The notes beneath the pieces were generated by a model. The model made no database searches and was not told the origin of the DNA. It saw nothing but the letters and a program-made list of their open reading frames with translations. The position numbers were made by a program, and so were the translations under genes. A DNA stretch of 54,104 nucleotides from Brevinematales bacterium. Its GTDB lineage: Bacteria; Spirochaetota; Brevinematia; Brevinematales; GWF1-51-8. Shown piece after piece: positions 1 through 54,104 of this stretch. The stretch is from the NCBI GenBank assembly GCA_013177895.1, contig JABLXV010000001.1, positions 86,056-140,159 of the forward strand. The letters run 5' to 3'. Position 1 is the first letter of the stretch. The number at the start of each line of letters is the position of its first letter.

Positions 1-1
1 G

Positions 2-949
2 CACCAGAGCATGACTATCCCTGATTTCACGGCGTTCACCGTCCCGGCAATCGCGGGAAAGCCTACGCCGTTCTGGCCGATTATCCCGCTGATTATCGCG
101 TGCGGAAGCCTGTCCGGGTTCCATTCGCTTGTGGCGTCGGGAACGACCGCGAAACAGCTCGATAAGGAGAAGGACGCGCTGTTCATCGGGTTCGGCGGTA
201 TGCTGACCGAGGGACTCCTCGCGGCGCTGGTCGTCCTCTTAGTCGGCTCGTCGCTGTTCTTCATCGCGGGCGACAAGGCCGGAATGATCACGGGCGTAGA
301 TAATTATGTAAAAAATTATAACGCGTTCCTGAAGGCCAGCGGCGACGCGGTCGTGCTGTTCTCCAAGGCGTTCGGATACACGGTCAATAAGGCGTTCGGG
401 ATATCGGTGGCGGTAATGACCACTCTCGCCGCGCTCTGGGTGGCGTCGTTCGCGCTGACCACCCTCGACACGACGAACCGTCTCGCGCGGTATATCGTGA
501 GCGAACTCGCCGAGCCGCTGAAGAATAAGTCCGGCGGATTGTTCAAATTCCTGTCGAACCGCTGGACCGCGTCGTTCATCCCGGCGTTCCTCGGCATCGT
601 GCTCGCATGGAGCGGAACCTATACGGTCATCTGGCCTGCGTTCGGCGGAGCGAACCAGATGCTTGCGTCCATCGCGCTTATCACTATCGCGTCATGGGTG
701 ATGAAAAAGGATTTCCGGAGCGGGCTGATCGCGCTCATCCCGGCGATATTCCTATGGATCACCGTAACCGCCGCGCTGTTCTGGTACCTGATCGCGGTGA
801 CCCTGCCGTCGGTACAGGCCGCGGCGAACGCCCAGGATATTCTCACCCCGCTATTAGTCGGCATCATAGTCGCCGTCATGCTGGTACTGAACTTTATCCT
901 CATTATCGACTTCTGGAGTGTTATCCGTAAAAAACCGTCCATAGCATGA
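2..949 (+). CDS. cstA: Carbon starvation protein CstA family transporter, C-terminal part
   Basis: The reading frame is open at the left edge of the window, so this is the 3' part of a longer gene. The visible protein of about 315 residues contains the stretch PFWPIIPLIIACGSLSGFHS followed by a conserved region with TAKQLDKEKDA and GFGGMLTEG, typical of the CstA family. Several hydrophobic segments follow, and the C-terminus is a membrane helix with a short basic tail. CstA proteins are inner-membrane transporters, and characterised members take up pyruvate or peptides during carbon limitation. The substrate cannot be told from this fragment. A short gap separates it from the next gene on the same strand, so the two may be co-transcribed. 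Confidence 0.93.
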   Translation, partial: HQSMTIPDFTAFTVPAIAGKPTPFWPIIPLIIACGSLSGFHSLVASGTTAKQLDKEKDALFIGFGGMLTEGLLAALVVLLVGSSLFFIAGDKAGMITGVDNYVKNYNAFLKASGDAVVLFSKAFGYTVNKAFGISVAVMTTLAALWVASFALTTLDTTNRLARYIVSELAEPLKNKSGGLFKFLSNRWTASFIPAFLGIVLAWSGTYTVIWPAFGGANQMLASIALITIASWVMKKDFRSGLIALIPAIFLWITVTAALFWYLIAVTLPSVQAAANAQDILTPLLVGIIVAVMLVLNFILIIDFWSVIRKKPSIA

Positions 950-970
950 TGACCGAACCGGAGGGTGGAT

Positions 971-1813
971 TTGTTTCAAAAAGTAAAAGAACTGAAAATA
1001 AGGGATAACGATACCTACTTCATGGAAAGCGTGGGCGACCGGGTTGTCATCAATAAAAATTACGAGGGCATCCTCGTACTGGACAACCAGTTGACCGGGA
1101 TGAACGAAATCCCCCTGTTCCCGGGGCTGAAGATATATTCGTCGCTCTACAGTCACGCCCAGAATTCCATCCTGCTCCTCTGCCCGGAGAACGACTGCCT
1201 GATTTTCGCCGACCTCAAAGCCGGGCATTACGACATCCTCCCGATAGAAAAGCACGAGCTCGGCGTATTCAATACCCGGTTGTATGTCTGGTATGACGAT
1301 ATTATCCTGATGTCCGCGCCGGACGGGGTGTTCTACGAATACGTGCTGGGCGGGAATAAACTGACCCAGCTCGACGGTGAGGAAATCGATAACGATTATC
1401 CGAAGTTTTACACGTTCTGGAGCACCACCCGTAAATATACCCCCATCGATATATCGCATACCCCGTATGGATATATCTACGGCGACCGTATCACGCAGGA
1501 GTACGGATTCTACGATTTCGACCGGAACACCGAGCGGAATATCCGCGTCACCGACATCGAGCCGGAGGAAATCCTTTACCGGAACGGGGTTTGGGTGCTG
1601 GGGGCGGAGAACCAGATACGGATATCGACCGAGAAGGTGCGCGACGATTCGAGCTACAGCTACGATCAGACATCGGTACGCCTGCCGGAGGGGTATCATG
1701 TCAGGAAGGTGCGTTTTCTGAATTTCACCCATCACCCGCGCGTGATCGCGCTGGTCTCCGGGCCGCATATCGATTCGGATATGTATCTCGAGATTTTCGA
1801 ACTTACCCGATAG
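971..1813 (+). CDS. Protein of unknown function
   Basis: Family not recognised. About 280 residues, rich in aromatic and beta-branched residues in short alternating blocks, with no signal peptide, membrane segment or cysteine motif. That composition suggests a soluble all-beta fold, possibly propeller-like, but this is inference. The start is chosen as TTG at 971 because the Shine-Dalgarno GGAGGG at 960-965 lies 5 nt upstream. The in-frame GTG at 965 would overlap that site. It follows the cstA-like gene by about 20 bp. Its last 11 bases overlap the 3' end of the convergent queH gene. Confidence 0.7.
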   Translation: MFQKVKELKIRDNDTYFMESVGDRVVINKNYEGILVLDNQLTGMNEIPLFPGLKIYSSLYSHAQNSILLLCPENDCLIFADLKAGHYDILPIEKHELGVFNTRLYVWYDDIILMSAPDGVFYEYVLGGNKLTQLDGEEIDNDYPKFYTFWSTTRKYTPIDISHTPYGYIYGDRITQEYGFYDFDRNTERNIRVTDIEPEEILYRNGVWVLGAENQIRISTEKVRDDSSYSYDQTSVRLPEGYHVRKVRFLNFTHHPRVIALVSGPHIDSDMYLEIFELTR

Positions 1814-2405
1814 CGGGCTCGTCCATCTCCTTATCGCCGTACAGCGAGTAAAAACACCCGCAGTAGTTCTGACGGTACAGCGCCATCTCGTGCGACGTCT
1901 TAACCGAACGGTGGAAACCGTCCTGCTTCTTGAAGTCGGTCGTCAGATACTCTATCCTGAACTCGTCCTGCAACGCCTCGCCGGACTCGTTGACGGCATC
2001 GGTATTCTTCATCGGCGATAATGTCAGCGTGCTCGCGACCGCGTCGAAACCGCCCTTCTTCGCCTGTTCGAACGTCTCCCGCAGGCGCATGCTGTAGCAG
2101 TTCCGGCATCGCTCCCCGCGTTCGGGCTCCTTGCGCATCGGCTTGCTCTGGCGGAACCATTCGCCGATATTGTACCGCCCCCAGTGCAGGGGGATATCTC
2201 CCCAAAGGTGCGCGAGCTTGCGTACCTCGAGGAAACGGCGTTCCATTTCGACTTCGGGATAGATATTGGGATTATAATAAAAGAGATGGATGGAAAAATC
2301 GGGGGCGTACGGGAGCACGCGCTCCCACGGGGTTTCTTTCATCAGTGGAGGCAGACATCCTGAGAGGCAAGGCGCGCAGCAGACATGCAAAAGCAACCGT
2401 TTCAT
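1803..2405 (-). CDS. queH: Epoxyqueuosine reductase QueH
   Basis: QueH (formerly DUF208) reduces epoxyqueuosine to queuosine in the wobble position of GUN-anticodon tRNAs and replaces the cobalamin-dependent QueG. The 200-residue protein begins with LLHVCCAPC, giving the N-terminal Cys-Cys-x-x-Cys cluster. It then has YYNPNIYP, an internal RCRNCYSMRL cysteine pair, the FKKQDGFHRS segment and the C-terminal YRQNYCGCFYS motif with further cysteines. These are the family's iron-sulfur and metal ligands. The length matches the family. The gene is convergent with the unknown gene to its left and divergent from the fumarase-type gene to its right. No other queuosine gene is nearby. Confidence 0.95.
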   Translation of the reverse strand: MKRLLLHVCCAPCLSGCLPPLMKETPWERVLPYAPDFSIHLFYYNPNIYPEVEMERRFLEVRKLAHLWGDIPLHWGRYNIGEWFRQSKPMRKEPERGERCRNCYSMRLRETFEQAKKGGFDAVASTLTLSPMKNTDAVNESGEALQDEFRIEYLTTDFKKQDGFHRSVKTSHEMALYRQNYCGCFYSLYGDKEMDEPAIG

Positions 2406-2534
2406 GCCGCTACACCGCTCCTTTTATTCCCGTCCAAACCGCGCCCTTTCCCGCAAAATCCCCGCATTTTACCCTCATCCCTTGCTCCATCACCCCACAC
2501 CATTGTAAATCCGTTAAATCAATAGCGCAAGTTT

Positions 2535-2563
2535 TTGCTTTTTCAAATTTCCGGGTGTATACT
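2535..2563 (+). promoter_or_regulatory. Sigma-70-type promoter for the fumarase-beta gene
   Basis: TTGCTT (2535-2540), a 17-nt spacer and TATACT (2558-2563). It lies 28 nt ahead of the ATG at 2591, with AGAAGGGG as ribosome-binding site between. Confidence 0.6.
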
Positions 2564-2590
2564 AAGTGGCAGTTCATTTGGAGAAGGGGA

Positions 2591-3115
2591 ATGATTAAGA
2601 AACTGAATATACCTATCCGGGACGAGGAGGAACTCCTCCAGCTCGAAGCGGGCGATATGGTGCGTCTGACCGGGACTCTGTACACAGCCCGCGACCAGGC
2701 GCATAGGAAGATTCTCGACGGTATCGAGCACGGTATCGAACCCCCGTTCGACCTGAAAAACAATCTCATCTACTACTGCGGCCCCACCCCCCCGCGCGAG
2801 GACGGATTATTCGGCTCGGCCGGCCCGACTACATCGTCGCGGATGGATAAAATGACTCCGCCTCTGATCGAGCGCGGTATCCGAGGGACTATCGGCAAGG
2901 GCGAACGTTCCCCCGAGGTGCTGGAAGCATGCCGGAAGTACCGCGCGGTCTACCTAGCGGCGTTCGGCGGCGCGGGCGCGGAACTCGCCAAACGCATCAA
3001 GAAGCAGGAACTGGTGGCGTACCCGGAGCTGGGTACCGAGGCGGTGTATAAGCTCGAGGTGGAGGATTTCCCGGTGATAGTCGCGGTGGACACGAAGGGG
3101 AAGAGTATATTATAG
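2591..3115 (+). CDS. Fe-S hydro-lyase (fumarase/tartrate dehydratase) beta subunit
   Basis: A 174-residue protein of the beta region found in class I fumarases and L-tartrate dehydratases. Supporting stretches are GDMVRLTGTLYTARDQAHRK near residues 20-39, IYYCGPTPP, GSAGPTTSSRMD, a GKG turn, AAFGGAGAELAKRI, and a C-terminal ELGTEAVYKLEVEDFP. The frame is open far upstream, but the start is set at the ATG at 2591 because of its ribosome-binding site, the promoter and the family start. Two-subunit enzymes pair it with an alpha subunit carrying the [4Fe-4S] cluster, and no alpha gene is adjacent. The last 45 bp or so, including the stop region, recur in diverged form at 4200-4244 beyond the next gene. 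Confidence 0.93.
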   Translation: MIKKLNIPIRDEEELLQLEAGDMVRLTGTLYTARDQAHRKILDGIEHGIEPPFDLKNNLIYYCGPTPPREDGLFGSAGPTTSSRMDKMTPPLIERGIRGTIGKGERSPEVLEACRKYRAVYLAAFGGAGAELAKRIKKQELVAYPELGTEAVYKLEVEDFPVIVAVDTKGKSIL

Positions 3116-3121
3116 GGAATA
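3077..3121 (+). repeat. Direct repeat, left copy: 3' end of the fumarase-beta gene
   Basis: This stretch covers the last codons and stop of the fumarase-beta gene plus a few bases. It matches 4200-4244 at 39 of 45 positions without gaps. The two copies bracket the beta-lactamase-like gene. Confidence 0.85.
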
Positions 3122-3168
3122 TACTTGTATCCATTTTCATATAGAACCTGAAATATTTCGGAGAATAT

Positions 3169-4197
3169 ATGCTACTCCATGAAATATTAGACAACCATAT
3201 TGCGCGTTTTAATACCGTCCCCGGCGCGGGAATATTTTATTTCGACTCCGAAGGATACTCGACCGCATTCGCCGGTAAAAAACATATCCGGCAGGTGGAA
3301 AAAATCACCTCCAATACCCTCTTCGAAGCTGCGTCATTAACAAAGCCCCTTTTTGCTTATATTGTCATACTCATGATCGATAAAGGCATTCTCAGCCTTG
3401 ACACGCCCATCGATTTTTATATCAAGAAATACAAAATCCCGATTCTCGATTATCAGGAGTTTTTATCCGATCCCGCTTTCCTGAAAATTACCCCTCGCGC
3501 CATTCTGATTCACAGTACAGGACTACCGAACTGGATGAATATCAAAGACTACAAAGAGCTTTTGTTCGATCCGGGGGATTATTTTCAGTATTCCGGCATG
3601 AGCTATGTTTTCCTGCAATGGCTGATCGAGCGTATCACCAGTCAAAGTATCCAAGAGCTTGCGATGAAATATGTTTTCCGTCCGCTTGTTCTGAAACAGA
3701 GCGGCTTCGAATGGAGGATGGAATGGGAAAACGATCTGGCTAACGGGCATAGTTCGGACGGAGAACCGTTGGAAAAACAGCGTAAGATACAGGGAGGAGC
3801 CGCCGCGGCGCTCCTGACAACAGTGCGAGACTACGGGTTTTTCTTCCGCGATTTTGTCGATAAAATCCGAAAAAAAGAAGATGTATTCGCGCAGGTCGAT
3901 ATTCCCCAGATCAGGCGTTTCAGGAATTCGGATTTTTACTCGCAACACAGTAGTATCGCGTGGGGGCTGGGAATTGGTATGGAACTGTACGATGATGAAT
4001 GGTGGATCTGGCAGGTCGGTGCAAATCCGAATTTCTTCAACTGGGCGCTCGCGAATCCGTCCACGGGTCAAGGCGCTGTAATCTTCACCAACTCCGAGCC
4101 GGGTAATCCTGTACCCGAAGCGGTCTTGAGCGCCCTTTTCGGCGACGGCCATCCCTGCTTCGAATTTGATAAAGTTTATCTCTCGCAGAATAGTTAG
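3169..4197 (+). CDS. Beta-lactamase class C-like serine hydrolase
   Basis: A 342-residue serine hydrolase of the class C beta-lactamase / penicillin-binding-protein-like family. SLTK at residues 56-59 is the SxxK nucleophile motif, HSTGLPNW lies near 115-122, and YSGMSY at 141-146 holds the second catalytic motif tyrosine (Gly where the usual Asn stands). A GAAAALLTTVRDYGFF segment follows. There is no signal peptide, so it is probably cytoplasmic, and resistance to beta-lactams should not be assumed. The ribosome-binding site CGGAGAA precedes ATG 3169. Base composition is somewhat lower in G+C than the core genes. It lies 53 bp after the fumarase-beta stop and is followed at once by a diverged copy of that gene's 3' end. 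Confidence 0.9.
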   Translation: MLLHEILDNHIARFNTVPGAGIFYFDSEGYSTAFAGKKHIRQVEKITSNTLFEAASLTKPLFAYIVILMIDKGILSLDTPIDFYIKKYKIPILDYQEFLSDPAFLKITPRAILIHSTGLPNWMNIKDYKELLFDPGDYFQYSGMSYVFLQWLIERITSQSIQELAMKYVFRPLVLKQSGFEWRMEWENDLANGHSSDGEPLEKQRKIQGGAAAALLTTVRDYGFFFRDFVDKIRKKEDVFAQVDIPQIRRFRNSDFYSQHSSIAWGLGIGMELYDDEWWIWQVGANPNFFNWALANPSTGQGAVIFTNSEPGNPVPEAVLSALFGDGHPCFEFDKVYLSQNS

Positions 4198-4199
4198 TC

Positions 4200-4244
4200 A
4201 TCGTCGCGGCGGACACGAAGAGGAAGAGTATACTGTGGGGAATA
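4200..4244 (+). repeat. Direct repeat, right copy: relic of the fumarase-beta 3' end
   Basis: Starts three bases after the hydrolase stop codon. Translated in the matching frame it gives VIVAADTKRKSIL against VIVAVDTKGKSIL in the intact gene. The stop codon TAG has become TGG, so it is a non-functional gene end. Confidence 0.85.
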
Positions 4245-4254
4245 ACCTTTATAG

Positions 4255-4602
4255 TTAAAGGTTTTTCTTTCGAACATTTTCCATCTGTACCTTTAATTCC
4301 GGCAGTATCTCTTTTACGGTTTTCCATATTATCTCATTATTAATACCGAAATACTCATGTATCATAATATTTCTCATCGCAGTCATTTTTTTCCAATGAA
4401 TTTCAGGGAATTCCCGCTTTATTTCTGTTGGGATATGTTTAGCAGCTTCGCCGATAATTTCAAAGAGACGGGTGACTGCAAGTTGGGTCTTTGAATCGTG
4501 ATTGAATTCTTCAAATTTCATTTCACTAGTAAAATCAATTGCGTTCTTTATAGCTTCTAAAATATCATTAATAAAATCTATCACTTCTCTGTCTTTCTTC
4601 AC
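4255..4602 (-). CDS. hepT: HepT-like toxin (DUF86, HEPN ribonuclease)
   Basis: A 115-residue HEPN protein of the DUF86/HepT family. The RX4HXY motif is present as R77, H82 and Y84 (RNIMIHEY). In characterised HepT/MntA pairs R and H form the RNase site and the tyrosine is the target of AMPylation by MntA. The segment LFEIIGEAAKHIP is also typical. The start overlaps the end of the preceding MntA gene by 4 bp, indicating translational coupling with antitoxin first. Visibly richer in A+T than the core genes. It is the downstream one of two tandem HepT/MntA modules lying after the ntrX-like gene. Confidence 0.9.
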   Translation of the reverse strand: MKKDREVIDFINDILEAIKNAIDFTSEMKFEEFNHDSKTQLAVTRLFEIIGEAAKHIPTEIKREFPEIHWKKMTAMRNIMIHEYFGINNEIIWKTVKEILPELKVQMENVRKKNL

Positions 4603-4892
4603 AGATACTTTACCTCACTTAAAATATGTTTCCCGATATTCGGTTTGAGCGAATCCTTAGTCACCAAATCCACCTTTGTTTTCAACAATTTCCCGATACT
4701 ATCCCGAAGGTCAAAAAATTCAAAAAGATTGGGGTTTTCGGTGAACGATACCAATATATCCAAGTCGCTTTTTTCAGTTTGTTCGCCGCGCACATACGAC
4801 CCAAACACTCCGATTTCCCTAATATGATATTTCTGTTCCAGTAAAAGTTTTTGTGCTTGTAGAACCTCTACAATTTCAGCAAGTGTCTTCAT
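4599..4892 (-). CDS. mntA: MntA-like minimal nucleotidyltransferase antitoxin
   Basis: A 97-residue minimal nucleotidyltransferase. GVFGSYVRGE (GS at residues 31-32) and SDLDILV (D43 and D45) form the metal- and nucleotide-binding GSX10DXD signature. MntA-type antitoxins add AMP to a tyrosine of the cognate HepT and silence it. The order antitoxin then toxin with a 4-bp overlap supports that pairing. Directly upstream of the ATG lies a copy of the ntrX-like 3' end (4894-4919), which also supplies the ribosome-binding site GAGGAG. A+T-rich compared with the surrounding core genes. Confidence 0.9.
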   Translation of the reverse strand: MKTLAEIVEVLQAQKLLLEQKYHIREIGVFGSYVRGEQTEKSDLDILVSFTENPNLFEFFDLRDSIGKLLKTKVDLVTKDSLKPNIGKHILSEVKYL

Positions 4893-4893
4893 T

Positions 4894-4919
4894 CCCTACT
4901 CCTCGAACTCCAATTCCTT
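4894..4919 (-). repeat. Direct repeat: relic of the ntrX-like gene 3' end
   Basis: Matches the true 3' end of the ntrX-like gene (5550-5575) at 24 of 26 positions on the same strand. It begins immediately after the stop codon of the upstream HepT gene and ends at the ribosome-binding region of the next MntA gene. The HepT/MntA module at 4920-5547 is therefore bracketed by two copies of the host gene's end. Confidence 0.85.
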
Positions 4920-5261
4920 CTATTTAGCTTCTTCCTCTATAATACTCTCAACCTGTATTTTCAATTGAGGTATTTTACGGTTTATCGCGTCCCAGATCAT
5001 TTCATAATCGATACCGAAATAATGATGGATCAGTTTATCGCGCATCCCGGCGAGTTTCTTCCATTCTACTTCAGGGTATTTTCCCTTTATATCGTCCGGG
5101 ATATTTTTCACCGCTTCCCCGATAATCTCCGGACTTCGGATAAACGCCCTGCATAGTATTTCATTTTTTATAAAACTATCATACCCCAGATTTACCGAAT
5201 TCCTTTCCAGCACTTCCGCTTCGGTAAGTATATGCCGTAAAAATATCTTATAGTCTTTCAT
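4920..5261 (-). CDS. hepT: HepT-like toxin (DUF86, HEPN ribonuclease), second copy
   Basis: A 113-residue DUF86/HepT protein with the RX4HXY motif as R74, H79 and Y81 (RDKLIHHY) and the IIGEAVKNIP segment. It resembles the HepT at 4255-4602 in layout but is clearly divergent, so the two modules are not a recent tandem duplication. It overlaps the end of its MntA gene by 14 bp. Its stop codon is followed without a gap by the repeated ntrX-like 3' end. Confidence 0.9.
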   Translation of the reverse strand: MKDYKIFLRHILTEAEVLERNSVNLGYDSFIKNEILCRAFIRSPEIIGEAVKNIPDDIKGKYPEVEWKKLAGMRDKLIHHYFGIDYEMIWDAINRKIPQLKIQVESIIEEEAK

Positions 5262-5547
5262 ACACCGCCTCTTTCTCGATACCCGGTTTCATTAACGGGT
5301 CTATCCCTTCGGGAGTCAGGACGTCTACCTTCATCTGTAAAATATCCTCAAGAAAGAAACAGAGTTCCATATAACTGTCGAAATTTTTCCTGCCTGACTC
5401 GAATTCGACAATGAAATCTACATCGCTGTCGGGACGCTGTTCGTTCCGGGCGAACGAACCGAATATGCCGATTTTTTTTACGCCGAATCTTTTTATCCGG
5501 TCTTTATTTGACTGAATGACCTGCAATAATTCGTTTGTATTTTTCAT
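5248..5547 (-). CDS. mntA: MntA-like minimal nucleotidyltransferase antitoxin, second copy
   Basis: A 99-residue minimal nucleotidyltransferase with GIFGSFARNE and SDVDFIVEF, the GSX10DXD signature. It starts 4 nt after the ntrX-like stop codon, and the AAGGAG inside the end of that gene is its ribosome-binding site. Expression is therefore probably tied to the sensor/regulator operon. Likely antitoxin for the overlapping HepT. Confidence 0.9.
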   Translation of the reverse strand: MKNTNELLQVIQSNKDRIKRFGVKKIGIFGSFARNEQRPDSDVDFIVEFESGRKNFDSYMELCFFLEDILQMKVDVLTPEGIDPLMKPGIEKEAVYERL

Positions 5548-5549
5548 CC

Positions 5550-5575
5550 CCCTACTCCTTGAACTCCAGTTCCTT
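5550..5575 (-). repeat. Direct repeat: functional 3' end of the ntrX-like gene
   Basis: Last codons, stop and following GGG of the ntrX-like gene. It matches 4894-4919 at 24 of 26 positions. Confidence 0.85.
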
Positions 5576-6916
5576 GTCGATCTCCAGCTCCTTGATCTTC
5601 TTATGCAGGTACGTCCGTTCGATCTCCAGCGACTCCGCCGCCTTCGTGATATTCATCCCGCACTTGATGAGCCGGTTGATGATCAGACCCTTCTCGAACT
5701 GGTGCTTGGCGTCCTTCAGCGTCTGATTCTCGTACTTGGTGTCGAGATTGGCCTCCTCGGGGAAACTGCACTTCAGCACATCCTCCGGCTCGATCACCGG
5801 CGAGGGAGTCAGCACGATCAGGCGCTGGATGAAGTTGCGGAGCTCGCGGACATTGCCGGGCCATGTCTTATTCATCAGCAGGTTGACCGCGGGCTTGGAG
5901 ATTTTCACCTCGCGCCCGTTCCTAGTGGCGAATTCGTCGATAAAGAAATCGATCAGCATCGGGATATCGTCCTTCCGCTCCCGCAGCGACGGGATTTGCA
6001 CGGGGATGACGTTCAGGCGGTAGTAGAGGTCCTGGCGGAACTTCCCGGCGCGGATCGCCTCGGTCAGGTCCTTGTTGGTCGCGGCGAGCACCACCACGTC
6101 CACCTTCACCACCTCGTTGCCGCCGACACGCTCGAGCTCGCGCTCCTGAAGCACGCGCAGCACCTTCGCCTGCGCGGAAAGGCTAAGGTCGCCCACCTCG
6201 TCGAGGAAGATCGTGCCCTTATGCGCCGATTCGAACTTTCCCTTCTTCTGCTTGTGCGCGCCGGTGAACGCCCCCTTCTCATGGCCGAACAGCTCCGATT
6301 CGATCAGGGTTTCCGGGATCGCGGCGCAGTTCACCCCGACGAACGCGTGGAACTTGCGGGCGCCCTGGGTATGTATCATCCGGGCGATCATTTCCTTACC
6401 CGTACCGTTCTCCCCGGTGATCAGTACCGACGCGTTACTCTGCGCGATATTTTCCAGTTTATCGAGGATAGCCTTGATGATAGGGCTTTCGCCGATAAAC
6501 TGCACGGGCTTCTCGAGCTTCGACCGCAGGTTGATATTCTCGGTCTGTAATTCCTTGATACGTACCGCGTTACGGACAGTGCTGATGAGACGCTCCATCG
6601 ATAGCGGTTTCTCGATAAAGTCGTATGCCCCGCGCTTCATAGCGTCCACGGCGAGCTTGATATTCCCGTGGCCGGAGATAATCACCACCGGCACGATCGG
6701 GAGATCGGAATGCATGAAATCGAGCAGGTCGAGGCCTCCCTTGAACGGGAGCATCACGTCGAGGATGACCGCGTCCATATCGGTGGTCAGTATTTTCTTC
6801 TCCGCGTCCAATCCGTCGGCGGCGGTGATAACGTCGTACCCCTCGTCGTCGAGAATATCGGATATGGTATCGCGAATTGCCGGTTCGTCGTCAACCACCA
6901 GTATTTTGTTCTTCAA
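5552..6916 (-). CDS. Sigma-54-dependent response regulator, NtrX/NtrC family
   Basis: 454 residues in three parts. A receiver domain (about 1-120) has acidic D9/D10 and phosphoacceptor D53. An AAA+ sigma-54 activator domain (about 140-385) has Walker A GENGTGKE, the sigma-54-contacting GAFTGA loop and a DEVGDLS Walker B-like segment. A Fis-type helix-turn-helix sits at the C-terminus. It activates RNA polymerase holding sigma-54, and targets are unknown. The start is TTG at 6916, with AGGAGG 8 nt upstream inside the end of the kinase gene. The nearby ATG at 6921-6923 is in the kinase frame. The 26-bp overlap with the kinase suggests coupled translation. Confidence 0.93.
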   Translation of the reverse strand: MKNKILVVDDEPAIRDTISDILDDEGYDVITAADGLDAEKKILTTDMDAVILDVMLPFKGGLDLLDFMHSDLPIVPVVIISGHGNIKLAVDAMKRGAYDFIEKPLSMERLISTVRNAVRIKELQTENINLRSKLEKPVQFIGESPIIKAILDKLENIAQSNASVLITGENGTGKEMIARMIHTQGARKFHAFVGVNCAAIPETLIESELFGHEKGAFTGAHKQKKGKFESAHKGTIFLDEVGDLSLSAQAKVLRVLQERELERVGGNEVVKVDVVVLAATNKDLTEAIRAGKFRQDLYYRLNVIPVQIPSLRERKDDIPMLIDFFIDEFATRNGREVKISKPAVNLLMNKTWPGNVRELRNFIQRLIVLTPSPVIEPEDVLKCSFPEEANLDTKYENQTLKDAKHQFEKGLIINRLIKCGMNITKAAESLEIERTYLHKKIKELEIDKELEFKE

Positions 6917-8633
6917 TGTTCATTCCTCCTTTTAAAGTTCCGCTGTCATGGCGCACCGGCAGTTCCAGATAGAACACGGTGCCTTCCGCATCGGTCTCGA
7001 ACCAGATATTCCCGCCATGCTCGAGTATGATTCTTTCGGCTATCGCGAGGCCGAGCCCGGTTCCGCTGGCTTTAGTCGTATAGTACGGCTCGAACATCTT
7101 TTCCTGTACCGCGGGGCTGATTCCCCCGCTTTTATCTCTGATCGCGATTTGAATCCGGTCGTCCGCTTCGCTGGTAGTCATTTTAACCTGTTTTTCCCTA
7201 TCGGCACAAGCTTCTATCGCGTTTGTGATGATATTTATGATTACCTGCTTGAACTGGTTGACGTCGAACTCCACTATAAATTCCGGCCTATGGCACTCGC
7301 ACTCGAGCTTAAAGTCGGGATAAGCCCCACGGAAAAACTCGCCGATTTCATGGAGCACCGCGATAATATCGGATTTCGTGATGCTCAGGTAGGGAAGCCT
7401 CGCGAACTTTGAGAACTCGTTCACCAGTGTCTCCAATCGCTGGGTCTCGTTGATCACAGTCGATACCGTCTTGTCGAGAATTTTCGCGAACTCCTGGGGC
7501 GTCTTTACCCCGTAGGTAACCATGAGGCGCTCGGCGGAAAGTTTGATCGGAGTGAGCGGGTTCTTGACCTCGTGGGCGAGACGTTTCGCCATCTCCTGCC
7601 AGGCCTCCAGACGCTCCATACGCTTGATCTGCTCGGCGGCGATTTTCAGCTTCTGCGCCATCCTGTTAAAATTTACCGCCAGGTCGCCGATCTCGTCGCG
7701 CGAACTGATTTTCACCCGGTAGTTCAGGTTACCGTCGGCGATAATCCTCGTACCGGTCGCGATATCCTCGATATTCGACGTGATCCTCCGCCCGAACGAC
7801 ATACTGATAAAGAATACCGCTATCAGGATCGGCACCGAAAAGACGATGATCGACAGGATAGTGATCGGCTGGATGTACTGTTTTAACGTGTTCAGCTTAC
7901 TGAAACTATCCATACTCTCGTTGAGTATCGCGAACGGGCGGTACAGGTAAAGGGGGACATGCTGGACGAAGAACAACGCCTTTTTCTGGTAGTGGAACAC
8001 CGCGACATTGTAATTCTCGCCCAGATAGAACATCTGGGTCACACGGGCGCGGACGATGGAACTGTAATATCCGACTATCTTGCCCTCGGATTGGAGGATT
8101 TCCCCGGAGAGCACGCCGGATTCTTCCCGGACGAACTTGATCTCGTTATTCGTGATTTTGAAGATTACCGGGAATTGCCCGGGTTTCTCGAGAACACGGA
8201 TAAGGGTCTCGCGTTCGAAATTCAGTTTTTCCAGTTCGACCAATTCGTTATAGTTCTTCATCAGGCTCTGGCTGATCTCGCGTTCCGAACGGATAAACGA
8301 ATCCTCCAGGAGCAGGATCAGGTAGTACATCATCCCGCCGACCAGCAGGATAGAACCCATCGATACCAACAGGAAATAGAGGGAGATTTTCCCGCGAAGC
8401 TGATATCCCTTGATACCGCGCTGCTGGAATATAAATATTTTTAAAAAGTTCGAGGTAACCCATAGACCGAGAGACGACGATATAAAGACCACCGACGGGA
8501 TAACCGTCCGAAGGGTTTCGTTCGCGCCGATGGACAGGAGCCATGAATAGGTTTGCAGACCTAAGAAAATCGAAATAGACCCGATGACAAGTATAATGAT
8601 AAGGTAGAAAATTTTATTTGATAAAGAAGCCAT
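6891..8633 (-). CDS. Membrane sensor histidine kinase, NtrY-like
   Basis: About 580 residues. Two or three N-terminal membrane helices are followed by an extracytoplasmic sensing segment, another helix, a HAMP linker, an H-box RLAHEVKNPLTPIKLSAERL, and an ATPase domain with an N-box (NIITNAIEA) and glycine-rich loops (DKSGGI, GTGLGLAI). This order matches NtrY-type kinases. The start is taken as the ATG at 8633 (MASLSNK), because the longer frame would run through the end of the upstream gene. The start overlaps that gene by 20 bp. It phosphorylates the response regulator encoded directly downstream, in all likelihood. Confidence 0.92.
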   Translation of the reverse strand: MASLSNKIFYLIIILVIGSISIFLGLQTYSWLLSIGANETLRTVIPSVVFISSSLGLWVTSNFLKIFIFQQRGIKGYQLRGKISLYFLLVSMGSILLVGGMMYYLILLLEDSFIRSEREISQSLMKNYNELVELEKLNFERETLIRVLEKPGQFPVIFKITNNEIKFVREESGVLSGEILQSEGKIVGYYSSIVRARVTQMFYLGENYNVAVFHYQKKALFFVQHVPLYLYRPFAILNESMDSFSKLNTLKQYIQPITILSIIVFSVPILIAVFFISMSFGRRITSNIEDIATGTRIIADGNLNYRVKISSRDEIGDLAVNFNRMAQKLKIAAEQIKRMERLEAWQEMAKRLAHEVKNPLTPIKLSAERLMVTYGVKTPQEFAKILDKTVSTVINETQRLETLVNEFSKFARLPYLSITKSDIIAVLHEIGEFFRGAYPDFKLECECHRPEFIVEFDVNQFKQVIINIITNAIEACADREKQVKMTTSEADDRIQIAIRDKSGGISPAVQEKMFEPYYTTKASGTGLGLAIAERIILEHGGNIWFETDAEGTVFYLELPVRHDSGTLKGGMNIEEQNTGG

Positions 8634-9204
8634 TTTTATTAAACATCCCGGATTGGATTCTCGCCGTGGAATAACTCCATTTCCCAAAAAGGTTGTAAAT
8701 CAGACTCAGCGGGGGATACAGTTTCAGCGACGTCGCATTCAGCTGAGTCTCCACATAATAAGATTCCGACCCTGATAAATCGTCGATATAGATAACCTTA
8801 ACACCCTTCGGGTTCATTATCAAGTAAAGTACCTGATCGAGATTATCCGACCACATCGTCTTGAGCGCGCCTTCTTTCTGCCATTCGATCTCATAGCCCT
8901 GATTGATAATATCCTTTTTCACCGTAAACTTGAATGAAAAATTCGTCACAATCTCATCGGGAAGGATCGGCCCCGTGTCGCGGAACACCCAAAACTCGTA
9001 CATCACATCCACTTCGATTCCGTCGCCCAGAATCTTCACTACATCAAGCTCATCTAAAAAAAAACTATGGATGGAAAGGGTAATAAACTGGCTTTTAATT
9101 TCCATTTCCGCGATCTGGAATTTCGACGCGTAAACAGAGGGGGCAAGGAAAAATAGGAAAACTCCCAGCAGAAAGAGCAGGCAGGAGTATTTGCTCCGTC
9201 GCAT
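8614..9204 (-). CDS. Exported DUF4390-like protein
   Basis: 196 residues with a clear signal peptide (basic MRRSKY, hydrophobic core, VYA-S cleavage region near residue 26). The rest is soluble, with a conserved-looking EFWVFRDTGPILPDE segment and a C-terminal PPLSLIYNLFGKW. Size, pattern and its place directly before an NtrY-type kinase fit DUF4390, which is often found beside NtrY/NtrX. The role is unknown, and a periplasmic partner of the sensor is a reasonable guess. One base separates it from the upstream gene, so it belongs to the operon. Confidence 0.65.
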   Translation of the reverse strand: MRRSKYSCLLFLLGVFLFFLAPSVYASKFQIAEMEIKSQFITLSIHSFFLDELDVVKILGDGIEVDVMYEFWVFRDTGPILPDEIVTNFSFKFTVKKDIINQGYEIEWQKEGALKTMWSDNLDQVLYLIMNPKGVKVIYIDDLSGSESYYVETQLNATSLKLYPPLSLIYNLFGKWSYSTARIQSGMFNKNGFFIK

Positions 9205-9205
9205 G

Positions 9206-9739
9206 TTAAAATCCTATACCATAGGATACGGATATGTTTTCGGAATTTATCGATACCGACAGGCTTTGGAGTTTCTTGTCTATCTGGCGATTCAATAAAT
9301 CGGCGGTGGTATACGCGTCATACATACTGAACGCTTTGATCCCGATATAAATAAAGAAGGATGAAACGACTAATACCTGATCGGTCGCGGACAGGGTGTT
9401 GAAGCTCGCGGAATCCCCGTAGATAGTCTGAAACCTCAACCGAATCCCGTAATTAAAGAGATGGTAGAGCGTCTCGCCGAGAAACAGCAGCGACCCTTTG
9501 GTATAATCCCCGAGGTAAAACTGTCCGGCTCCCGCATATATCAGGGAGAACGCAGCCCCCGCGAACGGGTCTTTCTTATAGGAATATAACGCTAATGCGG
9601 TATTTACCTTGTTCGTGATAGCGGGCACGCTCAGCATATTCTCTTCAAAACCCGGTTCCGCGAACGGATCCTGCGAAAAAAGGAGAACCGGCAGACTGAC
9701 AAGAAGCATGAGACAGATGAGTTTTATCCGGGTTTTCAT
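9206..9739 (-). CDS. Exported membrane-associated protein of unknown function
   Basis: 177 residues. A signal peptide ends near a SLPVLLFSQ segment, and a later AAFSLIYAGAGQFYLGDYTK stretch resembles the glycine-rich turn of TM2/DUF5683-type proteins. One or two further hydrophobic stretches follow, and the C-terminus (SVSYGIGF) ends in phenylalanine as outer-membrane beta-barrel or surface-associated proteins often do. Similar in plan to the neighbouring gene at 9755-10219, so they may be distant paralogues. Function unknown. Confidence 0.6.
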   Translation of the reverse strand: MKTRIKLICLMLLVSLPVLLFSQDPFAEPGFEENMLSVPAITNKVNTALALYSYKKDPFAGAAFSLIYAGAGQFYLGDYTKGSLLFLGETLYHLFNYGIRLRFQTIYGDSASFNTLSATDQVLVVSSFFIYIGIKAFSMYDAYTTADLLNRQIDKKLQSLSVSINSENISVSYGIGF

Positions 9740-9754
9740 AGTTCGCTCTCCCGC

Positions 9755-10219
9755 CTAAAACCGGATTTCGTATGACGCGGAAAACCCGTCTGTTGTCGGC
9801 GCGACCGATACCGGGCTATTCTCGAAGAAGGAAATATCCAAGACGTTGTAGAGATATAAGAACGCGTAGGTGACTCCCAGGCCGACCGCCCAGAACGTCT
9901 CTTCATTGCTGAGTTTCGCTTTGAACTTCATCCCTATATTAAAGGGGAACGCGCCCCCGACGGAATCGAAATCGAAGTCGGCAACCGTTGTCAGGAAACC
10001 CATCACCAATATGGACGAGGCGCCCCAGATGGATAAACCCTTTCCGAGCTGTCCGCTATAAATCTGCCCCATACCGGGGGAAACTACCGAAAGGAATATG
10101 CCGAAGGGTTTACTGAACTGGGGATTGGCGCTCGGGGTGGTCTGTTCGGCGTATGAGGGGGAAATAAACAGTGCGGTAAGCGAAAAAATCATAAGGACGG
10201 CGATGACTTTATTTCTCAT
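9755..10219 (-). CDS. Exported membrane-associated protein of unknown function (paralogue-like)
   Basis: 154 residues from the ATG at 10219, which has AAGGA six bases upstream. The longer TTG start is less likely. A signal peptide ends near SPSYA-EQ. The SPGMGQIYSGQLGKG segment parallels the corresponding turn in the next gene, and the C-terminus ends in an aromatic residue (SYEIRF). Its start overlaps the end of the HPr gene by 11 bp, so it is translated from the same message. Function unknown. Confidence 0.6.
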   Translation of the reverse strand: MRNKVIAVLMIFSLTALFISPSYAEQTTPSANPQFSKPFGIFLSVVSPGMGQIYSGQLGKGLSIWGASSILVMGFLTTVADFDFDSVGGAFPFNIGMKFKAKLSNEETFWAVGLGVTYAFLYLYNVLDISFFENSPVSVAPTTDGFSASYEIRF

Positions 10220-10478
10220 CAAACTTCCTTTCCTCGATTAGAAAGCGGATTGCCTCGAGCGCATCGGACTCGTCGGAACCGTCGGCGGATACTATGATAA
10301 CCGTATCCTTTCCGGCCGCGAGGAGTAATAGATTCATAATGCTCTTAGCATTAACTTCCTTACCCTCTTTTATAATGCGGATCTCGCTCGTGAATTGACT
10401 CGCCGTATTCGCAAGAAGCGAAGCCGGTCTCGCGTGCAGTCCGTATTCGTTGGAGATGGTGACAGAAACTTGCTTCAT
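10209..10478 (-). CDS. ptsH: Phosphocarrier protein HPr
   Basis: 89 residues. His15 lies in GLHARPAS, the site phosphorylated by enzyme I. Ser46 lies in NAKSIMNLL, the site phosphorylated by HprK. Both key residues sit at the family's standard positions. The neighbouring HprK gene supports serine phosphorylation in vivo. No enzyme I or sugar-specific PTS component is in the window, so a purely regulatory role, as proposed for many spirochaete and proteobacterial systems, is plausible. Confidence 0.96.
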   Translation of the reverse strand: MKQVSVTISNEYGLHARPASLLANTASQFTSEIRIIKEGKEVNAKSIMNLLLLAAGKDTVIIVSADGSDESDALEAIRFLIEERKFDEK

Positions 10479-10513
10479 CGGCTGCTCCGCCGTTTCAAGT
10501 AGTTATCCTTCAT

Positions 10514-11494
10514 CTATTCTAATTCCCTCTCTTTCTTCATGAAATTGATCACTTTCCGTTCGAGTTCCTCGGCGGAATTGTATCCCAGCCGCCTCATCAC
10601 TTCCCGGTAGGCGGCCACCTCTATGAGTAGAGGCACATTCCTGCCGCTCGATACGGGAATCTCTTTCATCGGGATATCCAGACCCAGTATATTCTGGTAC
10701 TTTTCTTCCATTCCCAGCCGGTCGTAATTATAATCGCTGCGCCATTCGATCAGGTTCACCACCAGCCCCAGATGCTCGAAGTTGAGAACCCTGCCCTCGC
10801 CGTAATACTGCGAGACATTGATGATGCCGATGCCGCGAATTTCAATATAGGGGCCGTAATCGACATACGGTTCGCCTTTGAGCTCGAAGCCGCTGGGGGT
10901 ACGGAGTTTCTTGACCCGCACCATATCGTCGCTGATAAACTTATGCCCGCGTTCGACTAAACCCAATACGCTTTCGCTTTTCCCAATCCCGCTGGGACCG
11001 AGTATCATAACGCCGATATTATAGATCGAAACAAAGTTCCCGTGAAACACCACATACGAGGCGAACAGGTCGTCGAGAATGGTCGTAATGAGCGCGATAA
11101 ACTTCTCGGTCGTCTGCTTCGTCCTCAGCACCGGGATAGACCGCATATCGGCGAAATCCATCACATACTGGGGAATATCCTGCCCGTGGGTAATTATGCA
11201 TACGGGAATATCGTACTTAAAAAAATTCTCAATATTCTCAGTCTCGTTATCGGAGATCAGCTTTTCGATATAAGCCACCTCGCCGCGCCCGAGAACCTGT
11301 ATCCTCTCGCTGGCGAAATGCTCCATAAAACCGGAAAGCGTCAATCCGGGACGATTTATTTCCGGGCAGGTGATATCCTTATCCAAACCCGCGCCGCCGG
11401 CAAGAACCTCAAACCCCATGAGAAAATTCTGGCTTTCATCGATCTCCAAAAGTTTGGAAACCTTTATACTCTTGAGTTTAAGCTCCTCGGCCAT
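10514..11494 (-). CDS. hprK: HPr kinase/phosphorylase
   Basis: 326 residues, the usual size. An N-terminal DRTGG-like domain is followed by the catalytic domain with HGNF at about 151, Walker A GPSGIGKS at 166-173, ISDD downstream, and the family signature IEIRGIGIINV. It phosphorylates Ser46 of HPr using ATP or pyrophosphate and reverses the reaction, linking carbon status to regulation. It sits between hpf and ptsH with short gaps, so operonic co-expression with its substrate is expected. Confidence 0.96.
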   Translation of the reverse strand: MAEELKLKSIKVSKLLEIDESQNFLMGFEVLAGGAGLDKDITCPEINRPGLTLSGFMEHFASERIQVLGRGEVAYIEKLISDNETENIENFFKYDIPVCIITHGQDIPQYVMDFADMRSIPVLRTKQTTEKFIALITTILDDLFASYVVFHGNFVSIYNIGVMILGPSGIGKSESVLGLVERGHKFISDDMVRVKKLRTPSGFELKGEPYVDYGPYIEIRGIGIINVSQYYGEGRVLNFEHLGLVVNLIEWRSDYNYDRLGMEEKYQNILGLDIPMKEIPVSSGRNVPLLIEVAAYREVMRRLGYNSAEELERKVINFMKKERELE

Positions 11495-11503
11495 TTATTC
11501 TTC

Positions 11504-11812
11504 CTAACTGAGTTCCGAAGTCTGGTGATGATCCTTTATTTTATCCATTTTCTTTTTTACTTCATGCTCGATCTTATCGGTAACAAGGTCGACCGCTTCC
11601 TTCCATTCCGCCGTGGACTCTTTCGCGAAATAGACGTCATGGTTCGCGCTGACTTTGATTTCCACTACATAATTAACGCGTTCCTTCTCCATGATAATAT
11701 TTACCTGAATGATCTGGCTAAAATAAAATTTAACTTTCTGTAATCTCTTTTCGATATAATCCTTCATTTCCCCGTCGATATCAAAATGTCTGCCGGTATA
11801 GGAAATGTTCAT
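11504..11812 (-). CDS. hpf: Short ribosome hibernation-promoting factor HPF/YfiA
   Basis: 102 residues of the sigma-54 modulation protein / S30EA family. It opens with MNISYTGRHFDIDGEMKDYI and has the VNIIMEKERVNYVVEIKV strand region and a charged C-terminal helix. The long-form dimerisation domain is absent, so it is a short HPF. It binds the 30S subunit and silences ribosomes in stationary phase. The start at 11812 has GGAGG five bases upstream, and the ATG at 11824 overlaps that site. Placement next to hprK and ptsH recalls the rpoN-hpf-pts clusters of proteobacteria, although rpoN is not here. Confidence 0.94.
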   Translation of the reverse strand: MNISYTGRHFDIDGEMKDYIEKRLQKVKFYFSQIIQVNIIMEKERVNYVVEIKVSANHDVYFAKESTAEWKEAVDLVTDKIEHEVKKKMDKIKDHHQTSELS

Positions 11813-11880
11813 CTTATCCTCCATATATATTCAGTAGGCACAACTACTTATTTTAAAATTGCATTATGATAACGGAACGG

Positions 11881-12684
11881 CTACTTTTGGACGAAACCCT
11901 CTTTGATTTTTTCCAGTTTGCCGCGCAGCCGCATAATCGCTTTCGTATGAAGCTGGGATACACGGGATTCGGTAACGGCTAGGATACTGCCGATTTCCTT
12001 CAGCGTCAGTCCTTCGTAATAATACAGTATCAGAACCTGTTTCTCCCGCTCGGGAAGATCCATCAGCGCCCGCGCGATCAGTTTTTTAATTTCATCCTTC
12101 TCCGCGACTACATCGGGATTGTAGCTGTCGGAGCTTTCCAACGTTTCTTCTATCGACATCGGGGCATTGTCGCTCCCGTCGTTCATAAACCAGTTCTCGT
12201 CCATCGATATCAGCGAATTTCCGCTGACACGCAGGAGCAGGGTATGGAACTCGTCCACATTGACGCCCATCGCCTCGGCGATCTCCTCGTCCTTGGCGGA
12301 ACGCCCCAGCTTCGCTTCGAGGTCGGCGATCGTCCGTTCGATCTCCTTCGCCTTCTGGCGTACCGAACGGGGCAGCCAGTCGATCGCGCGAAGCTCGTCG
12401 AATATAGAACCCCGGATACGGGTGACCGCGTAGGTCTTGAACTTGATTTCCCGTTTGGGGTCGAACTTATCTATCGCGTCTATCAGCCCGAGGATACCGT
12501 AACTCACCAGATCATTAAACTCCACCGAGTTCGGGACATTCATAGCGATACGCCCGGCTACATATTTTACAAGCGGAGCGTATTTCTCTATGAAATAGTT
12601 TCTGATTTTCTGATCGTGGCTTTTAATGTATTTATCCCAGAGCTCGTCTTCCTCAAGCATTTCCAGTTCTTCATAACCCTTCAT
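11881..12684 (-). CDS. fliA: RNA polymerase sigma factor, FliA/WhiG family (sigma-28)
   Basis: 267 residues from the ATG at 12684, preceded by GGGAG. The GTG at 12711 has no comparable site. Region 2 reads NDLVSYGILGLIDAIDKFDP and continues into the KFKTYAVTRIRGSIFDELR promoter-melting segment. Region 3 has DWLPRSVRQKAKEIE, and region 4 has LPEREKQVLILYYYEGLTLK followed by a helix-turn-helix. It directs transcription of late flagellar and chemotaxis genes. The FlgG gene lies 37 kb away. Whether an anti-sigma factor FlgM exists cannot be seen here. Confidence 0.95.
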   Translation of the reverse strand: MKGYEELEMLEEDELWDKYIKSHDQKIRNYFIEKYAPLVKYVAGRIAMNVPNSVEFNDLVSYGILGLIDAIDKFDPKREIKFKTYAVTRIRGSIFDELRAIDWLPRSVRQKAKEIERTIADLEAKLGRSAKDEEIAEAMGVNVDEFHTLLLRVSGNSLISMDENWFMNDGSDNAPMSIEETLESSDSYNPDVVAEKDEIKKLIARALMDLPEREKQVLILYYYEGLTLKEIGSILAVTESRVSQLHTKAIMRLRGKLEKIKEGFVQK

Positions 12685-12791
12685 GGAAAAACTCCCAAAA
12701 TTCCGCTTCACAACAATCCGTGTAAAATTATAACTTATTCAACCTGTTTCTACAATATTTTCTTACTTATTTTACGGCTATTTTATATATT

Positions 12792-13961
12792 TTACGTCCC
12801 GAATATCACTAGGATCAGGATAATCACTATCGCGAGAACCATGACGACGAGACTGATAACTTTATACAGATTCGCGCTTTTATCCTTCTTTTGCTTAGCC
12901 GCGGTATCCGTCGGTTTCTGCGAGTACATTCCGACTGTATCGGTATTTTTCTGCCCCTCGGTCATCGTACCGATTTCACGTATCTGTTTCATCGCTTCTT
13001 CGTCCAGCCCGGCATTGCCTTCGCCCGCCTGCTTCGGCAGCTGTTCGGGGCGGTTCTCACGCTCCTTGAGCTGCACACGCACCTTACTGCCGATCGAGAA
13101 TGTCCCGAATAATCCGGGCCCGAATTGCAGATTGAGCAGGTTGTTCCCGGTCTCCTGCGATTTCTGGTTATTCGCGACACGCCCCCATACCGCGCGGGGT
13201 ATCCCGCTGTCGTCGCGCCCGCCGATCAGATCGGCGATATAACGCGCGATATCGCGGTCGTCCATAATTTTTACCAGGATCTCGTCGCCCACATACACCC
13301 TCTCGATATCCGTCCCGCCAATCGGGGCGAGCACCGGATCGATCCGAAGGTTGACCATCATCACTTCTTTAATGCCCTGTTTGGGGATAATCTTGAGGCC
13401 AACCTTGGTGTTCGACAGGAACGTGTTGAACTTAAACACGTCGATATCCCCGGCGGACAGCTTGAACACGATCTGGTTATCGAGAAGCACCTTGCTGATA
13501 CAGTTGAGCAGGAATCGTTTCAGGTTCACCATATCGTAATTCTTTTTATCGATAAACGAGGAGGTGATATAAGGGACATTTTCGGGCGAGAGGATTTCCC
13601 CCTCTATCCGCGACGCGAGCTCGAACTCGGCCTCCTTGCCCTCCATATAACGGGTGATTTCCTGTAGATAGTCGCGCCAATCGGTCTCGATACGGATACG
13701 GGAAAGATTGATATCGCCCGATAACGCGCAGAATACGTACTGGGGAATATTGAACTGGAAATTATAAAAAAGGACGACCGCGCCGTAAACCAATTTTTTA
13801 CTGGATATAAATTTCGCCTTCAGCACCACTACGTCGCGTTCCGCCGCTTCAAGAATACGGATCGCGCCTTCCACATCGTTCTTGGTAAACAAGAGCAGAT
13901 TATTCGCGAATTCCTCGGTAACCCCGTAATTACTAATCAATATTTGAGATTCGACTGCCAT
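12792..13961 (-). CDS. Tail-anchored protein of unknown function
   Basis: Family not recognised. 389 residues: a soluble N-terminal part of about 300 residues with repeated charged and aliphatic segments, a low-complexity acidic/polar linker, then a single hydrophobic segment (SLVVMVLAIVIILILVIF) ending almost at the C-terminus. The layout implies a cytoplasmic protein anchored to the inner membrane by its tail. It lies between another membrane-anchored unknown and fliA on the same strand. In spirochaetes, genes of unknown function commonly occupy this spot in the motility locus, so a flagellar role is possible but unproven. Confidence 0.75.
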   Translation of the reverse strand: MAVESQILISNYGVTEEFANNLLLFTKNDVEGAIRILEAAERDVVVLKAKFISSKKLVYGAVVLFYNFQFNIPQYVFCALSGDINLSRIRIETDWRDYLQEITRYMEGKEAEFELASRIEGEILSPENVPYITSSFIDKKNYDMVNLKRFLLNCISKVLLDNQIVFKLSAGDIDVFKFNTFLSNTKVGLKIIPKQGIKEVMMVNLRIDPVLAPIGGTDIERVYVGDEILVKIMDDRDIARYIADLIGGRDDSGIPRAVWGRVANNQKSQETGNNLLNLQFGPGLFGTFSIGSKVRVQLKERENRPEQLPKQAGEGNAGLDEEAMKQIREIGTMTEGQKNTDTVGMYSQKPTDTAAKQKKDKSANLYKVISLVVMVLAIVIILILVIFGT

Positions 13962-13999
13962 TCGTTCACCCTGCCCTGTTATTTGGATTCACCCGCGCC

Positions 14000-14722
14000 T
14001 CAATCCCTATTCATCACCGTCTTGATCGCTTTCGCGATAATTTTCGGGTCGGCCGTAATCCGGGTGTTTTTCACTTTAAACACGGAACTGGTCGCATCGT
14101 TACCGGTAAAGTTCGATGTTTCCTGGGGAGGCCCTTCTTTAGCGCGCTCTTTCATGCGGTTCAATTCGTCGGTGACATAGTCGCCGCTTCCCGAACTCCC
14201 CGATTCCTCATGGTGGTCGATATGACCCATATCCTCGTCCTTAGGATAGACCTTGGGGGCGTCGCTTTCAAAATCGAGCTCGCGGAATTGTTTATTTGTT
14301 GTAGGGGGCACGGATTTATCCCCGCCGGAATTCCCGTCTTCGTCTGACGTACCGCTCATACTTCCGCTGTAGCCGGGACTATCGTCAGGTTCGCCCCCGC
14401 CCGAGTATAACTCATCGGCATTCATTTCGCTATCGTCGGTAATATCCACACGCGACGAGCTAGATGAATCGGAAATCGCCGATTCCTCTCCGCCGCCTCC
14501 GCCCCAGTTCGGGAAAAGAGTTTTCATCGCGTCGTCGCCGATAAATTTCGGGAGCAGGAGCTGTATACCGAGCGCCGCGCCGCCGAGGAGCACCCCGGCG
14601 ATCAGCATACGGATGAGAATAGAGACAAAATCCACCCCGGCGAATATTCCGAGCAGTAACGCCAGAAACATTCCGCCGACCGCGGCGATTAATGTAATTT
14701 TACTCAATAATACGTCTTTCAT
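14000..14722 (-). CDS. Membrane protein with acidic low-complexity tail, unknown function
   Basis: Family not recognised. 240 residues. Two membrane helices in the first 60 residues (KITLIAAVGGMFLALLLGI and an adjacent AGVLLGGAALGIQ) are followed by a long disordered tail rich in Ser, Gly, Asp and Glu (GGGGG, SSSSS), and a short conserved-looking end (ITADPKIIAKAIKTVMNRD). First gene of the minus-strand run towards fliA. The helical C-terminal end could be an interaction motif, by inference. Confidence 0.7.
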   Translation of the reverse strand: MKDVLLSKITLIAAVGGMFLALLLGIFAGVDFVSILIRMLIAGVLLGGAALGIQLLLPKFIGDDAMKTLFPNWGGGGGEESAISDSSSSSRVDITDDSEMNADELYSGGGEPDDSPGYSGSMSGTSDEDGNSGGDKSVPPTTNKQFRELDFESDAPKVYPKDEDMGHIDHHEESGSSGSGDYVTDELNRMKERAKEGPPQETSNFTGNDATSSVFKVKNTRITADPKIIAKAIKTVMNRD

Positions 14723-14860
14723 AATCGTTCCACTCCCGCATCATATTATAGGGGAAGTCGTTAAAAAGTCAATCCTGATATGCATTTTTCCGTGTTTTTC
14801 ATAGAAATAAATTGAAAAACAACCTAAACTATAGGGTAAAATTTTAAGACAGGCGGGCGT

Positions 14861-15799
14861 GTGACAAAAAAAACCTTTTTTTATACTATTCTTTTTATTC
14901 TGATCGCCGCCGGAGCGGTTTTCTTCACCCTCTATCAATCCGGAACCGCGTTCGATACAGTCCTGCCGATACGCCTGAACCTGCTCGCGCAGTACTTCTT
15001 TATCGCGATGATACTATCATTCTCGGGCATGATACTCCAGACCCTTCTCGCGAACCCGCTCGCGGAGCCGTATATCCTCGGGGTGTCCGGCGGGTCGGGG
15101 CTGGGATCGGTGGCCGCGGTGTTCTTTTCGGTCGCCCCGGTCATCCTGTTCCGCACCGTGTTCGCGGCGGCGGGGGGTGTCGCGGTCGGCCTCCTGATAC
15201 TCCTCTTCAGCGGGCGGCGGAACAACTTCTCCATCGGGGTGGCGGTTCTCGCCGGGGTGGGGTTTAATTCGTTCGCGTCGGCGGGTATCGTGCTCCTGCA
15301 GAACCTGATGCGCCCCAACGACTTCCGCGCGTCTATTTCGTGGCTCCTCGGCAACATCGATTATATCACGCCGCCCGAACTCGCCGTGCTGGGAGCGGGC
15401 GCGCTCCCGCCGTTACTATTCCTGCTGGTCTACGGTAAGGAGCTGGATATTTATCTGTCGGGGGACGAGATGGCTACCGCTGTCGGTGTGGACACCGGGC
15501 GGCTGAAAATCACCGGGTTTATCGCGGTCAGCCTGTCCGCCGCAATCGGCGTTTCTATCGCGGGGATGATCGGGTTTATCGGGCTGATGGTCCCGCATAT
15601 CGTGAAAATGCTCCTTCGCCCGACGCATCGCGGATCGGTTGCGCCTCTCGCGCTAACCGGGTTCGCTATCCTTCTGGTCGCGGGCATACTCTCGAAAGCC
15701 CTCGTGCCCGGCACGATCCTTCCTCTCGGGGCGATGACGTCCCTAATCGGCGCGCCCTTCTTCGTCTACCTGCTGGTCTCCCGTTTCCCCCGGGCCTAG
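14861..15799 (+). CDS. FecCD/BtuC-type ABC transporter permease
   Basis: 312 residues of the type II importer permease family for iron-siderophores, haem or cobalamin. Typical segments are GMILQTLLANPLAEPYILGV, GGSGLG, SWLLGNID, and GMIGFIGLMVPHIVKMLL before the last helices. About nine or ten hydrophobic segments are visible. GTG start with only a weak AGGCGGG ribosome-binding site. No ATPase or binding-protein gene is adjacent, so partners must be encoded elsewhere or the gene is an orphan. Its last 57 bases overlap the convergent mutY end. Confidence 0.93.
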   Translation: MTKKTFFYTILFILIAAGAVFFTLYQSGTAFDTVLPIRLNLLAQYFFIAMILSFSGMILQTLLANPLAEPYILGVSGGSGLGSVAAVFFSVAPVILFRTVFAAAGGVAVGLLILLFSGRRNNFSIGVAVLAGVGFNSFASAGIVLLQNLMRPNDFRASISWLLGNIDYITPPELAVLGAGALPPLLFLLVYGKELDIYLSGDEMATAVGVDTGRLKITGFIAVSLSAAIGVSIAGMIGFIGLMVPHIVKMLLRPTHRGSVAPLALTGFAILLVAGILSKALVPGTILPLGAMTSLIGAPFFVYLLVSRFPRA

Positions 15800-16819
15800 C
15801 ATCTCCATCACCTTTTTCATCGTCCGCAGAAGGCTCGGGCCGCAGGGCACAGAAGGCGATTCCAGTTCGGCGGTCGGCATCCAGTAATATTTCTCCGGGT
15901 CGAGCCGGTTCATCTTCCCCTTATAACGGTAGATCACTGCGGTACGGAATATTTTATGGCGGGTGACAGTAAGACGGATATCCGCCGCGCCCTTATACGC
16001 GAGCTTACTTTCGGGTACCGGCAATGTATCCGGCAGATCCCAAAGCCCCGCGCGCCATTCCTGCCCGCCGCGTTTCCGCAGCAGAAACTTCGAGTCGCTG
16101 TTAAAGATACAGTAGACTTCCTCGTCCACCGTAACCCACTCCTTCTTCGGCTTCTCCGGCGGGAATCGATCGGTCTCCCCGGCGATTCGCGCATCGCAAT
16201 GCTGATAGAGCGGGCATTCCGGGCAGGCGGGATTTTTCGGCTTGCAGACGGTCGCGCCGAGCTCCATCAGCGCCTGGTTGATTACCGACGGGGGGATGTT
16301 ATGCGAGTAGGCGATATTCACCCACGCCGACGCGTGGAGCCATAGCTGCTTCTTGAAGTCCTTCGAGCCGGGCACGCGTTCCGCCCGCGACAGCACCCGT
16401 TCGACATTGGCGTCGAGCAGAGGCTCCGGGATATCGAACGCTATCGACAGGATCGCGCCGGCGGTGTACGGCCCGATCCCCGGCAGGGCGAGCAACTCCT
16501 CCTTCGCGCGGGGGAATTCGTCCATCGCGGCGATCAGTTTCGCGGTCTCGTGGAGGTTGAGCGCGCGGCTGTAGTACCCCAGCCCCGCCCAATGATGGAG
16601 CACATCCTCGTAGCTCGCGCGCGCGAGTTTGCGGATATCGGGGAAACGTTTGATGAACCGATTGAAGTATTCGACCACTGTGGCGACCTGCGTCTGCTGG
16701 AGCATGAACTCCGAGATCAGGACATGATACGGCGTGGGATTGTCCCGCCACGGCATCGGGCGTTTGTGTTCCGAATACCATGCCGCGAGGGCTATGACCG
16801 CGTTGAGCTGTTCGTCCAT
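15743..16819 (-). CDS. mutY: A/G-specific adenine glycosylase MutY
   Basis: Removes adenine mispaired with 8-oxoguanine. An EFMLQQTQVATVVEYF segment carries the catalytic glutamate. A helix-hairpin-helix reads LLALPGIGPYTAGAI and is followed by the catalytic-aspartate region LLDANVERVLSR. The [4Fe-4S] ligands are spaced C-x6-C-x2-C-x5-C (CKPKNPACPECPLYQHC). The C-terminal domain is NUDIX-like and recognises the lesion. About 358 residues from the ATG at 16819. An in-frame ATG at 16852 would add 11 residues and neither start has a strong ribosome-binding site. Overlaps the convergent permease gene. Confidence 0.95.
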   Translation of the reverse strand: MDEQLNAVIALAAWYSEHKRPMPWRDNPTPYHVLISEFMLQQTQVATVVEYFNRFIKRFPDIRKLARASYEDVLHHWAGLGYYSRALNLHETAKLIAAMDEFPRAKEELLALPGIGPYTAGAILSIAFDIPEPLLDANVERVLSRAERVPGSKDFKKQLWLHASAWVNIAYSHNIPPSVINQALMELGATVCKPKNPACPECPLYQHCDARIAGETDRFPPEKPKKEWVTVDEEVYCIFNSDSKFLLRKRGGQEWRAGLWDLPDTLPVPESKLAYKGAADIRLTVTRHKIFRTAVIYRYKGKMNRLDPEKYYWMPTAELESPSVPCGPSLLRTMKKVMEMLGPGETGDQQVDEEGRAD

Positions 16820-16877
16820 GATACATCCCGTGGTTAACGTTCGTAGACGCATATCATATCAAATCCGCGCGGGAATG

Positions 16878-16992
16878 TCAACCCACTGCGACACCCACGG
16901 ATGGGTGGAGTGTCGAGATGAGACATGGATGTCGAGGCCGACGGGCTAAACCCGATGTCAATGTGGGTTGAAGTTTCGAGATATAGCCCGTG
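16878..16992. repeat. Structured palindromic repeat block in a gene-free gap
   Basis: Two nested structures. TCAACCCAC (16878-16886) is complementary to GTGGGTTGA (16963-16971), enclosing a strong hairpin CGACAC...GTGTCG (16889-16915). Overlapping it, 16941-16992 is a member of a palindromic family with ends ACGGGCTA and TAGCCCGT that recurs at 33679-33909 and, inverted, at 34100-34154. No reading frame of note. Confidence 0.6.
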
Positions 16993-17128
16993 ATAAATAG
17001 GCAATTTTAAATATTGTACAAACCTCTAAGAGATAAACATGCTTAAAAAGCCCTGAAAAACTATCCCTTACTTGCCCTCGACCGCAGGTCGGGGGTATCC
17101 CTAATTGATTTTGATTATTTGGTTTTTA

Positions 17129-17255
17129 CCCCGCCGCTATGCCGCGCTTCTTCCAAGCGGAAACGGATAAAAACGCCGTTGTTCGACGACCGCAGGGAGA
17201 AGTTACGGCGTTTTCCGTTTCGCGTCCTTCTTTCCATAAGCGGCATCAAGGCGGG
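17129..17255. repeat. Long imperfect inverted repeat
   Basis: Two arms of about 50 bp face each other around a short loop near 17180-17205. The left arm runs from CCCGCC at about 17129 to AACGCCGT, the right arm from ACGGCGTT to GGCGGG at 17255. Matching blocks include AAACGCCGT/ACGGCGTTT, GAAACGGA/TCCGTTTC and ATGCCGC/GCGGCAT. Probably a small non-coding palindromic element. The rest of the gap 16820-17334 has no gene. Confidence 0.55.
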
Positions 17256-17268
17256 CAGTCTTTCTTTG

Positions 17269-17302
17269 ATTACTTTCTTTCTTCTGTAAGAAAGAAAGTA
17301 AT
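17269..17302. repeat. Perfect 15-bp inverted repeat
   Basis: ATTACTTTCTTTCTT, a CTGT loop, and its exact complement. It lies just beyond the symporter's 3' end and beside the larger inverted repeat. The stem is A+T-rich with no flanking T-run, so it is not a classical terminator. Confidence 0.7.
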
Positions 17303-17334
17303 GTGCCTTTGATGCAAGAAATGATAGGATATCC

Positions 17335-18681
17335 CTAATTGCCCGCAGCGGTAAGTTTTTTACCCTTGATGAGCGATACCGCTGTGAACACCGCCGACAC
17401 CCCGATCCCCGCGAACACGATCCAGTCGTATTTCCCCTTAGTGGCGATCTCCAGTATCTTCGACGTCAGCCCCATCGCGCCGCCCAGCCCGATACCCAGC
17501 GACAGCCATAACGGATCGGGTTTGCGTTTGCCGTAGACGATGATCGACGCCCCGAGCGGGATAACCACTCCGGGGGTGTATATGGAATAGGAGTACAGGA
17601 GAAGCCCGATGATATCCTTCTTCAGTAATGTGATTAATGTCGCGACGGCCCCGATCGCGGCGATCCACCCGCGTATCCAACCCACCCGTTCCTTCCCGAT
17701 AATGTCGCGTTCGAGGATAGTCCCCGCCGATAAGAGGCAGGTATCCGCCGACGAGAGCACCGCCGAGAGGAAGCCGAACAGGAGCAGGATTCGCACCCAT
17801 TCAGGGAGCGAGTTCAGGAGAGTGCCGATATTATCGGCTCCGGGGACAGGCGTAATATTCGCCCGCCCCCATACGCCGACTACCGCGATGAGCACCCCCG
17901 CGAGTAGTAAAATACCGGAGGCGATCCATACCGAACGGCGGGCGGTACCGGCGTCCTTCGCGGTGAATATCCGCGAGAACATGTCCGGCCCCACCAGGTA
18001 CGGGCCTCCCACTATCAGAAGAAAAGTCAGGAGATCTCCAACCCCGAACTTTTCGTTGAACAGACGGAAATCGTAATTCGCGCCGGGGTTCCCGCCGGGA
18101 ATAAAGTACAGGAACACGAACGCGAGTACAAGCGCTATCAGCATGATGCCGCCCTGGAGAAAGTCGGTCTTCAGCACCGATTTCTGTCCGCCCAGGATGG
18201 AGTAGATAATCATCGCGCCCGCCACCGCGAGGAGCACCCATGTGATATCCTGCACGCCGAGGAGTATCCCGATAATCCGCCCGGCGGTCACAAACTGCGC
18301 GGCGATAATCCCCGTCCACGAGAAGACGATGATGAGGGCGGTCAGCTTTTTCGCGAACCCCCCGGCGGTCTTTCCCGCGAGGTCGGGCAATGTGACCGCG
18401 TCGATACTCCTCACCTTCGAGGTCAGGAATATCGCCTGCGCCGCGAGGCCGATCACGCCTACCCCGATCCACCAGAACGACGCGAACCCGAGGTCGAACG
18501 ATTTATCGATCAGCCCCACAGTGGTGGACGCCCCGAGGATGGTCGCGACCAGCGACATCACGACCAGCGGCGTCTTCTGCTTCTGCCCCGCCAGCGCGTA
18601 ATCCCTGAACCCGCGCGCTTTGAAAAAGTCCGCAACCCCGATAACCAGAAGTATCCCCATATAAATTCCCAGATATATCAT
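17335..18681 (-). CDS. Sodium:solute symporter (SSS family)
   Basis: 448 residues from the ATG at 18681 (MIYLGIYMG), which has GGAGG four bases upstream. The longer frame runs through the promoter. About 12-13 hydrophobic segments are present. Family features are RDYALAGQKQKTPL after the first helix, SLVATILGASTTVGL, FSWTGIIAAQFVTAGRIIG and ADTCLLSAGTILERDI. SSS transporters use the sodium gradient to import sugars, amino acids or organic acids, and the substrate cannot be read from the sequence. Divergently transcribed from the glycan gene cluster. Confidence 0.92.
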   Translation of the reverse strand: MIYLGIYMGILLVIGVADFFKARGFRDYALAGQKQKTPLVVMSLVATILGASTTVGLIDKSFDLGFASFWWIGVGVIGLAAQAIFLTSKVRSIDAVTLPDLAGKTAGGFAKKLTALIIVFSWTGIIAAQFVTAGRIIGILLGVQDITWVLLAVAGAMIIYSILGGQKSVLKTDFLQGGIMLIALVLAFVFLYFIPGGNPGANYDFRLFNEKFGVGDLLTFLLIVGGPYLVGPDMFSRIFTAKDAGTARRSVWIASGILLLAGVLIAVVGVWGRANITPVPGADNIGTLLNSLPEWVRILLLFGFLSAVLSSADTCLLSAGTILERDIIGKERVGWIRGWIAAIGAVATLITLLKKDIIGLLLYSYSIYTPGVVIPLGASIIVYGKRKPDPLWLSLGIGLGGAMGLTSKILEIATKGKYDWIVFAGIGVSAVFTAVSLIKGKKLTAAGN

Positions 18682-18703
18682 GCGTCCTCCATATGTCAAC
18701 CAT

Positions 18704-18732
18704 ATTATATTATTGGTATACATATATTGCAA
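18704..18732 (-). promoter_or_regulatory. Sigma-70-type promoter for the symporter
   Basis: On the minus strand: TTGCAA (18727-18732), 17-nt spacer, TATAAT (18704-18709). It lies 22 nt before the symporter start codon. Confidence 0.6.
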
Positions 18733-18763
18733 GAAACGGCGCGATTTTATCGGCGGAGTCTGG

Positions 18764-18792
18764 TTGACTTTTTTCCATAACCGGTTTACAAT
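18764..18792 (+). promoter_or_regulatory. Sigma-70-type promoter for the glycan gene cluster
   Basis: TTGACT (18764-18769), 17-nt spacer, TACAAT (18787-18792). A start near 18799 would place GGAGAG of the transcript ahead of the ATG at 18816 and make the ATG at 18804 nearly leaderless. Confidence 0.6.
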
Positions 18793-18815
18793 AATAGTTC
18801 CGAATGGAGAGAAAA

Positions 18816-19748
18816 ATGGAGCTAAACGGTACTCCAAAGGTATCGGTGGTCACCCCTGTCTACAATCGCGGGTTTATGATGGATATGGTGCTGGACAGCC
18901 TCACCCGTCAAACCTACCCCAATATCGAGCTGATTTGTGTCGACGACGGTTCAACCGATGATTCGGCTGAGATCATCAAGCGTTATCCGCGGGTGAAATA
19001 TATCCGGCAGGATAACGGAGGTCCCGCGTCCGCGCGGAATACCGGTATCGCCGCCGCAACCGGGGAAATTATCCACTTTATCGACAGCGACGTAATCTCG
19101 CCGCCGGAACTGGTCGGCCTGCATGTCGCGGAGCATCTGCGCCATCCGCGGATGATCGTGCAGGGGCAGCTCGTGCGTATCATGGATCTTACCGACGCGT
19201 ACAAGATGCCGTACAGTACATGGCACTACTCCCGCGCGTTTTTCGATACCGCCAACGTATCCGTCCGCAAGGAGCACCTGCTGAATGCGGGGTGTTTCGA
19301 CGAGGTGAATTTCCGTAAGGGGTGGGAAGACCTCGACCTCGGCATGCGCCTGATGAAATCTGGCATCAAGGTCAAGCGACTCACGAAGACCGGATATATC
19401 TGGCATTACGAGGGGCGTATCCGTATCGACCATATCCAGGACTTTTTCGCCGACCGTATGGTCGAGGGGAAGGCCGCGGTGATGTTCTACCGGAAGCACC
19501 CGACCTTCGAGGTCAAGATGATGACGATGATCGGCGGGTTTTTTAACTGGCTCGACCGCGTACTGTTCAGAGAGTCGTATCTCACCTCCCAGAAGTTTAT
19601 CGACGATATTAAACGGCTTTGGGACAATAATGAAAAAAATAAATGTATCGCGAAAATCCGCCTGAACGGGTATCATTTTTACTTCAACGGGATTAAGGCG
19701 AAAATCAAGGAAGACGGATACCTATTAAAAAAGAAGGCGGTATCATGA
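18816..19748 (+). CDS. Family 2 glycosyltransferase
   Basis: 310 residues. A GT-A fold begins VSVVTPVYNRGFMMDMVLDS, with CVDDGSTDDSAEII, ASARNTG, and FIDSDV as the metal-binding DxD-like site. The acceptor-side motif GWEDLDLGMRL (the ED region) comes near residue 175. Such enzymes move sugars from nucleotide or lipid-linked donors in surface glycan synthesis. No membrane segment, so cytoplasmic. The start is chosen from the promoter and GGAGAG. The stop overlaps the next gene's ATG by 4 bp. Together with the two following genes it probably builds or attaches a surface polysaccharide. Confidence 0.93.
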   Translation: MELNGTPKVSVVTPVYNRGFMMDMVLDSLTRQTYPNIELICVDDGSTDDSAEIIKRYPRVKYIRQDNGGPASARNTGIAAATGEIIHFIDSDVISPPELVGLHVAEHLRHPRMIVQGQLVRIMDLTDAYKMPYSTWHYSRAFFDTANVSVRKEHLLNAGCFDEVNFRKGWEDLDLGMRLMKSGIKVKRLTKTGYIWHYEGRIRIDHIQDFFADRMVEGKAAVMFYRKHPTFEVKMMTMIGGFFNWLDRVLFRESYLTSQKFIDDIKRLWDNNEKNKCIAKIRLNGYHFYFNGIKAKIKEDGYLLKKKAVS

Positions 19749-21595
19749 TAGACCCTAAAAAGCTGTTCGGGAAAGATAAATTCTGGATGTGGACAAAAAT
19801 CGCCTACGCCGTCAGCGTTCTCGCGATTATTATCTACCTTCTCATCAGTTATGCGCTATTCACCCCGCCTCATATCCAGCCGCCGCGCATACTGAACGGT
19901 ACTAACGGGCTTGTTACCGACGCCGGGAAGATCGCCGGGACGGATATTATCGGCGTCCCCGGGCAGAAAGGGCTTATTATGAAAAGCTCCCCGGTCAAAC
20001 TGATTCCCGGGTATTATACGGTCGCGTTGACATATAGTTCGCTCTCCAATCACTCGATGACGTTCCAACTGAGCGATATCGAAGGGAATAGCGTTGTCAC
20101 CAAAGGTTCGCTCTTAGCGGGCACGAATATCACGATCGTAAAAGACCTAACGGTGGTCGATAACCAACCGGATATGGAGTGGGTGTATCAGGTCAATTAT
20201 AACGGCGTAAGCCCGGTATCCATCCACAAGCTCGAATATATCATGTCGCCGAAGCAGATACCGACCCGTCTAGTCCTGCCGGTATGGCTTGTCGCGATCA
20301 CAGTGATACTTCCCCTGCTCATCATCATATTATCCATTTACCGCCAGCGCGGGAAACGTTCCAAGAAGAACACCTCGCTGGAGGAATTCCTCGGAATGTC
20401 GCTCGGGTTCGCGCTGTTACCGTCTTTCTCGGAATTTTTTATCGTTCTATCGGTCATCATTCTCGTTATCTATATCACGACCGTGAAGGGCGCGGTCTAC
20501 TTCGAATGGAGACGGCGCGACTGGGCGCTCGCCGCGTTCGTCGCAATCGCGATTATCGGCGGGTTTTTCGCGTTCGACAAAGGCACCGCGATAGGCGCCG
20601 CGCTGATATTCGGGGTGTTCTATTTCTTCTACCAATTCTTCAAATCCCTGCCCGCGGACAGTATTTCCTACCAGCGCGTTATTTCCATGAGCGCGATCGG
20701 TATACTTCTCTGGGGCGGCTTCGCGGTCATCCATCATCTGGTATTTAAGTGCCCCATCGATATCACCTTCGGCGCGCATAGCCTCGCATGGCTTCCGTCT
20801 AACGACGGCACCGGTAACCTGACCTCCATTTTCCAATACGGCTCCATGGGAGCATACCTGACCGTGCTGGTGTCCATGTTCTTCTCGCATTACATGTTCT
20901 TCAATTATAAACGTTTATCGTTATGGGAATGGCCGATTTATATCGCCGCGATTATCCTGACCGTGCTGATAGTCATTCTCATCTCAGGACGCGGCGCGCT
21001 TGTTCTGTTCGGCGTGTTCTGGTTCGTTATGATACTCCTTTCCCGGCGGTGGATACTTCTGGCGGGCGTGGTTGTCCTGGCGGCGATTTTCCTCATTATA
21101 CCGAACCCCAAATTCAAGGAAAGCGTGCAGGCTATCGCCAATCCGGCCCAGATACCGAATATGGGGGGACGTCTCCATCAGTATAACGCGGCATGGACTA
21201 TCCTGAACGACGGCAACGAGGCATACGGTGTGGGGCTAGGTAACTTCCATTACCATTACGAACAGCGTTATCCGACCGAATACAGCCTCTCGCCCGTACA
21301 GTTCGTGCATAACGGGTATCTCTCCATACTGGTGGAGACCGGATACGCCGGGATGGCCGCCTACCTGTTCTATTTCATCGCGTTCCTGATATACGCCTAC
21401 AGGCGGAGTATCCGTAATATAAAAAGTTCCATCCTCGGCGCCGCGCTCCTCGCGGGATTCCTGATAATATCCCTGTTCGACGCCATATTCTATAATGTTT
21501 TCCTCGGCATACTGGTCTGGATGCTGATGGGATTATCGCAGAACACCCAGTATGACGATTTTATCGCACTCGAGCGAATCGACCCGGAGAAATAA
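19745..21595 (+). CDS. O-antigen ligase/polymerase-like membrane protein
   Basis: 616 residues. One N-terminal helix (about 17-38), a soluble extracytoplasmic domain of roughly 130 residues with beta-rich pattern, then a run of about ten helices. Near the C-terminus NPAQIPNMGGRLHQYNAAW and NGYLSILVETGYAGMAAYLF match the large periplasmic loop and following helix of the WaaL/Wzy superfamily. Such proteins ligate or polymerise lipid-linked glycans. The extra N-terminal soluble domain is unusual for plain WaaL. Translationally coupled to the glycosyltransferase and immediately followed by the LpxB-like gene. Confidence 0.8.
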   Translation: MIDPKKLFGKDKFWMWTKIAYAVSVLAIIIYLLISYALFTPPHIQPPRILNGTNGLVTDAGKIAGTDIIGVPGQKGLIMKSSPVKLIPGYYTVALTYSSLSNHSMTFQLSDIEGNSVVTKGSLLAGTNITIVKDLTVVDNQPDMEWVYQVNYNGVSPVSIHKLEYIMSPKQIPTRLVLPVWLVAITVILPLLIIILSIYRQRGKRSKKNTSLEEFLGMSLGFALLPSFSEFFIVLSVIILVIYITTVKGAVYFEWRRRDWALAAFVAIAIIGGFFAFDKGTAIGAALIFGVFYFFYQFFKSLPADSISYQRVISMSAIGILLWGGFAVIHHLVFKCPIDITFGAHSLAWLPSNDGTGNLTSIFQYGSMGAYLTVLVSMFFSHYMFFNYKRLSLWEWPIYIAAIILTVLIVILISGRGALVLFGVFWFVMILLSRRWILLAGVVVLAAIFLIIPNPKFKESVQAIANPAQIPNMGGRLHQYNAAWTILNDGNEAYGVGLGNFHYHYEQRYPTEYSLSPVQFVHNGYLSILVETGYAGMAAYLFYFIAFLIYAYRRSIRNIKSSILGAALLAGFLIISLFDAIFYNVFLGILVWMLMGLSQNTQYDDFIALERIDPEK

Positions 21596-22771
21596 ATGCA
21601 GGATACCATACTTTTTACCAGCGACTGCTACAGCGAAGACCGTAACGCCGTCCTCATTGGGACGCAGCTAAAAAATATACTCGCCGACAACAAAGTCAGC
21701 GATATCCGCGTCGCGGGAGCGTCGCTAGTCAGCGAAAGCGCGGAGTACCAGAAGGCGGGATTCGAAATTATCGCCTCGGCTTACGTGCCGCCGTCGGGAG
21801 GATTCTCGTTCCAGACTATCGGGGGGTTCTTCGCCGACCTGTTCTCCGGCGGATTCCTGATCCCGGTAAAGTTCGTGAAGAAAATCCGCGCCCAGCGCGA
21901 CCGTATCCGTCTCGCGGTGGTGGTCGGGGACGTGTTCCTGCTCTGGCTGACCAAAAAGGCTCTCAAGAAAACGGGCGTTCCGATTCTGTTCTATATCCAT
22001 TCGAAAAGCGATTATATCGAGCCGCACTATAAAATAGAAGAACGTTTCATCCGCAAGACGGCGGCAGACGTGTTTACGCGCGACGAGCTGACCGCGTCGA
22101 ATATGCGGGGGCAGAAAATCCCCGCCGTATTCCTCGGAAGCGTCATTATGGACGAGCTCAATCCCGCGCCTATCGACCTCAAGCTCGACCCGTCCGTGCC
22201 CACTGTGGGGCTGATGCCCGGGACGCGCGGCGAAGCGCTTGAAAACTTCATGCTCATCCTGCATACCGCGGAACTCCTGTACGCCCGCCGGAAGCTGAAT
22301 TTCACATCGGCGGTAGTCGGACAGATTACCGACGCGGAGCTGGGCGAACGCGCCGCGAAAGAGGGATGGACGCTCGAGCCGGGCAAGCCGTTCGCGTGTC
22401 TCGTCAAGGGCGAGTGCAGGGTCCAGATCGGGCGGGGCGTATTTGTCAACGTCGTCAGGGAGTCGGCTATACTGATCGGGCTGACCGGCGCGGCGAACGA
22501 ACAGGCCGCCGGACTGGGCAAACCGGTGGTGGCGTTCACCGGAACCGGGCCGCAGACCACGAAGCGCCGTTTCGATGAACAGGCCCGTCTGATGGGGGAT
22601 TCGCTCGTGTTCGCCGATTACCCTGACGGGGCGGTGGACGCGGTACTGCGGTTACTGGACGACGAGGCCGAGCGCACCCGGCGGGGCAAGATCGGGATGG
22701 AGCATATCGGGCCGTCCGGCGGCGCGAAACGTATCGGACAGTTCATATTCGATAAGTACTTTAAAAGGTAA
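21596..22771 (+). CDS. LpxB-like (lipid-A-disaccharide synthase-related) glycosyltransferase
   Basis: 391 residues with a two-domain GT-B plan. An N-terminal half has VVVGDVFLLWLTKKAL, and a C-terminal half has VGLMPGTRGEALENFMLIL, the characteristic LpxB-type LPGSR-like segment, and SAILIGLTGAANEQAAGLGKP near the donor site. It fits the lipid-A-disaccharide-synthase-related family better than canonical LpxB, since the N-terminus lacks the usual GEXSGD motif. The ATG is contiguous with the previous stop, so the three genes form one operon. Acceptor unknown. A surface lipid or glycan role is inferred. Confidence 0.75.
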   Translation: MQDTILFTSDCYSEDRNAVLIGTQLKNILADNKVSDIRVAGASLVSESAEYQKAGFEIIASAYVPPSGGFSFQTIGGFFADLFSGGFLIPVKFVKKIRAQRDRIRLAVVVGDVFLLWLTKKALKKTGVPILFYIHSKSDYIEPHYKIEERFIRKTAADVFTRDELTASNMRGQKIPAVFLGSVIMDELNPAPIDLKLDPSVPTVGLMPGTRGEALENFMLILHTAELLYARRKLNFTSAVVGQITDAELGERAAKEGWTLEPGKPFACLVKGECRVQIGRGVFVNVVRESAILIGLTGAANEQAAGLGKPVVAFTGTGPQTTKRRFDEQARLMGDSLVFADYPDGAVDAVLRLLDDEAERTRRGKIGMEHIGPSGGAKRIGQFIFDKYFKR

Positions 22772-22826
22772 ATAAAGCATAAAAATATCAGCGAAATCAA
22801 GATTACATCCAATCCAAGGGGAATGA

Positions 22827-25652
22827 GTGAAATTATACGACCTGAGTATATCCGTAGAAATCCTGACCGATAAGCAGTTGACGCGCGAACTGAAAATAGT
22901 CCTTTCGTCCAGCGACTCCCTTTTACGGCGGTATATCCTGTCGACGGTGGAGAACGAGGATTTGTCGCTGGAGTTTTTCGACGATTTTTCGGACGTCCCG
23001 GCGGAAATCCAGAGCTTCATCCGTTATTTCAAAAACTACCGCCAATCGTTGATCTCCCGCCCCGACTCGAAAACCCTGCTGGTCGGGACTCCCGTCGATT
23101 TTTACTTTATCCATAACCTGATGAAATTCAATACCCAGTTTATTGTCAACGATAAAAAACGCCGCGTCCGTTTCGACGACGATCCGCTCACATTGCGCCT
23201 CCTTTTTAACTCCGAGTTGAACAGTCTCGTGCTGCCGTCCCCGGCGAACAATGTCCTGCTTCCGACCAACGGCGGCAATCTACTCATCAGCGACGGGGTA
23301 ATTCGCCCGTTGACGGCTCCGGTGAGCGACGAGATGCTCGAGACTTTGTTCCGCGAGGGAGCCGCGCCGGTATCCCCGGAGCTCAGGATCAAGCTCTTTA
23401 CCACCAAGCGCGACCGTTCCAAGCACATCGACCGGATGATCGACCTCCCGCAGGTGCGGACTGTCTCCGAGCGCAAAATCCGCTTCCGTTTCAACGCCGG
23501 GCACGACACATACTCTGTCGCGGGATACCTGCTCTGCGGCGACCATGAATGCCCGCTGAATTTCCCCGAGCTTCGCAAGGCAATCCTCCTGTCCGAGGAA
23601 ATTATCCTGCCGTTCGCCGAGAACGAAGTCGTGCTGATCTCCCCCGAATCGGAGTTCTATCAGCAGATACGGACGGTAGTGAACGAGGTTTATTCGAATT
23701 TCTTCGAGTTTTTAAACGAGATAGAGACCAATAAGATCGAAACCCGCGATAACGAGAACCTGTTCCAGAAGTTTTTCCCGAAGATCAGCGGTATCGCTGA
23801 AATTATCGAGGGCGACGAGAAAATAGAAATCGTCAGCGGCGAGGTTTCCGAGCGCCGTATAAAAATATCCGACGAGCAGATCGCCCCGTCCGGCGACGGG
23901 AGTTCCATCGACTGGCTCGGCGTGGACTTCCAATTCCGTATCGGCGACATCATGCTGATGCTCAACGAGCTTCACGAAATCCTGCGGCACGGTTTCGTGC
24001 GAAAGGGTAACAAGATCGTCAGCCTCGGCGAGAAGGAATTATCGTTCGTCAAGGATTTGCTGGGCGAGATCGATATCCGCAAGGTCGGCGGCAAATGGCG
24101 GATGCGCCGTTTCAACCTGCCGCGCCTCCTCAAGGAATCGATCAAAACCGAACTCCCCGCCGCGCTCAAGGATTTCCAGAAGGAGATCACCGCCGACCGT
24201 TCGATCAAGAAGGTCAAACTCCCCGACCGGATATCCCATATCCTGAGGAATTACCAGAAGCTCGGCGCGGACTGGCTCCATTTCCTCAACCGTTTCCATT
24301 TCGGCGGAATCCTAGCGGACGAGATGGGTCTCGGTAAAACAGTGCAGATGCTGACGCATCTTTACACGATCAAGGGCAGCGGCCCTACGGTGATCGTTTG
24401 CCCCAGTTCGCTCGTGTACAACTGGGTCGCGGAGATAAAAAAGTTCTTCCCGGAGGAACTGTCATGGATAGTGATCGACGGGAACAAGTCCCAGCGTATC
24501 GCGAAGATCGGGGAGATCGCGAACTACGATATCGCGATCACGTCCTATTACCTGATCCATCTCGATATCGAGGAATATAAAAAGATCGAGTTTAACTACT
24601 GCATCCTCGACGAGGCGCAGCATATCAAGAATAAGTCCGCGAAACGCACCCAGAGTATCAAGGATATCCTGTCGCGGCACAGGATCGCGATCACGGGTAC
24701 GCCTATCGAGAACAATGTCACCGAGCTCTGGTCGATCTTCGACTTCGTGATGCCGTCGTTCCTCGGGCATTACACATGGTTCAAAAAATCGTTCGAACTC
24801 CCCATCAACGGGTTCGACCGCAACGAGCGGACGATCGCGGTCAATAAGCTCAAAAAGATGATCCACCCGTTCATCATACGCCGCACCAAGTCGGCGGTCA
24901 TCAAGGAACTCCCCGATAAGATCGAGCAATCGGTCAGCCTGGAACTCACCGAGCGCCAGAAGGCGCTCTATCTCGAGACGCTCGCGAAGGTACGGAGCAA
25001 CCTCTACTCGGTGATCGAAAAGAAGGGCGTCGAGGGGTCGTATATCGACTTCCTCGCGGCGCTCACGCGTCTCCGCCAGATCTGTCTCCATCCCGGGCTG
25101 GTCAACCCCGAGCTGATCGACCTCGACAGCGAGGAAATCTCGGTCAAGACGAGCGCGCTGGTCGAACTCCTCGAAGAGGCGATGGACAGCGGGCACCGGG
25201 TGCTCGTGTTCAGCCAGTTCGTACAGATGCTGAAAATCCTGCGGAAGGAACTTTCCCGCAACCAGATCGACTACCTCTACCTCGACGGCGAGACGAAGGA
25301 CCGCGTGGAGCTGGTCGACCGTTTCAACAAGTCGGACGTGCCGGTATTCCTGATCTCCCTCCGCGCGGGAGGCACCGGGCTGAACCTGATCGGCGCGGAC
25401 GCGGTCATCCTGTTCGACCCGTGGTGGAATCCCGCCGTGGAGAACCAAGCGATCGACCGGGCGCACCGTATCGGGCAGGTCAACGTCGTGCACGTGTACC
25501 GTCTGATGACGCAGGGCACTATAGAAGAGAAGATCGCGCGCCTTCAGGATAAGAAGCGCGTCATATTCGACAATATGCTCGATAAGGACGCGACGTTCAT
25601 TAAGAAGATGACATGGGAAGATATCCGCGACCTGTTCGAGATGGAAACGTAA
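22827..25652 (+). CDS. SNF2/Rad54-family DEAD-like ATPase/helicase
   Basis: 941 residues. An N-terminal region of about 450 residues is of unknown fold. Then come the SNF2 ATPase lobes: Walker A DEMGLGKT at 498-505, DEAQ box at 595-598, the AITGTPIENN motif III region, and helicase-C motifs VFSQFVQMLKIL, SLRAGGTGLNL and AIDRAHRIGQ. Likely an ATP-driven double-stranded DNA translocase acting on protein-DNA complexes. Start GTG at 22827 with AAGGGG upstream. Composition is core-like, so it looks resident. The last 29 bases recur at 26699-26727 beyond an inserted FRG gene. Confidence 0.93.
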   Translation: MKLYDLSISVEILTDKQLTRELKIVLSSSDSLLRRYILSTVENEDLSLEFFDDFSDVPAEIQSFIRYFKNYRQSLISRPDSKTLLVGTPVDFYFIHNLMKFNTQFIVNDKKRRVRFDDDPLTLRLLFNSELNSLVLPSPANNVLLPTNGGNLLISDGVIRPLTAPVSDEMLETLFREGAAPVSPELRIKLFTTKRDRSKHIDRMIDLPQVRTVSERKIRFRFNAGHDTYSVAGYLLCGDHECPLNFPELRKAILLSEEIILPFAENEVVLISPESEFYQQIRTVVNEVYSNFFEFLNEIETNKIETRDNENLFQKFFPKISGIAEIIEGDEKIEIVSGEVSERRIKISDEQIAPSGDGSSIDWLGVDFQFRIGDIMLMLNELHEILRHGFVRKGNKIVSLGEKELSFVKDLLGEIDIRKVGGKWRMRRFNLPRLLKESIKTELPAALKDFQKEITADRSIKKVKLPDRISHILRNYQKLGADWLHFLNRFHFGGILADEMGLGKTVQMLTHLYTIKGSGPTVIVCPSSLVYNWVAEIKKFFPEELSWIVIDGNKSQRIAKIGEIANYDIAITSYYLIHLDIEEYKKIEFNYCILDEAQHIKNKSAKRTQSIKDILSRHRIAITGTPIENNVTELWSIFDFVMPSFLGHYTWFKKSFELPINGFDRNERTIAVNKLKKMIHPFIIRRTKSAVIKELPDKIEQSVSLELTERQKALYLETLAKVRSNLYSVIEKKGVEGSYIDFLAALTRLRQICLHPGLVNPELIDLDSEEISVKTSALVELLEEAMDSGHRVLVFSQFVQMLKILRKELSRNQIDYLYLDGETKDRVELVDRFNKSDVPVFLISLRAGGTGLNLIGADAVILFDPWWNPAVENQAIDRAHRIGQVNVVHVYRLMTQGTIEEKIARLQDKKRVIFDNMLDKDATFIKKMTWEDIRDLFEMET
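25624..25652 (+). repeat. Direct repeat: functional 3' end of the SNF2 gene
   Basis: Last codons and stop of the SNF2 gene. Identical to 26699-26727 at 28 of 29 positions. The two copies bracket the A+T-rich FRG-domain gene. Confidence 0.9.
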
Positions 25653-25683
25653 TCCGATTATAATTCGTAAATCAAATTATCTG

Positions 25684-25712
25684 TTGACATAATATTTCTT
25701 CTTTATTATTGT
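25684..25712 (+). promoter_or_regulatory. Promoter of the FRG-domain gene
   Basis: TTGACA (25684-25689), 17-nt spacer, TATTGT (25707-25712), followed by a strong AGGAGG ahead of the ATG. The inserted gene appears to carry its own promoter. Confidence 0.5.
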
Positions 25713-25737
25713 AATACGCAATAAAAAGGAGGAAGGG

Positions 25738-26661
25738 ATGAATAAAATTGAAAATATCGATAGTTATTTAGTAGAACAGTTTTCAAACGTTTTACATTCG
25801 GGATATGAAGCAGTTGCAAGAAATGATGGAACTATTGTTAATAATTATCAAAAATTACTTGAAAATAATGCAATGATAAATTATGCTTATCCAAAATATA
25901 TGCTTTTTTATAGAGGACAAACATATGATATAAAAAACAATTCAGGACACTCTGTTTTTTATCCAACTCTATATAGAGTTGCGTCGGGTATGAATCAAAT
26001 TTCTAAAGACACAAAAATGAAAAGAATAAATATATTGAAAACATCATCAAATAAACTCATAGATTATCTATATCAAAGGAAAATAATAAATAATAATAGT
26101 CATCTTTTTATAGGAATTGAAAAATTAAAGTTATTTAAAGAACTTCAGTATGCTATTTTGCAACATTATGAGGTATGTAGAACACCTCTTTTAGATGTTA
26201 CACAATCTCTAAGAATGGCATGCAATTTTGCATTACATAACAGAGAAGGTAATCTACAAAATATCGGTTATGTTTTCGTATTTGGAATGCCTTATCCTCA
26301 TGGAGGAATAAGTTACTCAACAGAAGACGAATTCTTAAATATTCGTCTTTCTGCTGTATGCATGCCTAAAGCATTGCGTCCACATTTTCAAGAAGCATAT
26401 TTATTAGGAGAATTTCCGCTAAAAACTGAATTAGACTTAAATAGAATTAACAATGTGGAAGATATTTTTAGATCAAAACCTAATTTTGCATGTCGTTTAG
26501 TGGCAAAATTTAAAATAAATGGTACCATCCATGAAGAAATTGGAGATTTAGGCAATAAATACATTTATCCTGATGAAAATGATGAAATAAACTTAGTATG
26601 CGAAAATATAAAAAAAGATTTAATAGAAACATATGGGACTAATTACTATTCAAATATTTAA
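25738..26661 (+). CDS. FRG-domain protein
   Basis: 307 residues. The FRG domain is recognised by LFYRGQTYDI near residues 58-67, a PTLYRVASG strand, and QHYEVCRTPLLDVTQSLRMA near 143-162, followed by the FALHN segment. FRG-domain proteins are often in mobile or defence contexts, but the biochemical activity is not established. Strikingly A+T-rich in both sequence and codon choice compared with the flanking genes, which argues for recent transfer. Bracketed by two copies of the SNF2 gene's 3' end, with its own promoter and ribosome-binding site. Confidence 0.85.
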   Translation: MNKIENIDSYLVEQFSNVLHSGYEAVARNDGTIVNNYQKLLENNAMINYAYPKYMLFYRGQTYDIKNNSGHSVFYPTLYRVASGMNQISKDTKMKRINILKTSSNKLIDYLYQRKIINNNSHLFIGIEKLKLFKELQYAILQHYEVCRTPLLDVTQSLRMACNFALHNREGNLQNIGYVFVFGMPYPHGGISYSTEDEFLNIRLSAVCMPKALRPHFQEAYLLGEFPLKTELDLNRINNVEDIFRSKPNFACRLVAKFKINGTIHEEIGDLGNKYIYPDENDEINLVCENIKKDLIETYGTNYYSNI

Positions 26662-26698
26662 TTTTAATACTTTGAATTATATAGACTTCATATATCTC

Positions 26699-26727
26699 TC
26701 CGCGACCTGTTCGAGATGGAGACGTAA
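26699..26727 (+). repeat. Direct repeat: copy of the SNF2 3' end after the FRG gene
   Basis: Matches 25624-25652 with one substitution and keeps the stop codon, but has no open frame leading into it. It is followed by a short TAACAG/CTGTTA hairpin and then core-like DNA up to the oxidoreductase gene. Confidence 0.9.
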
Positions 26728-26841
26728 CAGAAACCTGTTATCAAGTTCTTATCCTATATCCCCATAAAATATTACCCTCGCGCGTGTCGCTTTTTATGCC
26801 TCCGTTTGTTACAATATATAGTATCGATGATGGAGGCTATC

Positions 26842-28329
26842 ATGTCTAAAAAGGTATTGATTATCGGCGGCGGAGCGTACGGGCTCGCGGCCGGAGCGTA
26901 TCTCGCGATGAACGGGTTCGACACGGAAATCTACGAGATGCACAATCTGCCCGGCGGGGTATGTACCTGCTGGTCGCGCAAGGGTTACACGTTCGACTTC
27001 TGTATCCACTGGCTGATGGGATCGTCCCCCGGCAAGAGTCTGTACCACGTATGGAGCGAGCTCGGAGCGGTGCAGGGAAGAAAGATGATCGAGAGCGATA
27101 TCTATATGAAATGGGACAACCGGAAGGGCGACACGTTTACGGTCTATACCGACCCGGAGAAACTCCGCGCGGAGATGCTGCGTCTCGGCCCCGACGATAA
27201 ACGTCTCATCGACAAAATGATTAACGGAATCATCGCGTTCTCGAAATTCGATATGCCCGGGCGTTCGGAAGACGAAAACTTCGGGCTGATATTTAAAATG
27301 ATCGGGATGATGCCCAAGCTGATGAAGTGGGGCGGGATGACGGTCACAAAATTCGCGGATAAACTAAAAAGCCCCGCGCTCAGCCAGTTTTTCCACGAGA
27401 TGTACGGCTCAGGCGGGATGGGCGATTTCCCGATGATGGGAATGATGATGATGCTTGGGTTTATGGCGGTGAAATCGAACGGATACCCCATGGGCGGCTC
27501 GCTCAAGTTTGCCCAGGCGATCGAGGCGACGTTCAAAAAGAACGGCGGCAGGATGTTCTATAACAGCAAGGCCGATAAAATAATCGTCGAGGACGGCAAG
27601 GCAGTCGGGATCATCGTCAACGGTAAGGAGATCCGAGGGGATTATGTGATATCCGCCGCGGACGGATATGCCACATTCAACACTCTCCTCGGCGGGAAAT
27701 ACCCGCACCCGAAGCACGATAACGCCTACAAGAACTGGAAGACCTTCCCGTCACTGGTTTTCGTCTCGCTCGGGCTGGCACGGAAGTTCGAGAATATGCC
27801 GTCCACTCATAACTTTAACTCGAAGAACCCCCTCGTGATCGAGGACGGCAAATCGACCCTCGACTATATCCATATCCGCTTATTCAATTTCGACGATACG
27901 ATGGCGCCCGCCGGAAAGACCGCGATCACGTCGATGGTCAACAGCTTTAATTATCAATACTGGGTCGACCTGAAGAAAAAAGACCCCGCGAAGTACGAGG
28001 CTGAGAAAAAACGTATCGCCGATTGGATTATCGACGAATCGGAACAGTATTTCGGCGATTTTAAAAGCAAGGTCGAGGTCGTCGATGTCGCCACTCCCGA
28101 AACGATTATCCGTTACACGGGGAACTGGCAGGGAAGTTACGAGGGCTGGCTGCCGGATAAAAATACGATGATGAAGCAGCTCCCGTCGAAACTTCCGGGG
28201 CTGGCGAATTTCTATATGCTCGGGCAATGGGTATCTCCCGGCGGCGGGCTTCCCCCAGCGGGGATGAACGGGCGCAAGCTCGCGCAGGCTATCTGTAAAA
28301 AAGAGAAGCAGAAATTTACAGTGAAATAA
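26842..28329 (+). CDS. Phytoene desaturase-like FAD-dependent oxidoreductase (CrtI / COG1233)
   Basis: 495 residues from the ATG at 26842, with GGAGG five bases upstream. The Rossmann FAD-binding motif is KVLIIGGGAYGLAAGAYLA at the N-terminus, followed by EMHNLPGGVCTCW. A middle section has the GGSLKFAQAIEATFKKNGG signature seen in CrtI/retinol saturase-like enzymes, and the C-terminus has MLGQWVSPGGGLPPAGMNG. Members desaturate or saturate polyene or retinoid-like chains, and the substrate here is unknown. It stands alone, with no carotenoid genes nearby. Confidence 0.9.
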   Translation: MSKKVLIIGGGAYGLAAGAYLAMNGFDTEIYEMHNLPGGVCTCWSRKGYTFDFCIHWLMGSSPGKSLYHVWSELGAVQGRKMIESDIYMKWDNRKGDTFTVYTDPEKLRAEMLRLGPDDKRLIDKMINGIIAFSKFDMPGRSEDENFGLIFKMIGMMPKLMKWGGMTVTKFADKLKSPALSQFFHEMYGSGGMGDFPMMGMMMMLGFMAVKSNGYPMGGSLKFAQAIEATFKKNGGRMFYNSKADKIIVEDGKAVGIIVNGKEIRGDYVISAADGYATFNTLLGGKYPHPKHDNAYKNWKTFPSLVFVSLGLARKFENMPSTHNFNSKNPLVIEDGKSTLDYIHIRLFNFDDTMAPAGKTAITSMVNSFNYQYWVDLKKKDPAKYEAEKKRIADWIIDESEQYFGDFKSKVEVVDVATPETIIRYTGNWQGSYEGWLPDKNTMMKQLPSKLPGLANFYMLGQWVSPGGGLPPAGMNGRKLAQAICKKEKQKFTVK

Positions 28330-28351
28330 ACGAAACCGCCACTTGAGGGCA

Positions 28352-28512
28352 TGTTGACAAAGACGGAATTTTTATTATTTTCCGTCACTGCGATGAGCAT
28401 AGCGAAGAAGCAGTCTATATAATATTATAGCCATTAATAAAATAGATTGCTTCTACCGCGCTTCAATAAATTCTGTAGCGCGGCATCGCAATGACATTAT
28501 AAGTTCGTCAAC
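28352..28512. repeat. Dispersed 161-bp palindromic element, copy 1
   Basis: Begins TGTTGACAAA and ends GTTCGTCAAC, i.e. near-complementary ends. It holds internal inverted motifs around TCACTGCGATGAGC...GAAGCAGTC and GATTGCTTC...GCGCGGC. A homologous 160-bp copy with the same ends lies at 49005-49164. No coding potential. This gap (28330-28663) has no gene. Confidence 0.75.
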
Positions 28513-28537
28513 CGCCCCTTGAAGGGGCGGCTTTTTT
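28512..28537 (+). terminator. Rho-independent terminator
   Basis: CCGCCCC / GGGGCGG hairpin (28512-28530) followed by a T-run (28532-28537). It probably ends transcription from the oxidoreductase gene. Confidence 0.75.
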
Positions 28538-28589
28538 ATCGATTGTATCCTCTTGAAATCCAACATATAAAAAAAATAATCTAAAACTA

Positions 28590-28645
28590 TTGACATCGGA
28601 TGATTCTTCTTGTATAATATGACTATTATTACTAATATAGTCATA
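28590..28645 (+). promoter_or_regulatory. Consensus promoter with palindromic operator for the TetR gene
   Basis: TTGACA (28590-28595), 17-nt spacer and TATAAT (28613-28618), a full sigma-70 consensus. Overlapping the last T of the -10 and the start region is a 28-bp palindrome with perfect 9-bp arms, TATGACTAT (28618-28626) and ATAGTCATA (28637-28645). Position and shape suggest autorepression by the TetR protein encoded just downstream. Confidence 0.75.
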
Positions 28646-28663
28646 TAGAAAACGGAGTGTATT

Positions 28664-29263
28664 ATGCCGAAGGGATGGAACGAACATGAAAAGGAAATGA
28701 TAAAAAGGCGCTTACAGACCGAAGGGAAAAAGTTATTTGAAAGATTCGGATTGCGGAAAACGACTGTAGATGAAATTGTGCGCGATGCGGGGATTTCCAA
28801 AGGCGCGTTCTATTTTTTCTATGAATCCAAGGAATTGCTGTATTACGATATTACCCGGTTAATGCAGCTCGAAAACAGGAAAAATTTCTATGACATGATC
28901 CGTAATTCTGCCGGCTCCCCACGGGAACGCTTTAAAAGCTTTATTATCCACGGTATTCGAATCCTTTCCGGCACTCCCCTCTACCGGATGATGCATTCGG
29001 CGGACTTCGAGTACCTGGTGCGCAAGCTTCCAGCTGATTATCAGACTGATGATATGAAAAGCTATCTCGACGAATTTACGGTTTTTTTTAACGAGTGGAT
29101 CAGCAAGGGCTGGATGAAGAAAATAGAACCTGATGCGATGAACGGGCTTTTTATGTCGATCTTTTTCCTTATCCTGCATCGGGACGATTTTCAGGATAAG
29201 GTATTTGACGATACTACGGAACTGATGGCGGATATGCTCGCTTCTTATCTTATAGTCGGATAG
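28664..29263 (+). CDS. TetR/AcrR family transcriptional regulator
   Basis: 199 residues. The N-terminal helix-turn-helix reads LFERFGLRKTTVDEIVRDAG followed by ISKGAFYFFYESKE, the TetR DNA-binding signature. The C-terminal two thirds is an all-helical ligand/dimerisation domain. A palindrome overlapping its own promoter is the likely operator. The EFR1 gene starts 19 bp downstream on the same strand and is probably in the same autoregulated operon. Ligand unknown. Confidence 0.92.
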   Translation: MPKGWNEHEKEMIKRRLQTEGKKLFERFGLRKTTVDEIVRDAGISKGAFYFFYESKELLYYDITRLMQLENRKNFYDMIRNSAGSPRERFKSFIIHGIRILSGTPLYRMMHSADFEYLVRKLPADYQTDDMKSYLDEFTVFFNEWISKGWMKKIEPDAMNGLFMSIFFLILHRDDFQDKVFDDTTELMADMLASYLIVG

Positions 29264-29282
29264 TACATTTTTGGAGGAATAT

Positions 29283-30125
29283 ATGCCCATCGAAATCTAT
29301 TATTTCACAGGAAGCGGTAACTCCTTATTTGCGGCACGGGAACTGCAAAAACGACTCCCCGGGTCAGTCCTGATCCCTATTGCCAGACTACTCAGACAGG
29401 ACAAGATCGAATCTGCCGGCGATAAAGTCGGAATCGTCTTCCCCCTGCACGGAATGACTCTCCCGGTACCGGTAGAAATATTTCTTCGGAAGCTGTTTCC
29501 GCAGCCGGGGTCCTATATATTCGGCGTCACCACGCGTGGCGGTACAAAGTTCTACGGTTTTAAAAAGATGGAGAAACTCCTTCGGAAAAAGAAATCCTCC
29601 CTCAGCGCATCGTTCCTGATTAACATGGCTGATAACGACCCGAAACTCAAGCACTGGAAACCCTTACCGATTGAGGAAATGCAGGTAATTGAGAACAAAT
29701 CCCTTGCGCGCCTCGAATTCATCGCGGAAAAAGTGAAGCACAGTGAAAAATATCATGAACCCGACCTTGAGGGGGTTTCGATTTCCAAAAATCCCGTACT
29801 GAATTTCCTATTCGACCGGCTTATCCTGTTTGCCATGTGGATGATGAAGCTCATCGGTGTCGGAAATTATTTCTATGCCGACGAAGCCTGTAACGGCTGC
29901 GGGATATGCGAAAAAGTTTGCCCTTCGGGAAAAATTGCTATGACGAATAAAAAACCGGGTTGGCTGAAGAACATCCGTTGCTACTTCTGCTATGCATGTA
30001 TCAATTTCTGCCCGAAATCCGCTGTGCAGATTCATTCGAAATGGTACATGAAGTCCTACACTCCGCAAAACGGGCGTTATTCACACCCTTACGCAAAAAT
30101 CGCCGACATGACGGCGCAGAAATAA
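29283..30125 (+). CDS. EFR1-type flavodoxin/ferredoxin fusion protein
   Basis: 280 residues from the ATG at 29283, with GGAGGA upstream. The N-terminal flavodoxin-like domain starts IEIYYFTGSGNSLFAARELQ. The C-terminus carries two cysteine clusters, CNGCGICEKVCP and CYFCYACINFCP, as expected for two [4Fe-4S] centres. This is the EFR1-family electron-transfer plan. Partner proteins are not evident. Expression is likely controlled by the TetR regulator directly upstream. Confidence 0.88.
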   Translation: MPIEIYYFTGSGNSLFAARELQKRLPGSVLIPIARLLRQDKIESAGDKVGIVFPLHGMTLPVPVEIFLRKLFPQPGSYIFGVTTRGGTKFYGFKKMEKLLRKKKSSLSASFLINMADNDPKLKHWKPLPIEEMQVIENKSLARLEFIAEKVKHSEKYHEPDLEGVSISKNPVLNFLFDRLILFAMWMMKLIGVGNYFYADEACNGCGICEKVCPSGKIAMTNKKPGWLKNIRCYFCYACINFCPKSAVQIHSKWYMKSYTPQNGRYSHPYAKIADMTAQK

Positions 30126-30127
30126 AA

Positions 30128-30152
30128 ACCGGCTCTTTCGAGCCGGGTTATA
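30128..30152 (-). terminator. Hairpin, minus-strand terminator shape
   Basis: CCGGCTC / GAGCCGG stem. On the minus strand the stem is followed by a T-run (GGTTTTTATT), so it better fits termination of leftward transcripts. A similar hairpin lies at 30926-30952, and the two bracket the HEPN/nucleotidyltransferase pair. Confidence 0.5.
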
Positions 30153-30201
30153 ATTAGTTTCCTGTATCATTTAACCGCATACTAAATAATAAAATGTATT
30201 A

Positions 30202-30229
30202 TTGACTTTTCAGAGCCATTCATTAGAAT
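30202..30229 (+). promoter_or_regulatory. Promoter predicting a leaderless HEPN transcript
   Basis: TTGACT (30202-30207), 16-nt spacer, TAGAAT (30224-30229). The expected start point coincides with the ATG at 30236, and no ribosome-binding site precedes that codon. Confidence 0.5.
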
Positions 30230-30235
30230 GGTAAT

Positions 30236-30649
30236 ATGGAAAAACAAAAAGATATCATCCATGAAAGAATTGAGTATTGGTTAGACCTTGCGAATTACGA
30301 TTTAGATACCGCTTTCGCAATGCAGGACGCGGAGCGATTTCTATACGTGGGTTTTTTATCGCATCAGGTTATCGAAAAAGGATTAAAAGCGTTACATTGG
30401 AAGAAAACCGAATCAGAACCGCCGTTTACCCACAACCTTATTATTCTTATCCAAAAATGCGGGGTTATTGATGAAGTGCCCGAAGGATTTTTAAAGATTT
30501 CCGAAGAATTAATGCCGTTAGGCATCAGCGCCCGTTATCCCGACGATAAAGATATGCTCCTAGATATACTGACCCGTGAAAAATGTAATGAAATTTTATC
30601 GACCGTTAAGGATTTTTTATTATGGATAAAGAATTATTTGAAAAACTGA
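30236..30649 (+). CDS. HEPN-domain protein
   Basis: 137 residues of the HEPN family (PF05168-like), with EYWLDLANYDLDTAFAMQ at the N-terminus, FLSHQVIEKGLKALHWK, PPFTHNLIIL and a late SARYPDDKDM segment. It lacks the RX4HXY motif of the HepT proteins at 4-5 kb, so RNase activity is uncertain. It overlaps the following nucleotidyltransferase by 28 bp, the usual arrangement of HEPN/MNT pairs (toxin-antitoxin or kanamycin-nucleotidyltransferase-like systems). The predicted transcript is leaderless. Confidence 0.85.
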   Translation: MEKQKDIIHERIEYWLDLANYDLDTAFAMQDAERFLYVGFLSHQVIEKGLKALHWKKTESEPPFTHNLIILIQKCGVIDEVPEGFLKISEELMPLGISARYPDDKDMLLDILTREKCNEILSTVKDFLLWIKNYLKN

Positions 30650-30924
30650 AAAGATTCAGCATACTCGCTAAAGAAGTAGTACCGTTCGATAAAATGATAC
30701 TCTTCGGTTCGTTCGTCCACGGGACGCCCCATAAGGACAGCGATATCGATGTGGCTCTTGTGGTAAAATCAATCGGTAAGGATTTCCTCACGAAAAGCGC
30801 CGAACTTTTCCGTATCAGCCGTCAAGTCGATTCCCGGATAGAGCCTCTGATACTGAGTCCCGCGCACGATAAAAGCGGATTTCTCGAAAGTATCGAGAAG
30901 AAGGGAATTATAATTCCATTTTAA
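30622..30924 (+). CDS. Minimal nucleotidyltransferase partnered with HEPN
   Basis: 100 residues. ILFGSFVHGTPHKDSDIDVAL gives the GS and DxD metal-binding signature of pol-beta-like minimal nucleotidyltransferases. Start at 30622 lies inside the HEPN gene. A modifying or antitoxin role towards the HEPN partner is inferred from other HEPN/MNT pairs. Order here is HEPN first, opposite to the MntA/HepT modules at 4-5 kb. Confidence 0.88.
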   Translation: MDKELFEKLKRFSILAKEVVPFDKMILFGSFVHGTPHKDSDIDVALVVKSIGKDFLTKSAELFRISRQVDSRIEPLILSPAHDKSGFLESIEKKGIIIPF

Positions 30925-30925
30925 A

Positions 30926-30952
30926 AAACCCGGCGCTTCCGGACCGGGTTAT
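30926..30952 (-). terminator. Rho-independent terminator (leftward)
   Basis: AACCCGG ... CCGGGTT hairpin. On the minus strand it is followed directly by a T-run, so it terminates the Mrr gene (and possibly aspS read-through). Similar at most positions to the hairpin at 30128-30152. Confidence 0.65.
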
Positions 30953-31798
30953 CTAAATTTTCAGATACCAATCTTCATCAATATCAATCTTTTCAACTAT
31001 TTCAACTTTCAATCCAAGCCCCAGTTCCTTCAATTTATCAACTAACGAATCACCATCAATTAAATCAATTGGCGGAGCACCATCACGTGTTGCTTCCTTG
31101 ATAGCATCCCTTGTAAAGTTACCGGTAGTAATAAATAAACCCTTATCAGCCCTTCCCTGCATTGCACCTCTAAAGTCCCGTATTAAGTTTGGAGTTACTG
31201 TACCTTGATATTTTTTACATTGAAATAATACCTGAAAACTTATTAAACCACCAACCTTTAGAATTCCCTTTCCATCAATACCACCATCACCTGATCTTCC
31301 TGTAACTTCTACTTGAGTAAATCCACTTTCTCTAAGTATACGTTGAACAAGTCTTTCAAAAGCAGAAGCACTAATTGATTGAATTATAGTTAAAAGTTTC
31401 TGTTTCCAATCTTCTAATTCATCAATTTCATTCTCAGTTTCTTGTTTTTCACCCATTTTTTCCAGTTGAATTTTTTCTCGAACTTTTTTTACTACTTCAC
31501 TTGGATCAATTTCAGAAATGTTTGAAAAATCAGGGTTTAAGGCCCAAACCCCACGACTTGAATTTTCAAGAATTCCATATTTCTTTAAATATGTTCTAGA
31601 CCAAGCTAATCTATACTCAAACTCAGTTGTATTTCCTTTTCCTTCATTATGAGGAATTTCTAATATTTCATTATGATAATTTTCAAGTTCAAATACTTTT
31701 TGATTTATTTCTTCAATATTTCCAGAACCTCCCAAAATTTTAATTGCCTTAATAACAGGATTAAATAATTGTTCGTAGGGAGGAATTTTATTTTTCAT
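30953..31798 (-). CDS. mrr: Mrr-type restriction endonuclease
   Basis: 281 residues. An N-terminal winged-helix Mrr_N domain (about 1-110) precedes the Mrr catalytic domain. There FERLVQRILRESGFTQVEVT is followed by GRSGDGGIDGKGIL and LFQCKKYQG, the (D/E)...D...QxK core of PD-(D/E)XK nucleases. LFITTGNFTRDA is also typical. Mrr enzymes cleave modified DNA. Much more A+T-rich than aspS, 20 bp upstream on the same strand, and with no strong ribosome-binding site or promoter seen, so it may depend on aspS read-through. Probably acquired. Confidence 0.92.
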   Translation of the reverse strand: MKNKIPPYEQLFNPVIKAIKILGGSGNIEEINQKVFELENYHNEILEIPHNEGKGNTTEFEYRLAWSRTYLKKYGILENSSRGVWALNPDFSNISEIDPSEVVKKVREKIQLEKMGEKQETENEIDELEDWKQKLLTIIQSISASAFERLVQRILRESGFTQVEVTGRSGDGGIDGKGILKVGGLISFQVLFQCKKYQGTVTPNLIRDFRGAMQGRADKGLFITTGNFTRDAIKEATRDGAPPIDLIDGDSLVDKLKELGLGLKVEIVEKIDIDEDWYLKI

Positions 31799-31817
31799 AA
31801 TATTTTTCTCTATTATT

Positions 31818-33608
31818 TTACTTATTCGCTCTGACTTCCACTGCCCTGATCCCGAGCTCGTCCAACTGTTCCTTGGTCACTCCCGACGGGGTTTCGCTCA
31901 TCAGGCACTGCCCCTTCTGGGTCTTCGGGAACGGGATGACCTCGCGGATATTATCGAGCTTCTGGAAGAGCATGACGATCCGGTCGAACCCGAACGCCAG
32001 CCCGCCGTGCGGGGGCGCGCCGTAGGATAACGCGTCCAGCAGGAAGCCGAACTTCACCTTCGCGGCCTCGTCGTCTATATTCAGCAGACGGAATACCTTA
32101 CTCTGTATCTCGGGGTCGTGTATACGGATTGACCCGCCGCCGAGCTCGATCCCGTTCATTACAAGGTCGTATGCGTCGGAAAGCACCTCGCCGGGACTGG
32201 TATCCATCAGCGGGATATGCTCCATCTTCGGCGCGGTGAACGGGTGATGGGTGGCGTCCCAACGGTTTTCGTCGGTGTTCCATACGAACAGCGGGAAATC
32301 GACGACCCAGACAAGCTCGATCTTGTCCTTACTGCGGAGGCCGAAACGTTCGCCAATCTCGAGGCGCAGGTTCGCGGCAGAGTCGTACACCACCTTCGGG
32401 TTGGCGTCGCCGATAAACAGCAGGGCATAGCCCTCCTGCGCGCCGGTCGCGTCGATCAGCTTCTTCTGCACGTCGTCGGAGAAATACTTCACGATATTCG
32501 ACTCGAGCTTGCCGTCCTTGACGCGCATCCATGCCATCCCCTTCGAGCCGTAACGCCCCACGAACGCGATCAGGTCGTCCATATCCTTGCGGGACAGGCG
32601 GTTACCCTCGGGTACGGGGAGACATTTGATCATCCCCTTCGCGGCGATGACGTTTTTGAATACCTGGAACTCGCAGTCCCTGACCGCTTCGGTCACGTCG
32701 ACGATCTCCATCCCGAACCGGAGGTCGGGGCGGTCGATACCGTACTTGTCGATAGCGTCCTTGTAGGTCATCCGTCGGATTGGGAGCGTAATATCGGTAT
32801 TATAGTTGTCTTTCAGTATCTTGGCGATCATTTTGCTCATGATGTCGATAATATCGTCCTGCGTCACGAACGACATCTCGATATCGATCTGGGTGAACTC
32901 GAGCTGGCGGTCGGCGCGCAGGTCCTCGTCACGGAAACACCGCGCGATCTGGTAATACCGTTCGATACCCCCGACCATGAGGATTTGCTTGAATATCTGG
33001 GGCGACTGCGGCAGGGCGTAGAACTGCCCGTGCTGCATCCGCGACGGTACTAAAAAGTCGCGCGCGCCCTCGGGGGTGGACTTGTTCAGGATCGGCGTCT
33101 CGACCTCGAGAAACCCGTTCTCGTCCAGGAAGTTGCGTATCGTCCCGGTCATCTTGCTCCGCATCAGCATGTTGTTGTACATCTGCGGGCGGCGGAAGTC
33201 GAGGTAACGGTATTTCAGGCGCACTTCCTCGCCGATCTCCGGCTCGTCGAGCTGGAACGGCGGGGTCTTGGACTTATTGAGCACCCATATTTTATCGATC
33301 TTGATTTCATATTTACCGGTCGCCATCCGGGGGTTGACCAGATCGGGCTGGCGTTCGAGGACTATGCCTGTCGCGGCGACCACGTCCTCATGGCGGAGCT
33401 TTTTCGCGGCGGCGTGCGCATCGGGATTAGCCTGCGGGTCGAACACGAGCTGGACATACCCGGTGCGGTCGCGAAGGTCGACGAACGTCAGGTCTCCGTG
33501 GTCGCGGTAATTCAATACCCACCCGTTCACAATGACCCGTTTACCGACCAAGTCCGCTTTCGTGAAATCGCCGCTGAAATTCGTGCGCTGCTGTTCTTTG
33601 GTAATCAT
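31818..33608 (-). CDS. aspS: Aspartyl-tRNA synthetase
   Basis: 596 residues, the bacterial type. An N-terminal OB-fold anticodon domain has GWVLNYRDHGDLTFVDLRD. The class II catalytic core has motif 2 (YQIARCFRDEDLRADRQLEF) and motif 3 (GLAFGFDRIVML), interrupted by a GAD domain in the middle. It charges tRNA-Asp, and perhaps tRNA-Asn if the enzyme is non-discriminating, which cannot be judged here. GGGAG precedes the ATG. A repeat-rich gap lies upstream. Confidence 0.97.
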   Translation of the reverse strand: MITKEQQRTNFSGDFTKADLVGKRVIVNGWVLNYRDHGDLTFVDLRDRTGYVQLVFDPQANPDAHAAAKKLRHEDVVAATGIVLERQPDLVNPRMATGKYEIKIDKIWVLNKSKTPPFQLDEPEIGEEVRLKYRYLDFRRPQMYNNMLMRSKMTGTIRNFLDENGFLEVETPILNKSTPEGARDFLVPSRMQHGQFYALPQSPQIFKQILMVGGIERYYQIARCFRDEDLRADRQLEFTQIDIEMSFVTQDDIIDIMSKMIAKILKDNYNTDITLPIRRMTYKDAIDKYGIDRPDLRFGMEIVDVTEAVRDCEFQVFKNVIAAKGMIKCLPVPEGNRLSRKDMDDLIAFVGRYGSKGMAWMRVKDGKLESNIVKYFSDDVQKKLIDATGAQEGYALLFIGDANPKVVYDSAANLRLEIGERFGLRSKDKIELVWVVDFPLFVWNTDENRWDATHHPFTAPKMEHIPLMDTSPGEVLSDAYDLVMNGIELGGGSIRIHDPEIQSKVFRLLNIDDEAAKVKFGFLLDALSYGAPPHGGLAFGFDRIVMLFQKLDNIREVIPFPKTQKGQCLMSETPSGVTKEQLDELGIRAVEVRANK

Positions 33609-33678
33609 GAGACTGCTCCCTTAAATAAAAGATTCATTATTTTAAAGGAAAGCCCCAACTATTGCAAGTCATTGCATG

Positions 33679-33909
33679 ACGGCTAATCCCGATATCGAAT
33701 GAGATACAAGTATCAGTATATAGCCCGTGTTCCGATAATGTACCCCGCTAACTATACCATCTCTGCATGACGGCTAATCCCGATATCAAGCATTGGATAG
33801 GTATGATAATATCGCCCGTGTTTATATAGAGTACATTGCAGTCACTTCATGTACTGCGCACCCTATTCCCGATATCTGTCGGAATACAGGTATGATAATA
33901 TAGCCCGTG
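33679..33909. repeat. Tandem palindromic repeat, three units
   Basis: Three units of about 51 bp, at 33679-33729, 33770-33820 and about 33859-33909. Each holds a CCCGATATC block and ends in TAGCCCGTG or TCGCCCGTG, at spacings of about 91 and 89 bp. The intervening segments 1 and 3 are themselves similar (TTCCGATAATNTACCC). The gap 33609-34158 has no gene. Beyond the repeats, 33950-34090 has a GATTGCTTCGGC...CAATGACA block of the type seen near 28.4 and 49 kb. Confidence 0.7.
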
Positions 33910-34099
33910 TTCCGATAATCTACCCACTATCAAACTATTCCTGCGCACGCTCATTCAGATTGCTTCGGCTATGGTTCGACTGGCTCACCATGACGCCTCG
34001 CAATGACACCCCATTCTCATTGATGGTATGCTGCACAGCAGTCCGGGTTAGCGTACGGACTGCTGGCTGTACCCTTCGACTAGCTCAGGGTGACATTAT

Positions 34100-34154
34100 C
34101 ACGGGCTATTTATTTATACTGTCTATCAGCCTGATATCGGGTTTAGCCGTATGC
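34100..34154 (-). repeat. Inverted copy of the palindromic repeat
   Basis: Reads CACGGGCTA ... GATATCGGGTTTAGCCG on the plus strand, i.e. the reverse complement of the units at 33679-33909. It ends just before the stop of the NifX-like gene. Confidence 0.65.
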
Positions 34155-34158
34155 AATA

Positions 34159-34530
34159 CTAGTGGCAGCCGTGATGCTCGCCGCACGCGTCCTGATCGCT
34201 GATTTCGCGGAGATTGTTGTTCTTCCACTGCGCGACTATATCGTCGACAGAGCCCGCGCTTTCGGCCAGATAGACCTTGATCCCCATCCCGCGAAGGTTA
34301 TTGATCGCGCGGAACCCCATCCCGCCGCAGACCACCGCGCCCACATTTTTCTCGGAAAGCTCGGTCGCGGGCGTGCATTGCCCATGCGCGTGCTCCTTCG
34401 TGGTATTGTCCATTATTTCCAGCGCCCCGCTGTCGGTGTTATATAGCATATAGAACGGCGCGCTTCCGAAATGGCCGTATACCGTGGAAGTCATTCCCTT
34501 GTTCTCTGATGCCGGTACTGCGATAATCAT
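34159..34530 (-). CDS. NifX/NifB-like dinitrogenase iron-molybdenum cofactor family protein
   Basis: 123 residues from the ATG at 34530 (MIIAVPASE), with GAGGAA upstream. It has YGHFGSAPFYMLYN, a GQCTPATELSEKNVGAVVCG region with conserved Cys and Gly, GMGFRAINNLRGMGIKVYL and a His/Cys-rich tail (ACGEHHGCH) able to bind metal. Small stand-alone members of this family bind metal clusters and are not specific to nitrogen fixation, and no nif genes are present. Third gene of the MBL-DUF134 operon. Confidence 0.9.
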   Translation of the reverse strand: MIIAVPASENKGMTSTVYGHFGSAPFYMLYNTDSGALEIMDNTTKEHAHGQCTPATELSEKNVGAVVCGGMGFRAINNLRGMGIKVYLAESAGSVDDIVAQWKNNNLREISDQDACGEHHGCH

Positions 34531-34531
34531 A

Positions 34532-34954
34532 TTATTCCTCCAAGTTTTTATAATGACGTTTCTTACAGCATGAACCGTGTCCCGTTTCGCGCCCGCATTT
34601 CGGGCACTGCGCGGACGCATCGGCCCATTCGCTGCCGCAGGACGGGCATACGAACCCCGCGCCCGCGACCTGCACGTTACCCCCCTCGATCTTCAGCGCC
34701 TTCCCGTTGATGACGCAGTCGGCGATTTTCCGGCGCGCGGATTCGATAATATTCCCGAACGTCTGCCGGGATACGTTCATCCGGCGGGCGGCTTCCTCAT
34801 GGTAGATACCCTCGAGATCGCCGAGACGCACCGCCTCGGTCTCGTCCAATGTCAGCGCTACTGTCTCTAATTGATGCACGGGCACTCCGGCGGGCTTGAA
34901 AAAAGTAATCCCCGGCCTAAACCCGATTCGTCTGCATTTTTGCGGCCTCGGCAT
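34532..34954 (-). CDS. DUF134/UPF0251 helix-turn-helix protein with zinc ribbon
   Basis: 140 residues. The N-terminus MPRPQKCRRIGF and the sigma-like helix-turn-helix (LTLDETEAVRLGDLEGIYHE, then AARRMNVSRQTFGNIIESAR) define DUF134. The C-terminus holds two Cys pairs (CPSCGSEW and CPKCGRE) forming a zinc ribbon plus a CCKKRH tail. Predicted DNA-binding regulator, commonly next to NifX-like genes. It may regulate its own operon through the palindrome at 35772-35826, which is inference. One base separates it from the NifX-like start. Confidence 0.9.
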   Translation of the reverse strand: MPRPQKCRRIGFRPGITFFKPAGVPVHQLETVALTLDETEAVRLGDLEGIYHEEAARRMNVSRQTFGNIIESARRKIADCVINGKALKIEGGNVQVAGAGFVCPSCGSEWADASAQCPKCGRETGHGSCCKKRHYKNLEE

Positions 34955-34963
34955 AATCCCGTC

Positions 34964-35761
34964 CTATAGTTCGATTTCCATTCCGGCGTAATTATAGAAG
35001 ACATCCGCGCCGAACGTGTTTTTCATCAGCACGTATCCGTCGATACCGGTGCAGTGCCCCACCCCGATCCGCAGGGGGCGGTAATCCTTCATCCGTTCGA
35101 TCGCCGCGTTAATCTCGGATTCGTCCTGCCCCATCATATGAAACCCGCCGGTCACCGTGCCGATAGGGAGAGCCGATTCATGCGACGCGGCGTCCAGTAT
35201 ATTCAGGATACCCCGGTGCGAACAGCCGGTGATGATGTGCTGATAACCGTCCTTCTCGATCAGCAGGAACAGTTCGTCGGAGAAAATATCCTCGCTGACC
35301 GTGCCGCCGCGTTCGGTCGTAAATCCCCTGAAATGGACATTTTCCGGGTACTTGACGGGAATATCGGGAATGATGAAGATATTCTCTTCCAGGTTGGCGC
35401 GTATATTGATCGGGACGGGGTTCGGGATACGGACGGGATCGAACGGCAGGCCGATATCCTCGCCGTTATTTTTATATTTCTTTAATAGCGCGTCATTTTT
35501 AAAATATACCTGAACGCGGGGATTGATATCGAGTACCTTCATCAGGCCGCCGGTATGGTCGTAATGCCCGTGACTCAGGACAACCGCGTCGAGTTTCCGG
35601 AGGTCGACTCCCATCCGTTCGGCGTTGGCTACCACCGCGCCTGTCTGCCCGGTATCGAAAAGGATGCCCCCTTTCGCGGTCTCGATATACGCCGAAAACC
35701 CATGCTCCGCGGTCAGCCCCTTTTTACGGGTGTAATTATCGATTAGGGTGACGATTTTCAT
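34964..35761 (-). CDS. MBL-fold metallohydrolase (COG1237-like)
   Basis: 265 residues from the ATG at 35761 (MKIVTLIDNYT). The metallo-beta-lactamase motif is SHGHYDHTGG, with further ligands in GCSHRGILNI and GHCTG. The pattern fits the COG1237 group, named after a dihydropterin-aminobenzene phosphate synthase from methanogens. Actual substrates in bacteria are unclear. First gene of a three-gene minus-strand operon with DUF134 and the NifX-like gene. Its promoter is embedded in nested palindromes. Confidence 0.9.
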   Translation of the reverse strand: MKIVTLIDNYTRKKGLTAEHGFSAYIETAKGGILFDTGQTGAVVANAERMGVDLRKLDAVVLSHGHYDHTGGLMKVLDINPRVQVYFKNDALLKKYKNNGEDIGLPFDPVRIPNPVPINIRANLEENIFIIPDIPVKYPENVHFRGFTTERGGTVSEDIFSDELFLLIEKDGYQHIITGCSHRGILNILDAASHESALPIGTVTGGFHMMGQDESEINAAIERMKDYRPLRIGVGHCTGIDGYVLMKNTFGADVFYNYAGMEIEL

Positions 35762-35771
35762 ACTGCCCCCA

Positions 35772-35826
35772 TTATTGGCATATACCAATAATACACCCTT
35801 TTGGTGTTATTGTCAAATGCCAATAA
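35772..35826 (-). promoter_or_regulatory. Promoter with nested palindromic operator
   Basis: On the minus strand: TTGACA (35811-35816), 17-nt spacer, TATTAT (35788-35793). The promoter is enclosed by a perfect 10-bp inverted repeat TTATTGGCAT (35772-35781) / ATGCCAATAA (35817-35826). Within it is a second one, CAATAATACACC (35786-35797) / GGTGTTATTG (35803-35812), with a 2-nt bulge. Confidence 0.7.
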
Positions 35827-35856
35827 CTATTTTGGGGGATTTTTTTGACCGGCCCG

Positions 35857-36270
35857 TTATTTCTGGAGGGGCGTCACTACAAAGTCGGCAAACGATTTCC
35901 AGTCGGAGGTGCCGGTCGCGCAGTACTTGATCTTGAAAGTATATCCGAACAGGTTGGTGACCGAGCCGTATCCAGCTTCCCACTTGACGCTCTGCGAATC
36001 CTTCTTCAATATGACGTTCACGACGGTTTTTTCGCTGAACCCGTTCCCGGTCTGCATAAACGCCTCGACTATCCGTTCGATCTTGACGTTTATCCCGTGA
36101 ATATTCACGGTCTGTCCCTCGACGATATGCACCGCGGGATTGGGATCAGGCGCTTTATCGGAAACAGGCTGCCCCTCTCCGGGATTTTCCGGGGTTTTCG
36201 GTACCGAGGCGGACTGGCATGACATAAGAAATACTCCTAAAATAAAATAGACCGGCAGAATATAACGCAT
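35857..36270 (-). CDS. Predicted lipoprotein of unknown function
   Basis: 137 residues from the ATG at 36270, with GGAGAAAG upstream. A lipobox GVFLMSC at the end of a short hydrophobic signal predicts lipidation of Cys20. A Pro-rich linker (KTPENPGEGQPVSDKAPDPN) follows, then a compact domain of about 85 residues with TVNIHGINVKIERIVEAF and GYTFKIKYC. Probably a periplasmic or surface lipoprotein. Family not recognised. Confidence 0.75.
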   Translation of the reverse strand: MRYILPVYFILGVFLMSCQSASVPKTPENPGEGQPVSDKAPDPNPAVHIVEGQTVNIHGINVKIERIVEAFMQTGNGFSEKTVVNVILKKDSQSVKWEAGYGSVTNLFGYTFKIKYCATGTSDWKSFADFVVTPLQK

Positions 36271-36403
36271 AGCTTTCTCCTTACCATATTTTATTACCGT
36301 AAAATAAAAAAGACAAGAATCAAAGAAAGGAATATCATACCCATTGACTTTTTGCCGGATTATCATTATGCTATATTATAGAAAGAAAGTAAGTGAGGGT
36401 TGA

Positions 36404-36862
36404 ATGACCTTTCCTTATCTGCTGTTCATCATCGCGTTTGTCGGGGCGCTCACCGCATTCGCGTACCTCGATACTCGCAGGGGGATACGGGGGGATTTTC
36501 CGCTGCTGCTCAGGATAGCGGTTCCTTTGCTTCTCGCGGGGATTATCGTGAAGATCACCCAGTTGATCGGAATTACCCCGAAGGGCGGCGTGGTATCGTA
36601 CATTATCGGGGGCATCGGTGCGGTAATTTTTTATATCGTTCTTATCAGCGTATTTAAAAAAGCGGAGGATGAGAAATATCAGAAACTGGGAATCATCGAT
36701 TATTTTCTCGGTTTCCTGGCGGGTGTGATACGCGGGTGGCTTTATTTCGGGTTCTTCGTTGTTTACCTGCATGCGATCTTCGGGCTCTCATTTGTACAGC
36801 CCGCGCTTCTCAATACGGTAATAAAACCGGTTGAATGGCTGCTGTTTTTAAATTTTTTCTAA
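36404..36862 (+). CDS. CvpA-like integral membrane protein
   Basis: 152 residues with four hydrophobic segments. The third and fourth are joined by IIDYFLGFLAGVIRGWLYFG, which resembles the LGxxxGxxRG motif of CvpA (colicin V production) proteins. CvpA is an inner-membrane protein linked to envelope stress and peptide secretion. Similarity is by pattern only. The -10/ribosome-binding region GTGAGGG precedes the ATG at 36404. It is followed immediately by the structured RNA candidate. Confidence 0.65.
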   Translation: MTFPYLLFIIAFVGALTAFAYLDTRRGIRGDFPLLLRIAVPLLLAGIIVKITQLIGITPKGGVVSYIIGGIGAVIFYIVLISVFKKAEDEKYQKLGIIDYFLGFLAGVIRGWLYFGFFVVYLHAIFGLSFVQPALLNTVIKPVEWLLFLNFF

Positions 36863-36863
36863 G

Positions 36864-37047
36864 AATAATAAGCCTGGGGTATTCGTGTAGACCGCATATT
36901 TCGGGGTCTACAAATACTCTAACGGGATTCTTTACTTCCGGCGGAATTGCGTCTCTCTCGCGAGGGATACACGAAATCGGAACGCGGAAACCCACCTTAA
37001 AATTGGGCCCGGAGAAAATTGGTTCTTACGGTACCCCGGGTATTATT
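36864..37047 (+). ncRNA. Structured RNA candidate (possible 6S RNA)
   Basis: About 184 nt between two plus-strand genes. The ends pair as AATAATA (36864-36870) with TATTATT (37041-37047), and CCTGGGGTA (36873-36881) with TACCCCGGG (37032-37040), separated by a 2-nt bulge. Inside, TTCGTGT (36882-36888) pairs with ACACGAA (36969-36975) or, alternatively, GTAGACC (36887-36893) with GGTCTAC (36905-36911). A further hairpin lies at CCCA...TGGG (36990-37006). Length, a long closing stem and a large interior fit 6S RNA, but I cannot confirm the consensus. There are no tmRNA, SRP or RNase P hallmarks. Either strand could be transcribed. Confidence 0.45.
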
Positions 37048-37067
37048 ATATAGACAAAGGAGATATT

Positions 37068-37361
37068 ATGGATCCGTCATTTCTCGCGAAAAAGTACGTC
37101 GAATCCCTGAAGAACAACAAAATTGATGCTGATTCGATTATTAAACTCCCCAAACTCGTCACCTGCGGCGACTGGAAAAAAGTGGAAATCGTTAATTCCG
37201 TCGATTATGCGCACGACGTCCCCGCCGTGCACTATAAAGGCTTGTTGGTCAAGCACCAGGGCGGTCTTTATTATATGTCCCAGAAGGTGACCGACGAACT
37301 GGGTAAAATCGACCGCCGTTTCAGTAAGTCCTATCCGGCCGTGTCCGTTATAAAAAGATAA
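37068..37361 (+). CDS. Small protein of unknown function
   Basis: 97 residues, mixed alpha/beta, no membrane segment or signal. It begins MDPSFLAKKYVESLKNNKID and has a GDWKKVEIVNSVDYAHDVPA section and a VKHQGGLYYMSQKV segment. AAAGGAG lies six bases before the ATG. Family not recognised. The gap after it (37362-37635) holds a structured repeat and the carB promoter. Confidence 0.7.
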   Translation: MDPSFLAKKYVESLKNNKIDADSIIKLPKLVTCGDWKKVEIVNSVDYAHDVPAVHYKGLLVKHQGGLYYMSQKVTDELGKIDRRFSKSYPAVSVIKR

Positions 37362-37391
37362 CATGGCTGCGTTTTCCCGGCTTAACGACAT

Positions 37392-37525
37392 TTAGGGCGA
37401 TTCCATAAACTATTAACATTTTTAACATTACTTATGATATATCTTTAAGATACGCCCAATGGTCACTTCCTTGTCCTCTTTTCCTTAGTACCCTAATGGT
37501 GAAAAGAGGATTACTAGAAGTGACC
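37392..37525. repeat. Structured element, copy 1 (upstream of carB)
   Basis: Shares its plan with 46568-46733. It starts TTAGGGCG, with GGGCG (37395-37399) complementary to CGCCC (37453-37457). Then comes GGTCACTTC (37461-37469) pairing with GAAGTGACC (37517-37525) around an inner perfect 10-bp stem TCCTCTTTTC/GAAAAGAGGA (37474-37510). The outer parts are conserved between copies while the inner stem differs but stays paired. Confidence 0.7.
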
Positions 37526-37536
37526 TTTACCGAAAA

Positions 37537-37565
37537 GTGACTTTTTTCTAAAATTCTGATATAAT
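37537..37565 (+). promoter_or_regulatory. carB promoter
   Basis: GTGACT (37537-37542), 17-nt spacer, consensus TATAAT (37560-37565). It lies downstream of the structured element, so that element is not part of the carB leader made from this promoter. Confidence 0.6.
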
Positions 37566-37635
37566 CTATAATTGAACCGGGTACTTATCTACTTTACCTT
37601 GCGGTTCGCTGGAATTTTTATCAAAGGACTCTTCC

Positions 37636-40600
37636 ATGCCGAAACGGACCGATATCAAGAAAATTCTCATTATCGGCGCGGGCCCCATTGTAATCGGACA
37701 GGCCTGCGAGTTTGACTATTCCGGCTCTCAGGCCTGTAAAGCCCTCAAGGAAGAGGGCTACGAAATTATTCTCATCAACTCCAACCCCGCAACTATTATG
37801 ACCGATCCCGATATGGCGGACAAGACCTATATCGAACCGATTACCGTGGAATATATCGAGCAGATTATCGCTAAAGAACGCCCCGATGCGCTACTGCCGA
37901 CGCTCGGCGGGCAGACCGCGCTTAATATGGCGGTCGAGCTTTACGAGAAGGGTATCCTCGAGAAGTACAATGTCGAGATGATCGGCGCGAAGTACGATGC
38001 GATTATCAAGGGCGAGGATCGCGAGCTCTTCCGGCAATCGATGGACAAGATCGGGATCAAGGTTCCCGAGAACGCGATCGTCCATACGCTCGACGAAGCC
38101 CTCAAGGCGGTCGAGAATATCGGCTTCCCCGCGATCATCCGTCCGGGCTACACTCTCGGCGGAACCGGCGGCGGTATCGCGTACAATATCGAGGAGTTCG
38201 AGACGATTGTCAAACGCGGCCTCGACCTCAGCATTAAAAGCGAAGTCCAGATCGATAAATCCCTCATCGGGTGGAAAGAGTTCGAGTTGGAGGTGATGCG
38301 CGACACGAAGGACAACGTCGTCATCATCTGCTCGATCGAGAATTTCGACGCGATGGGAGTGCATACGGGCGATTCGATCACGGTCGCGCCCGCGCAGACA
38401 TTGACCGATAAGGAATACCAGATATTGCGCGACTATTCGATCGCGGTCATTCGCGAAATCGGGGTCGATACCGGCGGATCGAACATCCAGTTCGCGGTCA
38501 ACCCTGCGAACGGGGACGTGGTCGCTATCGAGATGAATCCCCGGGTATCCCGCAGTTCCGCGCTCGCGTCAAAGGCGACCGGATTTCCTATCGCGAAGTT
38601 CGCGGCAAAGCTCTCTGTCGGATATACTCTCGACGAGATTCCCAACGATATCACGAAAGAGACCCCTGCGTCGTTCGAACCCACGCTCGACTATGTGGTC
38701 GTAAAAATACCGCGTTTCACGTTCGAGAAGTTCAAGGAAGCCAAGCCTGTGCTCGGCACGCAGATGAAGTCGGTCGGCGAAACGATGGCGATCGGCCGGA
38801 CGTTCAAGGAAGCCCTCCAGAAGGGACTCCGTTCCCTCGAACGCAGCCTCAACGGGCTCGACTCGAAGATCGACTGGGCAAATCCCCCGGAGGCCGCCGA
38901 GCTCCGCAGGATAATCACCGAAAAGCTGACGATCCCCAACGAGTACCGCGTGCTGTATGTGAAGGACGCGCTCAAGGCCGGGTTCACGGTCGACGAGATA
39001 TACCGCCTCTCCTACATCGACCCGTGGTTTATCGAGCATATCAATGAAATCCTTACCGCCGAAACCGAACAGGTGGGGAAAAGCCTGCAATGGTTCGATA
39101 AGGATAAAATGAAAGAAGTCAAACAACTCGGTTTCTCCGACGCGCAGATCGCGAAATTCCTCGGCGGGCACACGTCCGAACACGACGTCCGCACGCACCG
39201 GAAATCGCTCGGCGTACTCCCGACCTATAAGCTGGTCGACACCTGCGCCGCCGAGTTCCAGGCGAAAACCCCCTACTTCTACTCGTGCTACGAGGACGAG
39301 GACGAATCGTTCCCGACGAACCGCAAGAAGGTGATGATCCTCGGGAGCGGGCCGAATCGTATCGGACAGGGTATCGAGTTCGACTACGCCTGCGTCCATT
39401 GCTCGATGGCGCTCCGCGAGATGGGCTTCGAGAGCATCATGGTGAACTCCAACCCGGAGACAGTTTCCACCGATTACGACATATCCGACAAGCTCTACTT
39501 CGAGCCGCTGACGTTCGAGGATGTGATGAATATATACGAGACCGAGAAGCCGATGGGCGTGGTGCTCCAGTTCGGCGGGCAGACCCCGCTGAGGCTCGCG
39601 CTCCTGCTGCACCGCGAGGGAGTCCCTATCCTGGGGACATCCCCCGACGCTATCGATATCGCCGAGGACCGCGACCGTTTCCATAAGCTGATCGAGCAGC
39701 TCGGCTTCCTCCAGCCCCCGTCGGCGACCGCAACCACCGTGGAAGCGTCTATCGAGACCGCACGCGCGCTCGGGTATCCGATCCTCGTCCGCCCGTCCTA
39801 TGTGCTCGGCGGGCGCGCGATGATGATCGTCTATAAGGAGAGCGAACTGCTCCATTATCTCGACACCGAGCAGGAAGCGCTGATGCACGGCCCTATCCTG
39901 ATCGACAAGTACCTCGAAAACGCGCAGGAGATCGACGTCGACGCATGCGGAGACGGCGAAACCGTCGTAGTCGCGGGCATCATGCAGCATATCGAAGAAG
40001 CGGGCATCCATTCCGGCGACAGCGCGATGATTCTCCCGCCGCTTTCCATCGACCGGAAGCATATCGACACCATTATCAGCCAAACCATCGCGATGGGCAA
40101 AGCCCTCAACGTGATCGGGCTGATGAATATCCAGTACGCGATCAAGGACGACCAGGTCTACTTTATCGAGGTCAACCCCCGCGCGTCGCGCACAGTCCCG
40201 TTCGTGAGCAAAGCCACCGGCGTGCCGTGGGCGAAGGTCGCCACGCAGGTCGTGATGGGGCGGAAGCTCGCCGATATGGGGCATGACAAGTATATCGAAC
40301 CCAAGCATATATCGGTCAAGGAAGTCGTCCTGCCGTTCAATAAATTTCCCGAGGTGGACGCGGTACTGAACCCTGAGATGAAATCAACGGGCGAGGTCAT
40401 GGGGATCGACGACGATTTCGGGCATGCGTTCCTCAAGGCGGAGATCGCGTCGGGGATGAAACTTCCCGTATCGGGGAATATCCTCGTCTCGCTTAATAAT
40501 ATCTCGAAGGACCCTTGCTTATCGGCTATACATAAATTATCAAATATCGGGTACAAGATACTCGCTACCGGCGGCACGGCGGATTACCTCAAGGCGCACG

Positions 40601-40875
40601 GGGTCGATTGCGAAATCGTGAAGAAACTCCACGAGGGGCGGCCGAATATTATCGACGAGATGAAGAACGGGAATATCCACCTGATATTCAATACCCCCGC
40701 CGGGGAGCAGGCGCATATCGACGATACCTATATCCGCAAGACGGCGACCCTCCTGCGGGTGCCGCTCGTGACTACGTCGCAGGGGATTATCGCGATGGCG
40801 GACGCGCTCGAAGCGCAGATAAAGAGGGGAGCAAGTGTAAAAGCGTTGCAGGAATATTTTATGAGTGAAAAGTAA
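37636..40875 (+). CDS. carB: Carbamoyl-phosphate synthase large subunit
   Basis: 1079 residues, full length. Two homologous ATP-grasp halves are present. The first has [20 protein letters not shown] and [15 protein letters not shown]. The second has [19 protein letters not shown] and [14 protein letters not shown]. Both carry EVNPR/EMNPR metal-binding motifs. A C-terminal methylglyoxal-synthase-like allosteric domain has [15 protein letters not shown]. It makes carbamoyl phosphate from bicarbonate, ATP and ammonia supplied by the small subunit. carA is not adjacent. Used for pyrimidines and arginine. Confidence 0.98.
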
Positions 40876-40946
40876 CAGCCGGGGATGGCCACAGAGACAC
40901 AGAGGGCACAAAGAAACTGAATTGTTGAGAAAAACTAATTTTAAGC

Positions 40947-41909
40947 TTACTCCTGAATAGTTCCCCCATTTACAAGGTTGTCTAGATATTTTTTTAAATC
41001 TCTTTCAACAGCATTCTTTCCTTTAATGGAATCTTCGTAAAATATTACCCTATTTCCTTGTACATCAAATGGTAACTGATTATCTTTTTGATTATCTTTT
41101 AATGCTAAAAGTATCGTAGGAATTTTCTTAGCTTGAGCATATCCTAATTCATAGAATACATTTGGATTTGGAGGTGAAATCTCAGCAATAATAAACCGAG
41201 ATTCATCAATTCGATTTGTTATTTCAGTTAGTATTACCCCATGTTCAGAGAACAATTCATCTCCTTTTACAACATTTAAATTGAAATCTTTACAAATTGG
41301 CTCAATTACATCTTTGTATAAAGAAAAATACGGTTCAACATCACCGAGTTTCATAATCACGAACACGGGGTCATCAGAGAAATATTTATAATCTGAAATT
41401 TCAATTTCAACATCTTCCCATGTAAACAATCCAATTTGATCTCCTAATAATGGTTCCTCAAGGATATAATTGAGAATTAAAATATTATCTACATACAAAG
41501 AAACTTTATTTCCTTTTATTATTACTTCGAGTAAATACTCTTTTTTTAATTCAATAATATTCTTATCACCATCCCCAGTTAAATAGACATGACCATATTT
41601 AGGAATAAACTTTTGAAATGCGAATGCGTTTTCCCAAGCGCGAATACCTATACCATAGTATTGTTTTGTAGTTGAATCATAACCAAATACGACTTTAACT
41701 TGTCCAGGTTTTCCTACGTCTTTTTCTGTCATAATTGTTACTTTACAACTAATTTTCCCGTTTTTTAATCGACCGTTACATAGACATAAACCTAGTGGAC
41801 CTAGATTTTTCGTTAGTCCAGTACCTTTTAAATTAGTTTTATTGCCGCTAAACTCCCATTGGCCAACTAGGGGTATCCAGTTTTTAGGAATAATCCATTT
41901 GTCTGCCAT
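40947..41909 (-). CDS. Jelly-roll (LamG/DUF1080-like) plus TIR/deoxyribosyltransferase-like fusion protein
   Basis: 320 residues in two parts. Residues about 8-175 form a concanavalin-like beta-sandwich (WIPLVGQWEFSG, YYGIGIRAWENAFAF, VSLYVDNILILNY, IGLFTWEDVEIE). Residues 181-310 resemble the TIR / nucleoside 2-deoxyribosyltransferase-like fold: PVFVIM strand, YKDVIEPICKDF helix, FIIAEISPPNPNVFYELGYA with putative catalytic E254, then KIPTILLAL. Related folds cleave NAD or nucleosides. The GGAGG ribosome-binding site and own promoter are present. Strongly A+T-rich against its neighbours, so probably acquired. A defence role is inferred. The exact family is not established. Confidence 0.7.
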   Translation of the reverse strand: MADKWIIPKNWIPLVGQWEFSGNKTNLKGTGLTKNLGPLGLCLCNGRLKNGKISCKVTIMTEKDVGKPGQVKVVFGYDSTTKQYYGIGIRAWENAFAFQKFIPKYGHVYLTGDGDKNIIELKKEYLLEVIIKGNKVSLYVDNILILNYILEEPLLGDQIGLFTWEDVEIEISDYKYFSDDPVFVIMKLGDVEPYFSLYKDVIEPICKDFNLNVVKGDELFSEHGVILTEITNRIDESRFIIAEISPPNPNVFYELGYAQAKKIPTILLALKDNQKDNQLPFDVQGNRVIFYEDSIKGKNAVERDLKKYLDNLVNGGTIQE

Positions 41910-41933
41910 AGAATCCTCCTTCTTTTATCGTTT

Positions 41934-41961
41934 ATTATACTACTCTCCATCGATTTGTCAA
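41934..41961 (-). promoter_or_regulatory. Promoter of the jelly-roll/TIR-like gene
   Basis: On the minus strand: TTGACA (41956-41961), 16-nt spacer, TATAAT (41934-41939). Confidence 0.6.
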
Positions 41962-41978
41962 TATAATATCGAAATATT

Positions 41979-42137
41979 TTCCATTCTCCGAGTCCTCTGT
42001 GGCTTCGCGGCAACAGACTGCTTCACTACTTCATCGTCTTCGCCATCCATGGCTCCCGACGATGCTTCGCCCGTCCATGGGAGTCGTCGGGGTGACGGAT
42101 TTTTCCCCTCCGTGTCCTTCGTGCCTCTGTGGCATCC
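41979..42137. repeat. Palindromic repeat region beside the A+T-rich gene
   Basis: Contains CCCGACGA (42055-42062) paired with TCGTCGGG (42084-42091). Two CCTCTGTGGC blocks (about 41992 and 42128) are complementary in type to the CCACAGAGACACAGAGG stretch at about 40890, so similar motifs in opposite orientation flank the fusion gene. No gene in this gap. Confidence 0.5.
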
Positions 42138-42191
42138 CTCAACTATTCCAATATTCTTCCGATATTCAACAAAACGCACTGTGAGGGGAAT

Positions 42192-42911
42192 ATGCGCCGT
42201 TTTTTAATCGTGGCAACATTAGCCTTATTGTCGGGCGGTCTCTACGCCGAATCGATCAAGACCGTCCTGTCCGAGGAAATGAAATTCAAGACTATCCTGA
42301 CCAACCCGAATTTCATGTTCAATTCGCCGTTCATGCTCGAGGACGGCCTAGTCTTCACATTTATCGGCGAGGCGAAAACCGTCGTGCTCGCGGGGGATTT
42401 TAACGGGTGGAAGACGTCGCTGCTGTTCGAGAAGAAGACGAACAATATCTGGATATACACGTGGGATAAACGGATGGACGGGGGCAAGCACCTCTATAAA
42501 CTGATGGTCGACGGGATTTGGATGGACGACCCGCTCAATACGAACTATATCATCGACCAGAGCGGCCAGAAGGTCTCGTGCTTCACCCTCGACAAAGACT
42601 TTATCCCGTACAAGAAATTTCCGCTCCTGCTCAAGGAGAACGAGTACGTATTCCGCTATTACAGCGATTCCGCGCATTCCGTCATGCTGGTGGGCGACTT
42701 CAATCACTGGAACCCCTACTCCAGCCCGATGAAATATGCCGGCGCGGGGTGGTACGAGATACGGATGAAGATGACCCCCGGCTATCATACCTATTGCTAC
42801 GTAGTCGACGGCGAATGGATACCCGATCCGGGTAACCTCGTGCAGTACGCCGACCAGACCGGGAATATCGTCAACGTCCTGAAAGTCCCCGGCGCGCTCA
42901 AACCGTACTAG
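42192..42911 (+). CDS. Exported protein with two CBM48 (glycogen-binding-like) domains
   Basis: 239 residues from the ATG at 42192, with GAGGGGAA upstream. The signal peptide MRRFLIVATLALLSGGLYA is followed by two AMPK/CBM48-like beta-sandwich repeats. The first has FIGEAKTVVLAGDFNGWK and the second SVMLVGDFNHWNPYSSPM. Both keep the GDFN-W core and a GYHTYCYVVDGEWIPD-type end. No catalytic domain follows. CBM48 usually binds alpha-glucans in enzymes, so an exported pair without an enzyme is unusual. It may be a carbohydrate-binding or structural envelope protein. Confidence 0.85.
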   Translation: MRRFLIVATLALLSGGLYAESIKTVLSEEMKFKTILTNPNFMFNSPFMLEDGLVFTFIGEAKTVVLAGDFNGWKTSLLFEKKTNNIWIYTWDKRMDGGKHLYKLMVDGIWMDDPLNTNYIIDQSGQKVSCFTLDKDFIPYKKFPLLLKENEYVFRYYSDSAHSVMLVGDFNHWNPYSSPMKYAGAGWYEIRMKMTPGYHTYCYVVDGEWIPDPGNLVQYADQTGNIVNVLKVPGALKPY

Positions 42912-42970
42912 CATCATATTCCTATCATCACATTAGGATTATCCACCGCTACTTAATACCGTCGCAATAA

Positions 42971-43022
42971 TTGACGATTTTCTCACTATGTAGTATAATT
43001 AGAGCTACGTACAGATAGTGAG
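42971..43022 (+). promoter_or_regulatory. metK promoter with overlapping inverted repeat
   Basis: TTGACG (42971-42976), 17-nt spacer, TATAAT (42994-42999). CTCACTAT (42982-42989) and ATAGTGAG (43015-43022) are a perfect 8-bp inverted repeat around the -10, extended inward by GTAG (42990-42993) / CTAC (43005-43008). Likely a repressor operator. The right arm overlaps the ribosome-binding site. Confidence 0.6.
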
Positions 43023-43029
43023 GTATTTT

Positions 43030-44196
<1,167 letters not shown>

Positions 44197-44203
44197 CATA
44201 GAC

Positions 44204-44227
44204 AGCCCCGCCAAGCGGGGCTTTTTT
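44204..44227 (+). terminator. Rho-independent terminator of metK
   Basis: AGCCCCGC, CAA loop, GCGGGGC, then TTTTTT. Confidence 0.9.
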
Positions 44228-44261
44228 ATTGTATTGACTATTTCCGCGGGGGATAAGTATA

Positions 44262-45110
44262 ATGCGAACCGAACGGGAAATGTTGGATATTATAACCGAT
44301 ACCGCCCGCGAGGACGAAAGGATACATGCCGTAATCCTTTGCGGTTCCAGGGCTGATAAAAACGCCCTGCATGACAAGTATTCCGATTTCGATATCGTGT
44401 ATATCGTCCGTTATATCCAGTCTTTCACGGAATCCGACGCATGGCTTGACCGTTTCGGGGAACGCCTGATTATGCAGAAACCGGCTGATTTCTATAACCG
44501 TCCCTATGACTATAACGGCAATCAGAATTTTATCTATCTCATGCAGTTTACCGATGGAAACAGAATCGACCTGACGCTTTCGGATATATCGAACATACAG
44601 ACATGGATAGAAAATAGAGAGCCGCAGACGGTATTGCTGGACAAGGATGAAATAATGGGATTGCATGATAGAGATACGGTTGACTTTTTTAACATAAGAA
44701 AGCCGCCCGCAGAGGAATTCAGGGATTGCTGTAATGAATTCTGGTGGCTCTGTCCAAGCGTTGTCAAAGGGCTATACCGGAAAGAATTGGTATACCTGAA
44801 ATTTATTATGGAACGTTATCAACTGGGTATGCTATTAAAGATGCTCGAATGGAAGGCCGGGATTGATAACGATTTTTCCGTTTCCGCGGGGAAGTTCGAC
44901 CGGTATCTGACAAAACTCCTGAATACCAGCGACCGCGATAGATTAACACTTGTTTTCCCTAACGGTGAATTTGACGACATCAAAGAAAAATTTATCCAAC
45001 TATGTCATTTCTTTCATGACTCCGCGATAACCGTATCGGAATACTTCCATTTTGATTATAAAATAAAGGAAGCGGAAAACGTCATGGAATATATCAGGGC
45101 GTCGCTATAA
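44262..45110 (+). CDS. Aminoglycoside 6-adenylyltransferase-like (ANT(6)/AadE family) protein
   Basis: 282 residues. MRTEREMLDIITDTAREDER at the start, then AVILCGSRADKNALHDKYSD followed by FDIVYIV, give the nucleotidyltransferase GS...DFD signature. FTDGNRIDLTLSDI and the C-terminal helical domain (YRKELVYLKFIMERYQLGML) match the AadE family. Members adenylylate streptomycin, but many chromosomal homologues have no shown resistance function. It sits after the metK terminator with GGGGG upstream of its ATG. Composition is slightly lower in G+C than metK. Confidence 0.88.
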   Translation: MRTEREMLDIITDTAREDERIHAVILCGSRADKNALHDKYSDFDIVYIVRYIQSFTESDAWLDRFGERLIMQKPADFYNRPYDYNGNQNFIYLMQFTDGNRIDLTLSDISNIQTWIENREPQTVLLDKDEIMGLHDRDTVDFFNIRKPPAEEFRDCCNEFWWLCPSVVKGLYRKELVYLKFIMERYQLGMLLKMLEWKAGIDNDFSVSAGKFDRYLTKLLNTSDRDRLTLVFPNGEFDDIKEKFIQLCHFFHDSAITVSEYFHFDYKIKEAENVMEYIRASL

Positions 45111-45147
45111 AACCGGAGTAGGCGGAGTTTTTTTATAGGAGGGAAAT

Positions 45148-45849
45148 ATGAAAAGTAATTTTTCAAAGTACCTGATTTGGGGCGGCATAGTCTACACATT
45201 TATTCTCATCATGTGGCCGGTATTTATGTTTATGGGTACGGGCGGCGCTATCGAACAGCAGCTCGCGTTCATTTCATTACACCCGTCAATACATATGCTC
45301 GGCTTTTTCTTCGCGTTCCTGATCGCTCCCGCGTTCGGTTTTATCATGATTATAACGCTCGAAAGTATAGCGGATAAAAACCGCGCCCTCTATAACTTCT
45401 CGCTGATATTTTTCGCGATCTATGCAACGATGGTGACAGTATCCTACACCGCGCAGTTTGCACTCGTACCGGGTCTCTTGAAAACCGGCAATACCCAGCT
45501 CGCCGCACAGTGGTATTTTAACACACCCGGATCGATTGCGGGATTTTTTAACCAGATGGGATATACAATTCTGATTATTCCGATGATGATATGGTCTATC
45601 GAATTATTGAAACAGAAGGGTGTTCTGAAAGTTTCCGCAATCCTGTTAATCCTTTCGTCGACACTCCAGCTGGGTGCGTTCGCCGGACTGATAACAGATA
45701 ATTCCACTCTGAGTTTCCTGACCCTTCCGAGCGGTATCATGGTGCTTCCCTTGGGAGTGCTATCTACGCTTTACGGGATAAAATTGAATCGGATAGCGAT
45801 GGCTGTTTCGTTACAACGGGATAAGCTTAACAGGACTTTATCCCATTAA
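45148..45849 (+). CDS. Integral membrane protein of unknown function (DUF4386-like pattern)
   Basis: 233 residues with about six or seven hydrophobic segments (for example GGIVYTFILIMWPVFMFMG and LGFFFAFLIAPAFGFIMII) and a short basic C-terminus. The general pattern resembles small multi-spanning DUF4386-type proteins. No catalytic motif. AGGAGGG precedes the ATG. The last 4 bp overlap the convergent gene at 45846-46520. Function unknown. Confidence 0.65.
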   Translation: MKSNFSKYLIWGGIVYTFILIMWPVFMFMGTGGAIEQQLAFISLHPSIHMLGFFFAFLIAPAFGFIMIITLESIADKNRALYNFSLIFFAIYATMVTVSYTAQFALVPGLLKTGNTQLAAQWYFNTPGSIAGFFNQMGYTILIIPMMIWSIELLKQKGVLKVSAILLILSSTLQLGAFAGLITDNSTLSFLTLPSGIMVLPLGVLSTLYGIKLNRIAMAVSLQRDKLNRTLSH

Positions 45850-46520
45850 AAACTGAAATAGATCACCTTCATCTCGCTGCCGGACTTCTCGATCCCCCAC
45901 GGCTGTAAGCCTTCCGCCGACGCCTGTTCGATCCCCTTCTGTACCGAATCGTCGTCCCCGGGATACGCGCGGATAATATAGCTGAACGATGTCTCGAACG
46001 GCGACAGGATTTTCAGTATCACGGGATTGCCGCCCTGAAGGAACAACCCGCTCGGGGTATACATCGATTTCTTATATTCCCCCGACACGGCGGTGATCGG
46101 CATCATATCCACCGTCACAGTCACATTGTCCCACACGCGGATAACTTCCTTCGGTTTCAGGTAGAGCGATACGGCTTTCGCCGATGCGATCGTGATATCC
46201 ACCGGCATCCACCCGGCTTTAATTTCCGATAACGTGTCCTGCTTGATCGTATTCGCGGCTCCGTCGGCGGAAAAACGGATCAGCCAGTCCTTGTACATCT
46301 CGGTACCGTTCTTGATAAACAGGACCGATATCTTATCCATCCCGTCGGCAGTCAGCCCGCGGGGATACCATCCGTCCTTCCACATCTTGCTGATTTCCAC
46401 CTTGAGGGACTTCTCCTCGGCGGGATAACTCTTTATCGTAAACTGATCCTTTTTCACCGCCTGGGAGTAAAGACTCCCGGCGATAAACAGGCCTGCCAGA
46501 ATCATCATAATTATTTTCAT
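45846..46520 (-). CDS. Exported protein of unknown function
   Basis: 224 residues from the ATG at 46520, with AGAGGT upstream. Signal peptide MKIIMMILAGLFIAGSLYS. The mature part is predicted beta-rich with a DGWYPRGLTADGMDKISVLF block and a related GLQPWGIEKSGSEMKVIYFS block near the C-terminus, which could be two copies of one motif. Periplasmic or secreted. Family not recognised. Confidence 0.7.
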   Translation of the reverse strand: MKIIMMILAGLFIAGSLYSQAVKKDQFTIKSYPAEEKSLKVEISKMWKDGWYPRGLTADGMDKISVLFIKNGTEMYKDWLIRFSADGAANTIKQDTLSEIKAGWMPVDITIASAKAVSLYLKPKEVIRVWDNVTVTVDMMPITAVSGEYKKSMYTPSGLFLQGGNPVILKILSPFETSFSYIIRAYPGDDDSVQKGIEQASAEGLQPWGIEKSGSEMKVIYFSF

Positions 46521-46567
46521 TACTACCTCTCGTTTCAAAGATAACACGTTTTTCCCGATTTATCAAA

Positions 46568-46733
46568 TTAGGGCGGTTCCCCCCTGACGGGGACTGACGC
46601 AAAAACTGTTTACATTTATCACAATAGTATTCATTAGTCTTTAATTACGCCCAATGGTCACTTCCTTGCCTGTCTTCAACCGTCGGTAGAAGGTTGACAG
46701 GCCACCTTGAAAAGGTGGTTATTAGAAGTGACC
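46568..46733. repeat. Structured element, copy 2 (beside purB)
   Basis: Homologous in plan to 37392-37525. TTAGGGCG, with GGGCG (46571-46575) facing CGCCC (46648-46652), then GGTCACTTCC (46656-46665) closing with GAAGTGACC (46725-46733). The inner stem is CCTGTC...CAACC/GGTTGACAGG, different in sequence from copy 1 but still paired, plus an extra CCACCTT/AAGGTGG hairpin. It lies 10 bp from the purB stop codon. Confidence 0.7.
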
Positions 46734-46742
46734 ATCCACTAG

Positions 46743-48167
46743 TTATACCCGGATATCGCTTTTGATGCCGATAAAATCTTTCTCCCGCGCGAGTAACGGG
46801 TCGATGGTTTCGCTCAGGAATTCGCGCACCTGTCCGGGGGCGCGCCCGATATACGCGGACAGGTCGCCGATCTTCGCCCATTCGCCGTCCGGAATCGGGA
46901 ATTTCCCGCTCGAACGCATCTCGCCGAGCATATCGAAATCCTTCCCCGCGCGTACCGCGTCGACCTTCCGCATCGCGAACTCGCGGATGACCTCGTGGAG
47001 TTCCTGCCTGTCGCCGCCGTGCTTGACCGCCTCCATCAGGATATTCTCGGTCGCGTAGAACGGCAGGTTGTCGACCATCTCGGTACGGATGACCTCGGGA
47101 TAAACCTTCATCCCTTCGACCGTCTTAGTATAGACTATCAGGATAGAGTCCGCGAGAAGGAAGGCCTCAGGGATCAGCATCCTGCGGTTCGCTGAATCGT
47201 CCAGCGTCCGTTCGAGGAACTGGAACGCGAACGTGTATGCGGAGTTGTCCAGCAGGCTGATAAGGTATCTCGCGAGCGACGACATCCGTTCCGCGAGAAT
47301 CGGGTTGCGCTTATAGGGCATCGCCGACGAGCCCACCTGCTTCTCGGAGAACGGTTCCTCGACCTGCCAGCTATGCTGGAGGATACGGATATCGTTCGCG
47401 GCGCGGTGCGCCGATTGTCCTATCGACGAAAGCACCGACAGTATCTGGAAATCGACCTTACGGGTGAGGGTCTGCCCGCTGACCGGCACGCTTTCCCGAA
47501 AGCCAAGCTTCCGCGCGATAGTCCGGTCGAGATCCCGCACCTTCGCTTCGTCTCCCTCGAACAGTTTCATAAAGCTCGCCTGCGTCCCGGTCGTCCCCTT
47601 CGCGCCCCGCGTAATCAGGCCGTCCAGACGGTATTCCAAATCCTTATAATCGAGATAGAGGTCGTAAAGCCAGAGACTGATCCGTTTTCCGAGCGACGTG
47701 GGCTGCGCGGGCTGGAGGTGGGTGTACCCGAGTACCGGCAAATCCTTGTATTGATCGGCTTTATCCCGCAGGACTGCCATGAGCGAAAGGAGCCGCCGCT
47801 TGATCAGCAGCAACGCCTCGCGGGTCATCATCATCTCCGCGTTATCGGTGACAAACGCCGAGGTCGCGCCGAGATGGATAATCCCCGCCGCCCCGGGAGC
47901 AGCCTCGCCGTACGCGCGGATATGACTCATCACGTCATGGTGAATCTCCCGTTCTATCTCCGACGCGCGCTCGAGGTTGAGCTCGCCCCGCTTCGCCTTC
48001 AGCTCCGCGACCTGGTCCGCGGTCACCGGAAGCCCCATCTCATATTCGGTCTCCGCAAGCGCGATCCATACGTCCCGCCATGTCTGATAACGGTGTTCCT
48101 CGGAGAAAATGTCGAGCATTTCCTTCGACGCGTACCGGGTCTCGAGCGGATTTTTATAGACACTCAT
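46743..48167 (-). CDS. purB: Adenylosuccinate lyase
   Basis: 474 residues of the fumarase/aspartase superfamily. Key stretches are HDVMSHIRAYGEAAPGAAGI, HLGATSAFVTDN (catalytic His region), LGYTHLQPAQPTSLGKR, KGTTGTQASF and the GSSAMPYKRNP signature loop. It splits adenylosuccinate to AMP and SAICAR to AICAR, each with release of fumarate, in purine synthesis. The start overlaps the end of the DUF721 gene by 4 bp, so the two are translationally coupled. Confidence 0.97.
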   Translation of the reverse strand: MSVYKNPLETRYASKEMLDIFSEEHRYQTWRDVWIALAETEYEMGLPVTADQVAELKAKRGELNLERASEIEREIHHDVMSHIRAYGEAAPGAAGIIHLGATSAFVTDNAEMMMTREALLLIKRRLLSLMAVLRDKADQYKDLPVLGYTHLQPAQPTSLGKRISLWLYDLYLDYKDLEYRLDGLITRGAKGTTGTQASFMKLFEGDEAKVRDLDRTIARKLGFRESVPVSGQTLTRKVDFQILSVLSSIGQSAHRAANDIRILQHSWQVEEPFSEKQVGSSAMPYKRNPILAERMSSLARYLISLLDNSAYTFAFQFLERTLDDSANRRMLIPEAFLLADSILIVYTKTVEGMKVYPEVIRTEMVDNLPFYATENILMEAVKHGGDRQELHEVIREFAMRKVDAVRAGKDFDMLGEMRSSGKFPIPDGEWAKIGDLSAYIGRAPGQVREFLSETIDPLLAREKDFIGIKSDIRV

Positions 48168-48667
48168 TCCTTGGTCTCCTTAGTTTCATAAGTATTGATA
48201 AAGAAGCGCCGCAGCGCTTTTTTCAGCTCCGCGTCCTGAATGATACTCAGGTTATCGTCGATCTCCCGGATCACTTCCGGCGGCGGCGCGGGTATCGCTT
48301 TACGCGGTTTCACCTTGGGCTTCTCGGGCAGTATCACCTTGCCGTTACGGAAACGGATTTTATCGGCGTACATCCTGAGGCTTGGGATACTTTTTTTCAG
48401 TCCCGCGAATATCTCGTCCTTGAGGAGCGTCAACTCGTTGATCCATATCGGGTCGTCCACATTGATCAGCAGCGTCTTGAAGTCGATATCGTCGGGATAC
48501 GCGTGCGCAGCGATCTGATCCCCGGCGACATTCCCCCAGCACTCGCGGATACGCCCGAGGATTTTCTGCTTCTCGGGAACGAAGTCCTTCAGGAACTCGC
48601 CGATATGACGGGATATCGGTAACGGGCTTGCGTACCGCTTCCGGTATATTTGATCTCTATCCTTCAT
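48164..48667 (-). CDS. DUF721 (DciA-like) protein
   Basis: 167 residues from the ATG at 48667 (MKDRDQIYRK), preceded by GGAGAC. The DUF721 core is present: ILGRIRECWGNVAGDQIAAH, then TLLINVDDPIWINELTLLKD and the KSIPSLRMYADKIRFRNG end. DciA proteins with this domain assist loading of the replicative helicase DnaB, and other DUF721 proteins have no known role. A C-terminal charged and Pro-rich extension of about 50 residues follows. Coupled to purB. Confidence 0.8.
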   Translation of the reverse strand: MKDRDQIYRKRYASPLPISRHIGEFLKDFVPEKQKILGRIRECWGNVAGDQIAAHAYPDDIDFKTLLINVDDPIWINELTLLKDEIFAGLKKSIPSLRMYADKIRFRNGKVILPEKPKVKPRKAIPAPPPEVIREIDDNLSIIQDAELKKALRRFFINTYETKETKE

Positions 48668-48723
48668 TTTCGTCTCCGTAAAATTATAAGGGAAAAATAC
48701 ATTCATCGCAAGTGCTGCGTATG

Positions 48724-48800
48724 CTGCGCACGCTATTCCCATTACATAAAGGGTCGATTTGCTTATAATCCAGCCTGCGACCCGAATATTAACGCATATA
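48724..48800 (+). repeat. 77-bp dispersed repeat, copy 1
   Basis: Starts CTGCGCACGCTATTCCCATT and ends AACGCATATA. Nearly identical to 48916-48992 and 49172-49248. It lies in a gene-free gap of about 690 bp (48668-49360). 48801-48915 between copies 1 and 2 holds a GATTGCTTCGGC-type fragment and an ACCTTCGTAGAAGG hairpin. Confidence 0.85.
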
Positions 48801-48915
48801 AAGAATAATAAAATAGATTGCTTCGGCTATGGTTCGGCAAGCTCACCATGACGCCTCGGCTGTCTACCTTCGTAGAAGGCAGGCAAGGACAAAAAATACC
48901 TCGTCATCAAGTACC

Positions 48916-48992
48916 CTGCGCACGCTATTCCCATTACATAAAGGATCGATTTGCTTATAATCCAGCCTGCGACCGGAATACTACCGCATATA
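48916..48992 (+). repeat. 77-bp dispersed repeat, copy 2
   Basis: Same length and orientation as copy 1, with four substitutions visible (for example AAGGATCG for AAGGGTCG and ACTACCGC for ATTAACGC). Confidence 0.85.
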
Positions 48993-49004
48993 AAAGAATC
49001 CGCG

Positions 49005-49164
49005 TGTTGACAAACCTTTTTTGTCATTGCGAGGCCTGAGCCGAAGCAATCTATTTTAATACCATATAAGGAATAAAATCGAGTGCTTCACCCCGCGCAT
49101 CAGAAAATATTGCAGCGCAGGGTATGCAGTGACAAGAAAATAGTTATTTTACATGTTCGTCAAC
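49005..49164. repeat. Dispersed 160-bp palindromic element, copy 2
   Basis: Begins TGTTGACAAA and ends GTTCGTCAAC, like 28352-28512, with the same internal order of a CATTGCGAGG...GAAGCAATC block and a GTGCTTC...GCAGTGACA block. It lies between copies 2 and 3 of the 77-bp repeat. Confidence 0.75.
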
Positions 49165-49171
49165 AAATCCC

Positions 49172-49248
49172 CTGCGCACGCTATTCCCATTACATAAAGG
49201 GTCGATTTGCTTATAATCCAGCCTGCGACCCGAATATTAACGCATATA
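49172..49248 (+). repeat. 77-bp dispersed repeat, copy 3
   Basis: Identical to copy 1 over the full 77 bp as far as can be read by eye. Confidence 0.85.
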
Positions 49249-49360
49249 ACAGAATACACGCATCCTGCACTTGTATTTGTATAAAAAAAGGCTTAACCGG
49301 ATAGAAAGAGTTCCGATATATATATCAGGGCAGAATCCCAATTCAGGAGGAAGTAATACC

Positions 49361-50155
49361 ATGATGCGAGCACTTTGGACGGCGGCTTCGGGAATGATGG
49401 GCGAGCAGTTTCATATCGATACTATCGCGAACAACCTTGCTAACATAAACACCACGGGCTTCAAAAAAGCGCGCGCGGAGTTCGAGGACCTCCTCTATCA
49501 GACACAGCGTCTGGCGGGGACTCCCTCATCCGAACTCACCCAGTATCCGGTGGGAATCCAGACCGGTCTCGGCGTACGTCCGGCGGCGACCCAGAAATTC
49601 TACACACAGGGGCAATTACAGCAGACCGGGAATAACAAAGACCTCGCTATCGAGAACGAGGGTTTCTTCGGCATCACTTTACCCGACGGGAGTACCGCTT
49701 ATTCGCGCGACGGATCGTTCAAGATCGACTCCAACAAGGAACTGGTGACTTCTCAGGGATACCGTCTGGTTCCCCCGATTGTTCTGCCGGACGACTTTCT
49801 CGATAATTCGCTGACCATTTCCCCTGACGGACTGATTACGGTTAAGATACCGTCACAGGACGATCCGGTCGAAGTGGGACAAATCTATCTCTACCGCTTT
49901 ATCAACCCCGCGGGTCTCACCAATATCGGGGAGAACTTCGTGAAGGAAAGCCCCGCGTCCGGCCCCGCCTATCAGGGAGTCCCGGATACTCAGGGTTACG
50001 GGAGAGTCCTGCAGGGATTCCTCGAAATGTCGAACGTGAACGCAGTACAAGAAATGGTCGATATGATTGTCGCCCAGCGCGCGTACGAATTCAACTCGAA
50101 GTCCATCCAGACCGCGGACTCCATGCTCGCGACCGCCAACGGCTTGAAACGTTAA
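49361..50155 (+). CDS. flgG: Flagellar distal-rod protein FlgG
   Basis: 264 residues. The N-terminus MMRALWTAASGMMGEQFHID with TIANNLANINTTGFKKARAEFEDL and the C-terminus QGFLEMSNVNAVQEMVDMIVAQRAYEFNSK are the rod-type helices shared by FlgG. The middle GIQTGLGVRP segment is FlgG-specific. It builds the distal rod of the flagellar basal body, periplasmic in spirochaetes. AGGAGG is 10 bases ahead of the start, and the longer frame reads through repeat DNA. It stands alone with its own terminator and no companion flgF. Probably under FliA or housekeeping control elsewhere. Confidence 0.96.
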   Translation: MMRALWTAASGMMGEQFHIDTIANNLANINTTGFKKARAEFEDLLYQTQRLAGTPSSELTQYPVGIQTGLGVRPAATQKFYTQGQLQQTGNNKDLAIENEGFFGITLPDGSTAYSRDGSFKIDSNKELVTSQGYRLVPPIVLPDDFLDNSLTISPDGLITVKIPSQDDPVEVGQIYLYRFINPAGLTNIGENFVKESPASGPAYQGVPDTQGYGRVLQGFLEMSNVNAVQEMVDMIVAQRAYEFNSKSIQTADSMLATANGLKR

Positions 50156-50175
50156 ACATAAATACCTATTCCACC

Positions 50176-50205
50176 GGGGAACACGTTGAGTGTTCCCCCT
50201 TTTTT
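50176..50205 (+). terminator. Rho-independent terminator of flgG
   Basis: GGGGAACAC, GTTGA loop, GTGTTCCCC, followed by a T-run. Confidence 0.9.
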
Positions 50206-50215
50206 ATGTTTGACA

Positions 50216-50275
50216 TGTCATAGCGCTGCCGCGCCACAAAACTTATTGAAGCGCGGTAGAAGCAATCGATATTGT
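50216..50275 (-). repeat. Partial copy of the 160-bp palindromic element
   Basis: The reverse complement matches the GATTGCTTCTACCGCGCTTC...GCGCGGC...ATGACA half of the element at 28352-28512. The other half is missing. The gap 50156-50388 has no gene. Confidence 0.6.
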
Positions 50276-50388
50276 GCCCTGCTGAAAAATACCGGGTCTG
50301 TATACGGAAACCTAATTCCTTGATATGCATATCGTTGAGAGTTTTCTTATCCGCCATTATAATAATGTATCCTGAATGGGAGCGGTCT

Positions 50389-51717
50389 ATGAAATCCGGC
50401 GTATTTCGCGCGCTTTTTCTTCTATTACTTTCCACATTCGCGCTTGCGTATGCTATCGACGATTCATCCTTCCAGGAATTAATCGGGCGGATAAAGCTGG
50501 TCGAGTTCGCCTCCGATAAGACCGAGATTCTCCGCGAGTACGCCGCCGCAGAGCGTTTCACCGCGGCGCAGGTAGTCGCCGTCCTCGCGCAGTTCAAGTT
50601 CTCCACCGATAAGCTGAAAGTTCTCGCGATGTTTTCCAATAAAGTCACCGACCTGAGCAATATCTCCAAGATCGCGGATTCATTCGCGTTCGCGGCGGAC
50701 AAGTCCGAGGCGGCGCAGATGATGGCGGGGTGGACATTCCCCTCGGTCAACGCGTCCATGACCCATTCCGCTGGCGCGTCGCAGACCATCAAGGCGCTCG
50801 CGAAACAGCTCGCCGCGCCCAAGTTCTCCAAGGATAAACTGAAGCTATTCCGCAATACCCTCGCCGCACTGGGCGAGATGCTGAACGGGGACGACATCCT
50901 TCTGATTATGGGGGCGTTCGATTTCAGCGCGGACAAAGTCGAGGCGCTCAGGTTCCTCGGCGATTATACGTCGGGCATCACCTGCGCGGAGGCCGCGCTC
51001 ATCCTGCGCAAGATACCGTTCTCGAAAGACCGCCTCGCGCTCCTTCGCGTCATCAAAGACTGGATAACCGATACCGGGGAGGTTCATTCGCTGACCGCCG
51101 CGTTCGAGTTCGAGGCCGACAAGGTCGAGGCGTGGAAGATACTCAAGTCGGTGAAACCTGTCAGCCTGATGTTCGGTATCGTGAAAAAATCGCCCGCCGT
51201 GTTCGTGATCGATTACTCCGGCAGTATGACCGTGAAGTTCAAAGCCGGCGGAGTCCAGATGACCCGTCTCGACTACGTGCTGAACGAGCTCGAGACCGCG
51301 TTGACGAACCTCCCGCCGGGGATGACATTCAACGTCGTCGCGTTCCATACGGAGGTCGTCCCGTGGGCGGCCGCGCCTCTCCCGGCGAGTAAAAATAACC
51401 TCCAATCGGCGGTGACGTTTATGCGGAAGGTCTCGCCCGAGGGGGGAACCGCGATCTACGACGCGCTCGAGTACGCGTATTCGCAGAACCCGCAGGCGAT
51501 CTATTTCCTGACCGACGGCATTCCCACCCACGGCGCAAAGACCGCCGTCGCGGATATCCTCGCCGATGTGAAAAAATGGCACGCCGCGAACCCCTGCCCT
51601 ATCTACGCGATAGCATTCCTGATGGGAGAGTTCGGCGGCGACAATAAGACTTCGTCCAAATCGTTCCTGAAACAACTATCGGAAATCACGGGCGGCGTGT
51701 TCCGGGTAATGGAGTAA
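50389..51717 (+). CDS. Exported DUF4476-like / von Willebrand factor A protein
   Basis: 442 residues from the ATG at 50389, with GGGAG upstream. Signal peptide MKSGVFRALFLLLLSTFALA. Residues about 25-260 are a series of helical repeats of about 35 residues (FxxDKLKVLxxF, FSKDKLKLFRNTL, FSADKVEALRFLG) resembling DUF4476. A vWA domain follows with the MIDAS DYSGS at 275-279 (D275, S277, S279) and FLTDGIPTHG. vWA domains bind metal and mediate adhesion or assembly. Probably periplasmic or on the surface. Two bases separate its stop from the next ATG. Confidence 0.85.
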   Translation: MKSGVFRALFLLLLSTFALAYAIDDSSFQELIGRIKLVEFASDKTEILREYAAAERFTAAQVVAVLAQFKFSTDKLKVLAMFSNKVTDLSNISKIADSFAFAADKSEAAQMMAGWTFPSVNASMTHSAGASQTIKALAKQLAAPKFSKDKLKLFRNTLAALGEMLNGDDILLIMGAFDFSADKVEALRFLGDYTSGITCAEAALILRKIPFSKDRLALLRVIKDWITDTGEVHSLTAAFEFEADKVEAWKILKSVKPVSLMFGIVKKSPAVFVIDYSGSMTVKFKAGGVQMTRLDYVLNELETALTNLPPGMTFNVVAFHTEVVPWAAAPLPASKNNLQSAVTFMRKVSPEGGTAIYDALEYAYSQNPQAIYFLTDGIPTHGAKTAVADILADVKKWHAANPCPIYAIAFLMGEFGGDNKTSSKSFLKQLSEITGGVFRVME

Positions 51718-51719
51718 AA

Positions 51720-52637
51720 ATGAGCAAAGCTTATTCTTTTTCCGTAGATGAAAAATTCGCCGGTTCCCGTCTCGATACGACGGTAATCACCCTTCACCCT
51801 AAATATACCCGCAGTTATTTAAAAGCGGCTAAGATAACCGCGACGGTGAACGGGAAGCCGTCAAAATGGGGATATAAGCTCCATCTCGGCGATTTTGTAG
51901 AATTCATTGTTCCCGACCTGAAGCCGCTCGACGTACTCCCGCAGGATATCCCGTTCGACGTGCTCTACTCCGATAACGATATCGCGGTCGTCAATAAGCC
52001 CTACGGCGTCCCGGTGCACCCGTCGCACGGGCATCCCGATGGCACCCTCGTTAACGGCTTGTTATTCCATTTTGGCGATAAGCTCTCCGGCATCGGGGGA
52101 GTGGAACGCCCGGGAATCGTGCACCGCCTCGATAAGGATACCGCCGGGCTGATGGTAATCGCGCTGAACGACGTCGCGCATCATCATCTATCCCGACAAT
52201 TCATGGATAGAGAGGTACGGAAAATCTACCACGCCATCGTCAAGGGAAACCCGCCCGCGCAGGGACGGCTGGAACACCCGCTCGGCAGGGCTCCGGGCAA
52301 TCCGTTGAAACGCGCGGTCGTCCCGCTGGATAAGGGCGGTAAGGCCGCTATCACCGATTTCCGTGTCATCGAATACCTTACCGAGCATGCCTATGTCGCG
52401 ATCAATCTCCTGACCGGGCGTACCCACCAGATACGCATCCATTTCGCGTATGAGGGATTCCCGATCGCGGGAGACCCGCTCTATTCGCGGCATCACGGCG
52501 CGTACAGCATGAACGGTATCGCCCTGTGCGCGAAGGAGCTCCGTTTCAGGCATCCCGTGACCGGCGATGAATTGTCGTTTACTATCGAACTCCCCGCCGA
52601 GTTCACCGCTCTCCTTGATAAATTGAGAAAACGATAA
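51720..52637 (+). CDS. RluA/RluD-family 23S rRNA pseudouridine synthase
   Basis: 305 residues. An N-terminal S4-like RNA-binding domain (about 10-75) is followed by the RluA catalytic domain with HRLDKDTAGLMV, where D138 is the catalytic aspartate. VVNKPYGVPVHPSHGH and LLTGRTHQIRIHFAYEGFPI are also typical. It converts uridines to pseudouridine, most likely in 23S rRNA helix 69 if a true RluD. The S4 domain favours RluC/RluD over RluA. Co-directional with the vWA gene. Confidence 0.94.
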   Translation: MSKAYSFSVDEKFAGSRLDTTVITLHPKYTRSYLKAAKITATVNGKPSKWGYKLHLGDFVEFIVPDLKPLDVLPQDIPFDVLYSDNDIAVVNKPYGVPVHPSHGHPDGTLVNGLLFHFGDKLSGIGGVERPGIVHRLDKDTAGLMVIALNDVAHHHLSRQFMDREVRKIYHAIVKGNPPAQGRLEHPLGRAPGNPLKRAVVPLDKGGKAAITDFRVIEYLTEHAYVAINLLTGRTHQIRIHFAYEGFPIAGDPLYSRHHGAYSMNGIALCAKELRFRHPVTGDELSFTIELPAEFTALLDKLRKR

Positions 52638-52698
52638 TCCGCTTGCAAAAACGCCCACGCGGCTTATAATTCTATCATCATCATTTCAGGAGAAACCT

Positions 52699-53907
52699 AT
52701 GATCGATAGGAACAAACCCGCGGATACCCCGATAAACGAAAAACCCAAACAACCCGCGCCCGATAAACCCGCTAAGAAAGAAGAGTTTATGGAGACGATC
52801 AAGGATGAGATGAAAAAAGAAAAGAAGAAGGGGTTTTTCATCTTTCTCGGTATGCAGATGAACCATGGCGAATTCGCCCCCCTCCGCGACGGGCTCGGCG
52901 GGATAGTCGACCAGTACCGGAGCTTCAAGGAGATCAAGGAAGAAACCCGTCAGAAATACGACACCTATGAGACGGTGGTACAGGGCGCGCACGACAGTAT
53001 CGAATTTTTTATACTGCTGATACTCTCCTGCCTGATCGCTACGATGGGATTATTCGCGAATTCCACCGCGGTTATTATCGGCGCGATGCTCGTTGCTCCG
53101 CTCATGGGGCCGGTGCTCGGATTCTCGGCGGGACTCCTGTGGGGCAGCCGGAAGGTCATCCTGAAATCTACGTTCACCCTATTTAAGGGCATCGTCATCG
53201 TACTGGCAATTACAGCGGCTCTCGCCTACTTCATCCCCGGCATCTCGGTAACCCCTGAAATGCAGTCCCGGTCGCTCCCGTCGATCTTCGATATTATTAT
53301 CGCGCTGGCGAGCGGCGCTGTGGGCGCGTATGCCTACGCGAATAAAAAAATCACGAACGCTATATCCGGTGTGGCGATATCGGTCGCGTTGATGCCCCCG
53401 TTATGCACGATCGGGATAGGTATCGGCTTCGGGAACTGGGCGTTGTCATGGGGCGCGTTCATCCTCTTCGCGGTAAACATTGTCGGGATATCCCTCGCCG
53501 CACTCATCGTGTTCCAGTTGATCCGACTGCATCCCCACGCTGAGGATGAGGAGGAGTTCCAGAAGGCGAGGAAACGCGCGGCCGGTCAGATTATCATCTC
53601 CACCCTTTTACTGATCGTGCTAAGCGTGCCGCTGGTTTACTTTATGAGCCTTTCGTTCCAGCGCGAGGGTGAAAAATCGAAGACCGAGGCGACCATCGAT
53701 CAGTTTATGACCTCCGGGCGAATCTACGACCTCAAGCTGAAATTCTCCAAATTGACGAATACTATCGACCTCGTGGTTCTGCTGAAGAAAGACGATAAGC
53801 TGTTCAACCCCACGAATATGACCGACGAACTGGAAAAGCAGCTGAATAAAAAAGTGATCCTCTTGCTCTATACGATCCATCTGACCGAGGAAACAATCAC
53901 GAATTGA
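52699..53907 (+). CDS. DUF389 integral membrane protein (TIGR00341-like)
   Basis: 402 residues. A charged Lys/Pro-rich cytoplasmic N-terminus of about 90 residues precedes a core of six or so membrane helices with GANSTAVIIGAMLVAPLMGP-like segments (here FANSTAVIIGAMLVAPLMGP), VGAYAYANKKITNAISGVAI and SVALMPPLCTIGIG, the DUF389 signature. A soluble C-terminal domain of about 90 residues follows. Transport or channel function is assumed but unknown. AGGAG precedes the ATG. It ends 70 bp before the left end of an insertion sequence. Confidence 0.92.
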   Translation: MIDRNKPADTPINEKPKQPAPDKPAKKEEFMETIKDEMKKEKKKGFFIFLGMQMNHGEFAPLRDGLGGIVDQYRSFKEIKEETRQKYDTYETVVQGAHDSIEFFILLILSCLIATMGLFANSTAVIIGAMLVAPLMGPVLGFSAGLLWGSRKVILKSTFTLFKGIVIVLAITAALAYFIPGISVTPEMQSRSLPSIFDIIIALASGAVGAYAYANKKITNAISGVAISVALMPPLCTIGIGIGFGNWALSWGAFILFAVNIVGISLAALIVFQLIRLHPHAEDEEEFQKARKRAAGQIIISTLLLIVLSVPLVYFMSLSFQREGEKSKTEATIDQFMTSGRIYDLKLKFSKLTNTIDLVVLLKKDDKLFNPTNMTDELEKQLNKKVILLLYTIHLTEETITN

Positions 53908-53977
53908 CGGATAAATCATCTAAAAATTCCCGCTAAAACTTCATAAATCCCGCCAGATTACGGTATTATATATAGTT

Positions 53978-54104
53978 GGTTCTTTCTAAAAACGAGTGGG
54001 TAAAGATGAGAAATATGAATGGATAAAATATAATAATCCATGCAAAATAAACTATTCGAGATGGCTCTGGGGATAACCGAGCCGTACTTTGTGAAGGATA
54101 TCGA
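53978..54104 (+). mobile_element. Left end of an ISL3-type insertion sequence (partial)
   Basis: GGTTCTTTCTAAAAACGAGT at about 53978 looks like an ISL3-type terminal inverted repeat. It is followed by a short leader and the start of a transposase gene. The right end lies outside the window, so the match between ends cannot be tested. Confidence 0.6.
54040..54104 (+). CDS. ISL3-family transposase, N-terminal fragment
   Basis: The frame runs off the right edge. The first 21 residues, MQNKLFEMALGITEPYFVKD and on, match the typical ISL3 transposase start (LFxxALGIT-P-(W/Y)-VKDID). Identification rests on this short stretch only. Confidence 0.65.
   Translation, partial: MQNKLFEMALGITEPYFVKDI

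Follow-up and report, generated by a model that had tools for sequence, protein, structure and literature searches.

How did a serine hydrolase gene come to lie between an intact and a decayed copy of the end of a fumarase gene? The question arises in a window of 54,104 nucleotides, the whole stretch analysed here, from the genome of a Brevinematales bacterium (assembly GCA_013177895.1, contig JABLXV010000001.1, positions 86,056 to 140,159). Here fumB, encoding the beta subunit of a fumarase or class I hydro-lyase (2591–3115, forward strand; Pfam PF05683, C-terminal domain, 1.5e-57), is followed on the same strand by the gene of a 342-aa serine hydrolase with a beta-lactamase fold (3169–4197), which was identified by Pfam (PF00144, 1.6e-32; 113 bits against a cutoff of 27) and carries the SxxK motif as SLTK. 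The fumB stop codon is a TAG ending at 3115 and that of the hydrolase a TAG ending at 4197. Hereafter, R denotes the functional end of a host gene and R' the second copy, found beyond the cargo. A direct-repeat search placed R of fumB at 3074–3126 and R' at 4197–4249, both on the forward strand, with 44 of 53 nt identical (83%) at a spacing of 1123.

The similarity on which the original prediction rested, 39 of 45 positions between 3077–3121 and 4200–4244, was reproduced, and it far exceeded anything obtained by shuffling (local score of the repeat 27, against a maximum of 16 and a mean of 9.2 in 500 Markov shuffles of the 4.9 kb downstream). The second copy stays coding up to the stop (GTC ATC GTC GCG GCG GAC ACG AAG AGG AAG AGT ATA CTG TGG), and its last codon indeed reads TGG for tryptophan and not TAG. 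The study genome (G000) was then set beside three congeners, Brevinematales bacterium DeMMO6_14 (G001), Spirochaetes bacterium GWF1_49_6 (G002) and GWF1_51_8 (G003), giving a genus sample of four genomes, all MAGs or drafts. It had been reasoned that the match would be a coincidence if all relatives kept the same gene order with no second gene end. G002 keeps the fumB-hydrolase order together with a second gene end, in which the stop is intact (CTG TAA). Chance similarity or tandem paralogy is therefore an extremely improbable account, considering that the pattern recurs in G002, that the scores lie far above those of the shuffles and that the sequences flanking R and R' are unrelated to each other. 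It was refuted for fumB and for the two further loci of the window described below, ntrC and SNF2. Paralogy does explain some matches of our wider survey (C13, C16, C17 and C26), which were set aside.

Insertion of the hydrolase between the two gene ends, either long ago or from another lineage, is supported as proposed, except that the case is not singular. Both copies were compared with the fumB genes of relatives, where greater closeness of the right copy to another species would have pointed to a foreign gene end brought in by the cassette. The right copy agrees with its own fumB end at 37 of 42 positions, with those of G001 and G002 at 30 of 34 each and with that of G003 at 27 of 31, and so it is not clearly nearer another species. 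Its GTC-ATC codons are those of the outgroup G003, a pattern that an old duplicate and a foreign one would explain equally well; that the cassette carried in the second fumB end from another lineage is possible. The cargo itself has a lateral history. The G002 hydrolase ortholog shares 72% of its amino acids, and fourfold-degenerate sites between G000 and G002 differ at 58 of 97 positions in the hydrolase (60%), compared with 16 of 71 in fumB (23%) and 14 of 85 in queH (16%). Given that silent divergence in the hydrolase far exceeds that of its flanks, the cassette did not simply descend with them, which indicates lateral movement. Fourfold divergence was mixed in the HepT and MNT genes, where the counts are small, and a plasmid search with the hydrolase returned distant relatives only, at about 31% identity.

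Beyond fumB, the same pattern is present two more times in the window. The first is at ntrC, a gene for a sigma-54 response regulator identified by Pfam (5552–6916, reverse strand), which is convergent to fumB. Reading from the functional ntrC end (R, 5550–5575, found by the direct-repeat search), the reverse strand carries an MNT antitoxin (MNT2, 5248–5547) and a HepT-like toxin (HepT2, 4920–5261), both assigned by Pfam, then R' (4894–4919; 24 of 26 nt identical to 5550–5575), so that the copied ntrC end sits beyond a HepT/MNT pair. Directly after this R' comes another pair, MNT1 (4599–4892; NTP_transf_2) and HepT1 (4255–4602; PF01934). In G001, ntrC has three gene ends, which separate MNT1-HepT1, MNT2-HepT2 and a 428-aa gene, and the order of the two HepT/MNT pairs (4255–5547 in the window) is swapped between G000 and G001.

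The second is at the gene of an SNF2-family helicase (22827–25652, forward strand), which has orthologs in all congeners. A repeat scan of contig 1 placed its R at 25624–25652, finishing exactly at the TAA, and its R' at 26699–26727, which matches its own R at 28 of 29 positions and the R of G001 at 29 of 29. In G000, the sole gene bracketed by this pair is an AT-rich gene for an FRG-domain protein (25738–26661, forward strand; PF08867), the only congener homologue of which lies behind fumB of G003 (40%). The other genomes carry different sequence behind SNF2: a short remnant with an R'-like sequence in G001, and in G002 a reverse-strand cargo followed by R' and then by the promoter region that in G000 adjoins the functional stop. 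The G002 R' encodes MFIRRMSWDDIRDLFEMEK against TFIKKMTWEDIRDLFEMEK, with a three-base change of a lysine to an arginine codon followed by 33 identical nt, and it looks like a diverged allele.

The recurrence was surveyed in 2.60 Mb of DNA, comprising 1.71 Mb of the 3.60-Mb G000 genome and 0.46, 0.41 and 0.02 Mb of the three congeners. Open reading frames were defined by length, without a gene finder, and a copy was counted if it was isolated and lay 0.25–3.5 kb downstream of a gene end, after filtering out paralogs and multi-copy sequences; genuine and paralogous matches were sorted partly by eye. Isolated end copies were found for 16 of 2312 gene ends, and about ten of the 16 span or abut the stop codon. 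Control positions in the same survey gave one match in mid-gene and three at 200 nt before the end, and gene-start positions gave 11, which include ends of the upstream gene and promoter copies. Among 77 unrelated loci, there were 4 matches for 654 gene ends, none of which was a coding gene end on inspection. The single match among 276 ends in 300 kb of E. coli lay in the ybfL pseudogene beside the ybfD transposase gene, which are H-repeat relatives. One further survey match, C10, was set aside as an array with a 66-nt period. This array (G000, 5698–6652) is an exact repeat of 32–33 nt with a period of about 66 nt that starts within a gene end, and it may be CRISPR-like or a minisatellite.

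The copies are 24–66 nt long and lie 0.6–1.7 kb downstream of the host gene end, and between each R and its R' lie one to four small cargo genes, in an insert of 0.5–1.7 kb. The cargo consists mostly of toxin-antitoxin pairs (HepT/MNT, PIN, HicBA), in addition to FRG-domain and hydrolase genes. The host gene names gyrB-like, V-ATPase D, radA, radical-SAM and SNF2 rest on sequence resemblance rather than on Pfam. At the gene for V-ATPase subunit D (34 of 37 nt identical), the cargo is a 91-aa ORF, a 156-aa ORF that appears PIN-like from its sequence, without Pfam confirmation, and HicB and HicA. The radA pair (28/29) encloses small ORFs and repeats, and the radical-SAM pair (30/30) a PIN gene of 134 aa and a 73-aa ORF. 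Similar arrangements were found in G001 at a gyrB-like gene (44/44; HEPN and MNT) and in G003 at an outer-membrane-like gene (63/63; a 247-aa ORF) and a 163-aa gene (28/29; a small ORF and PIN).

Two features of the edges stand out. In almost all cases the identity of R and R' ends at −4 to +6 of the stop codon, and the two copies do not always have the same stop codon (TAA/TAG), which looks as though the insert contributed the final one or more bases. Moreover, three repeats of 37–40 nt duplicate promoter-like sequence ahead of native genes and bracket cargo, as a mirror image of the gene-end copies (C6 in G000, 44203–44239 and 44869–44905; C32 in G003, 5517 and 6674; C36 in G001, 10663 and 11236); one of them brackets a YafQ/ParE-type toxin pair. 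A longer repeat in G000 (C8, 66236–66306 and 67748–67818) spans 71 nt of promoter, ribosome site and start codon, repeated at 67 of 71 positions 1.5 kb away.

Congeners differ in what they carry at the same sites. Behind fumB, G000 and G002 both have the hydrolase followed by a second gene end, G001 has a 428-aa reverse gene and G003 an FRG gene, so that some insert is found in every congener. An empty site was seen instead at radA, which in G001 runs directly into the sequence found after R' in G000. At the radical-SAM gene, R' overlaps with the stop codon of the convergent neighbour, which is native context; at both genes the sequence after R' is thus the native continuation. The radical-SAM cassette is common to G000, G001 and G003, and in G003 it lacks R'. 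In both G000 and G001, the final 30 nt of this R' agree with the genome's own R, while the part upstream has diverged, a pattern suggestive of conversion between R and R'. It counts against the target-duplication reading set out below, in that later gene conversion or renewed exchange would be needed. New cassettes appear to enter beside the host gene and to displace older ones, with the old gene end as the boundary.

Taken together, these data are probably best explained if foreign cargo was inserted repeatedly, each time with a long target duplication, the hydrolase being one of many such inserts behind housekeeping genes. The near-exact repeats of the fresh cases (63/63, 44/44 and 30/30) and the empty radA site would fit such a duplication. 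After each event, the gene would keep a complete end (R), followed by the cargo and then by R' (24–66 nt) before the old downstream sequence, and repeated events at one gene would stack cassettes, with the newest adjoining the gene and an R' between units. The cargo probably comes on DNA of related cells. One crossover would fall within the gene end or close by, and the far side of the cargo would be attached a little before the old stop codon, either illegitimately or through very short homology. We infer this joining step, as the inserts showed no shared recombinase, terminal motif or cargo terminus. Longer repeats may have been lost again through homologous deletion. Given that R' provides homology on the right-hand side, the block of gene, cargo and R' could also spread among relatives by ordinary homologous recombination. 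A ComEC gene was found in all three genus genomes checked and also in the E. coli control; ComEC occurs also in bacteria that are not known as naturally competent.

The diverged R' of the G002 SNF2 gene, set against the near-exact pairs, bears on a different origin, which we consider unlikely but still a serious contender. Here, homology-facilitated illegitimate recombination with diverged DNA would join R and the cargo, as the donor's gene end and downstream gene, to R' as the leftover end of the recipient's gene, with no duplication and with R and R' being different alleles from the start. Such a fusion of donor and recipient fits the conservatively substituted G002 R' and the abrupt boundary at the stop, where identity would end because intergenic DNA differs between lineages. 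The early differences in fumB and many other differences between R and R' are likewise synonymous (a partly manual tally), and for the stacked immunity genes of type VI secretion systems (T6SS) this route was put forward by Kirchberger et al. (2017, PMC5361080). The near-exact pairs, however, would demand donors of the same species, and at the gyrB-like gene only the final four bases differ, which looks as though a new stop came with the insert. Identity profiles of the host genes, in which we looked for a strong 3'-end introgression signal, did not reveal one and were nearly flat; the SNF2 profile of one pair rises just mildly across the 300 nt at the 3' end. Once stop changes that the insert possibly supplied are subtracted, the synonymous bias of the hand tally does not separate this reading from target duplication, and the two may be one process with distant and near donors, respectively.

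Target duplication at random does not explain why the identity of R and R' stops at the stop codon. Of all the features, this sharp boundary is the one least accounted for: to preserve the gene, selection requires a boundary no earlier than the stop, but not one lying this close. A fixed-length duplication of the transposase type is ruled out by the range of R (24–66 nt). An edge fixed at the stop codon would suit a dedicated mobile system, integron-like or based on a trans-acting site-specific recombinase, that places circular cargo at gene ends with R as the attachment site, as would the stacking of units with the youngest close to the gene and the swap in their order between species. We regard this as very unlikely, considering that the R sequences have no common motif by eye and vary in length from 24 to 66 nt, that no recombinase was present among the inserts whose reading frames were read, and that promoters show duplications of the same kind. 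Integrases are known that use the 3' ends of genes as targets and restore them, as at the E. coli icd, guaA and prfC sites, and their elements carry their own integrase. The duplicated gene end beside an intact gene is shared with such elements, whereas no integrase was seen in these inserts of 0.5–1.7 kb. Insertion might be tied mechanistically to stop codons and promoters, for instance at the edges of R-loops where ribosomes leave nascent RNA uncovered, a link that we hold to be doubtful. If true, small toxin-antitoxin cassettes would enter without a transposase, leaving the host gene intact and a copy of 24–66 nt behind.

The principle of insertion with long target duplication is already known, from Nobusato et al. 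(2000, Gene 259:99), as described in PMC1643837 and PMC3031569. According to these descriptions, restriction-modification genes of Helicobacter lie between long, variable direct target repeats, without an evident transposase. The two systems share genes of selfish type, long and variable target repeats, the lack of an evident transposase and their discovery by genome comparison. They differ in that the cargo in Brevinematales is mostly toxin-antitoxin, FRG and hydrolase genes, and in that the repeats here measure 24–66 nt, have one edge at a stop codon or promoter and occur at many housekeeping genes of one genus. T6SS immunity genes form sequential displacement arrays, proposed to arise by homology-facilitated illegitimate recombination (PMC5361080), and there too new cargo beside a conserved gene pushes older cargo and gene-end remnants downstream into ordered arrays. 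In those arrays the effector gene itself is displaced, while in Brevinematales the adjoining core gene is unrelated and remains whole, and just 24–66 nt of its end are left behind.

The fumarase-hydrolase arrangement is thus one of about ten such cases and records the acquisition and stacking of such genes. These cases bear on how toxin-antitoxin and defence modules of one or two genes move without a transposase or an integrase. One little-studied spirochaete genus preserves the scars of about ten entries, from near-exact to decayed, with relatives in which sites are empty, singly occupied or stacked. Since the gene-end copy shows the limits of each acquisition and its place in the order of events, the insertion step becomes approachable by comparison of strains.
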